The notes under the pieces: model-generated
Database searches by the model: none
What the model was told of the DNA's origin: nothing
What the model saw: only the letters and a program-made list of their open reading frames with translations
Part shown: positions 1 to 49,926 of the stretch, piece by piece
Layout: each line of letters starts with the position of its first letter
Position numbering within the stretch: the stretch's first letter is position 1
From: Bacillus sp. (in: firmicutes)
GTDB lineage: Bacteria; Bacillota; Bacilli; Bacillales; Bacillaceae
DNA: 49,926 nt
Reading direction: 5' to 3'
NCBI GenBank assembly: GCA_031180805.1
Contig: JAPSLL010000021.1
Coordinates: 13,552 to 63,477 of the forward strand
Program-made: the position numbers and the translations under genes

Positions 1-400
1 AGACTAGAAATTGAAAATGTGAGTCTAGCTAATACAAAAGTTCATAACACAAACATGAGCAACTTACATATGAATGATATCAATATGGGAAATAGTCATA
101 TTCAAAATGTAAACCTTTCAGGAGTGAAAATAAAAAATGCCAATTTTAGTCATGCTTTGATAGATCATGTGCATTTATTCGGTACACAATTTCGTCAAGT
201 TGTCTTTCCAGTAGAGGGAGACGGAAATTTTTAAAACAGATGGGCAATACAAACCAGTAAGTTTCGAACAGTGCGATCTCTCAAATGGAAGGTTCACTAA
301 TTGTAATTTATCAAATATAGAAATTACTAATTGTGACATATCAGGTTTGAAGATAAATGGTATCTTAATAAAGGATTTACTAGAAAAAAGTGACCTGTAA
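1..400 (+). pseudogene. Pentapeptide-repeat protein, 5' partial, frameshifted
   Basis: The frame is open from the window edge and reads as pentapeptide-type repeats (A/N-x-x-N/L-x, e.g. LANTK, LHMND, NANFS). Such repeats form a right-handed beta-helix; the function of this member is unknown. The first frame stops at 232-234 just after VEGDGNF. The next frame continues the same repeat logic (CDLSN, CNLSN, CDISG, LKING) to TAA at 398-400. The switch falls on a run of five T (228-232); four T would restore one continuous protein. So this is either a recent frameshift or a sequencing error in a homopolymer. The 5' end lies outside the window. Confidence 0.7.
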
Positions 401-420
401 GATAGTAATATGACTAGTTA

Positions 421-457
421 AGGGGCAATACATGAAAGTGTATTATTGCTCCTTTTA
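421..457 (+). terminator. Rho-independent terminator of the pentapeptide gene
   Basis: Imperfect hairpin with arms GGGGCAATACA and TGTATTATTGCTCC followed by TTTT. It covers the first codons of the longest frame of the following Nudix gene, which argues that the Nudix protein starts further downstream. Confidence 0.65.
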
Positions 458-505
458 TGTTATAGGAACAAACTGAATGTTTTTCTGGAGGGTGAAATTG
501 AGAAA

Positions 506-976
506 TTGCTTACATTTGGTAAAAAAGAAAAAGGAAAACAATACATACGAAGACCAGCCGTCTATTGCTTGATATTCAATAAATCGAGAGACAGAATAGC
601 GATTATTCAAACAAAGGATCATCATTATTTTCTTCCAGGTGGAGTAGAAGCTGGTGAAACACATGAGGAATGTTTAAAAAGAGAGGCTCTTGAAGAGATG
701 GGAATGGAATTAAAGATAGGTTCTTTAATAGGTTGTGCAAAAAATTACTTTTATTCTAAAAATGAAAAAATCTATTATCTCAATGAGGGATATTTTTATT
801 TATGTCACCAAGGGAAACAAATAGGAGAGCCAATGGAGGCAGAGCATACCTTGAAATGGGTAACTCCACATCAAGCGATTGAAACATTAGTTCATGCCCA
901 TCAAAGCTGGGCAGTGAAGGAGGCTATTAAACGATATTTACTTGAACAAGGAGATCTAATGAATAATGGCAGATGA
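506..976 (+). CDS. Nudix hydrolase
   Basis: Predicted pyrophosphohydrolase acting on a nucleoside-diphosphate-linked substrate; the substrate cannot be read from sequence. The Nudix box is complete (GGVEAGETHEE then REALEEMG), with the metal-binding glutamates present. The frame is open from 446, but that part lies in the upstream terminator. I place the start at TTG 506 (protein begins M-LTFGKKEKG), with GGAGGG at 487-492 upstream; the spacing is a little long, so the start is uncertain. About 156 residues, normal for a single-domain Nudix enzyme. Monocistronic, followed by a terminator at 1135. Confidence 0.85.
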   Translation: MLTFGKKEKGKQYIRRPAVYCLIFNKSRDRIAIIQTKDHHYFLPGGVEAGETHEECLKREALEEMGMELKIGSLIGCAKNYFYSKNEKIYYLNEGYFYLCHQGKQIGEPMEAEHTLKWVTPHQAIETLVHAHQSWAVKEAIKRYLLEQGDLMNNGR

Positions 977-1134
977 TAAATGGAGGATTCCTGTTATTTA
1001 ACTTAAAAAAATCAGGAGTATAAGGCGCTGTTACTTTTTTTACCGTTATACACTATCGAAAGATATTAGAAGTATAAATATATGAATGCATTCGAATTTT
1101 ATTTGAGTGTTAAAAGAGTATGTTTGAAATAAAG

Positions 1135-1188
1135 AGCATTACTAAAGGATTCGTATTGTTAGTACGAACTTTTTAGTAATGCTTTTTA
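1135..1188 (+). terminator. Terminator hairpin
   Basis: Arms AGCATTACTAAA and TTTAGTAATGCT with an inner stem TTCGTA/TACGAA, followed by five T. It closes the Nudix unit and separates it from the DUF3231 gene. Confidence 0.8.
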
Positions 1189-1278
1189 TATTGAGCAGTA
1201 AATATGGATAATACATTTAAGAATTAACATAGAAACAGCTGGACAAACTAATCTTACAAATTTCTAGGAGGGCAATTG

Positions 1279-2289
1279 ATGAATGATCAAAACCATAAGG
1301 TGAAAAGCTCTGCTTCAGAGCTAGGTTTAATTTGGTCACAATATATGAATGATAGCTTATCATCTTGTGTTCTTAAATATTTTATTAAAAATGTTGAAGA
1401 TGAGGAGATTGGTGATGTATTACGTTATGCTCTTGAATTAGCAGAAGAGCATCTTGAAAAGGTTAGAAATTTTCTTAATCAAGAGAATTATCCGATTCCA
1501 AAAGGATTTTCTGATGAAGATGTTAATGCTGATGCACCACTTCTATTTACAGATACATATAAGCTTGTATATATACAGATAATGGCAATACATGGATTAA
1601 CGAGGTATGCTGCTGCTATCGGTAGTTCTTTACGTGAAGACTATATTCAATATTTTATTGAGTGTACGAATGAAACTGCGAAATTATATGCTAGTTCTAG
1701 CAATGTTTTATTACAAAAAGGAATTGTCAGTAAGCCTCCTACACTAAATAATCAACAAAAGATTGATTTTGTAACGGACCAATCTTTCTTAACAGGGTTT
1801 CTTGGTGAGCGTAGACCATTGAATGCTGTTGAGATTAGCGGAACATATCTTAATATGCAAAAAACAATGGTAAAAATGGTGCTTGAGCTAGGATTTGGTC
1901 AGGTTGCTAAAAATGAAAAGGTTCGGGAATATATGGAACGAGGTCGAAAGATTTGCCAAAAGCATTTTGATCGACTTACAACAAAGGTGAAAAAGGACAA
2001 TTTACATATACCTAGAACCTTTGAGACAGAGGTTACTGATTCTACGGTTGCTCCCTTTTCAGACAAGCTAATGCTGTTTCATATAACAGCACTTCTTTCA
2101 TCGGCTATAGGCTATTATGGAGAGGCATTGGCTTTATGTCAAAGAAGAGATTTAGCTACTACTTATATGCGTATGATAACCGAAATAGGTTTGCTAGCAG
2201 AGGATGGAATGAATCTCTTAATTGAAAAGGGCTGGTTTGAACAACCTCCAATAGCTACTGACCATGAAGGTTTAGCAAAAAGTAATTAA
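1279..2289 (+). CDS. DUF3231 family protein with tandem domains
   Basis: About 336 residues. The two halves are related: residues ~85-160 (F-T-D-x-Y-K-L then LLQKG) match ~255-325 (F-S-D-K-L-M-L then LLIEKG), the internal duplication expected of two DUF3231 four-helix units. The family is common in Bacillus and is biochemically uncharacterised; a spore or stress role is only an inference. No signal peptide or membrane segment. The start is ATG 1279, with AGGAGGG at 1266-1272 six bases away; TTG 1276 sits too close to that site. Flanked by terminators on both sides, so it is a single-gene unit. Confidence 0.8.
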   Translation: MNDQNHKVKSSASELGLIWSQYMNDSLSSCVLKYFIKNVEDEEIGDVLRYALELAEEHLEKVRNFLNQENYPIPKGFSDEDVNADAPLLFTDTYKLVYIQIMAIHGLTRYAAAIGSSLREDYIQYFIECTNETAKLYASSSNVLLQKGIVSKPPTLNNQQKIDFVTDQSFLTGFLGERRPLNAVEISGTYLNMQKTMVKMVLELGFGQVAKNEKVREYMERGRKICQKHFDRLTTKVKKDNLHIPRTFETEVTDSTVAPFSDKLMLFHITALLSSAIGYYGEALALCQRRDLATTYMRMITEIGLLAEDGMNLLIEKGWFEQPPIATDHEGLAKSN

Positions 2290-2349
2290 TTGAAATTGCA
2301 GGTGGCATTTTTAAATAATCGGAGGTCCTTTTGTGCAAATTATTTTGAA

Positions 2350-2383
2350 GCATCTATCAAATGGTTTAGATAGGTGCCTTTTG
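2350..2383 (+). terminator. Terminator after the DUF3231 gene
   Basis: Arms GCATCTATC and GATAGGTGC (one G-T pair) around a ten-base loop, followed by CTTTT. It overlaps the 5' part of the next long frame, showing that the next gene begins later. Confidence 0.65.
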
Positions 2384-2481
2384 TTATAATTTGTAATTTT
2401 TTTTACGAAGTATCGTTTTCACCGAAGGATACATGTTACACTATCATTAACAAATACATCGGTGAAAAGGAGACGTTATTA

Positions 2482-2802
2482 TTGAAAATCAATATGATTA
2501 TATCTCTCACTTCGATAAAAGAACAACGAGAAAGTAATAGATATGAAGTAGTGATCAAAACTTTTGAGTCATCGATTCGTCCAGTTAAAGGAGATATTAT
2601 AGATGACCCTGGATTTGATCCACGGTTTCATAATGGGTATGAGGTTGTAAAAGTGACGATTAATTATGAGGAAAATGAATGCTTTGTTTCTCTAAATCCA
2701 CTTGCTATTGAAATAGAGGAAATGAGTATCAATGACTATATAGACAAGCTTGAAGCAAATGGATGGCGTATTCTTTCAAAAGAAGAGTTAGTAAACAATT
2801 AA
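2482..2802 (+). CDS. Conserved-looking hypothetical protein
   Basis: I do not recognise the family. The frame opens at 2374, but that part overlaps a terminator. TTG 2482 has AAGGAG at 2467-2472 nine bases upstream, giving a 106-residue acidic protein. It has a predicted beta-rich core (KGDIIDDPGFDPRFHNGYEVVKV in two pieces: KGDIIDDPGFD and GYEVVKVTIN) and a C-terminal helix ending in the stop at 2800-2802. No membrane segment, signal peptide or Cys motif. Followed by a strong terminator, so probably transcribed alone. Confidence 0.6.
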   Translation: MKINMIISLTSIKEQRESNRYEVVIKTFESSIRPVKGDIIDDPGFDPRFHNGYEVVKVTINYEENECFVSLNPLAIEIEEMSINDYIDKLEANGWRILSKEELVNN

Positions 2803-2829
2803 AAAGTAATATAAGTGAGAGTTAATGAA

Positions 2830-2867
2830 GAGCATCTCTTATAATAATGAGAAATGCTTTTTTTTTA
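2830..2867 (+). terminator. Strong terminator with long T tract
   Basis: Arms AGCATCTCTTAT and ATGAGAAATGCT with wobble pairs, then nine T. The remaining ~270 bases to the next gene are AT-rich; I see no other clear element in them. Confidence 0.8.
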
Positions 2868-3156
2868 TTTAAGTCTATGATTAGGAGACGCTATATAAGG
2901 AATAACTATTCAACACTGGTATAGTGTTATCTAGCAGAAACTTTTTAGAACTGTAAAAATTTGATTTAAAAAACTACTAGAGGTCCATTAGAAGCCTTTA
3001 TTTTTTTCATGACAATCATATTAGTAGGTGCTTTTAAAAGTTTATTTTATGATAAAAGGTAGCACATTAAGCTATGGCACAACGAAATAAAAATTTGTAA
3101 AACATCTATTCTATAGTAGAGATTTAGGTTTACGTACATCTTTGGAGGACATTATC

Positions 3157-4227
3157 GTGAAGACAGCAGAGAAATTTAAAAATTCTGGTATTGAAATAGG
3201 TCTATATACGTTGGGGGATATTAGTAAAGATCCTCTTACAGGGAGAAAAATTAGTGCAAAGCAACGGATGAAGGAAATCATTGAAGCAGCAAAACTTGCA
3301 GATGAAGCTGGGCTTGACCTATTTGGAGTTGGTGAGCATCATCGTTTGGATTATGCTGTTTCGGCAACTCCAGTTGTTTTAGCTGCGATTTCACAGCAAA
3401 CAGAACAAATTAAATTAACAAGTGCGACGACCGTATTAAGTACAGTTGATCCAGTTCGGCTTTATGAGGATTTTGCAACATTGGATTTACTTTCAGATGG
3501 TCGTGCAGAAATTATTGCTGGTCGGGGAGCGTTTCTGGAATCATTTCCATTGTTTGGTTTTGATAAGAAGGATTATGATGCATTATTTTCAGAAAATATC
3601 GATCTCTTTTTACAGCTTAATAAACATGAGCAAATAACATGGGAAGGTCTCTTTCGTTCGTCATTACATAATGCGGAAATTGCCCCTCGACCGATCCAGC
3701 GTGAGATTCCAATTTGGATAGGGGTTGGTGGGACAAAGGAGAGCGCAGTTCGTGCAGGTCATTTAGGAGTTGGTATGGCTGTCGTTATTCTTGACGGTGA
3801 TCCAAGTCGCTTTCAACCATTAGTAGATATTTATCGTAAAGCTGGACTAGAGGCAGGTCATGATCTCAGGCAATTACAAGTAGCAGTAACAGGACATGGA
3901 TATATTGCGAAGACATCAAAGCGCGCTAAGGAAGAGTTTTATCCTTATTATGCTCACTATAAAACGTCCGTTTATGAGCAAAGAGGTATGGAGTATACTC
4001 TATCTAGAGCGGATTATGATCACATGGTAGGTGCTGATTCCGCTTTGTTTGTTGGAAGTCCTGATGAGATTGCTGAAAAAATTCTCCGCCAATATGAGCT
4101 TTTTCATCATCAACGGTTTATCGCACAAATTGATATAGGTGGTATTCCTTTTGAAAAGGTTGCGAAAGGAATTGAATTATTAGCTACAGAAGTGGCACCA
4201 ATTGTGCGTAAAGCGACGAGTAAGTAA
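3157..4227 (+). CDS. Luciferase-like (LLM class) flavin oxidoreductase
   Basis: Predicted cytosolic FMN- or F420-type monooxygenase/oxidoreductase of the bacterial-luciferase TIM-barrel family; the substrate is unknown. Family signatures are clear: AAKLADEAGLDLFGVGEHH near residue 50 (split: AAKLADEAGLD, FGVGEHH), LTSATTVLSTVDPVRLYE, the LLSDGRAEIIAGRG segment, and PIWIGVGG. It fits the Atu2307/SP_0267-type subgroup. About 356 residues, normal length. The start is GTG 3157 with GGAGG at 3144-3148 eight bases away; the in-frame TTG 3142 overlaps the ribosome site. Followed by a terminator, so single-gene. Confidence 0.85.
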   Translation: MKTAEKFKNSGIEIGLYTLGDISKDPLTGRKISAKQRMKEIIEAAKLADEAGLDLFGVGEHHRLDYAVSATPVVLAAISQQTEQIKLTSATTVLSTVDPVRLYEDFATLDLLSDGRAEIIAGRGAFLESFPLFGFDKKDYDALFSENIDLFLQLNKHEQITWEGLFRSSLHNAEIAPRPIQREIPIWIGVGGTKESAVRAGHLGVGMAVVILDGDPSRFQPLVDIYRKAGLEAGHDLRQLQVAVTGHGYIAKTSKRAKEEFYPYYAHYKTSVYEQRGMEYTLSRADYDHMVGADSALFVGSPDEIAEKILRQYELFHHQRFIAQIDIGGIPFEKVAKGIELLATEVAPIVRKATSK

Positions 4228-4248
4228 AAATATTATATACAATAAGAC

Positions 4249-4280
4249 AAACAGGACCTCATTTGGTCCTGTTTATTTGA
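4249..4280. terminator. Terminator between convergent units
   Basis: Perfect stem AAACAGGACC/GGTCCTGTTT with a six-base loop and a T-rich tail on the plus strand. It can serve the oxidoreductase gene and, less strongly, the decayed minus-strand gene beyond it. Confidence 0.8.
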
Positions 4281-4297
4281 TTATTTTTCAAATGGGA

Positions 4298-4702
4298 TTA
4301 TGTAGGTTGTTCTTCTATTAATCCTTCGTCAAATGACTCATCAAATTCACTTTGGTTTTGATTTGATGTTGAAGTAATGCTGCTATAATTAAGGAGACTG
4401 TCTCTAACTTTTATCCCTTGTTTCCCTCCTGCTTCATCATTGATGTTACCGGCAATTCCACTTCGACCATTTACGTTAGCAAATTGTGACTGATTATTTT
4501 GGCAGAGCTATGATCAATCGCGTTTTGACCACCTTGATTCGCATTCGTCCCAACATTACTATTGATCTGACCGCCTCTCAAGCTGGATATATTTGTTGCC
4601 AAGTATATAAGCGTTTTGAATATAGATATTAACGGTTCCCCCCTCTCCTACATTTCGTTTATTTTTGTAATTAGTTGTAAAATGTTTATCTTCACTTTTC
4701 AT
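4298..4702 (-). pseudogene. Asn/Gly-rich small protein gene with compensating frameshifts
   Basis: On the minus strand an ATG (4702-4700), preceded by AAGGAGAG, begins MKSEDKHFTTNYKNKR then NVGEGGTVNIYIQNAYILG. A stop appears soon after in that frame (near 4560), but the neighbouring frame continues with LRGGQINSNVGTNANQGGQN then AIDHSSA. The original frame then resumes with NNQSQFANVNGRSGIAGN and KVRDSLLNYSSITSTSNQNQ, ending EEQPT-stop at 4300-4298. Two opposite shifts are needed. The low-complexity Asn/Gln/Gly composition and size resemble small spore-surface proteins, but I do not recognise the family. Either decayed or affected by two sequence errors. Confidence 0.55.
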
Positions 4703-4815
4703 ACCTTTCCCTTATCTCTCCTTACTAATAAGTTAGGATACACTTTAATATATTGAAGACACTATTCATACGGTTGGACAGTTTGGCGGATATTCCTTCA
4801 CATGAAAATTCTGCT

Positions 4816-4842
4816 TAAAAAAGTTTAAGTAACAACCGATAT
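4816..4842 (+). promoter_or_regulatory. Sigma-D (motility) promoter of the first chemoreceptor
   Basis: TAAA (4816-4819), exactly 15 bases, then ACCGATAT (4835-4842). The sigma-D consensus in Bacillus is TAAA-N15-GCCGATAT, so only one base differs. It lies about 100 bases before the chemoreceptor start. Confidence 0.8.
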
Positions 4843-4944
4843 TAAAAGGGTGGATTCGTGTTGATTTCTTTGATTTTTCTTTATTTGTAACAACAATCCT
4901 AATTTAGATAAAAATATTACAGCTTATGAGAGGAGCTACAATTT

Positions 4945-6630
4945 GTGAAAATAAAAACAAAACTTATTCTAACGATTTCAATTTTAATAGTTGCAATTAT
5001 CGGTTTAGGGATTTTTTCCGTTTCTATTATTCAATCAACGATTAACGAAACAGAAAAATTAAAGGAGCAAATGGAAATTCAAAAACTTGTAAAGCATGTC
5101 CAATATCGTCTTGCAGGTCTTTCAAATGATGAAAGGGCCTATATCATTACAGGTGATAGTCAATATACAGATGGAATGATGGAGAAAGCAGACGATATAA
5201 AGAAGACGCTTGAAAACATCCAATTACTTGTGATTGATGAAGCTCATTTACGGGCAATAGAAGATTTGCAGAAAAATTTCGACGACTTTTGGGAAACTAA
5301 TCAGGAAGTGATGACGACTTATTTATCTAATCCTGAACAAGCAAAGGAACTTCATTTTAACGAGGAAAGAAGATTAAGAAAAGAAGTGTTAGACCCATCT
5401 GTTAATAACGTTGTAACTGAATTAGATGAAGATGTGAATCATTTAATTGAAAAAAATGATGTGGATGCAAGTAGGAATAATACCATTCTTTTAATGACGA
5501 CGATTATTTCTTCGATTATTGGCATTATTTTAAGCATGATGCTACTAAAGTCGATTTTGTTACCATTAAGAACGATAAACAATCAATTAAAGGATATTGC
5601 AAATGGAGAAGGAGATTTAACGAAAACGGTTAAGGTGAAAGGGAATAATGAATTCGGTCAACTTGCAAGCTCCTTTAATGCATTTGTCTCCTCATTAAAG
5701 GAAATGATTGTCCAAATTAGCATGTCGGCTAATCAGGTTGCAGCCTCCTCTGAGCAGCTTTCAGCAAGTGCTGAGCAATCAGAAGCAAGTGCTAAACAGG
5801 TTTCTTCATCGATGCAAATGATTGCGGCTAGTAGTGAGCAGCAACATAGTTTAACAGAGAACAGCTTACATTCCGTTAATCATTCGCTGGAAAACTTAAT
5901 GAAGGTAGCACAAACTACAAATGATGTAGCAGAAGTATCAAATATAATGAATAAACGAGCAGAAAATGGTGCAAATCTTGTTTTACGGATGGAAGAGCAA
6001 ATGCAATCGATTGATCAATCAGTGGAACGAGCAAATCATGGAGTTCGTTCGTTTGCTCATCGCGCAGCGGAAATTAAAGATATCTCAACACTTATTTCTG
6101 AAATCTCTGGACAAACAAATCTTTTAGCGTTAAATGCTGCGATTGAAGCCGCAAGAGCAGGTGAGCATGGTCAAGGTTTTGCGGTTGTCGCAGAAGAGGT
6201 AAGGAAATTAGCGGATGAAGCAAGTAAATCAGCTAATAAAATTCAAGACCTCGTAGTTACCATTCAAAAGGACTCAAATGAAACGGTAGCTAATATCGAA
6301 TTAGTAAAAGAAAATGTTACATCAGGTCTATCGTTTTCACAGCTTACTGTCCGGGAAATTCAAGATATTATCCTGTCCATTGAGCAAGTCACGTCGCAAA
6401 TCCAAGAGGTAGCAGCAATGACACAACAAATTTCTACTGGATTTGAAGTTGTTCAGCATTCAATTGATGAGATGGCAAAAGGCTCAAAAGAAACATTAGC
6501 TAGTACAGAAAATGTTGCGACCGCAACTGAAGAACAATTAGCTTCAATTGAAGAAGTATCAAATGCTACAGCTTCCTTATCAAAGCTAGCTGAAGAGCTT
6601 GAAGCAATTGTAAGTCGATTTAAGGTTTAA
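4945..6630 (+). CDS. Methyl-accepting chemotaxis protein
   Basis: Membrane chemoreceptor signalling to CheA/CheW. Layout of the 561 residues: TM1 ~8-30; extracytoplasmic helical sensor ~31-178 (four-helix-bundle/CHASE3-like, with [13 protein letters not shown]); TM2 ~180-202; HAMP ~203-256 ([20 protein letters not shown]); long signalling coiled coil. The conserved hairpin tip lies near residues 380-420 ([32 protein letters not shown]). Glutamine/glutamate-rich stretches on both sides are likely methylation sites. The ligand is unknown. GTG start 4945 has AGAGGAGC nine bases upstream. The sigma-D promoter places it in the motility regulon; a terminator follows. Confidence 0.93.
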
Positions 6631-6645
6631 CTTATTAAAAGTTGA

Positions 6646-6681
6646 AGTACATGTTTTGTCTCACAAAATATGTGCTTTTTA
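6646..6681 (+). terminator. Terminator of the first chemoreceptor gene
   Basis: Arms AGTACATGTTTTG and CAAAATATGTGCT with wobble pairs, followed by TTTTT. Confidence 0.75.
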
Positions 6682-6885
6682 ATTATATCAATAAGTACCT
6701 AATGTCTTGCAGCTCCTACTCGTGACTTTATATTTCCAAGTACAGCATCTATGCTTGGGACCCGAACAACAAAACATAAAAACTTCGACACCGTTTTTCC
6801 CCTTTTATTAACATTATGGAACCGGAATAATTCTCGACTTTTTCAAATATGATGAACTATCTTTATTGGAAAGAGGGGATTTTGT

Positions 6886-7278
6886 ATGAAAATAAATAAA
6901 AATCCTGTTACAAGGGAAAAACTTGCACATTATGCTGACTTGATAGTAAGGAAAAAGGAAATCGAAGCAGAATTAGATGAGCTGAAAAAGGAATTTAACG
7001 ACTACTTTGATTCTTCAGTTGGAAAGCAAGGGAAAGGTGAAATCATCATTGGGGATTATAAATTACAAAGACAAATAAGGAAAACCGAGAAATACGCTCA
7101 AGAAGCAACAGTTACTAGACTTGAAGAACTAAATTTACATGAGCTAATTCAAAAAAAGCCAGATGAGGGAAAAATAAAATCTGCTCTAAATTTAGGCTTA
7201 TTAAAGAAACAAGATTTGGATGGCTGTGTTAGCACGATTTATTCACAGGCTATTTCGGTAAAGCAAACTGTTTCATAG
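6886..7278 (+). CDS. Hypothetical coiled-coil protein
   Basis: I do not recognise this 130-residue, highly charged protein. Residues ~8-42 form a predicted amphipathic helix or coiled coil (EIEAELDELKKEF). A basic beta-like stretch follows (GEIIIGDYKLQRQIRKTEKY), then a helical C-terminal half that includes HELIQKKPDEGKIKSALNLG. No signal peptide or membrane segment. The overall look is like small phage-type nucleic-acid-associated proteins, but this is only an impression. ATG 6886 has GAGGGG upstream. It is convergent with the RsbR-like gene, and the two share the terminator at 7302. Confidence 0.65.
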   Translation: MKINKNPVTREKLAHYADLIVRKKEIEAELDELKKEFNDYFDSSVGKQGKGEIIIGDYKLQRQIRKTEKYAQEATVTRLEELNLHELIQKKPDEGKIKSALNLGLLKKQDLDGCVSTIYSQAISVKQTVS

Positions 7279-7301
7279 TCAAAAATACATAAACTTATAG
7301 A

Positions 7302-7355
7302 GGGGTGTTTTTTAACATGTCTAACTGACATAATAGAGACACCCCGAATTTTTAT
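7302..7355. terminator. Shared terminator between convergent genes
   Basis: Stem GGGGTGT/ACACCCC with a 30-base loop; T-rich on the plus-strand exit (GAATTTTTATT), and an A/T-rich exit on the other strand as well. Confidence 0.65.
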
Positions 7356-7363
7356 TCGTTTAT

Positions 7364-8191
7364 TTACCCGATAAAATATTCTTTTAATGCTTGCTGTAAC
7401 GTTCCTAATGTTTTTGTTTTCTTATGAAATGACACACCAAAATGGACCATTTTACGTACAACTTCAGCCCGTAAACCGGTAATAACGGTGTGGCAGCCCA
7501 TCATCGCGGCTCCATCAATCATTTTAGAAAAATAATCAATAACATCTGCTTCCATATCACCAATACCAGATAAATCAATAATTAATGTTTGGATTCGTAA
7601 TTTTCCAATTTCAATTAATACCTTTTCCTCTAGGATTGAGATGCGAAAAGAGTCAACTGAGCCAATTAAAGGTAAGATACAAATACTCGGAGTAATAGGT
7701 ATGATTGGCACTGACAAATTTTCAACCAATTGTCTTTGCGCTAAAATCAATTTGTCCTTATATCTAGAATAACTAATGAAAAATCCATTTAAAAACTGAT
7801 CAATTCGATTGTTAATCCGTTGTTCAAGCTTAAAAAAGTTATCAATCTTTTTTTTCTCTATACTAAGCTCGTTAAATTTTTCAATGTAGTTCCAAAGCGT
7901 TCGACGTATTGCTTGAACCCACTCTAATTTAAAGGTTAGGTCAATTGAATGGGCAGCCCATGCGATTCCTTCCTGATTAGCAAAGGCTTCTAGTTCATCT
8001 TCCTTTTCATCAATAACATCAATAACTAGCTTCTGGGCATTATTAATAAGATCAATGTTTCCAATTGTTAAAATTTCATCAATTTTGTCTTTTACATTCA
8101 CTGCTTCTACTAAAAGTGATTCTTTAAAACTCTCATTATTTGCGATAATAAAGTCCTTTAATTGATAGCTATCATGATACTTGATAGTCAA
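7364..8191 (-). CDS. RsbR-like stressosome protein (helical N-domain + STAS)
   Basis: Likely a stressosome component that feeds the sigma-B general stress pathway through RsbT. Of 275 residues, ~1-155 are helical (RsbR N-terminal type) and ~160-275 form a STAS domain. The family boundary motif VPIIPITPSICILPLIGSVD is clear, as is IIDLSGIGDMEADVIDYF then TVITGLRAE. RsbR proteins normally carry phosphorylatable Thr in the loop after the Asp (D-T) and in the L-T-G-I-R-P-E motif. Here the first site reads D212-M213-E214, so that Thr is missing; T238 of ITGLRAE is kept. TTG start with a GGGGGT site seven bases upstream. A sigma-B-like promoter lies directly upstream. Confidence 0.85.
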   Translation of the reverse strand: MTIKYHDSYQLKDFIIANNESFKESLLVEAVNVKDKIDEILTIGNIDLINNAQKLVIDVIDEKEDELEAFANQEGIAWAAHSIDLTFKLEWVQAIRRTLWNYIEKFNELSIEKKKIDNFFKLEQRINNRIDQFLNGFFISYSRYKDKLILAQRQLVENLSVPIIPITPSICILPLIGSVDSFRISILEEKVLIEIGKLRIQTLIIDLSGIGDMEADVIDYFSKMIDGAAMMGCHTVITGLRAEVVRKMVHFGVSFHKKTKTLGTLQQALKEYFIG

Positions 8192-8223
8192 ATTGATACC
8201 CCCTTTAAAATACCCACTCCTTA

Positions 8224-8249
8224 ATACCCTTTTTTGATAGGTAATAAAC
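8224..8249 (-). promoter_or_regulatory. Sigma-B-type promoter of the RsbR-like gene
   Basis: Read on the minus strand: GTTTAT (8249-8244), 14 bases, GGGTAT (8229-8224). The sigma-B consensus is GTTTAA-N12/15-GGGTAT. It lies 33 bases before the start codon, suggesting that the stress sigma factor feeds back on one of its own sensors. Confidence 0.7.
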
Positions 8250-8491
8250 CTATTAATTGTATTGAAATTTGAAAAGTATATCGTTTTTTTTAGAAATTAA
8301 ATAGAATATTCTTAGTCTGTGAAGGGAGTGGTAAAAACTTGAAATATATTATAGGGAAAGAAACATCTTTTTTAATGTAAGCCTGTTGAAAAGGGGGGAA
8401 TACAATCCCTTCTTTGCTTGTACGTATAATGTTTAAAAATTCGCTCATATAGTTTAAATCAACGAATCATAAGGACATGGTTAATTGCATC

Positions 8492-9034
8492 ATGAAAAAG
8501 TTATTAGGCATGCTTTTTTCCGTGTATGTATCGGAATTAGTCTAAATATGTTTATCCTTCCTATACATCTCATGAATGGAGGGGTATTTGGCATAAGGTT
8601 GTTAATCGAGTATATAGGGGATTTAAAATCGGCCATACAAAGATTTTATTTAATACACCTATTTATCTATTATCTCTGAAATATAATAATTTAGATTTAT
8701 ATCAAGCATTTCTTGGTCTAGCCTTTATATCAACGATTATTGATTTACTTGCACCACTAAATGGTTTGGTGTATTTTCCGATCATATCAAGTGCGTTAGT
8801 TGGCGGCATGATTATTAGAATTGGTGTTCGGTTTATGCTTAGGTATCATATAGGGCCAGGGGGGTGTTGATCTACTAGCATCGTTAATTTCAAAATCCAA
8901 TTTCGATCAACCCAGGTATTGTGACTTTTATATTTGATTTTTTCATTATCCTTGCTGGATTAAGCGTTTTAAAGGCTATAAACATTATGTATTCACTAAT
9001 TACTATTTTCACTGTTGGATTTTTGTTGGAGTGA
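8492..9034 (+). pseudogene. YitT-type (DUF161) membrane protein, multiply frameshifted
   Basis: Joining frames gives one ~180-residue membrane protein: MKKLLGMLF, then CIGISLNMFILPIHLMNGGV, then LLIEYIGDLK, then ILFNTPIYLLSLKYNNLDLY, FLGLAFISTIIDLLAPLNG, SSALVGGMIIRIGV, GPGGVDLLASLISKSNF, then INPGIVTFIFDFFIILAGL and ending GFLLE-stop at 9032-9034. This matches the YitT membrane domain (GG-V-G near the N-terminus, GGxDLLA). At least four shifts are needed: near 8508, 8630, 8868 and 8908. Two fall at runs of six T or six G. With so many, genuine decay is more likely than sequencing error. The upstream 250 bases show no other gene. Confidence 0.75.
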
Positions 9035-9092
9035 TAAATATGGTTGAATCTATTGGTATTTAAATAAACTAAAGAGATATTACAATTTAGGC

Positions 9093-9821
9093 TTATTCTT
9101 TTGTTGAAGATAGAAATAGGAAAAGCGGAATTCTTAAACGTCTTTTATAGGTTTCAGGATGTTCAAAATTCTCTCTTTTTGGTTTCGATTCTCTTAATGA
9201 TTTTATTGAAAAGCCTGCCTTTTGTAATGAAGAAAAATAATTTTCAATTGTTCGATGGTATTTGTAGACGTTCGAGCCTAACCATTGTTGTTCACGGAAT
9301 CCAGGTGAAAAATAATTATCGACGAGCCAATTTGTTCTTTGACCACTCTTTTGTAATGTTGAGGTAATAACGGGATGCTCAATTGAAAAAATAAACCTAC
9401 CACCTCTTGTGAGAGCTTGATACACTTTTTCAAATACATCATCTATATTCTCAATATAGTGAAGGACAAGCCTAGATACGACTAGGTCGTAATGCTCCTT
9501 TGGTGGATGCCAATTTTCAATTGTTAAATGGGTGAACTTTAAATTGTTAAATTCTTTTAAATGTTCAAGGGCAGAAAGATACATATTTTCAGAGCCTTCA
9601 ATACCGGTATAGCTTTTACAGCCACTTCTTAACAATTCTACTCCAAAATCTCCATTTCCACACCCCAAATCTAAAACATGAAGCTTGGAACAAGTACCTA
9701 TCATTTCGAGGAAAATCGGTTTTTCAATAGTATCATTTGGATTACCCTTTAATAAGCGTTTATCTGTATAATTTTTAAAAAATTCATTGTTATCGTAATA
9801 TCTCGAGCCATCCTTCACCAA
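9093..9821 (-). CDS. Class I SAM-dependent methyltransferase
   Basis: Cytosolic methyltransferase of the UbiE/COQ5-like Rossmann class; the substrate is unknown. Motif I, which binds S-adenosylmethionine, is VLDLGCGNGDFG near residue 49. An acidic post-II residue follows in YTGIEGSENM, then YDLVVSRLVLHYIENIDDV and GGRFIFSIEHPV, typical of this class. 242 residues; the C-terminal ~60 residues form a lid (W-L-G-S-N-V-Y-K-Y-H-R-T). TTG 9821 or the adjacent GTG 9818 can start; AAGGAGG lies eight to eleven bases upstream. Single gene, with palindromic repeats between it and htpG. Confidence 0.88.
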   Translation of the reverse strand: MVKDGSRYYDNNEFFKNYTDKRLLKGNPNDTIEKPIFLEMIGTCSKLHVLDLGCGNGDFGVELLRSGCKSYTGIEGSENMYLSALEHLKEFNNLKFTHLTIENWHPPKEHYDLVVSRLVLHYIENIDDVFEKVYQALTRGGRFIFSIEHPVITSTLQKSGQRTNWLVDNYFSPGFREQQWLGSNVYKYHRTIENYFSSLQKAGFSIKSLRESKPKRENFEHPETYKRRLRIPLFLFLSSTKE

Positions 9822-9891
9822 GACAACAACCTCCTTAAGTACGAACTGTATTTATTTTACAGCGATTTAAGTTGAAATAATAGCAGAAATT

Positions 9892-9928
9892 GGGGACAGT
9901 CCCCAAAACATTAATGGGGACTGTCCCC
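9892..9928. repeat. Inverted pair of GGGGACAGTCCCC palindromes
   Basis: GGGGACAGTCCCC (9892-9904) and its complement form GGGGACTGTCCCC (9916-9928), separated by 11 bases. Each unit is a 13-base palindrome and the pair can fold into one longer hairpin. Related units occur at 10012-10048 and 12065-12114. Confidence 0.85.
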
Positions 9929-10011
9929 ATAGACCAAGCAAACGGGAAAACACTATTTTACCTAATCAAAGATAGACTTTTAGAATTAAATTGGAGCGAT
10001 GGATAGAGTGA

Positions 10012-10048
10012 GGGACAGACCCAAAGTATTTATTGGGGACTGTCCCCC
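10012..10048. repeat. Degenerate member of the same palindrome family
   Basis: GGGACAGACCC followed 12 bases later by GGGGACTGTCCCCC. The first unit is degraded. It lies just before the htpG promoter. Confidence 0.7.
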
Positions 10049-10062
10049 ATTCTGTCATTGTG

Positions 10063-10091
10063 TTGACAATCCAAATTGGATATGATATTAA
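10063..10091 (+). promoter_or_regulatory. Sigma-A promoter of htpG
   Basis: TTGACA (10063-10068), 17 bases, TATTAA (10086-10091). Transcription would start near 10098, immediately before the CIRCE operator. Confidence 0.7.
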
Positions 10092-10101
10092 AAGAGATAG
10101 A

Positions 10102-10128
10102 TTAGCACTCGATGAGGTTGAGTGCTAA
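10102..10128 (+). promoter_or_regulatory. CIRCE operator (HrcA binding site)
   Basis: TTAGCACTC-N9-GAGTGCTAA, a perfect match to the CIRCE inverted repeat bound by HrcA. It sits at the predicted start of the htpG transcript, a repressing position. Confidence 0.95.
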
Positions 10129-10177
10129 CGGTTATGTCCAGCTAATCATCATCTACTATATAAAAGGAGAGGTTATC

Positions 10178-12058
10178 ATGGCGAAAAAGCAGTTTAAAGC
10201 TGAATCGAAACGGTTATTAGAAATGATGATTAATTCGATTTATTCACAAAAAGAAGTATTTTTAAGAGAGTTAATTTCTAATGCGAGTGATGCAATTGAT
10301 AAAATTTATTACAAAGCATTAACAGATGACTCATTAACATTTGAAAAGGATAGTTACTACATAAAAGTGGCTGCAGACAAGGATAATCGTACATTAACGA
10401 TTACAGATACTGGAATCGGAATGACGAAGGAAGAATTAGAGAACAATCTTGGTGTCATTGCGAAAAGTGGCTCATTATCATTTAAAAAAGAAAACGAGAT
10501 TAAAGATGGTCATGATATTATTGGCCAATTTGGTGTAGGCTTTTACGCCGCATTTATGGTGGCAGATGTTGTAACTGTCGTAAGTAAAGCGTTAGGAAGC
10601 GATGAAGCGTATAAATGGGAATCAACTGGTGCGGATGGATATACAATTGAACAAGCTGAAAAAGAATCAGTCGGAACAGAAATTACCTTGAAAATTAAGG
10701 AAAATACTGAAGAAGAGCAATATGATGAGTTTTTAGAGGAATACCGTTTAAAATCAATTATTAAAAAGTACTCTGACTTTATTCGCTACCCAATTAAAAT
10801 GGATGTAAAGGGTCAACGTCCGAAAGAAGGCAGCGAGAATGAGCTTGAGGAATATGAAGAAGAACAAACGATTAATAGCATGGTCCCAATTTGGAGAAAA
10901 AATAAAAATGAACTGACTGACGAGGATTATGAAAACTTTTACAAAGAAAAGCATTACGGATTTGATAAACCACTTAAACATATCCATATTAGTGTCGACG
11001 GAACAATCCGTTATAATGCAATTTTATATATTCCTGAGAAAATGCCTTTTGATTACTACTCTAAAGAATACGAAAAAGGTTTAGAGCTTTATTCAAACGG
11101 TGTTCTTATCATGAATAAATGTGCTGACCTCCTACCAGATTACTTTAGCTTTGTAAAAGGAATGGTAGATTCTGAGGATTTATCACTTAATATTTCTCGT
11201 GAAATTCTTCAGCATGACCGTCAATTAAAGTTAATTGCGAAGAACATTAACAAAAAAATTAAAAGTGAATTAAAAAGCTTATTAAAAAATGAACGTGAAA
11301 AATATGAGGAATTTTATAAGTCTTTTGGCCGTCAATTAAAGTATGGCGTCTACAGTGATTTTGGAACAAATAAAGAAGTGTTACAAGATTTACTTATGTT
11401 CTATTCTTCTAAAGAGAAAAAGATGGTTACATTAGATGAGTATGTTTCTAGAATGCCAGAGGACCAAAAATTTATTTACTATGCAGCGGGTGAATCTATC
11501 GAGCGAATTGATAAGCTTCCACAAACAGAGCTTGTTGCAGACAAAGGCTATGAAATTCTCTACTTCACAGAAGATATCGATGAATTCGCGACCAAAATGA
11601 TTATGAACTATAAGGAGAAGGAATTCAAATCAGTATCAAGTGGAGATTTAGGCATTGAGGCAGATGAAAATCAAGAAAAAGCAGATGAAGTGAAAAATGA
11701 AAACAAAGAACTTTTTGACTATATGAAAAATGTTTTATCTGATAAGGTAAAGGATGTACGCGTCTCAAAGCGCTTGAAAAATCATCCAGTCTGCTTAACT
11801 GCTGATGGAGAAGTAACAATTGAGATGGAAAAGATCTTAAATGCTATGCCTGATAATCAAAATGTAAAAGCAGAAAAGGTGCTTGAAATTAATGCAAATC
11901 ACGAAGTATTCCAATCTTTAAAATCTGCATTTGAAAATGACAAGGAAAAATTAGACCTATATACAAAGCTTTTATACAACCAAGCTTTACTAATCGAAGG
12001 CTTACCAATTCAAGATCCTGTTGAATTTACAAACGACATGTGTAAAGTTATGGTATAA
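10178..12058 (+). CDS. htpG: Chaperone HtpG (Hsp90 family)
   Basis: ATP-dependent cytosolic Hsp90 chaperone. 626 residues, the same length as B. subtilis HtpG. GHKL ATPase motifs are intact: [12 protein letters not shown] near residue 28, [10 protein letters not shown] near 80 and [11 protein letters not shown] near 118. The middle domain carries [14 protein letters not shown] with the catalytic-loop Arg. A charged linker (acidic stretch near 500) precedes the C-terminal dimerisation domain. ATG 10178 (M-AKKQF) has AAAGGAGAGG upstream; the longer frame from 10112 would run through CIRCE. Control by HrcA is predicted from the operator. In B. subtilis htpG is not in the HrcA regulon, so this regulation differs. 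Confidence 0.97.
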
Positions 12059-12064
12059 AATTTT

Positions 12065-12114
12065 GGGGACAGTCCCCACTAAACGATTGCATCGTTTTGG
12101 TGGGGACTGTCCCC
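12065..12114. terminator. Long hairpin built from GGGGACAGTCCCC units; bidirectional terminator
   Basis: Arms of ~23 bases: GGGGACAGTCCCCAC-taAACGAT and ATCGTTTTggT-GGGGACTGTCCCC around a TGC loop. It fills the whole gap between the convergent htpG and MocR genes, and its last base touches the MocR stop codon. It belongs to the same repeat family as 9892 and 10012. Confidence 0.85.
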
Positions 12115-13520
12115 TATTTCGTTGAAAGTTGAACGAAACGTTTCATGCCTTCTTGGATTTGTTTTTCGTTCATATAGGAATAGCTTAGCCGAATTGAGGA
12201 GGTGGATTGGTATGTTGGGTCACAATACGGACCAGGGACGAAGGAGATGGACTCCTTTAGGCATTGAGAAAATAGTTGCTCTATATTTATATAGCTTGGT
12301 AGCTGTAACCACAAATTTAATCCACCTTTAGGACTTATCCAAGACCACCCAGTATTAGCAAGCTCCTCTTCCATGATTTCTTTCCTGATTTGGAGGGCAA
12401 TTCTTATCTTTTCGATATGCTGCTGCAATCGTAATGATGAAAAATAATGCATAAAGATTTTCTGGTTCAATAATGGCGATCCATTATCAGCCAACGATTT
12501 TGTTGTAAGGAGTGCCTGGAGTAAGGCCGTTGGGCAAATCATTGTCGCAATTCTTAAACCTGGAGAAATATATTTACAGAAGCTACGGATATAAAGGACA
12601 GTATTACCAGAATCATATGTATAAAGCGGTGGAGGAGGTTCTTCATCAAAATAAATATCATGGTAGGCATCATCCTCAACTAATAAACATCGGTAAGCCT
12701 CGGCCAACTCTACTAACTTTTTCCGCTGCCATGCTGGAACTGTATAGCCTGTTGGATTATGAAACGTAGGGTTGAGATAAAAAATCCGTGGCTTATATTG
12801 TTTCATGAACCGTTCGACTTGATGTAAATGATATCCTTCTGGAGTAATGTCAATTGGGATGAGCTTTGCTCCATGTGCACGGAAGCAATCGATCGCTGCA
12901 CTATAGCTCGGCCTTTCAATTAATACATAGTCTCTTGGCTTAATAAAGGTCTGGGAAACTAGTTGAATTCCTTGCTGTGAGCCAGAAATAATAAGTAACT
13001 GGTCTGCTTCAACATATGTTTTATATTGCCCTATAAAATAGTCTGTTAACAGTTGTCTGAGCTCCTCATCACCTTGAACGGTAGAATAAGTAGATAGAAC
13101 CTTCGGATATAAATCAAAAACTTTTTTTACATAGTCTGATAGAAAATGATTTGGTAGCAGATTCGGGTCTATTAATGCCTGGGAAAAATTATAGATTACT
13201 TTTTCTTGATGAATAGCAGATAAGCGATTTTGTTGCTGAGGGAGCGATAGAATCGGTTTATGAAAAGAAGCTTCTCCAGGTTCTTGTATGTCCCCTAAAA
13301 CATAGTAACCAGACTTATCCTTTACATAAACGATTCCTTCCTTCTTAAGGAGCTGATAAGCCTTTAATACTGTTAATCGATTGACATTTAATTCAATTGC
13401 TAGCTGCCGTACGGAAGGTAGTTTTTCATCCTTTTTCCATTCTTTCCGCCCGATACGATGTACAACATAATCATAAATTTGTTTAAACAGAAAATCCCCA
13501 CTTTGATGTAGCTTACCCAT
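12114..13520 (-). CDS. MocR/GntR-type regulator with aminotransferase domain
   Basis: Transcription regulator that fuses a GntR winged helix (residues ~10-78, LPSVRQLAIELNVNRLTVLK) to a fold-type I PLP aminotransferase-like domain (~100-468). The PLP lysine is predicted as K316 in RSFCKYISPGLR; PTFHNPTG and VEDDAYHDIYFDEE fit the PLP pocket. It probably senses an amino acid or vitamin B6 derivative and is unlikely to be a metabolic aminotransferase. 468 residues, typical. ATG 13520 follows AGGGGG. It is divergent from the EamA exporter 114 bases away, a common arrangement in which MocR controls the neighbour. Confidence 0.92.
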   Translation of the reverse strand: MGKLHQSGDFLFKQIYDYVVHRIGRKEWKKDEKLPSVRQLAIELNVNRLTVLKAYQLLKKEGIVYVKDKSGYYVLGDIQEPGEASFHKPILSLPQQQNRLSAIHQEKVIYNFSQALIDPNLLPNHFLSDYVKKVFDLYPKVLSTYSTVQGDEELRQLLTDYFIGQYKTYVEADQLLIISGSQQGIQLVSQTFIKPRDYVLIERPSYSAAIDCFRAHGAKLIPIDITPEGYHLHQVERFMKQYKPRIFYLNPTFHNPTGYTVPAWQRKKLVELAEAYRCLLVEDDAYHDIYFDEEPPPPLYTYDSGNTVLYIRSFCKYISPGLRIATMICPTALLQALLTTKSLADNGSPLLNQKIFMHYFSSLRLQQHIEKIRIALQIRKEIMEEELANTGWSWISPKGGLNLWLQLPSYINIEQLFSQCLKESISFVPGPYCDPTYQSTSSIRLSYSYMNEKQIQEGMKRFVQLSTK

Positions 13521-13634
13521 ATAAATGCCCCCTGTTCTTTAGTTGATTGTAGCATGAATAAGTGAAATCTGGTCTGCTAATCTTCATCTGTTCTAGTTAC
13601 AATTCTTTATGATGGTTGAAAAGGAGGAGGAATA

Positions 13635-14543
13635 ATGAATTTTGTTTATTATATTTTCATGTGTTTTATTTTTGGAACTACTTTTCTAGCAATTAAAATT
13701 GGTGTCGATGCAGGGATGCCCCCGTTTTTATCAGCTGGACTTCGCTTTTTTTTAGCAGGACTTATCATTGCTAGCTTTCTAGTTTGGAAAAAGAAAGCAT
13801 CATTTCGCATATTGTTCACAAAGGAAATGGTCGTTACAGGGTTTTGTTTGACGTTTGGAACGTTTTCGACCTTATATTGGGCAGAACAGTATGTAAGCTC
13901 AGGAATAGCAGCTGTGTTATCGGCGACAGGTCCAATGATGATTATCCTTATTCAAATGATATTTTTAAAGGAACAATCAGCAAAATATTCATTTATCGGC
14001 TGCTTTATTGGTTTAGCTGGGGTGATGTTATTAGTCCTTCCAACATTTTCTGTGGAGGCTAATATTACTTGGTTTATTGGGTGTATAGCAATTATTTTCG
14101 GTGAAGTCTTTTACGCATCAGGAACAATTTATACGAAGCGTGTTGTTCAAAAGTTTGAAGCAACATCACCGCTTGCCTTGAATGCTGCACAAATGATGAA
14201 CGGTGGAATATTGTTACTGCTTTTATCTATATTTACCGAGGAGATAAAACTCGATTATGTTCAACCAGCTGCAGTTGGTTCAATTCTCTATTTAATTATT
14301 GTCGGTTCAATGCTTGGACATAGCTTTTATTATGTTCTCGTCTCGCGAACGAATCCAATTTTCCCATCGACATGGCTATATATTTCCCCACTAATTGCAC
14401 TAGGAGTTGGAGCGTTGCTTTATGGCGAAGAGATATCGCTCGTATCGATAATTGGGGCATTTTTAATCTTGGCGGGAACGGTGCTAGCAAATAAAAAAAT
14501 GCTGTTAAAATTAATCAAAAGGAAAATAGGAGTAACAGGTTAA
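13635..14543 (+). CDS. EamA-family (DMT) exporter
   Basis: Membrane transporter of the drug/metabolite superfamily, 302 residues with ten predicted helices in two EamA repeats (~1-135 and ~145-290). FGTTFLAIKIGVDAG at the N-terminus and YTKRVVQK at the half boundary are typical, as is a second-repeat SPLIALGVGALLYGE. The substrate is unknown; an amino acid or related metabolite is plausible because of the divergent MocR regulator. ATG 13635 follows AAGGAGGAGG. The next gene starts 94 bases later in the same direction with no obvious terminator between, so they might be co-transcribed. Confidence 0.9.
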   Translation: MNFVYYIFMCFIFGTTFLAIKIGVDAGMPPFLSAGLRFFLAGLIIASFLVWKKKASFRILFTKEMVVTGFCLTFGTFSTLYWAEQYVSSGIAAVLSATGPMMIILIQMIFLKEQSAKYSFIGCFIGLAGVMLLVLPTFSVEANITWFIGCIAIIFGEVFYASGTIYTKRVVQKFEATSPLALNAAQMMNGGILLLLLSIFTEEIKLDYVQPAAVGSILYLIIVGSMLGHSFYYVLVSRTNPIFPSTWLYISPLIALGVGALLYGEEISLVSIIGAFLILAGTVLANKKMLLKLIKRKIGVTG

Positions 14544-14637
14544 TAGCATTTCTTTCGGCGCCATGATAGAGGAAAGGGATTTCCTAAATGTGGTAGGATA
14601 AATAGGAGGAATATCATTTATAAGGGAGCTGGGATAA

Positions 14638-15570
14638 ATGACGAAGCAAGTAAGAATTGGAAAAACAGATTTATATGTTAACCCGATTGGACTTGGCACA
14701 AATGCAGTTGGTGGAAATAACCTTTATCCAAATCTTGATGAAGAAGTAGGCAAGGAGTTAGTCCGTACTGCTATTAACCACGGTGTGAACTTTTTGGATA
14801 CAGCATATATTTATGGTCCTGGTCGATCTGAGGAGCTTGTTGGTGAGGTTATTAAAGAAACTGGGAAGCGAAACGAGTTAGTTATTGCAACAAAAGGGGC
14901 ACATAAGCTTGATGGAGAAAATGTTACGTTTGATAATTCACCTGCATTTTTAAAGCAGTCTGTTGAGGAGAGCTTAAAAAGGCTTCAAACAGATTATCTT
15001 GATTTGTTTTATATCCATTTTCCTGATGAAAATACCCCAAAGGATGAAGCTGTCGGTGCATTAAAGCAATTAAAGGACGAAGGGAAAATTCGCGCAATCG
15101 GTGTGTCGAACTTTTCTATTGAGCAGTTAAAAGAAGCGAATAAAGATGGCTATGTCGATGTTATTCAAGGAAATTACAATTTAATCCAGCGTGAAGCGGA
15201 GAAGGAGTTTCTCCCATACACGAAGGAGCATAACATATCCTTCATCCCTTATTTCCCATTAGCATCAGGCTTGCTAGCTGGAAAATATACAAAAGATACA
15301 ACGTTTAACGATTTATGTGCAGATATGCCTCATTTAAAAGGAGAAGAATTTGCCAGTAATTTAGAAAAGGTAGACATGCTTCGTACAATCGCAGCTACGA
15401 AAAACGCAGAGGTAGCTCATGTTGTTTTAGCCTGGTACTTAAAGAGAGATTCAATCGATGTACTAATTCCAGGAGCAAAGCGTGCTGAACAAGTAATTGA
15501 TAATTTAAAAACATTACATATCCAATTAACGGAGGAAGAGATAAACAAAATCGATCAAATTTTTCGTTAA
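14638..15570 (+). CDS. Aldo/keto reductase
   Basis: Cytosolic NADPH-dependent oxidoreductase of the AKR TIM-barrel family, close in layout to Bacillus IolS/YhdN-type enzymes. The substrate is unknown. The catalytic tetrad is visible: Asp in NFLDTA, Tyr in YIYGPG, Lys in VIATKG and His in YIHFPD. The cofactor-binding C-terminal part contains [13 protein letters not shown]. 310 residues, normal. ATG 14638 has AAGGGAG upstream. The stop codon abuts the imperfect palindrome at 15571. Confidence 0.92.
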
Positions 15571-15699
15571 AACGAGGGTGACTCAAAAGGGTCTAACCCC
15601 TTCTACAAACACCGGTATATAGTAAACTAACCTCATCATTAGTCTATATATTGTGTTTAAAGGGTCTGAACCTTTGGTTTTGAGCCACTCTCGTTTTTT
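15571..15699. repeat. Dispersed ~125-bp imperfect palindrome, copy 1
   Basis: Ends AACGAGGGTGACTCAAAA (15571-15588) and TTTTGAGCCACTCTCGTT (15678-15695) pair with only wobble mismatches, followed by a T run. The interior has GGGTCTAACCCC, ACACCGGTATATAGTA and TATATTGTGTTT. An inverted second copy lies at 34324-34447, and a short relative at 36929-36983. Starts immediately after a stop codon, so it probably ends the aldo/keto reductase transcript. Confidence 0.85.
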
Positions 15700-16076
15700 G
15701 TTTTTATCGAATTAACAATGCTTGTTACAACTAATAGTACGTTAGAAGGAATATGCTTTAGATGATGATAATACAAGGTAATGTCTTGTCTTGCCAAAAT
15801 TTCTTAGCCTTTTTCATATTTTTTTTAAGAGATGGGTGTGTTTAGAATACATTATTTTTATTTTCATGCCCTTTTTTTACTACATAACTGCTTATTTCTT
15901 TATTTTAATCTTTTTACTTTGAGCAAATTATTATGTATCGTACAGATAACAGAGATTAACTGTTTTATCGAAATTTGATAAATGTGATTCATATTGAAAT
16001 TACTCGCTCAATAAACTCTTTCATCGTAAAATGGTGATAGAAACCTAAACATGCATTTTCAAAAGGAGTTGAGGTC
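15700..16076. other. Gene-free AT-rich stretch
   Basis: I see no gene, hairpin terminator or recognisable regulatory motif here beyond T-rich tracts. The last bases hold the ribosome site AAAAGGAG of the ydbC-like gene. Confidence 0.5.
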
Positions 16077-16301
16077 ATGGCAAATATAAAATTTGAAATT
16101 ATTGAAAAGATAGGAACCGTCTCTGAAGGTGCAAAGGGCTGGAAGAAGGAATTAAATTTAATCAGTTGGAATGAGCGTGAACCAAAATATGATTTGCGAG
16201 ATTGGGACGAAGCAAATGGAAAAATGGGCAAAGGCGTAACATTAACAAAGGAAGAACTGATTAGTTTAAAGGAAATTCTCAATGGACTTGATTTAGCTTA
16301 A
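16077..16301 (+). CDS. YdbC/PC4-like single-strand nucleic acid binding protein
   Basis: 74 residues matching the YdbC family, which has the fold of the eukaryotic coactivator PC4 C-terminal domain and binds single-stranded DNA. Signature segments: IKFEIIEKIGTVSE, GWKKELNLISWN, PKYDLRDW, and KMGKGVTLTKEEL near the C-terminal helix. Dimeric beta-sheet plus helix, cytosolic; cellular role unknown, perhaps transcription or repair. ATG 16077 follows AAAAGGAG. The acetyltransferase starts 58 bases later in the same direction, so they could share a transcript. Confidence 0.85.
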   Translation: MANIKFEIIEKIGTVSEGAKGWKKELNLISWNEREPKYDLRDWDEANGKMGKGVTLTKEELISLKEILNGLDLA

Positions 16302-16359
16302 TGACTTAATACAGGTTAATAGGAATCGTTGAATAAAATATAAAAAGGAGGTTTGTCTA

Positions 16360-17031
16360 ATGGAATATAGTAGAATCACTAACATACAAGATCCATTGTT
16401 TACACAGATGCATCAACTAATGCAAGAGATTTTTCCGCCTGAAGAAGTATTAGAATTCGAGTTATGGAAGGAGCCGTTGGAGGATCCTGGAATTCATGTT
16501 TATGTGGCGGTTAACGATGACAAGGTTGTTGGTGCTACTGAATATCGCTATTATGAGGATTTTAATGTTGCGATGACAGATTTTACGATTATTGGAGTAG
16601 CAGGGCTTGGCGTGGGACCTTTTCTAACGAATAAAAGATTAGAGGATTTACATAGGATGGCATCGTCGAATGGAAAGAAACTTGAAGGAATGTTTGCTGA
16701 AATCTATGATCCGTATCGTGTAGAGCATTACGAATTTGGTGGGATAAAGCCGATGGATCCTTATGTTCGTAGAGAGGTACTCGCACATCTTGGGTATAAA
16801 CGTATCGATATACCGTATGTTCATCCATCATGGAATAATGATGGTGAGCCCGTATCAGGTCTAGATTTATGCTATCTTCCATTTGGTAAGAATAAGTCTA
16901 GCATTCAATCGAGTTTAGTTGTTGAGTTTTTAAAACGCTATTATTCAGTATTATCGAATAAGCCTGTATCGTGGTATCAGATGATTGAACAGCTAGAGGC
17001 AAAGGATAAGGTTGCTCTAATAAGTTTTTAA
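16360..17031 (+). CDS. GNAT-family acetyltransferase
   Basis: About 223 residues with an acetyltransferase-like N-terminal half: an IFPPEEVLEF helix, VYVAVNDDKVVGATEYRYYE beta strands, then GVGPFLTNKRLEDLHRMA, which fits the acetyl-CoA pyrophosphate loop and following helix. The C-terminal ~80 residues contain GLDLCYLPFG and a helical tail. The acceptor substrate is unknown. ATG 16360 follows AAAAGGAGG. A terminator follows at 17049. Confidence 0.75.
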   Translation: MEYSRITNIQDPLFTQMHQLMQEIFPPEEVLEFELWKEPLEDPGIHVYVAVNDDKVVGATEYRYYEDFNVAMTDFTIIGVAGLGVGPFLTNKRLEDLHRMASSNGKKLEGMFAEIYDPYRVEHYEFGGIKPMDPYVRREVLAHLGYKRIDIPYVHPSWNNDGEPVSGLDLCYLPFGKNKSSIQSSLVVEFLKRYYSVLSNKPVSWYQMIEQLEAKDKVALISF

Positions 17032-17048
17032 ACAGGTAAAAAGGGAAG

Positions 17049-17086
17049 AGCTGAATCTTGTTTTTTACAAAACAGTTCAGCTTTTT
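17049..17086 (+). terminator. Terminator after the acetyltransferase gene
   Basis: Arms AGCTGAA and TTCAGCT, with extra pairing CTTGTTTT/AAAACAG inside, followed by TTTTT. Confidence 0.75.
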
Positions 17087-17142
17087 GCGTTTAAATATAA
17101 TGGAGAAAATACAATTAGGAGCTATAAATGTTCATTTAGCGA

Positions 17143-17421
17143 TTAATCGTAGGACTCAGATGAAAGCATTTTACTATCAATGCTTTCTAGCAGCTCTTTC
17201 CGTACGATATCTGTTTGTGAGCCTTTGCGAATTTTTTCAGCAATTTCAATTAATAATTTAATATCTGAAAAGGAGTATTTTCTTGTCCCAGAAGGTGAAC
17301 GGTCTGGAAAAACTAATTTTTTTTGCTCATAATATCTAATTTGCCTTTCTGATAGCCCAGTCATTTCTTTAACAGTGCCCATCGTCATTATTTTTTTATG
17401 AATTAAATTGTTAATTTCCAA
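17143..17421 (-). CDS. MerR-family regulator resembling TnrA/GlnR
   Basis: Short DNA-binding protein (~92 residues). The winged-helix segment [19 protein letters not shown], then KLVFPDR then [13 protein letters not shown], is very close to the TnrA/GlnR nitrogen regulators (which have RQIRYYE and GTRKYSF). The C-terminal part is short ([20 protein letters not shown]). It lacks the glutamine-synthetase-binding tail of TnrA and the longer tail of GlnR, so how it is controlled is unclear. I chose TTG 17421 because the only G-rich site (GCGGGG) sits nine bases before it; GTG 17430 would directly abut that site. No glnA nearby. Confidence 0.78.
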
Positions 17422-17450
17422 ATTTTCCACCCCCGCTTTTTATCGTTTGG

Positions 17451-17571
17451 CTTTGTTAAACTTTGTTTTGATTTCCTCTGTTTGTCCTGGAGCCTTCCCA
17501 AAATCTTGTGGGGTCTCCCTTTGAAACGCTTTTCTAAGCGGGAGTCCCATATATCCGCTCCATTAACAAAG
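17451..17571. repeat. MITE-like 121-bp repeat with 9-bp inverted ends
   Basis: Ends CTTTGTTAA (17451) and TTAACAAAG (17571) are perfect inverted repeats. The interior, read on the minus strand (GGAGCGGATATATGGGACT, GGGAGACCCC, GGCTCC), resembles a dispersed intergenic repeat that I recall as common in Bacillus genomes. The rest of the gap to 17781 is AT-rich, with no gene seen. Confidence 0.5.
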
Positions 17572-17781
17572 TGCTAAAAAATCAACAATAATCTTTACCA
17601 GAGCCTATCGTTTTAATAAAATGTGTAGTTCCTTCCTTATTATCATAACGAAATAATATTGTTTTCTTTTATTTTGCCATTAAATAACTTTGAAATATAT
17701 TAGATTGTTAGCAAAGTTAACGGATTTTTTTATTTACGATTTGTGTTGCTTTTTACAAACAATTATTGAGGAAAAATATAA

Positions 17782-18195
17782 ATGAAAAGAGATGGAAAAA
17801 TGATAAAAACAATTCATGTTGTAGGTGCGGTAATCATTGAAAATGGAAAAATACTATGCGCACAGCGTGGCCACGGTAAGATTTTACCGTTAAAGTGGGA
17901 GTTTCCAGGAGGGAAAATTGAAGAAGGAGAGTCGGCGGAAACAGCATTAAAGCGTGAAATTATGGAAGAAATGAAATGCAAAATCGATATAATTGAACAG
18001 ATTGACTTTACTATTTATGAATATGATTTTGGGACGGTTCATTTGACAACCTTTCTCTGCAGCCTTGACGAAGGAGCTCCTGTATTAACTGAACATATTG
18101 AAATAAAGTGGCTGTTACCTAAGGAATTGAAAACATTAGATTGGGCACCAGCAGATTTACCTACTGTCGAGAAAATCGCGGCAATGGAATTATAA
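17782..18195 (+). CDS. MutT-like Nudix hydrolase
   Basis: Predicted nucleotide-pool sanitising pyrophosphatase (8-oxo-dGTP diphosphatase or CTP-pyrophosphohydrolase type). The Nudix box is complete: GGKIEEGESAE followed by REIMEEM. The preceding ILPLKWEFPGG and the final P-A-D-L-P-T-V-E-K-I motif are typical of the MutT subgroup. 137 residues; an internal ATG at 17803 would give a more standard MutT length. ATG 17782 follows GAGGAAA. A small gene follows 90 bases later. Confidence 0.9.
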   Translation: MKRDGKMIKTIHVVGAVIIENGKILCAQRGHGKILPLKWEFPGGKIEEGESAETALKREIMEEMKCKIDIIEQIDFTIYEYDFGTVHLTTFLCSLDEGAPVLTEHIEIKWLLPKELKTLDWAPADLPTVEKIAAMEL

Positions 18196-18285
18196 TCAGA
18201 TTTTTTTGTATAAGATGGCTGTAAAGGGAAAGATAGTAAGGTGTTTTTTAACACAGACTAACTACGATGTGGAGGGGTTGTTGTG

Positions 18286-18459
18286 ATGAATATTCGTGAA
18301 GGAATAATTCCAACATCTTTAGGTGCGGCTGTTACAGCGACTGGCTATACATTGAAGCAAAGACGTGGTTCAAATAAAATGGTCGCAAATACAATATTCG
18401 GCTTCGGTTTGGCCCATATTGTACTGGGAGCTATAGACCTAGTTCAGCATCGTCGTTAG
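18286..18459 (+). CDS. Small hydrophobic conserved-type protein
   Basis: 57 codons after GGAGGGG: begins MNIREGIIPTSLGAAVTATG, then a basic hinge YTLKQRRGSNK, then NTIFGFGLAHIVLGAIDLV and ends QHRR. Two weak hydrophobic segments around a basic loop suggest a small membrane-associated protein. I recall similar short Bacillus proteins without known function. GTG 18283 is an alternative start. A strong terminator follows only eight bases after the stop, supporting a real gene. Confidence 0.7.
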   Translation: MNIREGIIPTSLGAAVTATGYTLKQRRGSNKMVANTIFGFGLAHIVLGAIDLVQHRR

Positions 18460-18466
18460 ATTAAAG

Positions 18467-18497
18467 GAGTGAGTACTAATTGTACTCGCTCTTTTTG
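18467..18497 (+). terminator. Terminator of the small gene
   Basis: Arms GAGTGAGTAC and GTACTCGCTC (one wobble pair) with a five-base loop, then TTTTT. Confidence 0.85.
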
Positions 18498-18594
18498 TTA
18501 ATCTAAGTAATACGCGGGTGTATGTTTCAATTTATGCAGCAAATACTAAGCATAGTGTAATGTTAAACTTAAATTAGAAGGGAAGGAGCTCATA

Positions 18595-20076
18595 TTGACA
18601 GCAAAGGATCCTATTGTGATTGATGCGATTATTAATGGTGAAAAGGTCAGAACAGAAAAACAAGCACCTCGTGAAAATCCCACACATCCTGATGAGGTTG
18701 TTGGGTACGCTCCGTTAAACACTCGAGAAGAGGCAATTCGTGCAATCGATGCGGCGTATGATGCATTTCCTGCTTGGGCAGAAACGTCTATTGATGAGCG
18801 GATTGAGCGGATGAAAAAGGCGATCCAAAAAATAAAAGATGCTACCTCGGAAATTGCTGAATTGCTCACAAGAGAACATGGGAAGCCACTTTATGATTCC
18901 AACGGCGAAATCGCAGTATCCTTAATGTGGATGGAGTTTGCTTGTGAAAATGCAAAGGAAGTATTGAAAAGCGAAATTCATGAAAGTGAACTAGGAAAGA
19001 CAATCATTGCTCGTGATGCGATAGGTGTTGTCGCCTCCATCACTCCATGGAATTATCCAATTTCCCTCTCTACGATAAAAATTGCACCTGCTCTTTTAGC
19101 TGGGAATACGATGGTTCTTAAACCAAGTCCATTAGCACCACTGGCTGTAAGTAAAGTTGTTGAAATCGTTGCAAATGAATTCCCGAAAGGAGTTCTTAAT
19201 CTCGTTCATGGTGAAGCAGATATCGGAGTCGAGCTAACATCAAATCCAAAGATCGCTAAAATCGCCTTTACAGGTGGAACGAATACGGCAAAGCATATTA
19301 TTAAAGCAGCTGCAGATACGATTAAGCATATGACGTTAGAATTAGGTGGAAATGATGCAGCGATCGTACTAGAAGATTTTAATGTAAATGATGAAAGAGC
19401 AATGCGTCGACTCGTCATTTCGAATTTCCTAACTGCAGGGCAAATATGTATGATTGCAAAAAGAGTTTATGTTCACCGCTCTATATATGATGAGTTTGTT
19501 GAAAAATATATTGAAGCAGCAAATAAGTGGATCCGTGTTGGGGATCCGTTTAGCGATGATGTTACAATTGGACCGGTTAATAATATGAAGCAGGTTGAAT
19601 TTGTCCAAAGCTTAATTGATGATGCTAAAAGAAAAGGAGCTAAGGTCATCAAATTAGGAAAAGTTTTAGATAAGGAGCTATATGAAAAAGGATATTTCAT
19701 GCAGCCAACAATTGTTTTAGGTGCCGACTATAAAGATCCGATTGTTATTGAGGAGCAGTTTGGACCGACTGTACCGATTTTACCGTTTGAAGATGACAAG
19801 CATGCGATTGATTTGGCAAATGACAGCATTTATGGTCTAACAAGCTCTGTCTGGGGTGATGAAGAGCATGCATTAAAAGTAGCGAAGCATATTCAAGCAG
19901 GAACAACGATGATCAATACTGCAGCAGTTCAAGGACTTGATGTTAGATTCCCATTTGGAGGAGTAAAGCAGTCTGGAATGGGCCGCGAATATGGAAGAGA
20001 TGGACTGCTCATTTATACAGATACACATGTTATTAATATGCCGAAAAAGCTTGATTTACCGTATATTCCAGAGTGA
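18595..20076 (+). CDS. NAD(P)-dependent aldehyde dehydrogenase
   Basis: Cytosolic ALDH-superfamily enzyme that oxidises an aldehyde to the acid; the substrate is not evident. 493 residues, normal. Catalytic residues are visible: N153 in TPWNYP, E249 in LELGGN and C285 in AGQICM. The cofactor-binding FTGGTNTAK segment and the EEQFGPTVPILPF, PFGGVKQSGMGRE and YGLTSSVW motifs are all present. The N-terminus lacks a signal peptide. TTG 18595 with AAGGAG about eight bases upstream is the best start. Monocistronic as far as I can see. Confidence 0.93.
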   Translation: MTAKDPIVIDAIINGEKVRTEKQAPRENPTHPDEVVGYAPLNTREEAIRAIDAAYDAFPAWAETSIDERIERMKKAIQKIKDATSEIAELLTREHGKPLYDSNGEIAVSLMWMEFACENAKEVLKSEIHESELGKTIIARDAIGVVASITPWNYPISLSTIKIAPALLAGNTMVLKPSPLAPLAVSKVVEIVANEFPKGVLNLVHGEADIGVELTSNPKIAKIAFTGGTNTAKHIIKAAADTIKHMTLELGGNDAAIVLEDFNVNDERAMRRLVISNFLTAGQICMIAKRVYVHRSIYDEFVEKYIEAANKWIRVGDPFSDDVTIGPVNNMKQVEFVQSLIDDAKRKGAKVIKLGKVLDKELYEKGYFMQPTIVLGADYKDPIVIEEQFGPTVPILPFEDDKHAIDLANDSIYGLTSSVWGDEEHALKVAKHIQAGTTMINTAAVQGLDVRFPFGGVKQSGMGREYGRDGLLIYTDTHVINMPKKLDLPYIPE

Positions 20077-20290
20077 TTTCTATTTAACTGTCTTAAGGTT
20101 ATGAAAGTGACGCCTAAGGCAGTTCTTTATTTTAAAAAAGCGGTAAGGAATTTTTGCTGTTTGTTGTAGCTTCCGGGACAAAATATTTTACAAAAATACA
20201 AAGAAGTTGCAGAATAGATTTGAGCTTCAAAGCTAGGAAATACATAAAACGATATTTCTAAGAAGAACAACATGATAGGAGATGAATTGC

Positions 20291-20968
20291 ATGGAAAACA
20301 ATGAAAAGAAAAAGCGAGAAATTCTTGACGCATTTCAATTTAGACATGCAACAAAGGCATTTGACCCAACGAAGAAAATATCTGATGAGGATTTTCAATT
20401 CATTTTAGAAGCGGGTAGACTTTCACCTAGCTCTGTCGGTTATGAGCCATGGAAATTTGTCGTTATTCAAAATATGCAATTACGAGAAAAGCTCCGTGAA
20501 GTATCCTGGGGAGCACAGGGCCAGCTTCCAACTGCAAGTCATTTCGTTCTTATTTTAGCGAGAACGATGAAGGACACAAAGTACGACTCAACATATGTTG
20601 AAAACTTAATGTTGAACGAGAAAAAAGTACCCGCAGAAATATTTGATAAAATGAAAGTGCGATACAAAAGCTTTCAAGAAGATGATTTACACTTGCTTGA
20701 TAATGAACGAACAATGCTGGATTGGGCTGGAAAGCAAACATATATTGCATTAGCTAATATGATGACTGTTGCTGCACAAATTGGCATTGACTCGTGTCCG
20801 ATCGAAGGATTTGATTTTGATAAGGTACAAAAGATTTTAGATGAGGAAGGGTTACTTGAGGATGGCCATTTAGCTATTTCAGTTATGGTAGCATTTGGTT
20901 ATCGGGCAAAGGAACCACGTCCAAAGACAAGACGTAATCTAGAAGATATTGTCCAATGGGTCAATTAA
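20291..20968 (+). CDS. Nitroreductase-family NAD(P)H oxidoreductase
   Basis: FMN-dependent reductase of the NfsB/YfkO type, about 225 residues. It begins with the family motif [18 protein letters not shown] near residue 18, then [20 protein letters not shown] for FMN binding. [11 protein letters not shown] and the C-terminal [15 protein letters not shown] complete the signature. Likely reduces nitroaromatics or quinones. I place the start at ATG 20291, nine bases after AGGAG; the in-frame ATG 20282 overlaps that site. Convergent with the Old Yellow Enzyme gene. Confidence 0.92.
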
Positions 20969-20972
20969 TCGT

Positions 20973-21013
20973 AAAAAGCCAAGTAGTCTTAGGGTTTGAC
21001 TACTTGGCTTTTT
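20973..21013. terminator. Perfect bidirectional terminator
   Basis: AAAAAGCCAAGTAGTC and GACTACTTGGCTTTTT form a 16-bp perfect stem around a nine-base loop, with A and T tracts on both sides, between convergent genes. Confidence 0.95.
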
Positions 21014-21023
21014 ATAGTTGAAA

Positions 21024-22046
21024 TTAGCGAATGCTATAGGCAGCAGCAACTGGTTCTGGCGTAAGTGGTTTTCCACCTAATTCGATTGAAGCTTCATTTG
21101 CCCAATATGGGTTACGAAGCATGCCTCTACCAACAGCAACTAAATCAGCTTTTCCTTCACGGATCGCTTCTTCGCAAAGTTTAGGATCCTCCATTCTACC
21201 GACAGCAATTGTTGGGATATGTAAGGCTTCCTTCATTTCCTTAGCAAGGTTCAATTGATATCCTGGTCCGGAATTGCTTGGTCCTGAGTTGCTTTCTCCA
21301 CCAGATGATACATGAATAATATCGACCCCAGCTTCATTGTAACGTTTTGCTAATTCAATAGCATAATCGATTCCATAACCCTCCTCAGCATATTCAACAG
21401 CTGAAATTCTCATAATAAGAGGCATTGATTCAGGCATTACTCGACGTGCAGCTTGAATGATTTCAACACCAAATAGCGCTTTATCTTCACCATATTTATC
21501 AGTGCGTTTATTCGTTAATGGAGATTGAAATTGATGGATTAGATAACCGTGTGCTCCATGAATTTCGATTGTATCGACCCCAGCTTTAACTGCACGTTCA
21601 AATGCAGCTTCAAACTTATTCACCATCGCCTCGACCTCTTCAGTTGAGAGCTCGCGTGGTTTTTTGTACTGTTCAGAAAATTGAATAGCAGATGAAGAGA
21701 CGGGTACTTCAGCATCCTCTGCTTTTCTGCCTGCATGGGCAATTTGTATGCCAACCTTTGCTCCATAGCTTTGGCAAGATTCAATAATACGTTTAAATGC
21801 TGGAATTTGCTCGTCAGACCATAAACCTAAATCATAATCAGAAATTCTTCCATCTGGTTCAACGTCTGTCATTTCCATAATAATAAGTCCAGCACCACCA
21901 ACAGCACGGCTAGTGTAATGGGTAAAATGCCAATCGTTTGGTATTCCATCCTTTGCTTTAACTGAATATTGGCACATAGGCGGCATAACAATACGATTCT
22001 TAAGCTTTAGCCCTTTTAATTCAAATCCATCTAATAATGAAGGCAA
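21024..22046 (-). CDS. Old Yellow Enzyme, NamA/YqjM type
   Basis: FMN-dependent NADPH dehydrogenase that reduces activated alkenes. About 340 residues. YqjM-class marks: C25 and Y27 in MPPMCQYS, HGAHGYLIHQF with the His pair that binds substrate, QIAHAGRKAE, and an Arg in IMRISA. PTIAVGRM and AVGRGMLRNPYWA form the phosphate-binding end. TTG 22046 has GGAAAGGAA upstream; the longer TTG 22064 has no ribosome site. Divergent from cysJ with 445 bases between. Confidence 0.92.
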   Translation of the reverse strand: MPSLLDGFELKGLKLKNRIVMPPMCQYSVKAKDGIPNDWHFTHYTSRAVGGAGLIIMEMTDVEPDGRISDYDLGLWSDEQIPAFKRIIESCQSYGAKVGIQIAHAGRKAEDAEVPVSSSAIQFSEQYKKPRELSTEEVEAMVNKFEAAFERAVKAGVDTIEIHGAHGYLIHQFQSPLTNKRTDKYGEDKALFGVEIIQAARRVMPESMPLIMRISAVEYAEEGYGIDYAIELAKRYNEAGVDIIHVSSGGESNSGPSNSGPGYQLNLAKEMKEALHIPTIAVGRMEDPKLCEEAIREGKADLVAVGRGMLRNPYWANEASIELGGKPLTPEPVAAAYSIR

Positions 22047-22299
22047 GATAATCTTCCTTTCCAATTGGTTTTGTTAATGTACAGTGAAGTTTTACACCCA
22101 GAAAGGTTGTTAAGTCAAATGATTCGACTTCCACCCTTTAGTATGTCCTTTTGTTTGCCTATTGATTTGGTCAAATGGAAACTTAATTTCTTGATTTGTT
22201 TCTAAATCGAAAAAAGGCTTCGCTTGCATTTTGGAGACTCAAAATTTAATCGATAGTTTCCATTTTTGATGGTATAATATTTTGATTAATTCTTAAAAA

Positions 22300-22425
22300 A
22301 TTCTAGAATAATAAATTTTTTGATTATTCCCATATATTAATAGTTTAAATGACTAAAACCTACTTGACTTATAGGAATAATATAGTACGATAAAACTAAC
22401 TATTTTTTCACTTTATGTGAAATGG
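22300..22425 (+). promoter_or_regulatory. cysJI control region with inverted GGAATAAT motifs
   Basis: ATTATTCCCATATATTA (22323-) and ATAGGAATAATATAG (22373-) share an inverted GGAATAAT core. The second overlaps a possible sigma-A promoter (TTGACT, 16 bases, TACGAT). They resemble the AT-rich GGAAT-containing sites of the sulfur repressor CymR, from memory only. No T-box or S-box leader is visible between 22065 and 22491. Confidence 0.35.
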
Positions 22426-22491
22426 CGAAATTTGTAGGATGAGCCATTTTTATGGCTTACATAGTCTATATTCCTTGTGAGGTGGATATCG

Positions 22492-24321
22492 TTGCAACTT
22501 CAGGTATTAAACAGTCCTTTTAATCAGGAGCAGGCAGAGCTTCTAAATCGCCTTCTGCCAACCTTAACAGATTCCCAAAAGGTTTGGCTAAGTGGGTATT
22601 TGGCTGCTTCTCAATCTGTTTCTGTTACAGCTACATCAGATGTTTTAGCATCTGGTGCAGGGACAGCACAAACTACGGCACAACCAGTATCAAAAGAAGT
22701 AACTATTTTATTTGGTTCTCAAACAGGTAATGCACAAAATATCGCGAAAAATGCTGGGAAGACGCTTGAAGGTCAAGGTTTTCAAGTAACTGTCTCATCA
22801 ATGAGTGATTTTAAACCAAATAATTTAAAAAAAGTGAAAAACTTACTTATCGTTGTGAGTACACATGGTGAAGGTGATCCACCTGATAACGCTATTTCTT
22901 TCCATGAGTTTATACACGGTAAACGTGCACCTAAGCTTGATGACTTACGTTTTTCTGTATTATCACTTGGGGATAGCTCTTATGAGTTTTTCTGTCAAAC
23001 GGGTAAGGATTTTGATAAGCGTTTAGAAGAGCTTGGAGGAAAGCGTCTCTATGATCGTGTTGATTGTGATCTTGACTTTGATGAGCCTGCAGCAGAGTGG
23101 CTTAATGGAGTTCTTAATAGCTTAAATCAGTCAACTGGAGATAATGCACAGCCACAAGCTACAGCCGAAGCAGCTCCTCAAGTGGGAGAATCTGTTTATT
23201 CACGTTCTAATCCATTTAAAGCAGAGGTACTTGAAAATATAAATTTAAATGGCAAAGGTTCTAATAAAGAAACACGTCATCTTGAAATTTCTCTTGAAGG
23301 TTCAGGCTTAACGTATCAACCAGGTGATAGTTTAGGGATTTATCCAGAAAATGATCCGGAATTGGTTGATGCGCTTCTTAAAGAATTAAAGTGGAATCCA
23401 GATGAAAATGTAACAGTTAACAAACAAGGTGAAACTCGTTCCCTTTACGAAGCACTTCGCACATATTTTGAAGTGACAGTCTTAACAAAACCACTTCTTC
23501 AACAAGCAGCAGAGCTTTCAAAGAATAATGAATTACAAACATTAGTATCTAAAGGAAACGAAGATAAATTAAAAGAGTATATTGATGGGCGGGATTTATT
23601 AGATTTAGTTCGTGACTTTGGCCCTTGGAACGTGACACCGCAAGCATTTATTTCAATTTTACGAAAAATGCCGTCTCGTCTCTACTCAATTTCTAGCAGT
23701 CTATTAGCAAATCCCGAGGAAGTGCATTTAACGATTGGTGCGGTTCGCTATGAGGCGCATGGTCGGAAGCGTAACGGTGTATGCTCAATACAAGCAGCGG
23801 AACGTCTTGAACCAGGTGATACGATTCCTGTTTATATTCAGCATAACGATAACTTTAAGCTGCCTGAAAATCCAGATACACCAATTATTATGGTTGGACC
23901 AGGTACTGGTGTAGCGCCTTTCCGTTCATTTATGCAGGAAAGAGAAGAAACCGGTGCTGAAGGGAAGTCATGGTTGTTCTTTGGAGACCAGCATTTTGTC
24001 ACGGATTTCCTTTATCAGACAGAGTGGCAAAGATGGGTGAAGGATGGCGTTCTTACGAAGATGGATGTAGCGTTTTCTCGTGACACAGAGGAAAAGGTCT
24101 ATGTTCAGCATCGTATGCAGGAACATAGTAAGGAATTGTTTGAATGGCTTCAAGAGGGTGCTGTTGTGTATATTTGCGGTGATGAGAAAAACATGGCACA
24201 TGATGTTCACAATACACTTATTGATATTATTGAAAAAGAAGGTAAGATGAGTCGCGAAAAAGCGGAAGCGTACCTTGCGGATATGCAGCAGCAAAAACGT
24301 TATCAACGTGACGTATATTGA
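22492..24321 (+). CDS. cysJ: Sulfite reductase (NADPH) flavoprotein alpha subunit
   Basis: Passes electrons from NADPH through FAD and FMN to CysI in assimilatory sulfate reduction. 609 residues (B. subtilis CysJ is about 605). Flavodoxin domain ~70-205: [14 protein letters not shown] binds FMN phosphate, then [12 protein letters not shown] and [13 protein letters not shown]/connection domain ~225-450: RLYSISSS and [13 protein letters not shown] domain: [12 protein letters not shown], and the end motif [11 protein letters not shown] 22492 with GAGGTGG upstream is the start (M-QLQVLN). First gene of the cysJI operon, 28 bases before cysI. Confidence 0.96.
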
Positions 24322-24349
24322 TTTTAGACCTGAAAGGAGTTTAATCAAC

Positions 24350-26065
24350 ATGGGGAATCAAATCTTAAAAGCGCCAGAAGGCAAGCCAAGTGATGTTGAG
24401 CGCATAAAAGAAGAAAGTGACTATTTGCGCGGCACGCTTAAAGAATCAATGCTTGAACCTCTAAGCGCAGGAATTTCAGATGATGATAACCGTTTAATGA
24501 AATTCCACGGGAGTTATTTGCAAGATGACCGAGACCTTCGTAATGAGCGTCAAAAACAAAAATTAGAGCCAGCTTATCAGTTCATGCTTCGCGTTCGGAT
24601 GCCAGGTGGTGTTGCAACACCTGATCAATGGCTAGTAATGGATGAACTTGCTGATAAGTACGGTAATGGTACGTTAAAGCTTACAACTCGTCAAACGTTC
24701 CAAATGCATGGGATTTTAAAATGGAATATGAAAAAGACGATTCAGGCTATTCATGCATCATTATTAGATACAATTGCTGCTTGTGGTGACGTAAACAGAA
24801 ACGTTATGTGTAACCCAAACCCATATAAATCTGATGTTCATTTAGAAGTATACGAATGGGCAAAGAAATTGAGTAATGATCTGTTACCACGTACTAGAGC
24901 ATATCATGAGCTTTGGCTTGATGAAGAAAAAGTGGCGAGTACTCCAGATGTTGAAGTAGAGCCAATGTATGGGCCACTTTATTTACCACGTAAATTTAAA
25001 ATTGGTATCGCAGTGCCACCATCAAATGATATTGATGTATACTCTCAAGATCTTGGCTTAATTGCAATTGTTGAAGATGGAAAATTAATCGGCTTCAACG
25101 TAGCAATCGGTGGTGGTATGGGGATGACACACGGAGATAAAGCAACTTATCCACAGCTTGCAAAAGTAATTGGTTTCTGTAAACCTGAGCAAATCTATGA
25201 TGTTGCAGAAAAAACGATTACGATTCAGCGTGACTATGGAAATCGTTCGGTACGTAAAAATGCTCGTTTCAAATATACAGTTGATCGACTTGGTCTTGAA
25301 ACAGTGAAGGAAGAGCTGGAAAACCGCCTTGGCTGGAAGCTTGAAGAAGCAAAGCCATTCCATTTTGATAGCAATGGCGATCGTTATGGCTGGGAAAAAG
25401 GGCTTAATGGAAAATGGCATTTTACATTATTTGTTCAAGGTGGACGTGTCGCTGACTATGACGGATATAAGTTAAAAACAGGCTTGCGTGAAATTGCTAA
25501 AATCCATAAAGGGGATATTCGATTAACTGCTAACCAAAACCTTATTATTGCCAATGTATCAGCTCAGAAGAAGAAAAAAATTACTGAATTAATTGAGCAG
25601 TATGGTTTAACAGATGGTGCGCATTATACTGCTCTTCGCAGAAGCTCAATGTCATGTGTTGCACTTCCAACATGTGGATTGGCAATGGCAGAAGCAGAAC
25701 GCTATTTACCTGAGCTTATTGACAAAGTTGAGGCAATTATTGATGAAAATGGTTTACGTGAAGAGGAAATAACGATTCGTATGACGGGCTGTCCTAACGG
25801 GTGTGCACGTCCTGCCCTTGGCGAAATTGCCTTTATCGGTAAATCAGTCGGAAAATATAATATGTACCTTGGAGCAGCATTTGACGGAAGTCGTCTAAAT
25901 AAAATGTACCGTGAAAATATCGGTGAAGAAGAAATTTTAAGTGAATTACGTGTTCTCCTTTCACGCTATGCAAAAGAACGTGAAGATGGAGAGCATTTCG
26001 GTGACTTTGTTATTCGTGCTGGAATCATTAAAGCAACAACAGATGGAACAAATTATCACGATTAA
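24350..26065 (+). CDS. cysI: Sulfite reductase (NADPH) hemoprotein beta subunit
   Basis: Six-electron reduction of sulfite to sulfide at a siroheme-[4Fe-4S] centre. 571 residues, the normal Bacillus length. Cluster ligands are complete: C436 and C442 in CVALPTC, and C481 and C485 in TGCPNGC. Siroheme-binding arginines lie in [13 protein letters not shown] and the [13 protein letters not shown] segment. ATG 24350 follows AAAGGAG; the longer frame from 24275 lies inside cysJ. Translationally close to cysJ; a hairpin follows at 26095. Confidence 0.97.
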
Positions 26066-26094
26066 TAATAAATAGTAGAAGTGACTTAACCTGC

Positions 26095-26132
26095 TATAGC
26101 TCCTTTTTCCCTTAGGGGGATAAGGAGCTATA
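26095..26132 (+). terminator. Hairpin after cysI
   Basis: TATAGCTCCTT and AAGGAGCTATA with an inner CCC/GGG pairing. Very stable, but without a T tract, so it may be a processing or stability hairpin rather than a classic terminator. Confidence 0.55.
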
Positions 26133-26283
26133 CCTAGATATTGAAAACAATGACAAAATACTTAGATTTTACTTTGTAAAACATAATGAATAGTGCGAGA
26201 AAGCTTTTTCTAGATACCTCATTTTTGGGTTGACATTTCTCGTATACATGTTATAAATAAAATAAACTGTTTTATAAAAATAA

Positions 26284-26312
26284 TGGATTGTTACTGTTCG
26301 GCAGGCAAAACC
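26284..26312 (+). promoter_or_regulatory. RAT antiterminator site of the licT-like gene
   Basis: GGATTGTTACTG-TTCG-GCAGGCAAAACCT matches the ribonucleic antiterminator target bound by LicT/SacT-type proteins. Its 3' end overlaps the left arm of the terminator that follows, so protein binding would block the terminator. Confidence 0.9.
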
Positions 26313-26370
26313 TAAATTTGTGATAGAATATTGATATTGTCAGTATTCTATTTCAAGTTTAGGTTTTTAT
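26309..26370 (+). terminator. Leader terminator controlled by the RAT
   Basis: Arms of ~25 bases (AACCTAAATTTGTGATAG... and ...CTATTTCAAGTTTAGGTT) with a T-rich exit. It lies ahead of the antiterminator gene, 80 bases before its start. Confidence 0.88.
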
Positions 26371-26448
26371 TTTTATTATATAATTAGTCTTATCCTAATG
26401 GGCGTAAATCCCCAAACAATTAAAATAATGGTACAAGGGCTGAGTGAA

Positions 26449-27309
26449 ATGAAAATTAGTAAAGTGTTCAATAATAATGTTGTTTTAACTGAAAATGAAC
26501 ATAATCAGGAATTAGTTGTTATGGGAAGAGGGCTTGCTTTTCAAAAAAAGATTGGAGATGAGATTGAGCCTGATAAAATTGAGAAAAAATTTGTACTTGA
26601 AAATCAAGGGATATCTGACAAGCTTGCGGAATTACTTGTTGATACTCCAGAACTGTACTTAGAAATTTCATATAAGATTTTAAATTATGCAAAATCGCAA
26701 TTATCTTATAAAATTGATGATTACTTGTATGTTGCATTAACAGATCATTTAAGTTTTGCAATAAGTCGACATAAGCAAGGGATTGATTTAAAAAATGCAT
26801 TGCTTTGGGAAATCCGCAAATATTATAAGGAAGAATATCAAGTTGCATTAAAAGCCCTCGACATTATTGAAGAAGAAACAGGAGTAAGACTTGGTGAGGA
26901 TGAAGCGGGTTCGATCGCCTTACATTTAGTCAATAGCCAGTTAACTGGTGAAAATATGGAAGCTGCTGTACAAGTAACGAAAATGGTTGATAGTATTTTA
27001 AGTATAGTGAAATATCATTTTCAAATGGACTTAGATGAGGACTCAATTAACTATGAACGATTTTTAACTCATCTTCGTTTCTTTGCTTTACGTTTTATCC
27101 GAAAGGAAAGGTTTCAAGATAATTCCGATGATTTTTTATATGAACAGGTGAAGCGGAAATATTTGCAAGCGTTTCAATGTAGTCAAAAAATTGCCATGTT
27201 TGTTGAAAAGAAATATAATTGGAAAATTACTACTGACGAGATCATTTATTTAACTTTGCATATTCATCGTGTTACCCAAAGACATGAGTGGAATCAACAA
27301 AATTCATAA
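26449..27309 (+). CDS. licT: LicT-type BglG-family transcription antiterminator
   Basis: RNA-binding antiterminator controlled by PTS phosphorylation. 286 residues: CAT RNA-binding domain 1-56 (MKISKVFNNNVVLTENE, ELVVMGRGLAFQKK), PRD1 ~65-170 with His in TDHLSF and IALHLVNS, and PRD2 ~175-280 with His in LTHLRFF and TLHIHRV. All four regulatory His are present. I start at ATG 26449, where the CAT domain begins; the ribosome site (AAGGGC) is weak. Its own leader carries a RAT, so it is positively autoregulated. The beta-glucoside permease follows. The symbol is by closeness to B. subtilis LicT. Confidence 0.92.
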   Translation: MKISKVFNNNVVLTENEHNQELVVMGRGLAFQKKIGDEIEPDKIEKKFVLENQGISDKLAELLVDTPELYLEISYKILNYAKSQLSYKIDDYLYVALTDHLSFAISRHKQGIDLKNALLWEIRKYYKEEYQVALKALDIIEEETGVRLGEDEAGSIALHLVNSQLTGENMEAAVQVTKMVDSILSIVKYHFQMDLDEDSINYERFLTHLRFFALRFIRKERFQDNSDDFLYEQVKRKYLQAFQCSQKIAMFVEKKYNWKITTDEIIYLTLHIHRVTQRHEWNQQNS

Positions 27310-27337
27310 GTACTTATTATGTTTAAAAATAATTTGG

Positions 27338-27433
27338 AAAAGCCTAAATATCTCAAGAACTTTAACGAGTTGTTAAATCGTGAAATCATTTTGCAACTCC
27401 GCTTTTATGTCCTGGGAAATTTAGGCTTTTATT
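27338..27433 (+). terminator. Large stem-loop between licT-like gene and permease
   Basis: AAAAGCCTAAAT (27338) pairs with ATTTAGGCTTTT (27419-27430); the 69-base loop holds a second stem GAGTTG/CAACTC (27367 and 27394). The T-rich 3' end suggests termination, but no RAT sequence overlaps it. Confidence 0.6.
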
Positions 27434-27543
27434 TGGCTTACAAGTGTAAATGAATTGACTATTATTCTATACACTTCCACTTTCCTTTTTTTCATTGTAT
27501 TCTAATTATAAGGGACTATTAACCCAATTAGGGGGATCACCAA

Positions 27544-29391
27544 ATGGATCATTCCAAATTAGCAAAGGAAATTTTAACTCTTGTTGGTGGTGAACAAAAT
27601 GTAAACGCTCTAGTTCACTGTACAACAAGGCTACGTTTTAAACTTAAAAATAGAGAAAAAGCAAATAAAGCTATGCTTAAGAAACTACCAAATGTTATTC
27701 AAGTCATGGAAATGGCTGGACAATTTCAAATTGTCATCGGACCAGATGTTAATGAGGTCTATCGTGAAATAATGATGGCAACAAACCTTGATGATGAAAA
27801 AGAAGTGGAAGTACGAGATGATGATAAGGAGAGTTTTTTTAATCGTGCAATAGATGTCATTTCAAGCATTTTTACCCCTTTATTAGGGGCAATGGCAGGT
27901 GTCGGTATATTAAAGGGCTTGCTCATTTTAGCAGTTGACTTTGGTTGGATAGTGAAAGAGGAAGGTACCTATCAAATATTGCACGCTGCAGCAGATAGTT
28001 TATTTTACTTTTTGCCAATCTTGCTTGCGATTACATCAGCACGAAAATTTCGAACGGATCCATATATCTCAGTCGTAATTGCTGGTGCCTTATTGTATCC
28101 GGATTTAATTAGAATTTATAATGAAGGATTGGATATTACATTTTTGGGGCTACCGATTTTTTTAACAAACTATTCAACCTCTGTTATTCCGATTATCATA
28201 GCTGTTTATGTTATGTCAAAAATACAGCCAATTATTAATAAATGGTTTCATTCATCGATTCGAACGTTTTTCACACCATTATTTTTAATCGCGACAATGG
28301 TCCCGTTAACTTTATTAGTTTTTGGCCCTTTTGGAACGATTGTTAGCAAATGGCTAGGTATTAGTTATTCATTTTTATATGAAGGTAGTCCATTTATAGC
28401 AGGAGCAATCGTCGGCTTTTTCTGGCAAATTCTCGTTATTTTTGGTCTTCATTGGGGACTTGTACCAATTGCTGTAAATAATCTATCTCAATTTGGTTTA
28501 GACACGTTTGCTGCGATGCTTACACCGGCAATTTTTGCTCAGGCGGGATCAACCTTAGGAGTTTGGCTGAAAACGCGGAATAAACAAGTGAAGGCTATTT
28601 CAGGTCCAGCTACATTTGCAGGGGTTTTTGGAATTACAGAACCAGCTATATATGGGATTACGTTGCGTTTTAAAAAGCCGTTTATAATCGGATGTATCGG
28701 TGGAGCAGTCGGTGGTGCAATCGTCGGTGTCTCTGGTGCTGCAGCTAATTCAGTAGCAGTTCCTGGACTAACTACCTTACCAGTTTATTTCGGACAAGGC
28801 TTTCCGTTATTTATTATTGGGATTATCATTGCTGTTTTCATTGCAGCAATAGGAACATTTTTATTTGGGTATAGGGATGAAGAAGAAACAGAAGATGAGA
28901 TATTACCTTCTTCCAAAGCAGAGCATGCAGCAATCGAGGATTCAATCATATATAGTCCTTTAGCAGGTGCAGTTATTCCTTTAGAACAAGTTGAAGATGA
29001 AGTGTTTTCTTCTGGTGCGATTGGAAGTGGTGTGGCAATAATTCCGACTAAAGGGAAGCTGTTCTCCCCTGTTAATGGTGTCGTTACATCTATTTTTCCG
29101 TCTAATCACGCGTTTGGAATTACCTCTGATGCAGGGATTGAAATTCTTATTCATATTGGGATGAATACTGTACAACTAGGTGGTAAGGATTTTGACGTAC
29201 AAATAAATAAAGGTGATAAAATTACGAATGGCCAATTATTGGCTACCTTTGATATTAAGAGCATTGTTGATGCCGGATGTTCGATTACAACACCAATTGT
29301 GATCACCAATTCCATGGAATATCTTGATGTAATAAGTAGTGAAGCAGAAAATGTTGAAGTAGGGGAGCGTTTGATTACGATAGTAAAATAG
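27544..29391 (+). CDS. bglP: PTS beta-glucoside-specific EIIBCA permease
   Basis: Imports and phosphorylates an aryl- or beta-glucoside. 615 residues in the order IIB-IIC-IIA. IIB: C26 in HCTTRLRF is the phospho-cysteine. IIC ~105-460: membrane domain with GAMAGVGILKGLL and FGVFGITEPAIYGI-like segments. IIA ~475-615: H537 in ILIHIGMNTVQLGG. ATG 27544 follows TTAGGGGG. It lies 234 bases after the antiterminator. No phospho-beta-glucosidase gene follows in this window, which is unusual for the bgl arrangement. Confidence 0.93.
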   Translation: MDHSKLAKEILTLVGGEQNVNALVHCTTRLRFKLKNREKANKAMLKKLPNVIQVMEMAGQFQIVIGPDVNEVYREIMMATNLDDEKEVEVRDDDKESFFNRAIDVISSIFTPLLGAMAGVGILKGLLILAVDFGWIVKEEGTYQILHAAADSLFYFLPILLAITSARKFRTDPYISVVIAGALLYPDLIRIYNEGLDITFLGLPIFLTNYSTSVIPIIIAVYVMSKIQPIINKWFHSSIRTFFTPLFLIATMVPLTLLVFGPFGTIVSKWLGISYSFLYEGSPFIAGAIVGFFWQILVIFGLHWGLVPIAVNNLSQFGLDTFAAMLTPAIFAQAGSTLGVWLKTRNKQVKAISGPATFAGVFGITEPAIYGITLRFKKPFIIGCIGGAVGGAIVGVSGAAANSVAVPGLTTLPVYFGQGFPLFIIGIIIAVFIAAIGTFLFGYRDEEETEDEILPSSKAEHAAIEDSIIYSPLAGAVIPLEQVEDEVFSSGAIGSGVAIIPTKGKLFSPVNGVVTSIFPSNHAFGITSDAGIEILIHIGMNTVQLGGKDFDVQINKGDKITNGQLLATFDIKSIVDAGCSITTPIVITNSMEYLDVISSEAENVEVGERLITIVK

Positions 29392-29402
29392 TAAAAGCTA
29401 AT

Positions 29403-29442
29403 TTAGTGACAATCTTCATTTTTATAACGAGATTGTCACTAA
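29403..29442. terminator. Bidirectional hairpin between convergent genes
   Basis: TTAGTGACAATCT and AGATTGTCACTAA, a 13-bp perfect stem with a 14-base loop; A/T-rich exits on both strands. Confidence 0.8.
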
Positions 29443-29450
29443 TAAAATGA

Positions 29451-30320
29451 CTACATTACTTTTAATTCGTCAAGCATTTCCTCTACTGCATGTGCAAAGC
29501 CATGTTCTCTATTCGTTTTTGTTGTGTAATTGCATAATTGCTTGATTTCATTATCGGCATTTGCCATTGCAACACCACGTCCAGCCATCGTTAGCATTGA
29601 AACATCGTTATAACTATCCCCAATTGCCATTACATCCTTCATAGCGATATTGAGCGTTTTTGCAAAGTGTTCAAGAGCAGGTCCTTTTTGTGCATCTTTA
29701 TGATTAAATTCTAGATTTGAAAAGCCTGATGAGGTAATGGCTAAGTCTTCCTTATCTTTTAATTGAAGATAAATAGGGTTTAAATTTTCATTTTTTATAG
29801 AAAATGCTAGGATTTTATAGACGATTATATCTTCACGTTCGAATAGTTTATTTATATCTGGAGTAATTTTAATTTCTTCATCCTGAAAACGTTGTAATGC
29901 CATCTCGCGAATTTCTTCTCGGGTAGTAGTTGGGTGGAAAGACATCATAATATCAATCATAACCTGTAAAAAACCTTCACGGCTTTTTGTGAATCCGCCC
30001 TGGTTTGTAAATACTTCAAAATATAAGCCTTCTTTTTCACAAATTGCCTGAATTCTTTTACAGTCTTGTTCCTCTAATGGAGTACTTTTGAGTAATTGAC
30101 CAGCATTGTCATAAATTTTTGCGCCATTTAAACAAATAATAGGAAGATTAAGACCAGCTGCCTCTAAAGGTTTTTTCGCAGCATGATAAGTGCGCCCTGT
30201 AGCGACAACAACTTGTATGCCATGCTCCTCAGCTTTTTTAATAGCTTGAACATTTTCTTCACTAATCTCATGATTTTCGTTTAGTAATGTTCCGTCTAAA
30301 TCAGTCGCTAAGAGTTTCAC
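29451..30320 (-). CDS. HAD-superfamily (Cof type) sugar phosphatase
   Basis: Predicted phosphatase of the Cof/YidA-YkrA subfamily that removes phosphate from sugar phosphates or cofactors. About 289 residues. HAD motif I is LLATDLDGTLLNE, motif II VVVATGRTYH, motif III includes the KGPALEHFAK lysine, and motif IV is IGDSYNDVSML. The C2 cap lies between motifs II and III. GTG 30320 with AAAGGAGG upstream is the start; the longer upstream frame has no ribosome site. It is convergent with the PTS permease, so a link to sugar-phosphate balance is possible but only an inference. Confidence 0.9.
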   Translation of the reverse strand: MKLLATDLDGTLLNENHEISEENVQAIKKAEEHGIQVVVATGRTYHAAKKPLEAAGLNLPIICLNGAKIYDNAGQLLKSTPLEEQDCKRIQAICEKEGLYFEVFTNQGGFTKSREGFLQVMIDIMMSFHPTTTREEIREMALQRFQDEEIKITPDINKLFEREDIIVYKILAFSIKNENLNPIYLQLKDKEDLAITSSGFSNLEFNHKDAQKGPALEHFAKTLNIAMKDVMAIGDSYNDVSMLTMAGRGVAMANADNEIKQLCNYTTKTNREHGFAHAVEEMLDELKVM

Positions 30321-30616
30321 AATGTATCCTCCTTTAAGATAATAAAAATAAATATCTAGAATAGTAAGCAAAAAAATTATATACTGAGTTAATATATGAA
30401 ACAATTAATCTTATTTTTAGTATACACTTCATTGATTTTTTACGATAGTGAAGTATGTATAGCTTCCTTTAATTTTATGTAAATTTTTTCTGTACTAGAA
30501 GGCAACTTGAATATTTGCAAAAACAATGACAATATGGTGTAATGGGTCATATACTTTTTATACCTTACTATATAAAATATAAAGGGCAATAAAATTTATT
30601 GAACAGGAAGATTCAG

Positions 30617-31546
30617 ATGAAAATTGATTTAACATATAAAGAAAAGCTGCTTAAGATATTAACAGAAGATCAGATTAAATTTTTTGAACCATTAAAAAAG
30701 CATACGTACACAAGATTAGGGGGAGAAACTGATGTGTTTGCTACCCCAACAACGTATGATCAATTAGAAAAGATTATCAAACTTTCGAAGGAATACGGAG
30801 TTCCTGTTACATTGATTGGTAACGGGTCTAATTTAATTGTAAAAGATAAGGGGATTCGTGGATTAACAATAAGTCTTGTGGCAATGCGAGAAATAAGAGC
30901 AGAAAACAACACAATTTATGCACAATCAGGTGCTGCAATTATTGATGTGTCAAGATATGCGTTAGCGAAAAATTTATCTGGCCTAGAGTTTGCCTGCGGG
31001 ATACCTGGAACTGTTGGCGGAGCACTGTATATGAATGCTGGAGCGTATGGTGGACAGATTTCAGATGTTTTAAAAAGTGCGTTGCTTATGAATGATGAAG
31101 GTGAGAGATTTACTTTATCAAATGAGGAACTTTCATTAGAATACAGAAAAAGTATTATTTCAAAAAAGAATTATATTGTACTAGAGGCTGAATTTAGTCT
31201 TGAGGAAGCAAGCTATGAGAAAATAAAAGCGAAGATGGATGAGAATACTTTCCTTAGAGAGAGTAAACAGCCATTGGAGTATCCATCATGTGGTAGTGTA
31301 TTTAAACGACCTCCCGGCTATTTTGCTGGCAAGCTTATCCAGGATTGTGGTCTACAAGGACTAAGAATTGGTGGTGCCGAGGTTTCTACGAAGCATGCTG
31401 GATTCATCGTGAATGTTGACAATGCGACTGCAAAGGATTATACCGATTTGATTAGCATTATCCAAAAGACGGTAAAAGAGAAATTTGCCGTAGATTTAGA
31501 AACAGAGGTAATGATTATTGGCCAAGATGAGAGCGATGCTGATTGA
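30617..31546 (+). CDS. murB: UDP-N-acetylenolpyruvoylglucosamine reductase
   Basis: FAD-dependent reduction of UDP-GlcNAc-enolpyruvate to UDP-MurNAc, an early peptidoglycan step. 309 residues, in the range of type II MurB. FAD-binding signatures: VTLIGNGSNLIV and FACGIPGTVGGALYMNAGAYG. The catalytic Ser is in YPSCGSVFKRP, and a Glu at the C-terminus in LETEVMIIG. ATG 30617 follows AGGAAG. Stands apart from mur/fts genes, as a second or relocated copy would; whether another copy exists cannot be told here. Confidence 0.93.
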   Translation: MKIDLTYKEKLLKILTEDQIKFFEPLKKHTYTRLGGETDVFATPTTYDQLEKIIKLSKEYGVPVTLIGNGSNLIVKDKGIRGLTISLVAMREIRAENNTIYAQSGAAIIDVSRYALAKNLSGLEFACGIPGTVGGALYMNAGAYGGQISDVLKSALLMNDEGERFTLSNEELSLEYRKSIISKKNYIVLEAEFSLEEASYEKIKAKMDENTFLRESKQPLEYPSCGSVFKRPPGYFAGKLIQDCGLQGLRIGGAEVSTKHAGFIVNVDNATAKDYTDLISIIQKTVKEKFAVDLETEVMIIGQDESDAD

Positions 31547-31620
31547 TCGTTTTTCATTAATTTGAGCCATTGCAATAAATTGCTGTTTAAAAAATTCCAT
31601 GAAGTAAGGAGGTAAGGCAG

Positions 31621-31869
31621 ATGGGAATCGTTGTCGTTGAAATATGTGATGGTAGCTTAATTAATGAGCTTGATATCGAAAGCATTTTGGAAGCACAATA
31701 TCCAGAAGTGGCAGTGATTGAAAGTAGCTGCCTTTCCTTTTGTGGAATGTGTGCAAAGAGACCATATGCAATTGTAAACGGAAAACGAATTTTTGCTAAA
31801 ACATCAGAAGAATGCTTGGCATTAATTAAAGAACAAATCGAAACTGAGTTGGCCGAGTATTCATTGTAA
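31621..31869 (+). CDS. yuzB: YuzB family protein (DUF1450)
   Basis: 82-residue cytosolic protein with the family motif SSCLSFCGMCAKRPYAIVNG, a C-x3-C-x2-C cluster that could bind metal or an iron-sulfur cluster. The function is unknown in all species I know. It begins MGIVVVEICDGS, giving a fourth conserved Cys near residue 9. ATG 31621 follows AAGGAGGTAAGGC. Located 74 bases after murB on the same strand with no terminator seen between, so they may share a transcript. Confidence 0.88.
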   Translation: MGIVVVEICDGSLINELDIESILEAQYPEVAVIESSCLSFCGMCAKRPYAIVNGKRIFAKTSEECLALIKEQIETELAEYSL

Positions 31870-32324
31870 TAATATTGACTTATTAATAGGTGAGAAATCG
31901 CACTAAGTTTTTAAGGGAGGACATACTCCTTAGCCAGAAGATGCGTTAGGGGATAAATGCTCTATTTTGGAGCTAGTCATTCTAAAAAGCGGAGAGTTGG
32001 TATACTACAAATTATATTTAGATTAAGAACGGTTAGTGTAATTTCAGTTAGAAATCGGACTTAAATAGGTGGATATGAAAAAACGTGTTGCGACAGTATT
32101 CCTCAATGAAACTGTCTATTTGCCATGACTACTCGAGATGAATTAACAAGTCTAATATAATTTCAATTAAAGGCTATTTAGCTGTAACATTTTAATAAGT
32201 TCGTTCGAATTGTTTACAAGAAAATACTGCATGGAGTTGGTGGTTACCTCAAAAAGTAAGGGCAAAAAAGCTAACCTTCGGGGTCTGTACCTGTTCCATG
32301 CGGTTTTCCTTTATCATTTTAAAA
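31870..32324. other. Gene-free region
   Basis: 455 bases with short open frames only. One frame from 32210 reaches 78 codons, but it lacks a clear ribosome site and overlaps the end of the next minus-strand gene; I take it as chance. I see no convincing hairpin or operator. Confidence 0.4.
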
Positions 32325-32651
32325 TTATCCTTCAAATAGATAATCCCTCTCAACTTTACAAATTCGAACTTGGTAACTTTTATACCATTCTTGTTTACCC
32401 TTATCCTGCGCAATTTTATGGGCGGAATTTTCCTTCCAATTTTTAACGTCTTCTAACGATTTCCAATAAGAAACTGTAATACCTAGCTTGTTATCCCTTG
32501 CACTTTCCATACCTAAAAATCCTTGTTGCTGTGAAGCTAGCTTTTCCATTGCTTCTGACATTTTTCCATACCCATTATCCCCTTCTGTTCTTTGGGAAGT
32601 AAAGATTACTGCATAATAGGGTGGTTGGGGTTTAGTGATTTTTTCGTCCAT
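32325..32651 (-). CDS. Antibiotic biosynthesis monooxygenase (ABM)-domain protein
   Basis: 108-residue ferredoxin-like alpha-beta protein of the YqjZ/ABM group. Recognisable parts: YYAVIFTSQR strand, EAMEKLASQQQGFLGMESAR (helix and core Gly), ITVSYWKSLEDVKNWKE with the family W, then W-Y-K-S-Y-Q-V-R. Such dimers act as small monooxygenases or heme-related enzymes; the substrate here is unknown. ATG 32651 has GGAGGG seven bases upstream; the longer frame to 32726 has no site. Isolated gene. Confidence 0.85.
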   Translation of the reverse strand: MDEKITKPQPPYYAVIFTSQRTEGDNGYGKMSEAMEKLASQQQGFLGMESARDNKLGITVSYWKSLEDVKNWKENSAHKIAQDKGKQEWYKSYQVRICKVERDYLFEG

Positions 32652-32726
32652 TAATAATCCCTCCATTTGGTATATGATGGAAACAGGTGATAATAAGTGG
32701 TTGTGAATATGATGATTTAAGAACAA

Positions 32727-33194
32727 CTTCCTTTATATAATTATAAATTACTAGTGGCAAAAGGAAATTACAACACCTTTTATTTTTATATGATATATTT
32801 TATATATTATCGGTTTTTCGCTTCCTTTAATTTGAGGAAATAGATGTTCATATTGGATCTCAGTTTGAAACAGTTTATAGTTTGATTAAGTTTATATTTT
32901 AGAGGATTAACGTTAATTTTGTTGAAGTTGTCATACCTTCGATTTAGATTATTAGAGGAAATATATAATCAATATACATAGAATATCTATATATTTAATA
33001 CTATGATAATAACTAATTTTTGAAATGGGTATATCCATTTAACTTGCTAATTGACATAGGGCATTTTATTAGTGAAAATACAGAAAAATATACATAGAAT
33101 TACTAGGTAAAATGAGATATAATTTAAGGGACTAAGGGAAGGTTAAATAGTTTCATTTAACTAACTGAATTAAAAAAAGATTAGAGGGAAATGT
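32727..33194. other. AT-rich intergenic region
   Basis: Very AT-rich, no gene found. It holds a possible -10 TATAAT at 33118 upstream of the small membrane protein gene, and a 14-base sequence AATATACATAGAAT repeated at 32971 and 33087, which may be chance in such sequence. Confidence 0.35.
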
Positions 33195-33542
33195 ATGACG
33201 TTTACTAGTTTAATTATGTTGTTTGTTTTAGTTTTAGCTTTTCTTTTCATTGTAGTAGGTGTTACTTTATATAAGAAAAAGAAAACAAGAAATAAACCAA
33301 GCATTCTCGGAGTTTGTTCACTTGTACTACAACTATTACTGTTTGTTTTATTCTTTAGTGGAATCATAGCAAAATTTAATGAAACATTAGCTACTATTTA
33401 TTGGTTGGGTACGATTATTTTTGGTCTCGTTGTTGGAGTAATAGAAATAAAAAGGAATATATTTATATCTTTAGCAAGTATTTTTTTGAGCATATTATTA
33501 GCGATACTAATGTTTCTAATGCTACTAATTACCTCAATGTAG
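33195..33542 (+). CDS. Small integral membrane protein
   Basis: I do not recognise the family. 115 residues with four predicted membrane helices: ~5-25, ~38-60, ~67-85 and ~89-113. A basic loop KKKKTRNK between helices 1 and 2 suggests that this side faces the cytoplasm. No catalytic motif. ATG 33195 follows AGAGGGAA. It stands alone, with long intergenic stretches on both sides. Confidence 0.6.
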   Translation: MTFTSLIMLFVLVLAFLFIVVGVTLYKKKKTRNKPSILGVCSLVLQLLLFVLFFSGIIAKFNETLATIYWLGTIIFGLVVGVIEIKRNIFISLASIFLSILLAILMFLMLLITSM

Positions 33543-33826
33543 CTCAGCTCAATATTGATAACCTTTCCACCTATCGAAGGAGATCGCGCTTTTACCTATA
33601 TTGAAGTGGAGTAGCTGAGAGTGATAAGTTGGTCGAATAGCATATGAGTGAAATATTATAGAAAACAATAAGTTGAGCGGCGAATAAGAATCGTCGACGT
33701 CTCCTCCTATCCATAAGAGGAATAGGAGCTTGGAAACATTCTGTTTTGAGGTTCGAAGATGTAGCGATTTTATATTTTAAACAAGTGAAGCCTCTCCGAA
33801 AAAGATGAAAAACTAGTAGAAATCGT
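33543..33826. other. Intergenic, no gene seen
   Basis: Short frames only. CTCCTATCC and GGAATAGGAG at 33702-33728 could form a weak hairpin without a T tract. Confidence 0.35.
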
Positions 33827-33855
33827 TTCAAATGGATAGTGGATTTCGCTATAAT
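33827..33855 (+). promoter_or_regulatory. Sigma-A promoter of the leader-CD3324 unit
   Basis: TTCAAA (33827-33832), 17 bases, TATAAT (33850-33855). The transcript would begin near 33862, leaving a leader of about 190 bases before the CD3324-type gene. Confidence 0.65.
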
Positions 33856-33880
33856 GATAAATTAAAGGGGGTGCTTACAG

Positions 33881-33973
33881 ATGGAGAATCATTTAAGATT
33901 GTCTAGGTCTTCTTCCACTCATGCAAAGCCTATTATTGGAAAGGCGATACTTTGCATGGGGCGAAACATTTAA
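33881..33973 (+). CDS. Possible 30-residue leader peptide
   Basis: ATG 33881 is preceded by AAAGGGGGTG and opens a 31-codon frame starting MENHLRLSRSSSTH and ending CMGRNI. It lies inside the leader of the CD3324-type gene and overlaps the first stem-loop. No homology recognised. Its value is as a possible translation-coupled sensor; it may be noncoding. Confidence 0.4.
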   Translation: MENHLRLSRSSSTHAKPIIGKAILCMGRNI

Positions 33974-34039
33974 TTTTATCGCTGAACAAGCTTTTCTAAT
34001 ATTTTGGCTTTGCACCTTATTTAAAAAAATCAAATAAGG
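33920..34039 (+). promoter_or_regulatory. Structured leader with alternative hairpins
   Basis: Stem A: CATGCAAAG (33920-33928)/CTTTGCATG (33950-33958). Stem B: CCTTATTT (34015-34022)/AAATAAGG (34032-34039), which covers AAGGGG, the ribosome site of the TTG start at 34051. Competing stem C: GCAAAGCC (33923-33930) pairs perfectly with GGCTTTGC (34006-34013), excluding A and lying directly before B. Confidence 0.5.
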
Positions 34040-34050
34040 GGCGGGCAAAA

Positions 34051-34320
34051 TTGAAATATATTAATGCAACGAAAGTTTTACCCGAAAAGCTAATTGTGGA
34101 AATCCAAAAATATGTTCAGGGGGAAACCCTTTACATTCCTAAGCAAGAAACGGAGTATCGGAAGTGGGGAACTTCAAGTGGCGGGAGACAGCTGCTTGAT
34201 CGCCGGAATGCTGCGATAAAAAAATCCTTTTGTAGTGGTACTAGTATTCAGCAACTTGCTAAGGAATATTATCTTTCAACGGAAACTATTAAGAAAATTG
34301 TTTATTCACATAAAAAATAG
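34051..34320 (+). CDS. CD3324-family helix-turn-helix protein
   Basis: 89 residues resembling the Mor-like CD3324 family: begins MKYINATKVLPEKLIVEIQ then KYVQGETLYIPK, a basic linker EYRKWGTSSGGRQ, and a C-terminal helix-turn-helix SIQQLAKEYYLSTETIKKIV. Probably a small DNA-binding protein; its target is unknown. TTG 34051 has AAGGGG nine bases upstream, partly buried in a predicted hairpin, so its translation may be regulated. The stop is followed after three bases by the dispersed palindrome copy 2. Confidence 0.82.
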   Translation: MKYINATKVLPEKLIVEIQKYVQGETLYIPKQETEYRKWGTSSGGRQLLDRRNAAIKKSFCSGTSIQQLAKEYYLSTETIKKIVYSHKK

Positions 34321-34323
34321 AAC

Positions 34324-34447
34324 AACTAGGGTGGCTCAAAACCATAGGTTCAGACCCCTCAAACACAATATATAGGCTAATGATGTTGTTAGTTACTATA
34401 TACCGGTGTTTGTTGGAGGGGGCAGCTCCTTTTGAGTCACCCTTGTT
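34324..34447. repeat. Dispersed ~125-bp imperfect palindrome, copy 2 (inverted)
   Basis: Ends AACTAGGGTGGCTCAAAA (34324-34341) and TTTTGAGTCACCCTTGTT (34430-34447). Its reverse complement matches copy 1 at 15571-15699 along nearly its whole length, including ACACCGGTATATAGTA and CTATATATTGTGTTT. Again placed right after a stop codon. Confidence 0.85.
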
Positions 34448-34548
34448 TATGTAAAAAACGTTTCTAAGTCATTTTCTCTATTTTAGAAGCTTGCTGCATT
34501 CTTTAAAATAAGCGTAAAGAGATGTTAGCATGCAAGGAGAGTTATGTA

Positions 34549-35199
34549 ATGACAGATAAATTCATTAAAAATGAACAGTTCAATTTTATTAAAAAACAAA
34601 TTGCTATTATTAAGGATACTGCCAAAAAGAATGTACCACCTAGTATTTTGGCGGCTGAAATCGATTTAGCAAATGCTAAAATCATGGATCTTATTCCAAA
34701 TGCATCATTGGAGCAGCAAAAATTGTTAGATCTCTCTAAATTAAAGACTGACGACGAGTATGAGCGATATATCGAGCAGTTATCAACCTGTTTGCTACCT
34801 TTTCCTAAAATTACCGAGCAGCAACTGAAAAAAATGTTTCCGAAGAGTAAGAAATTAAAGCTACCTGATATAGCAAAAATAGACCATAATAAGCTAACGT
34901 ATTTAAGCTGGAACGATTTAAGATCAAATAAAAAATTTATCGTGTACGAGTTAGATGGAAAAATGGTCGGCATTGAATGTAAATTTACACCGACAAATAA
35001 AAAAAATATTTGTTCTATCTGCAATTCTTTGAGTGAGATTGCTTATTTTTCCACCATAGTAAAAACAAAAAAAACGAAAAACCCGGATTATTACAAATCC
35101 ATCGGAAATCTTATTTGCTCGGATAGTAGTGAATGCAATAAAAAAATAACAAATGCTGAATATTTAACAGCTGTTATAAAGGAGTCATTAGGAATGTGA
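34549..35199 (+). CDS. FusB-like EF-G-binding protein
   Basis: About 216 residues, the size of FusB/FusC (~213). Family signs: an N-terminal helical bundle, LPFPKITEQQLKKMFPKSKK then LTYLSWNDLRSNKKFIVYE, and a C-terminal four-cysteine zinc finger with CSIC near residue 155 and C-S-D-S-S-E-C-N near 193. FusB proteins bind elongation factor G and release it from the ribosome, which protects against fusidic acid; chromosomal homologues may rescue stalled post-translocation ribosomes. ATG 34549 with AAGGAGAG nine bases upstream is the start. Followed by a long palindrome. Confidence 0.85.
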   Translation: MTDKFIKNEQFNFIKKQIAIIKDTAKKNVPPSILAAEIDLANAKIMDLIPNASLEQQKLLDLSKLKTDDEYERYIEQLSTCLLPFPKITEQQLKKMFPKSKKLKLPDIAKIDHNKLTYLSWNDLRSNKKFIVYELDGKMVGIECKFTPTNKKNICSICNSLSEIAYFSTIVKTKKTKNPDYYKSIGNLICSDSSECNKKITNAEYLTAVIKESLGM

Positions 35200-35238
35200 A
35201 TCCTTCACATCGTATTACTTGAGTACAAAAAGCTAAAC

Positions 35239-35332
35239 AAAAAGGGCCAGTCCAGTCAGACAAAGAAAATAAGATTTTATAACATAATTATAAATCTTTA
35301 TTTTCTGTGTTTGAAAAGGACTGCCCTTTTTT
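35239..35332 (+). terminator. 94-bp long imperfect palindrome, terminator
   Basis: Outer arms AAAAAGGGCCAGTCC and GGACTGCCCTTTTTT; inner arms AAAGAAAATAAGATTTTATA and TATAAATCTTTATTTTCT. It can fold almost end to end. Works as a terminator for the FusB-like gene and may be a mobile palindromic repeat. Confidence 0.75.
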
Positions 35333-35459
35333 AACGAAAACTTTTATATTTGAACATTTTCGCGCTACATTAGGTGATTTTCTAATACAGGAACTTATTT
35401 GTGAGCCAAATCATGATAGGTTGCACTTTTTCCGAGGAGACTAACGTTTATACAAACAA

Positions 35460-36092
35460 TTAACCGAACTTTAATAAAAATTTACAATGATTATCCCCTT
35501 CTGTTCGACAGCATGTTCGATTAATCTGCTCGATACCAAGTACTTGTTTGAACATATCTGTCTCACATTTGCAGGCAATCTTGAAATCTTTAGCAACTGA
35601 TAAGATTGGACAATTGTATTCTGTGATTTCGTACGTGTCATCATCAATTTTTGCTAGATCAGCCATATAGCCTTTTTCGTTCTGGATACTGACGATTTCC
35701 TGAAGTTTCTCAGTTGCTGTATCCTTTCGTTGAACTCTTTGTGAATATTCATCTATAAGACGTGATTCTCTTTTTTTAAATAATTGCTGAACAACTTCTT
35801 CCCCATGTATTTCTTTAATATCGTGAAGAAACTCTAAACTAATTCCTTCATAGTTTTTAGGGAAATATTCCTCTGCTTTATCTGATAAGGAGTACGTTTG
35901 TAATGGTCTCCCCATCGGTTGCTTTACTTCCTTTGTTTTGATGAGGCCATCTTTTTCAAGACTTATTAGATGCTTTCTAACGGCCATATGTGTGATATCT
36001 AAATGATTTGTTAATTCATTAACAGTTAACGATACTTCTTTTTTTAGTAATTGAAGGATACGGTCCTTCGTGCTTGATTGTGAATGATTCAT
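35460..36092 (-). CDS. Cys-rich winged-helix regulator (COG2345/SufR-like)
   Basis: 210 residues. Winged helix ~8-75: VNELTNHLDITHMAVRKHLI then KQPMGRPLQTYSL wing. Helical linker ~90-130. The C-terminal sensor has four candidate metal or iron-sulfur ligands, in YNCPIL, CKCETD, TCCRT and NHCKF, as in SufR-type regulators. Probably represses itself and the divergent sodA through two matching palindromes in the 215-base gap. A redox-sensing role is inferred from the Cys pattern and the SOD neighbour. ATG 36092 follows GGAGGTG. Confidence 0.82.
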   Translation of the reverse strand: MNHSQSSTKDRILQLLKKEVSLTVNELTNHLDITHMAVRKHLISLEKDGLIKTKEVKQPMGRPLQTYSLSDKAEEYFPKNYEGISLEFLHDIKEIHGEEVVQQLFKKRESRLIDEYSQRVQRKDTATEKLQEIVSIQNEKGYMADLAKIDDDTYEITEYNCPILSVAKDFKIACKCETDMFKQVLGIEQINRTCCRTEGDNHCKFLLKFG

Positions 36093-36142
36093 ATGTTCAC
36101 CTCCAAAATAAGAATGTGGAGAAAGTATTTAATTAATAAATA

Positions 36143-36162
36143 ATTATACCATAAAGTATAAA
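36143..36162. promoter_or_regulatory. Operator palindrome near the regulator gene
   Basis: ATTATACC-ATAA-AGTATAAA, an imperfect version of the palindrome at 36268. It lies 51 bases upstream of the regulator start, probably in its promoter. Confidence 0.6.
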
Positions 36163-36226
36163 ATGTTTGGAGAGAGAAGAGTTGAATAAACTATTCAAAA
36201 TAAGTTATTTTTTTTTAGCAATTTCA

Positions 36227-36255
36227 TTGATTTTCCAGTTAAAATCGGATATTCT
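36227..36255 (+). promoter_or_regulatory. Probable sodA promoter
   Basis: TTGATT (36227-36232), 17 bases, TATTCT (36250-36255). It puts the transcription start near 36262, just before the operator at 36268. Confidence 0.5.
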
Positions 36256-36267
36256 TTATATATACTA

Positions 36268-36287
36268 TTTATACTATAAAGTATAAA
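36268..36287. promoter_or_regulatory. Operator palindrome before sodA
   Basis: TTTATACT-ATAA-AGTATAAA, perfect 8-bp arms around four bases. Shares spacer and right arm exactly with the copy at 36143. A repressor bound here would block sodA transcription. Confidence 0.7.
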
Positions 36288-36307
36288 AAGAATTGGAGGA
36301 TTTTATT

Positions 36308-36928
36308 ATGACAACTTATTCATTACCAGCTTTACCTTATGGTTTTAACGCATTGGAGCCACATATTGACCAAAAAACGATGGAAATTCATTATGGAAAA
36401 CATCATCAAACATATGTAAATAATTTAAATGCTGCGCTTGAAGGAGCAGTTGAATTACAAGAAAAATCGTTAGAAGATCTATTAGCGAATTTAGACGAAG
36501 TTCCAGAACAAATTAGAACAGCCGTAAGAAACAATGGAGGCGGTCATTTAAACCATTCATTATTTTGGGAAGTGATTGCACCTGGTTCAAATAATAAAGC
36601 ACCAACTGGTAAGCTAGAGGCAGCAATTAATGAAGAATTTGGAAGCTTTGATGAGTTCAAGCAACAATTCTCTGCAGCAGCAACTACACGCTTTGGTTCA
36701 GGTTGGGCATGGTTGATTGTTGATAGTGAGGGGAAACTTCAAGTAACTAGCTCACCAAATCAAGATAATCCAATTATGGAAGGCAATCAAGCAATCCTTG
36801 GCTTAGACGTTTGGGAGCATGCATACTACTTAAATTACCAAAATAGAAGACCTGATTATATCGCAAGCTTCTTTAACATCATCAACTGGGATGTAGTAGC
36901 AGAAAAATTCGAAAGCCTAGTAAAATAA
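36308..36928 (+). CDS. sodA: Manganese/iron superoxide dismutase
   Basis: Converts superoxide to oxygen and hydrogen peroxide. 206 residues. The metal ligands are all in place: H28 (IHYGKHH), H83 (HLNHSLFW), and D167 and H171 (LDVWEHAYY). GGGHLNHS and [10 protein letters not shown] are typical of the Mn-type enzyme. No signal peptide, so cytosolic. ATG 36308 follows TTGGAGGA. Expression is likely controlled by the divergent Cys-rich regulator. A terminator follows ten bases after the stop. Confidence 0.96.
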
Positions 36929-36937
36929 GCGAGATTC

Positions 36938-36983
36938 AAAAGGGTCTGACACCAAATGATTTATGGGGTCTGGCCCTTTTTTT
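36938..36983 (+). terminator. sodA terminator, related to the dispersed palindrome
   Basis: AAAAGGGTCTGACACC and GGGGTCTGGCCCTTTT then TTT. The preceding GAGATTCAAAAGGGTCTGAC looks like a trimmed version of the left end of the repeat at 15571. Confidence 0.8.
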
Positions 36984-37013
36984 AAAATTGATAAACTTTT
37001 AGGAGGAAATGTT

Positions 37014-37553
37014 ATGAAACTCGTTGGTGTTTCAGGGTCATTAATTGGCTCAAAAACGTCAAAGGCGGTCTATGAAGTATTGACTGCTGCGGAAAATTTC
37101 GCTTCAGATATACAAGTTGAGCTTGTTGACCTAAAGGAGTATGATGTTGAATTTGTGAAAGGGACACTGTTAAGCTATTATAATGATGATACGATAAAGG
37201 TAGTAAATACGATTTTAGCTGCAGATGTTCTCCTTTTTGGTACTCCAATTTACCAAGCCTCAATAACTGGTGCTTTGAAAAATCTGTTAGATCATTTTCC
37301 GATTGATGCATTTAAATCTAAAGTAACAGGAATGATCACTACTGGTGGAACCGAAAAGCACTTTCTAGTACCAGAATATCAATTAAAGCCGATTCTTACT
37401 TATTTAAAAGGGACTGTCCCCACTGGAAATGTGTTTATCCACAATGATCAATTTGCTGATGATAATGAAATAATCGATATTGATGTTCAGCAGAGAATCA
37501 AGAATTTAGCTGAAGAGTTGGTTTTGTTGAAGAGAGGGTTAGAAGTTGAATAG
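37014..37553 (+). CDS. NADPH-dependent FMN reductase family protein
   Basis: Flavodoxin-fold reductase of the SsuE/YhdA type, 179 residues. The FMN phosphate loop is GVSGSLIGSKTSKAV at residues ~5-19. LLFGTPIYQASITGALKNLL and GMITTGGTEKH form the rest of the flavin site. Probably supplies reduced FMN or reduces quinones or azo compounds. ATG 37014 follows AGGAGG. It lies just downstream of sodA, separated by a terminator; both would suit an oxidative-stress neighbourhood. Confidence 0.88.
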   Translation: MKLVGVSGSLIGSKTSKAVYEVLTAAENFASDIQVELVDLKEYDVEFVKGTLLSYYNDDTIKVVNTILAADVLLFGTPIYQASITGALKNLLDHFPIDAFKSKVTGMITTGGTEKHFLVPEYQLKPILTYLKGTVPTGNVFIHNDQFADDNEIIDIDVQQRIKNLAEELVLLKRGLEVE

Positions 37554-37718
37554 AATAAGTTTTCTTAATTAAGTTTCTTTTTAAAGATAGTTTTTAGTGG
37601 CATTCAATCTATTTAAACGAAAAGGAATATACAAAATCGAATTTCTAAAAGAGAAAGGAAACTACCTATCTAATAGAGAATTATCTATTCATCATGTTCT
37701 AATTGGAGGTAGTAAAAA

Positions 37719-38171
37719 ATGAGTCAGGCAATACAAATGATGAATGAATGGCTTCAGCATCGCACAGTACTTGAAGAATTATTAGCGAAAATCGATGATA
37801 AATATATCGATTTTAAACCATGGGATGATGCTATGACACTTGGTGAACTTGCTTTGCATATTGCAGGCTGGAATGATGTATTTGTTTCGATGGTGAAAAC
37901 AGAAGAGTTCACTTCACCTGATATCCCGCCATGTATAACGATGAAGGATGTTCGTGATGTTGTAAGAAGGTTTACTGAAAAAACAAAAACAACTTTTGAG
38001 TCTATAACGGATGAAGAATTACATATAGAGAACAATGCTTCACATCCTAGGCTTCAAGGACCAAAGCGAAATTATTTGCTGGCAATGTATGATCATGAAA
38101 TTCATCATAAAGGTCAGCTATTTCTTTATGCGCGTTTAGTGGGGGTTACGGAAGTTCCATTTTTTCGTTAA
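37719..38171 (+). CDS. DinB/YfiT-like metal-binding four-helix protein
   Basis: 150 residues of the DinB superfamily. The three-histidine metal site is visible: H in ALHIAGW near residue 47, and the pair in MYDHEIHHKGQL near 128-132. Members are hydrolases or thiol-dependent S-transferases (bacillithiol-type in Bacillus), or damage-inducible proteins; which applies here is unknown. ATG 37719 follows TTGGAGG. A hairpin follows at 38175. Confidence 0.88.
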   Translation: MSQAIQMMNEWLQHRTVLEELLAKIDDKYIDFKPWDDAMTLGELALHIAGWNDVFVSMVKTEEFTSPDIPPCITMKDVRDVVRRFTEKTKTTFESITDEELHIENNASHPRLQGPKRNYLLAMYDHEIHHKGQLFLYARLVGVTEVPFFR

Positions 38172-38174
38172 AAA

Positions 38175-38211
38175 ACGATAAGCGTTTGAACATGCTTCAA
38201 TCGCTTATCGT
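38175..38211 (+). terminator. Hairpin after the DinB-type gene
   Basis: ACGATAAGCG and CGCTTATCGT, a 10-bp perfect stem with a 17-base loop; only a weak T-rich tail. Confidence 0.6.
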
Positions 38212-38275
38212 ACCTAATTTTGCAAGGACTTATTGAAAGGAAAAATCGGAAATTTCCTAAAAGGAGGACTTGGAT

Positions 38276-38431
38276 GTGTCATTGTTAAGTATTTTTAATA
38301 AAAAATGTAGTATATGTAAAAGGAAGATTAGCCCGTTACGTATATACATCGATGATAATGGTAAAAAGCTTCTTGTATGTTTACCTTGTTCAGAGTATGC
38401 AGAAAGAAGGGCATTTAAGAGAAAAGGATAA
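38276..38431 (+). CDS. Small zinc-ribbon protein
   Basis: 51 residues: MSLLSIFNKKCSICKRKI then SPLRIYIDDNGKKLLVCLPC and a basic tail ending RRAFKRKG. Two CxxC pairs (CSIC and CLPC) separated by ~25 residues make a treble-clef or zinc-ribbon fold likely, and the basic tail suggests RNA or DNA contact. GTG 38276 with AAAGGAGG eight bases upstream is a very good start. The stop touches the stop codon of the convergent TetR gene, with no gap. Confidence 0.72.
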   Translation: MSLLSIFNKKCSICKRKISPLRIYIDDNGKKLLVCLPCSEYAERRAFKRKG

Positions 38432-39049
38432 TTACTCCAAATCATTCGAGGAGGATTTTATATTAAAGATTCGTTCGCTAATTTCACGAAGGAATTTCGT
38501 CCATTTTTCCTGAAACAACGGATCGTCAGGATGTAGTCCTGTAATCATCCGTGTAACTTCTCCATACAATAGAGGATATATTGTTAAGCTAGACATCATC
38601 AAAGTAATGAGAGTTGGATCTAAATCCTTTGGTACCAATCCCATCTCCTGTTTTGATTTCATATCCTCGTTATAGGAATCTAGAATCTTTTTCCTTTGCT
38701 TTTCTCCCTTTATGCTATCAGGCAATTTTTCGACAGCTTCCCATGCTGTAAATTTCAAAAAATCCATTAAGTGTTCCTGATTTATTTTATAGCGGAATTC
38801 TGCGATATGAGCAGGATTTGCCGGTAATGTAAAATTTTCAGATGGTAATTGTGTAATAAAATGCTTGATTGTCTCATCAATTAGTTCATTTTTTCCTTTA
38901 AAGTAATGATAGATTAATTGTTTATTTACACCTGCGCGTTTTGCTATTGATTCGATTCTCGTCCCAGTATAGCCCTTTTCAAAAAATTCTTCTCTTGCTG
39001 CCTGTAAAATGTTTTTGCGTGTTCGCTCGGCATTTCGAATTTCACCCAT
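38432..39049 (-). CDS. TetR-family transcriptional repressor
   Basis: About 205 residues. The N-terminal helix-turn-helix is complete: RTRKNILQAAREEFFEKGY then TRIESIAKRAGVNKQLIYHY then FKGKNELI. The C-terminal ligand domain is helical with no known signature; LFQEKWTKFLREISERIF is near the end. I place the start at ATG 39049; longer in-frame starts overlap the GAGGAG ribosome site. A 14-bp-arm dyad at 39124 upstream is the probable operator. The target gene could be itself or the DUF1801 gene on the other side. Confidence 0.9.
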   Translation of the reverse strand: MGEIRNAERTRKNILQAAREEFFEKGYTGTRIESIAKRAGVNKQLIYHYFKGKNELIDETIKHFITQLPSENFTLPANPAHIAEFRYKINQEHLMDFLKFTAWEAVEKLPDSIKGEKQRKKILDSYNEDMKSKQEMGLVPKDLDPTLITLMMSSLTIYPLLYGEVTRMITGLHPDDPLFQEKWTKFLREISERIFNIKSSSNDLE

Positions 39050-39123
39050 GTGATTAACCATCTCCTCGATAGAGAATATGTTAGAGATTCCTAATATGAA
39101 AGTCAAGTTTAACTGAAGGTGCT

Positions 39124-39161
39124 GTAAAATATAACTTGACTTTAGGTAAGTTGTATTTTAC
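39124..39161. promoter_or_regulatory. Candidate TetR operator
   Basis: GTAAAATATAACTT-N10-AAGTTGTATTTTAC, 14-base arms with one mismatch. A second overlapping inverted pair, AAAGTCAAGTT and AACTTGACTTT, links it to the probable tetR -35 (TTGACT, 17 bases, TAACAT on the minus strand). Confidence 0.6.
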
Positions 39162-39294
39162 ATTCATTATATAATTTACCTTTTCTAAAGTAAAAGCGAC
39201 AATGGGCTTGGAGAGGTTAAACTACAAAAATGGGTAACATGGCAAATTAATAATCAGTGAGCCTCTTCTTAAATAAGAAAGGAGTTTTTTAGCT

Positions 39295-39636
39295 ATGAAT
39301 CCAGATGTAACCGAATTCATTGAAACTGTGAAATTATCTTGGCAGGCTAAAATTTGTACTCACCTTCGAGATGTTGTTCATAAAGCAATCCCAGATGTTG
39401 TTGAACGGATCCAATATAAGAAACCCCATTTCTTGAAAAATGGTAAATATGCTGCTGTTATCTCAACTTCGAAGGATGCTGTAAGCTTTACAATTTTTAA
39501 CACTCAAGGGTTAGCGTTACCAGAAGATATGTTTGATGGTCCACCTGAAAGAAAAACGGTTAAGCTTAAAAAGGATCAGATTATTGATTTTGACCAGCTT
39601 TTTTCATGGGTAACGTTAGCTTCACACTCATTGTAA
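39295..39636 (+). CDS. DUF1801-family protein
   Basis: 113 residues with the DUF1801 layout: begins MNPDVTEFIETVKLSWQ, has LRDVVHKAIPDVVERIQYKK with the helix-turn before a beta-sheet, then KYAAVISTSKDAVSFTIFN. The fold resembles YdhG-type small proteins; the function is unknown and the name comes only from the family. ATG 39295 follows AAAGGAG. It is divergent from the TetR gene, so the TetR protein may control it. Confidence 0.75.
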   Translation: MNPDVTEFIETVKLSWQAKICTHLRDVVHKAIPDVVERIQYKKPHFLKNGKYAAVISTSKDAVSFTIFNTQGLALPEDMFDGPPERKTVKLKKDQIIDFDQLFSWVTLASHSL

Positions 39637-39854
39637 GTGGTAAAGATAATAATAACATTACGATCCGCACTTTTAAGGAGATTTCTGATTAGGATTAATA
39701 GTATATAAAACACTTGGGAGTGTATATGAATGATAAATGGATTAGGACAAGTAATGTTATATGGTAATTGAAGAATAGGTAATTACTTTTACTAGATTAT
39801 TATGATAATGAAGCAATTGATTTACTATTGTTAATGTTTTTTTACCAGTTAAAA

Positions 39855-39896
39855 GCATCTATTAAGGAGCGTGCCTTAATAGATGTTTTTTTTTTT
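39855..39896 (+). terminator. Terminator in the gap before the second chemoreceptor
   Basis: GCATCTATTAAGG and CCTTAATAGATG with a six-base loop and ten or more T. The rest of the 39637-40048 gap holds the sigma-D promoter; no other gene seen. Confidence 0.85.
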
Positions 39897-39953
39897 GTTA
39901 GAAGTGAATAGTAGGAAAAATAATGTAAAAAGTGGAATTTCGTTAAGTGGAAG

Positions 39954-39980
39954 TAAATACTTGTCGAATGTAGTCGATAT
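39954..39980 (+). promoter_or_regulatory. Sigma-D promoter of the second chemoreceptor
   Basis: TAAA (39954-39957), exactly 15 bases, GTCGATAT (39973-39980); the consensus is TAAA-N15-GCCGATAT. Confidence 0.8.
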
Positions 39981-40048
39981 AGTAACTATATAGAGTTTTT
40001 GGGTTCAACTGAAATTTATTTGCAAAACAACATTAGGAGGGGGAAACT

Positions 40049-41797
40049 ATGAAACAGCGAAAAATAAATTGGAACAGTGTATCAACTAAATTACTATTTT
40101 TAGTTAGTGTCATTATTCTTATTACATCATCAATTATTGGTTTTACAAGCTATTCAATCGCAAAAAAACTATTAATTGATGAAGGGAAGGCAGAGCTAAA
40201 ATATATTGTAGAAGGAGCATCTGTTACTTTATCTGTATTAAATGAACAAGTTGAAAATGAGGAAATAAGTCTTGAGGATGCAAAGGAAAAGGCAAGGGTA
40301 TTATTAAATGGACCAAAGCTTTCAGGAGATGGGGGTTATGATTTTAAAAAATCTGCCTTTTTATATAAGGATAGCGGCTATATTCTTGGCTATGGGCCTG
40401 ACTACTCAGCACAAATCCATCCATCGAATGAAGTAGGTTCCATCCCAAATGATACAAAAAATCGGGAGAAAATGGTCGAAGGAGCAAAAGCAAAAACTGA
40501 TGATCAACATTATGTTGTTTATGCTGATAAAAATGACGAGACTGGGGAAGTAAAAAATAAAATTGCATATATGACACACTTTAAGCCATGGGATCTTTCA
40601 ATTGGAATTGCTGTATATGAGGATGAGTTTTATAGTAAGCTTCAGGAATTAAAGATCTTGATTATTATCATTACAGCCATTATAGCTGTTATTAGTCTAG
40701 CTAGCTTTTATTTTTTAACGAGAAGGAAAGTGAAATTACTTGTTGATGCGACAAATGCAGCTATTAATATCTCGCAAGGTAGAATTGAAAAAGTAACATT
40801 ACCTGAATCAAAAGATGAAATTGGTCAATTAGGCTATGCATTTAATCGAATGACATCGCAACTGAGTGAGTTACTACAAAAACTGAATCAAATGAGCAAT
40901 CATTTGCTTGATTCCGCAACTGAGTTATCAGCAGTATCTGAGGAAACATCTGCAAGTAGTGAAGAAATCGGTCGTGCAATATCGGAAATCTCTAACGGGA
41001 CCATTTCCCAAGCAACGGATTTAGATGATACAAATCAAAGGGTTGAGCAATTAAATCAATTAATTGAAACAATGAATGTACAAGGAAATGCAATTAAGGA
41101 AAAGTCGTTGGATTCTGTTAAAGCAGCCGGACAAGGAAAGAAAATCGTACAAAAGTTACTCCAAACAAACGATGATTCTATAAAGGCTTTTGAGCAAATT
41201 AGTATTGGGATAAAGGGATTATCCACTAAAATAGGCGATATTTTTAAAATTACAGCTACAATAGAAAGTATTGCAGCAGAAACAAATCTTTTAGCATTGA
41301 ATGCTAGTATTGAAGCTGCACGTGCGGGTGAGCACGGGAAAGGCTTTGCTGTTGTTGCTAGTGAGGTTCGAAAACTGGCAGAGCAATCTAATTTTGCAAC
41401 AAAACAAATTCAAGATATGATAGCTGGGATTGAAAAAGAAACTGTAAAGACAGTAGAGACGATGGAGAGTACGACTGTCCATTCGCAGCAATTAAATCAA
41501 GCTGTAAAAGAAACTGAGATGGAATTTAATCATATTAATACTGCGATTAGTCAAACGATTAATGAAATTGAAGCATTAAATGAAGAACTATTACAAATCA
41601 CAAATGAGAATCAAAACATCACAATCGCGGTTCAAAACGCATCAAGTGTTTCCCAACAAACAGCAGCATCGATTGAAGAAATTACAGCATCAGTAGAAGA
41701 ACAAGTCGGTGCCATCTCAAATGTAGCAAAATCAGCAGAGCATCTAACTGAATTAAACAAGCAATTAGATGAATTGATTAAGAAGTATTCATTTTAA
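40049..41797 (+). CDS. Methyl-accepting chemotaxis protein with Cache sensor
   Basis: Chemoreceptor, 582 residues. TM1 ~15-37; extracytoplasmic single-Cache domain ~40-200 ([61 protein letters not shown]); TM2 ~203-225; HAMP ~226-280; signalling domain ~300-582. The conserved tip is near residue 410 ([34 protein letters not shown]). The Cache domain suggests sensing of a small organic ligand such as a carboxylate; the ligand is not readable. ATG 40049 follows AGGAGGGGG. The sigma-D promoter confirms membership in the motility regulon. Confidence 0.94.
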
Positions 41798-41820
41798 CAG
41801 TACTAAATTTCTAAATGATG

Positions 41821-41855
41821 AGGATTTCCCTTGGAAGGGGGGTCCTTATTTTTCT
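41821..41855 (+). terminator. Terminator of the second chemoreceptor gene
   Basis: AGGATTTCCC and GGGGGGTCCT with a T-rich tail. The rest of the gap to 42162 has one inverted repeat, CTTGAGAAATTG (41949) and CAATTCTCAAG (41983), without a T run; otherwise I see nothing. Confidence 0.65.
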
Positions 41856-42162
41856 CTAAAATTAGAAATTGAATTTGGTAAAAATGATTTAGGAGCCTGA
41901 AAAAAGCTTGAGGTTTCCCAAAGGAGCAAGTCAAATCTCTCAACCTTTCTTGAGAAATTGTCAACTTTGTAAAAATATCCCCCAATTCTCAAGTGATAAT
42001 CTGTCATCAATAAAAAAACTCATTTATCTCCTCGTTTGATATTCTAAATGTTTTTAACTCTACGTTATTTAATCTTCTAATTATCTTAGCGTTGCTTCAC
42101 AATATCTATTGCGAATGTAATACTAAGGTTAAAAGATTACACATATCGATAAAAAATTCACA

Positions 42163-42207
42163 TTGTAACTTTTTTGTAACTCTTTTATAGAGAAGGACTT
42201 ATATAAT
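42163..42207 (+). promoter_or_regulatory. Response-regulator-type direct repeat and promoter
   Basis: TTGTAACT at 42163-42170 and again at 42174-42181, an exact 11-base period as preferred by OmpR-family regulators. A -10 TATAAT follows at 42202-42207, with no good -35 at the expected place (ACTCTT), as in activator-dependent promoters. The repeat occupies the -35 side. It is probably the autoregulatory site of the operon's own response regulator. Confidence 0.55.
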
Positions 42208-42259
42208 GAAGTTATTCCAAATTAAGCAGTAATTGGAATAAAAGAATGGAGTGTACACC

Positions 42260-43519
42260 ATGAGAAAGAAAAGCAAATCAACATTAATGTTCGGTTTAGT
42301 TATGAGTAGTATGTTGTTATCCGGATGCCAGCTTGTTGAATCTCCTAACGCTTTAATTGAAGCACCACAACCGGAGAAAAAACAGAAAATAGAATTAAGT
42401 GAAAAAGCGTTTGAACTTCTACCATCTGATAGTGAATTACTAGTCCCGGAAAATTCCAATAAAAAACAATCGATTTATATTGCTGATGTTAATGACGATG
42501 GGAACCAGGAAGCGTTTCTTTTATATAGAGGATTAGGGAAAAAGCGTGAAGTTCATCTTCTTTCTTTGCAAGAAACAGAAAATGACTGGAAAGAAATATC
42601 AGACATTGAATTTGAGTACTTTAAGCTTGATTATTTCAATCTTCATGATTTAGACAATGATGGACAATTAGAAATCGTCATCGGACTTGGAATGTCTGAC
42701 TTTGAGTCGGAGAACGAGCTTAGAATTTATCAATGGGGTGCAGAAGGGCTTACGCAGCTAGCAAATAAAGGCTATGAAATCATCGATATTGCGGATTATG
42801 ATCGTGATAAAAATTTAGATATTCTTTTAGTTCACGGGAAGAGAAGAGAATTTATGGAGGCAGAGCATCTTCGGTTTAGGAATGGTCAACTAGAGGTAAG
42901 TTCAAGTGTAAATATAGATGAATATGCATTTCATGAGAATGTATTGAGTGGAAAATTACATGATGGTTCTCTGGCATTGTTTATTGATGGAGGAGTCGGA
43001 GCTCATTCAATGGTGACAGAAATCATTGCCATTGATGGGGGAAAGCTGATAAAGGTTGATGAAAGAACTAGCGGCATGATTATTAAAGAATACCCTCTGT
43101 ATAGCAAAGATATTAATAATGATGGAGTCATTGAAGTAGGTGGGATGTATATCCCAAAAGGCTGGGAAGAAGAGGCGTCTGCAGATATTCAGTTTATTGA
43201 ATACTATTCATCCTATTCAATAAATGGTGAAGAAAAAAAGATAGAGGAGAGATTTACGAACAGAGAACATAAATTTTACATCACAATTCCAGAAGAATGG
43301 TATGGAAAGGTTACAGTTAAAGAGCTTGAGAATGGTATTCAATTAATTTCTGTTTCAGATGATGAATTGCTTTTTGAGGTCAAATGGGGAAAACGTGAAT
43401 CAATTGAACCTTCCGGCCATGTCTTTAAGGAAACACAAAATACTATTTTTTATACAGTAATGAAAGAAAACGATTCGTTTCCATTTAAACAGTTTCATTT
43501 GCTAGAAGATGAATTTTAA
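42260..43519 (+). CDS. Lipoprotein with FG-GAP/VCBS-like calcium repeats
   Basis: 419 residues. A signal peptide with lipobox MLLSGC puts it on the outer face of the membrane. At least four Asp-rich loops fit FG-GAP/VCBS blades: DVNDDGNQEAF, DLDNDGQLEIV, DYDRDKNLDIL and DINNDGVIEVG. These bind calcium and usually build a beta-propeller for binding carbohydrate or protein. The C-terminal ~110 residues form a separate beta-rich domain (FYITIPEEWYGKVTV). ATG 42260 has GGAG eight bases upstream. First gene of an operon with a two-component system, so a likely co-sensor or target. Confidence 0.82.
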   Translation: MRKKSKSTLMFGLVMSSMLLSGCQLVESPNALIEAPQPEKKQKIELSEKAFELLPSDSELLVPENSNKKQSIYIADVNDDGNQEAFLLYRGLGKKREVHLLSLQETENDWKEISDIEFEYFKLDYFNLHDLDNDGQLEIVIGLGMSDFESENELRIYQWGAEGLTQLANKGYEIIDIADYDRDKNLDILLVHGKRREFMEAEHLRFRNGQLEVSSSVNIDEYAFHENVLSGKLHDGSLALFIDGGVGAHSMVTEIIAIDGGKLIKVDERTSGMIIKEYPLYSKDINNDGVIEVGGMYIPKGWEEEASADIQFIEYYSSYSINGEEKKIEERFTNREHKFYITIPEEWYGKVTVKELENGIQLISVSDDELLFEVKWGKRESIEPSGHVFKETQNTIFYTVMKENDSFPFKQFHLLEDEF

Positions 43520-43532
43520 GAGAGGGAAGTCC

Positions 43533-44231
43533 ATGAATAAAATCCTTGTTGTTGAAGATGAGTTATCAATACGTAGCTTCGTCAGCTTAAATCTTAAAAA
43601 GAAAGGATACCTTGTAACGGAGGCGGAAACTGGAGAGGAAGCGTTACGACTGTACCATAGAGAGCACTTTGATATTATTTTGCTAGATTTAATGCTCCCA
43701 GGAATCGATGGATTTGAAGTATGTCAAGAAATTAGAAAAACGAATCAATCAGTCGGCATTATTATGTTAACGGCTCGAACTCAGGAGAAGGATAAGGTCG
43801 AGGGATTAATCATTGGTGCAGATGACTACTTATATAAACCTTTTAGTTTAGTCGAGCTTGAGGCTAGAATTTTTTCTCTGCTTCGTAGACTAACAATCGA
43901 TCATTCAATTTCAAAGGAAAACGATGGTAGGCTTATTTCCGGTCCTTTTCAATTAGAAATGAATATGAAACGATTAATTTGCTCTGGACGAGAAATAAAA
44001 TTGACACCAACTGAATTTTCCATTCTTCACTACCTAATGAGCCATCCAAATCGTGTCTATACAAGAGATGAATTATTGGATGAGGTGTGGGGAAAAAACT
44101 ATGTAGGTGATTTAAAGGTTGTGGATGTAAACATTAGACGGATTCGTCAAAAAATCGAGGCAGATCCTTCTTCACCAGTCTATTTATGTACGGAGTGGGG
44201 GCTAGGCTATATATGGATGGGTAATGTATGA
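43533..44231 (+). CDS. OmpR-family response regulator
   Basis: 232 residues. Receiver domain 1-120: acidic pocket E8-D9, phospho-acceptor D52 in LLDLMLPG, T in MLTART, K in DDYLYKPFS. Winged-helix DNA-binding domain ~135-230 with LTPTEFSILHYLMSHPNRVYT split as LTPTEFSIL and NRVYTRDELLDEVWG, then VDVNIRRIRQKIE. ATG 43533 follows AGAGGGAA, 13 bases after the lipoprotein stop. The stop overlaps the kinase ATG (ATGA), so the pair is translationally coupled. Probably binds the 11-base-period repeat at 42163. Confidence 0.95.
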   Translation: MNKILVVEDELSIRSFVSLNLKKKGYLVTEAETGEEALRLYHREHFDIILLDLMLPGIDGFEVCQEIRKTNQSVGIIMLTARTQEKDKVEGLIIGADDYLYKPFSLVELEARIFSLLRRLTIDHSISKENDGRLISGPFQLEMNMKRLICSGREIKLTPTEFSILHYLMSHPNRVYTRDELLDEVWGKNYVGDLKVVDVNIRRIRQKIEADPSSPVYLCTEWGLGYIWMGNV

Positions 44232-45634
44232 AGCGCAAAGTCATCCTTTATTTCATGATTATCATCCTATTGACTTTAAGCTTAGTCATGACGGTGTTTG
44301 GCTTTGCCCTTACAAATTATTATTATCAAGGAATTGCTGGTACATTTCGTAATCATGTTGAAGCGATTAATCCGATTTGGGAAAAGGGAAATGAGTTTAA
44401 TTATGGTAGCTTAGAAGATTATAGTGACCTCATAATTAAAAGCTATCAATATAATCGAGCAGAACTGCAACTATTATCAAATGATGGAGAACTTATTCAA
44501 TCTTCATCTGGTTTTTATGAAGAGAAAACGTATTCAATTGATCCAAAAGTATTTTCCTATGAGACAATTTATAAAAAGGAAGTTATTCAACAAACAGGAG
44601 AGAAAGTGCTTGCTGTCTATATACCACTAATGTTAGATGGCCAGGTAGTTGGGGTGCTCCGCTATGTATCGACGTTAGCAAATGTTGATGAAGTGATTCA
44701 ACATTTCTTTAAATATGGAATTATGATTTGTTTAGGTGTTGCAATCGTTGTCTTTCTTATTAGTCTTCGTCTAGCAGATTCAATTGTAAGACCATTTAAA
44801 GAAATTATTCAGCATACACGTGAATTGTCAAAGGGACGATTTGAAAAACGAATAAAAGAAACATACCCTCATGAGCTTGGTGAAATGTCAAACACACTAA
44901 ATTATATGGCTGATGAAATTGTGAAGATGGATCGGTTAAAGACCGATTTCATTTCATCGATTTCTCATGAGCTCAGAACGCCACTTACAGGAATTAAAGG
45001 GTGGGTTGAAACGATGGAGTCACCAGAAGACTTAACGGAACAAGAGGTAAAATTTGGTTTGAGAATGATCCGGAGTGAATCTGAGCGGCTGATGAAATTA
45101 GTCGAAGATTTATTAGATTTTTCTAGGTATGAGTCAAATCGAATTACTCTGAACCAGGTTGAATTAAACTTTGATAAGCTTGTTTATGAAGTCACATTAC
45201 AACTTCGAAAAAGGGCAAAAGATAAAAATGTTTCAATTGTTCTAGAAAGTGTACCAGTTAGGCTTTTTGCTGATGGAGATAAAATGAGACAAGTAATTTT
45301 AAATTTATTGGATAACGCAATTAAGTTCTCAAAAAAGAATAGTGAGATTTTAATAAATCTATATGAAAGAAATCATTTTGCTGTGCTTGAAATCAGTGAT
45401 AAAGGAATTGGAATGAAGCAGGAAGAGCTAAGGTATATTATGGATTCCTTTTATAAAGTAGATTCAAAATCAATCGGCGCAGGACTTGGATTAGCTATCA
45501 CTCGAAATATTATCACAAAGCATGGTGGAATGATTGATGTTCTTAGTCAATATGGAAAAGGAACAACCGTTGTCGTTCAGTTACCTTTGGTTAAGAATTT
45601 AGTAGAAGAAATAGATAACGATGGAAAGAGGTAA
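44228..45634 (+). CDS. Sensor histidine kinase
   Basis: 468 residues. TM1 ~5-28; extracytoplasmic sensor ~29-163, PAS/Cache-like with AVYIPLMLDGQVVGVLRYV near its end; TM2 ~165-185; HAMP ~186-240 (IVRPFKEIIQHTRELSKGRF); HisKA with phospho-acceptor H247 in SISHELRTPLTGIKG; HATPase with LLDNAIKFS, DKGIGM and GAGLGLAI. No unusual loss of catalytic residues. Overlaps the regulator gene by four bases. The signal is unknown; the operon content points to the cell wall. Confidence 0.95.
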   Translation: MKRKVILYFMIIILLTLSLVMTVFGFALTNYYYQGIAGTFRNHVEAINPIWEKGNEFNYGSLEDYSDLIIKSYQYNRAELQLLSNDGELIQSSSGFYEEKTYSIDPKVFSYETIYKKEVIQQTGEKVLAVYIPLMLDGQVVGVLRYVSTLANVDEVIQHFFKYGIMICLGVAIVVFLISLRLADSIVRPFKEIIQHTRELSKGRFEKRIKETYPHELGEMSNTLNYMADEIVKMDRLKTDFISSISHELRTPLTGIKGWVETMESPEDLTEQEVKFGLRMIRSESERLMKLVEDLLDFSRYESNRITLNQVELNFDKLVYEVTLQLRKRAKDKNVSIVLESVPVRLFADGDKMRQVILNLLDNAIKFSKKNSEILINLYERNHFAVLEISDKGIGMKQEELRYIMDSFYKVDSKSIGAGLGLAITRNIITKHGGMIDVLSQYGKGTTVVVQLPLVKNLVEEIDNDGKR

Positions 45635-45639
45635 AGCAT

Positions 45640-47535
45640 ATGTGTGGATTTATTGGATATATGAGTGCGAATCTTAAAGAACATGCACTTGAAAAAAGGT
45701 TAACAACGGTTGATATGACGGCAATGATTACCCATCGGGGACCAGATGATGTGGGCTATTATTTTGATGACCATATTCACTTAGGCTTCAGAAGGTTAAG
45801 TATTATTGATGTTGAGAGTGGTAGACAGCCTTTATCATATGATGATCGTTACTGGATTACCTTTAATGGAGAGATTTATAACTATTTAGAGCTAAAACAA
45901 GAATTAGAGAAGAAGGGCTATAAGTTTCATACTGATTCAGATACAGAGGTCATTTTAGCATTATACAGCCATATTGGAAAACGAGTTGTTAATGAATTGC
46001 GCGGTATGTTTAGCTTTATTATTTGGGATCAGGAGAAAAAAGAATTATTCGGTGCTAGAGACCATTTTGGGATAAAGCCATTTTATTATTTTGAAACTGA
46101 CGATGAATTTTATTGCAGTTCGGAAAAGAAAAGTATAGTTAGTGCTATAAAAGGTAACGATAGTATGGATTTGGAATCTTTACACCATTATTTGACTTAT
46201 CAATATGTTCCAGAGCCTCAAACTTTATCAAAAGAGATTAAGAGACTAGAACCAGGATGCTTTTTTACAAAAACACTGGAAGGATCAACGGTTATTCAAT
46301 CCTTTTATAATCCTACCTTTTGCCCAATAAATCAACCATTTGTACAAGAGGTAAAAAAGATTCAAGATGTATTAAGAGATTCAGTTTCGATCCATTTACG
46401 AAGTGATGTGCCAGTTGGTGCCTTTTTATCCGGAGGAATTGACTCATCGAGTATTGTCGCTTTGGCGCGTGAGATTCATCCACGGATAAAAACGTTTACA
46501 GTTGGATTTAAAAGAAAGGGATATAGTGAAATTGAATTGGCACAGGAAACAGCTGCCGCATTAGGTGTAGATAATCTTCATTATGTCGTAACACCTGAAG
46601 AGTTTATTAAAGAACTCCCTAAAATAGTTTGGCATCTAGATGAACCTGTAGCGGATCCTGCTTTAGTCCCGTTGTATTTTATTGCTCGTGAAGCTAAGAA
46701 GCATGTAACAGTTGTTCTCTCTGGAGAAGGAGCGGATGAATTATTTGGAGGGTACAATATTTACAAAGAACCGCATTCGCTAAAATATTTCAAGCATTTC
46801 CCAAGTGGTATGAAGAAAGGCTGGCTTGCATTAGCAAGTAAATTACCAGATGGAGCTAAAGGGAAAAGTTATATTGAAAGAGGTACAACAAACCTTTCAA
46901 AAAGATATATAGGTAATGCAAAGATATTTTCTGAACTTGATAAAAGTAAGCTCTTACGAAACTATCAAGGAGAATGGACATATACAAATGTAACGAAGGA
47001 ATATTATCAATCGATCAACCACCTTCATGATATTCAAAAAATGCAATACATTGACATCCATACATGGTTGCGTGGAGATATCCTTGTTAAGGCAGACAGA
47101 ATGACGATGGCGCATTCTTTAGAGTTACGAGTTCCATTCCTTGATAAAGAGGTGTATAAAGTAGCGTCACAGCTTAGTCATGATAAAACAGTTACAAATC
47201 AACAAACAAAATACATACTTAGAAAAGCGATGGAAGGAATAATTCCTGATTCCGTGCTAAATCGCAAAAAATTAGGATTTCCAGTTCCGATTAGACATTG
47301 GCTACAAAACGAGCTATTTGATTGGGCTTATCAATTGATTATAGACAGTCAAACCGATCATCTATTTGAAAAGAATTATTTGTTATTTTTATTATCGGAG
47401 CATCAAAGAGGAGTACATGATAACAGTCGGAAAATCTGGACAGTTTTAATTTTTATGATATGGCATCAAGTTTATATCGAAAAGAAATACGACTTTCATC
47501 ACCATTCTATGGAGAGAGAAACCTTTGTCGTATAA
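45640..47535 (+). CDS. asnB: Glutamine-hydrolysing asparagine synthase, AsnB type
   Basis: 631 residues, matching B. subtilis AsnB (~632) along its length, including the end IWTVLIFMIWHQVYIEK. Class II amidotransferase domain with catalytic C2 (MCGFIGYM); LSIIDVESGRQPLS and FNGEIYNYLEL lie in the glutaminase site. The synthetase domain has the ATP P-loop SGGIDSS near residues 264-270 and LSGEGADELFGGY. In B. subtilis, AsnB is linked to amidation of meso-diaminopimelate in peptidoglycan. ATG 45640 starts five bases after the kinase stop, so it belongs to the two-component operon. Confidence 0.93.
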   Translation: MCGFIGYMSANLKEHALEKRLTTVDMTAMITHRGPDDVGYYFDDHIHLGFRRLSIIDVESGRQPLSYDDRYWITFNGEIYNYLELKQELEKKGYKFHTDSDTEVILALYSHIGKRVVNELRGMFSFIIWDQEKKELFGARDHFGIKPFYYFETDDEFYCSSEKKSIVSAIKGNDSMDLESLHHYLTYQYVPEPQTLSKEIKRLEPGCFFTKTLEGSTVIQSFYNPTFCPINQPFVQEVKKIQDVLRDSVSIHLRSDVPVGAFLSGGIDSSSIVALAREIHPRIKTFTVGFKRKGYSEIELAQETAAALGVDNLHYVVTPEEFIKELPKIVWHLDEPVADPALVPLYFIAREAKKHVTVVLSGEGADELFGGYNIYKEPHSLKYFKHFPSGMKKGWLALASKLPDGAKGKSYIERGTTNLSKRYIGNAKIFSELDKSKLLRNYQGEWTYTNVTKEYYQSINHLHDIQKMQYIDIHTWLRGDILVKADRMTMAHSLELRVPFLDKEVYKVASQLSHDKTVTNQQTKYILRKAMEGIIPDSVLNRKKLGFPVPIRHWLQNELFDWAYQLIIDSQTDHLFEKNYLLFLLSEHQRGVHDNSRKIWTVLIFMIWHQVYIEKKYDFHHHSMERETFVV

Positions 47536-47566
47536 AAAGCATGTAATAGAAAGAAGAGAAGAATCA

Positions 47567-48427
47567 GTGAAAAAGTTAATTGGATTTGTCTGCTTATTTT
47601 TAGTTGGATGTAATACTGAAACGAAGAATGTACCAACAAATGAACCGTTCGATCAAATTATGGAAGAAGCGGATTTAGCATTAGAAACTGGCGAATTTGA
47701 AAAAGCTATAACATCACTTGAACTAGCATTGGATGAAAAGCCAGATGATAAGAAAGCCAAAACATTATATGAGAATTTAGTTGCCTTCAATCTAGTTACT
47801 GAAGCAATGGAAAATGGGGATTGGGAAGATGCTTTAATGAAAGCAAATAACCTTCTAAAAGAAAAGTCACTTACGAGTAGTATAAAAGAAAAAGTGGAGA
47901 AATACATTGAAGAAAGTAAAGCTCAATTAGCTAAAAAAGAACAGATAGCAACTGAAAGTAAAACAACTGAAAATGATGAAATAGAAAAGGACGAGAAAAC
48001 AGCAAAAAATGCTGAGATTGTTAAAGAAAGCGGGGATGATGAGAAAGAAGAGAACGCAAATAGCGAAAGTAAACGAGAGAAGTATTTAAAAAAGTTAGCT
48101 GAAATTGAACTAAGTCTTGCTGAATATGAACAGGCATTAGAAAACGGAACAACTGTTGAAATGAAACAGGCTCAAGGTGAAATTTTTACAAGATGGGATA
48201 ATGTGTTAAATGAAATTTACCAAACATTAGAAGAGCAGCTTTCTCCGAGTGATATGGACAAATTAAGAGAAGAACAACGAAATTGGATTAAATACCGAGA
48301 TGAAACAGCAAAAGCAGCTGCCTCTAAATATGAAGGTGGGACAATGGAATCACTTGAATATATAAGCACACAAGCAGGGCTAACAAAAGAAAGATGCTAT
48401 GAACTAGTGGAAGGGTATATGGAGTAG
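47567..48427 (+). CDS. Lipoprotein with TPR-like region and LprI/DUF1311-like C-terminus
   Basis: About 286 residues. GTG 47567 gives a short lipoprotein signal MKKLIGFVCLFLVGC with a lipobox at LVGC. Residues ~30-105 are TPR-like helices (LALETGEFEKAITSLELALD). A charged Lys/Glu linker runs ~125-185. The C-terminal ~95 residues match the LprI/DUF1311 pattern: LNEIYQTLEEQL, LREEQRNWIKYRDETAK, YEGGTMESLEYIS and TKERCYELVEGY. LprI of Mycobacterium is a lysozyme inhibitor. TTG 47525, with GGAGAG upstream and overlapping asnB, is an alternative start. Last gene of the operon. Confidence 0.78.
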   Translation: MKKLIGFVCLFLVGCNTETKNVPTNEPFDQIMEEADLALETGEFEKAITSLELALDEKPDDKKAKTLYENLVAFNLVTEAMENGDWEDALMKANNLLKEKSLTSSIKEKVEKYIEESKAQLAKKEQIATESKTTENDEIEKDEKTAKNAEIVKESGDDEKEENANSESKREKYLKKLAEIELSLAEYEQALENGTTVEMKQAQGEIFTRWDNVLNEIYQTLEEQLSPSDMDKLREEQRNWIKYRDETAKAAASKYEGGTMESLEYISTQAGLTKERCYELVEGYME

Positions 48428-48459
48428 AAGCTGTAATTAAGAAATATCCAAAATTTTAA

Positions 48460-48492
48460 AATCCGCTAATCCAAGAGAATAGCGGGTTTATT
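48460..48492 (+). terminator. Terminator of the two-component/asnB operon
   Basis: AATCCGCTA and TAGCGGGTT with an 11-base loop and a T-rich tail. Confidence 0.75.
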
Positions 48493-48498
48493 GTTATT

Positions 48499-49047
48499 TT
48501 AAGTGTTCTGTTCATAGGTTGCTAGCCTATTTATTATGTTATCTACTATTTCGTTTAAAGATAGTAGACCATCAACAATGAAGTCAGCACTAGGTTTTAT
48601 TGTCCTTTCCATTACGGTGTAGGCACTTCTCCCCAACTTAAGATAATTCTCGTACTCATATGTGATTTCTTCAATTGAATTCACCTTAGAGCGGAAAAAT
48701 CTTCTTATCAATGCAATATCCAATGGTGTGTCCAAATAAATCGATAAATTAATAAAGTCATTTAATTGGGTATTTAGATAAGAAAATGGATAATCGAGAA
48801 TAATATAATTTATAGTAGAATTTTGTAATAACTTTTGAATATCTTGTCTAATAGGATTTACATTCCACTCATTGTAATCACCTCCTCTATCCACCCATTC
48901 AGAAAAGTTAGAAGGTTCTTCCAGATCATATTCATCGAAATGTATAGCTGTAGCTTTGTGAAGCCTTTTTGTGAGAGCGTTTGTAACAGCAGTTTTTCCT
49001 CCGCCTGATACAGAGGATATGGATATGACAAATGTTTTTTTGTGCAT
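48499..49047 (-). CDS. P-loop kinase, uridine kinase-like
   Basis: 182 residues. The Walker A motif is SISSVSGGGKTAVTNAL near residue 10; LDYPFSYL near ~95 fits Walker B, and a lid RRFFRSKVNS follows. The order of motifs resembles uridine kinase or phosphoribulokinase-type small-molecule kinases, but it is shorter, and the substrate is unknown. ATG 49047 has AAAGGAG upstream; the longer frame to 49101 has no ribosome site. Convergent with the asnB operon. Confidence 0.8.
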   Translation of the reverse strand: MHKKTFVISISSVSGGGKTAVTNALTKRLHKATAIHFDEYDLEEPSNFSEWVDRGGDYNEWNVNPIRQDIQKLLQNSTINYIILDYPFSYLNTQLNDFINLSIYLDTPLDIALIRRFFRSKVNSIEEITYEYENYLKLGRSAYTVMERTIKPSADFIVDGLLSLNEIVDNIINRLATYEQNT

Positions 49048-49112
49048 ACAATTCTCCTTTATTCCGTCTAAATATATTCTATCAGTAAGATAATAGGGCA
49101 AAAATAGTAAAA

Positions 49113-49158
49113 GTTCACAAAATGTTCACTTACGAGCAAGTAATCGTTTCGTTACAAT
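49113..49158 (+). promoter_or_regulatory. Direct repeat and promoter of the DUF2798 gene
   Basis: GTTCAC at 49113 and 49124 (11-base period), just before a weak promoter TTACGA, 17 bases, TACAAT (49153-49158). The period resembles a response-regulator site; it differs in sequence from the repeat at 42163. Confidence 0.45.
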
Positions 49159-49191
49159 AATCATCATGTGAAAAAAGAAAGGATGATTTTT

Positions 49192-49674
49192 TTGCCAACA
49201 ACAAAGAAAGAAAGTTTTTATTTTGGGGCAATGATGTGTTTTGGGATGGTCGTCGTGATGTCAGTCTATAATTTGTATGTAAATGGGTTGATTCATACGA
49301 TTACAATTAGCGGGTTTCTTATTCAATTTTTAATAGGATTTATCGTAGCATTTATATTAGATTTATTTATCGTAGGGCCAATTGCGAGGAAAATTGCTTT
49401 TTCCTTACCATATGATAAATCAAAGAAGATATTTGTTATTCTTTCGATGTCATTTTGTATGGTTTTAGGAATGGTATTCTGGATGTCGCTCTATGGATTA
49501 GGAACAGCATATATAAGCAACGGCATAAGTACTGATTCGATTGTACAAAGTTATGCATCAATCTTCATAAAAAACTTTATTGTTGCTCTACCTTTACAAT
49601 TGCTTATAATGGGCCCGATCGTTCGAACTATTTTTATGAAAATAAAAGGAAATCCAAAAGTGAATGTTGCATAA
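49192..49674 (+). CDS. DUF2798 integral membrane protein
   Basis: 160 residues with four predicted helices in two DUF2798 repeats. Each repeat ends in a similar motif: LFIVGPIARKIAF in the first and LLIMGPIVRTIFM in the second. The function is unknown. TTG 49192 gives the family-like start MPTTKKESFYFGAMMCFGM, with AAAGGA nine bases upstream; the longer GTG 49168 frame is less likely. Confidence 0.82.
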   Translation: MPTTKKESFYFGAMMCFGMVVVMSVYNLYVNGLIHTITISGFLIQFLIGFIVAFILDLFIVGPIARKIAFSLPYDKSKKIFVILSMSFCMVLGMVFWMSLYGLGTAYISNGISTDSIVQSYASIFIKNFIVALPLQLLIMGPIVRTIFMKIKGNPKVNVA

Positions 49675-49801
49675 GATTAAACGATTTATTTTAATTTAAA
49701 TAGTTATAGAATTTGGAAAAGTAGTTTTTGTGAAAAAAATTACTTTTCCTATTGCTAAAGTCCTATAGCTATGATAATATCACAGTAAGCGTATACAGGA
49801 C

Positions 49802-49830
49802 GGGTTGTTACTGTTAAATCAGGCAAAACC
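49802..49830 (+). promoter_or_regulatory. RAT antiterminator site, second copy
   Basis: GGGTTGTTACTG-TTAAAT-CAGGCAAAACC, the LicT/SacT-type target, partly overlapping the following terminator arm. Confidence 0.88.
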
Positions 49831-49868
49831 AATTACCTTTTAAAAAAGGTGTGGTTTTGCCTTTTTTA
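49822..49868 (+). terminator. RAT-controlled leader terminator
   Basis: GGCAAAACC and GGTTTTGCC with an inner ACCTTTT/AAAAGGT stem, then TTTTTT. It lies 19 bases before the start codon of the antiterminator gene. Confidence 0.9.
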
Positions 49869-49886
49869 TATATCGGAGGTGTTAAA

Positions 49887-49926
49887 GTGATTATCGAAAA
49901 AGTATTAAACAACAATGCAGTCGTTT
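49887..49926 (+). CDS. BglG-family antiterminator, 3' partial
   Basis: GTG 49887 follows GGAGGTG and begins MIIEKVLNNNAVV, the start of a CAT RNA-binding domain (LicT/SacT/GlcT family). The rest lies beyond the window. The RAT and terminator in its leader mean that it should control its own transcript. Confidence 0.82.
   Translation, partial: MIIEKVLNNNAVV

Follow-up and report, generated by a model that had tools for sequence, protein, structure and literature searches.

Among the described systems closest to the operon reported here, Streptomyces CseABC combines a lipoprotein, a response regulator (RR) and a histidine kinase (HK) that answer envelope stress, with another lipoprotein and a sigma-factor output, and actinobacterial MtrAB-LpqB comes from a different phylum and has a lipoprotein of a different family. 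As in our operon, MtrAB-LpqB joins a propeller lipoprotein to an envelope-controlling two-component system, and the propeller-domain lipoprotein LpqB is reported to interact with MtrAB in the part of PMC13068155 available to us. The same part describes, as a single case, Parageobacillus thermoglucosidasius AOT13_14265, a seven-bladed propeller lipoprotein in a likely operon with a two-component system, for which the authors propose contact with the kinase; that part of the source makes no mention of a family, a promoter code or wall-modifying genes. In Clostridioides difficile, the operon walA-walR-walK-truA2 opens with WalA, a lipoprotein for which a beta-propeller lyase domain is predicted, and continues with an RR and a PAS-less kinase (PMC9210968, accessible part). 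According to the same part of that paper, WalA is unique to C. difficile, the wal operon is essential and not autoregulated, WalR overexpression raises pgdA and asnB, and asnB is unchanged on wal knock-down.

The window, that is, the whole stretch of 49,926 nucleotides analysed here, carries five plus-strand ORFs in the segment 42163..48492, confirmed in the ORF listing. Their junctions of 13, -4 and 5 bases, then 31 bases or an overlap, are as given in a first-pass annotation made from the sequence alone. The first gene (42260..43519, 419 aa, Cys23) encodes a propeller lipoprotein of the FG-GAP/VCBS type, and it is followed by an OmpR-family RR of the triad clade defined below by the RR tree (43533..44231; Pfam Response_reg and Trans_reg_C), a membrane HK (44228..45634; Pfam HAMP, HisKA and HATPase_c), an AsnB-type glutamine amidotransferase (45640..47535; Pfam GATase_7 and Asn_synthase, and NCBIfam) and a second lipoprotein with a C-terminal LprI domain (47567..48427, from a GTG). 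The first-pass annotation had noticed a lipobox with Asp-rich repeats, an intact OmpR/HK pair, an AsnB-type enzyme and an LprI-like C-terminus, and all four were recovered: the propeller matched PF13517 (FG-GAP_3) at 36.5 bits (cut-off 26.9, E 7.5e-9) and shows the lipobox LSGC and four Asp-rich loops, and the last protein matched PF07007 (LprI) at 73.7 bits (cut-off 22, E 1.8e-20). The last gene has an alternative start, TTG 47525; since its orthologues L154 and L155 have ATG at the position corresponding to GTG 47567, the latter is favoured here. A hairpin resembling a terminator, with a T-rich tail behind it, lies at 48459..48489 on the plus strand (-13.5 kcal/mol, z -2.4; 3 of 200 shuffles fold equally well). 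The single closing terminator proposed earlier has a folding hairpin in its place, but one that a simple terminator scan missed; that scan gave two weak plus-strand hairpins, one inside the HK gene and one inside the AsnB gene, and its terminator-like sites numbered 7 against 3.3 in shuffles. Promoter-like sites were not enriched (31 against 35.9 in shuffles; 41500-49926, both strands), and no Rfam family reached its gathering score in 41700-49926.

The lipobox Cys and the Asp-rich loops are invariant across the propeller homologues compared. In the AlphaFold model of the propeller lipoprotein (mean pLDDT 61.7), the blades occupy approximately residues 51-220, with block means of 63-90, and the remainder is low. 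With this partial model, the top entries among the 50 Foldseek matches listed were propeller proteins, namely KICSTOR, DDB1, integrin alpha and a PL11 lyase, with E values from 1.5e-5 downward and TM scores of only about 0.3. By our reading of the sequence, the HK has an extracellular region of about 130 aa; Pfam gave no PAS match in this protein, and a model of its first 235 residues (pLDDT 53.3) was too poor for naming the fold.

We found the order propeller lipoprotein-RR-HK in 51 of the 72 propeller loci read, from both Bacilli and Clostridia, a count that excludes L054, which is annotated as a triad and was dropped by the ORF filter. The five-gene set, whose synteny among Bacillaceae was proposed earlier as a check, is conserved in relatives, but the wider conserved unit is this triad only: five genes as a conserved unit were ruled out because AsnB and LprI are missing from most triads read. 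Judged by these gene orders, AsnB and LprI are clade-specific additions to a propeller-RR-HK core, whose accessory genes vary among AsnB, the LprI-domain lipoprotein and a polysaccharide deacetylase. AsnB is linked in two arrangements, inside the operon or divergent from it. The LprI lipoprotein occupies the same position in 10 of 12 loci (the window, L153-L162 and L115), the other two being L153, which is cut off, and L161, which is without the gene. A deacetylase adjoins the triad in 13 loci from eight family-level groups; PF01522 (Polysacc_deac_1) was clear in all four proteins scanned, the others being identified with a profile derived from these four sequences, and PgdA2 was the best NCBIfam model in 7 of 7 scanned, at 141-166 bits against a cut-off of 400. 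The operon appears to be one version of an envelope-sensing system that is widespread but has drawn little notice. Compared by description with the available part of PMC9210968, it shares with C. difficile walA-walR-walK a propeller lipoprotein, an RR and a PAS-less kinase in the same order, whereas truA2 stands there and AsnB or LprI here, and autoregulation is reported absent there. A truA motif was looked for in 26 loci from a set of 30 and seen in none; in another 20 regions the check covered only two ORFs of L260, by Pfam.

Upstream of the operon, the perfect repeat TTGTAACTTTTTTGTAACT begins at 42163, exactly where the first-pass annotation set the start of its segment; chance predicts 0.09 such repeats in the window. 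It provides a direct-repeat box, TGTAAC-N5-TGTAAC (42163..42181, plus strand), as putative site of the operon's own RR, and a -10 element, TATAAT (42202..42207, plus strand), follows exactly 21 bp past the box, with no good -35 seen at this 42163-42207 promoter. The 21-bp spacing is identical in all 12 of the window, L153-L162 and L115. Written as TGTWAY-N5-TGTWAY-N21-TATAAT, the full code (starting at 42164 here) occurred 35 times in 1.04 Mb from 71 related loci, all of the triad family, against 0.1 in shuffles, and any spacing other than N21 gave at most 3 occurrences. Judged by position, these sites stand before propeller genes (25), AsnB (4), deacetylases (5) and one sigma-factor-like gene, the last beside a propeller gene. 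The exact box was found upstream of 26/67 propeller genes, 6/15 deacetylases and 9/653 other genes, five of these nine being divergent AsnB; the box precedes 5/5 divergent AsnB and 0/32 other AsnB genes listed, and all 11 triad-linked deacetylases scanned have it, six exactly and five with one mismatch. By operon head, the exact box is present in only 22 of the 51 triads, a count omitting L162 (head set wrongly; box present on recheck), and in none of eight Paenibacillus-type triads. A looser box exceeded its control in only 3 of 9 genomes. In the genome of the window, a genome-wide search limited to the form TGTAAY-N5-TGTAAY gave seven other sites, none with a convincing -10 at 21 bp. Because one code stands before propeller operons, AsnB and deacetylases, the most likely reading is that the RR turns on both the operon encoding it and enzymes that modify peptidoglycan.

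We consider it likely that the operon is a three-component envelope-sensing system under positive control of its RR, which would also induce enzymes that modify peptidoglycan, probably to protect the wall. Triad conservation, the separate RR clade, the common promoter code and the repeated linkage to wall-modifying genes are read directly from the DNA. We infer that the local RR, not canonical WalR, binds the box and that binding activates, and for the role of the propeller, the substrate of AsnB, the signal and the physiological effect we propose the following. The membrane-anchored propeller lipoprotein probably modulates the adjoining PAS-less kinase, as reported for LpqB with MtrAB; the phosphorylated RR would bind TGTWAY-N5-TGTWAY, 21 bp upstream of a -10 without a good -35, and turn on the operon together with peptidoglycan-modifying enzymes. 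The outputs in this Metabacillus would be AsnB, for mDAP amidation, and the LprI-domain lipoprotein; a divergent AsnB with its own copy of the box would take this place in Robertmurraya, Peribacillus and relatives, and a PgdA-like polysaccharide deacetylase would do so in many other Bacillales. The wall would be expected to resist lysozyme-like or autolytic cleavage better. mDAP amidation and polysaccharide deacetylation, both linked to lysozyme resistance, would in this way be tied to one sensor family, and a promoter code readable from sequence would predict what such systems control. More tentatively, and with more doubt than confidence, the triad may be a Firmicutes-wide peptidoglycan-armouring system apart from WalRK, in which the propeller senses the wall or hydrolases and a rigid code permits enzymes such as amidase and deacetylase to be swapped, so that the C. 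difficile 'WalRK' would belong here and not be a WalRK orthologue. The C. difficile WalA, unique according to the available part of its description, may then have a broad family open to study in harmless Bacillaceae.

It had been suggested earlier that the system induces wall amidation plus an inhibitor, and the link to the cell wall is borne out for the most part. The shared code at AsnB and the AsnB linkage speak for the former part, but the latter is weak, because the second lipoprotein gave no MliC (PF09864) match at E<=1 in Pfam and, in the part of PMC7933661 available, no lysozyme role was found for a Salmonella LprI-domain protein; the same part credits lysozyme inhibition by mycobacterial LprI to its MliC domain. 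The function of the LprI-domain lipoprotein is doubtful. Its N-terminal part is weakly TPR-like, with TPR under the Pfam cut-off.

Canonical WalRK (YycFG) resembles the local pair in its OmpR-type RR, similar recognition helix (VDVTVRR in WalR, VDVNIRR in the triad RR), TGTWAH-N5-TGTWAH box and envelope-gene targets, and the helix implies that either RR could bind the box. It differs in that the two systems are found in one genome and in that the local system has a separate RR clade, no PAS match and a propeller lipoprotein in its operon. In the RR tree, the 33 triad RRs used, a subset of those found, form one clade (100/99.8) apart from the WalR group (98/87); the RR of our operon is 46.7% identical to WalR of its own genome, and the HK scores 233 bits with the WalK model NF033092 (cut-off 725), against 865.8 for a WalK on another contig of the same genome. 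Membership of the canonical WalRK was rejected for both the RR and the HK. An alternative that we regard as unlikely places the operon under canonical WalRK, with WalR binding the box and the local pair having another target. The box in the window does match the WalR consensus quoted in the accessible part of PMC9210968, a canonical WalK passes the cut-off both in the genome of the window and in every one of the 16 Bacilli-type propeller genomes tested, in G327 a gene that we labelled LysM-protein, away from the triad, is preceded by the full code with TAGAAT, and in G056 a similar repeat with a poor -10 precedes a gene for a protein whose start we labelled NlpC/P60-like. Nevertheless, the 17-bp box core with its T spacer (at most one mismatch) gave 13 sites in nine triad genomes, 12 of them at the triad locus (reversed control, 5), the box accompanies the triad even where AsnB is divergent, and 34 of the 35 full-code sites in the triad-family loci scanned are at triad-type genes. 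We dropped the notion of propeller Clostridia without WalK: 0 of 8 pass the cut-off, yet in G772 and G788 an RR resembling WalR adjoins a WalK-like kinase.

It is hardly credible that a common two-component system merely lies beside unrelated genes; most triads read are indeed without AsnB and LprI, but the triad order in 51/72 loci, the two arrangements of AsnB and the common promoter code oppose chance. Nor do we give much weight to a system answering nitrogen or amino-acid supply through an ordinary asparagine synthetase, which seems very improbable. NCBIfam labels the operon enzyme asparagine synthase (TIGR01536), whereas its identity is 54% with the metK-linked AsnB encoded elsewhere in its genome and 53-67% with metK-linked and related AsnB, against 28-31% with the third paralogue, and sister triads adjoin polysaccharide deacetylases. 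Identities and an AsnB tree of 46 sequences (17 plus 29 from new loci, none of them B. subtilis AsnB itself) both place it with the metK-linked AsnB, not with the distant paralogue; B. subtilis asnB is itself metK-linked. Published mDAP amidases fall in the B. subtilis AsnB clade in the part of PMC8554201 available, which also argues against an ordinary synthetase. The operon AsnB is likely an enzyme of mDAP amidation of peptidoglycan. A single clade of in-operon and divergent AsnB was rejected in two AU tests (p 0.0006 and 0.0004), and with it one inherited AsnB linkage, the group having been defined after the first tree was seen; the lineage difference could come from gene replacement after a single linkage.

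The five genes reported by the first-pass annotation at 42163–48492 on the forward strand were all recovered with the stated gaps by ORF reading and Pfam, and a fold test placed a terminator-like hairpin at the operon end, where a closing terminator had been proposed. They encode a propeller lipoprotein, a response regulator (RR) and a histidine kinase (HK), together called the triad, followed by AsnB and an LprI-domain lipoprotein. The window propeller protein is 95% identical over its full length to its M. niabensis counterpart, so the host genome, assembled in 119 contigs, is most likely Metabacillus by this likeness. The propeller model is credible only for about residues 51–220; its Foldseek matches are propellers, including integrin alpha and PL11 lyase, with TM of about 0.3.

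As a single query, the propeller protein matched 7 of 80 family genomes, one weakly. A profile built from nine rows matched 73 of 397 genomes at order level and 67 of 398 at phylum level, many of these matches being weak or partial. Of the 72 loci read, 68 had a propeller call and 51 the order propeller-RR-HK in one direction; locus L054 is annotated with this order, yet was missed by the ORF filter and is not among the 51. Counter to this order, L247 and L248 have RR-HK ahead of the propeller, L116 and L128 have the propeller directly followed by HK with no RR between, and L123 carries a tandem pair of propeller genes ahead of RR-HK. Among the same 72 loci, no adjacent two-component system was found in L141, most of the group f157 and others. 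Kinase relatives of 312–332 bits in another group, f193 (L310, L312, L314, L315, L317–L321), lie in the order RR-HK-lipoprotein, with a different lipoprotein-like protein, mostly of about 480 aa, in the propeller's place. The Paenibacillus-type triads L133–L138 start 4–166 bp after an ORF of about 241 aa, which in L133 is an ABC ATPase; the annotated relative L053 has glycogen genes nearby.

The 33 triad RRs in the tree formed a single clade (support 100/99.8), separate from canonical WalR and from four other RRs of the window's genome. This genome also encodes canonical WalK (865.8 bits), and the adjacent WalR shares 46.7% identity with the triad RR. WalK exceeded the model cut-off in 16 of the 24 propeller-positive genomes scanned (13 Bacillales-type and 3 Paenibacillus-type) and was not found above it in the 8 Clostridia-type genomes, two of which carry a WalR-like pair below that cut-off.

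The window operon is headed by a direct repeat, TGTWAY-N5-TGTWAY (the box), followed after 21 bp by TATAAT (42163–42207), and the repeat fits the WalR consensus TGTWAH-N5-TGTWAH quoted in PMC9210968. Across nine genomes with the triad, 13 copies of the T-spacer box with at most one mismatch were counted, 12 of them at the triad locus, against 5 for the reversed pattern; a looser box roughly matched its control in frequency in six genomes and exceeded it in three. Within 250 bp upstream, the exact consensus was present for 26 of 67 propeller genes, 6 of 15 deacetylases and 9 of 653 other genes, five of the nine being divergent AsnB, which were set apart in the Fisher tests on box counts; one mismatch raised the counts to 33/67, 13/15 and 41/653. 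The exact box stands ahead of the operon head in 22 of the 51 triads scanned, and was not seen before 8 Paenibacillus-type triads nor most Clostridia. It precedes all five divergent AsnB, against 0 of 32 among the other AsnB genes printed. Every one of the 11 deacetylase genes scanned carries the box, 6 exactly and 5 with a single mismatch; the L122 copy lies a little way into the longest ORF, whose start is therefore probably set too far upstream. Box and -10 are 21 bp apart in 20/20 propeller promoters (a set selected for containing the box), in 4/5 AsnB promoters (the fifth 22) and in 10/11 deacetylase promoters.

The full code occurred 35 times in 71 loci (1.04 Mb, both strands), as against 0.1 in shuffled DNA, and any other spacing from 12 to 31 gave at most 3 sites; since the propeller was the criterion for selecting these loci, the scan tests code and spacing rather than genome-wide specificity. 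By position, 25 sites precede propeller-family genes, 4 AsnB, 5 deacetylases and 1 a sigma-factor-like gene. The latter gene, near a propeller gene, bears the full code in L254 (9874–9954) and the same box in L252 (3287–3796), hinting that some Clostridia route triad output through a sigma factor; Sigma70 domains were matched for the L252 gene only. Outside the 71 loci and away from the triad, genome G327 (L345) has one full-code site, TGTAAC-N5-TGTAAT, 21 bp and TAGAAT, ahead of a LysM-type secreted protein gene, possibly a canonical WalR target.

A polysaccharide deacetylase adjoins the triad in 13 loci of 8 family-level groups, on its strand in L119–L122, L126 and L131 and divergent in L117, L124, L129 and L148–L151; the top NCBIfam model was a PgdA in all seven scanned, each below cut-off. 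One further locus, L142, has a LytR-CpsA-Psr gene immediately upstream. In the window, M. niabensis, M. halosaccharovorans and Bacillus sp. J37, AsnB directly follows HK; LprI comes after it in all of these four genomes but M. niabensis, whose locus stops at AsnB. Five genomes (Bacillus sp. V59.32b, PAMC26568, CECT 9360, Robertmurraya kyonggiensis, Peribacillus loiseleuriae) have AsnB divergent upstream and LprI after HK, and M. kandeliae and L115 have LprI with no adjacent AsnB.

PMC9210968 describes a similar-looking C. difficile operon, whose first gene encodes WalA, a predicted beta-propeller lipoprotein termed unique to that species; WalR overexpression there raises pgdA and asnB, with asnB unchanged on knock-down. 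These outputs are of the same gene kinds as the neighbours of our triads. We infer a triad that senses the state of the envelope and switches on wall modification. In Listeria, according to PMC8554201, AsnB amidates peptidoglycan mDAP and its loss increases lysozyme sensitivity. PMC13068155 mentions a single Parageobacillus propeller lipoprotein encoded next to a two-component system and draws a comparison with LpqB-MtrAB; our open-access search found no further paper on the triad family, the promoter code or the AsnB/deacetylase link.

Operon and divergent AsnB as one clade, a group named only after the first tree had been seen, were rejected by the AU test (p 0.0006 with 17 rows; 0.0004 with 46 rows, a tree that drew a long-branch warning). 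In M. halosaccharovorans and Bacillus sp. J37 (L043, L044) the operon AsnB is the sole one found at E<=1e-100 and may thus have taken the place of the housekeeping copy linked to metK.

The LprI-like C-terminus suggested earlier is a real domain; its reading as a lysozyme inhibitor is weak. PMC7933661 credits such inhibition to the MliC domain, which had no match in a Pfam scan of the window LprI lipoprotein, and saw no lysozyme role for ScwA, a protein with an LprI domain. The name LprI overstates what is known of the domain. The N-terminal stretch of the window lipoprotein (47567–47930) is weakly TPR-like, and the 168-aa orthologues of M. halosaccharovorans and J37 lack it.
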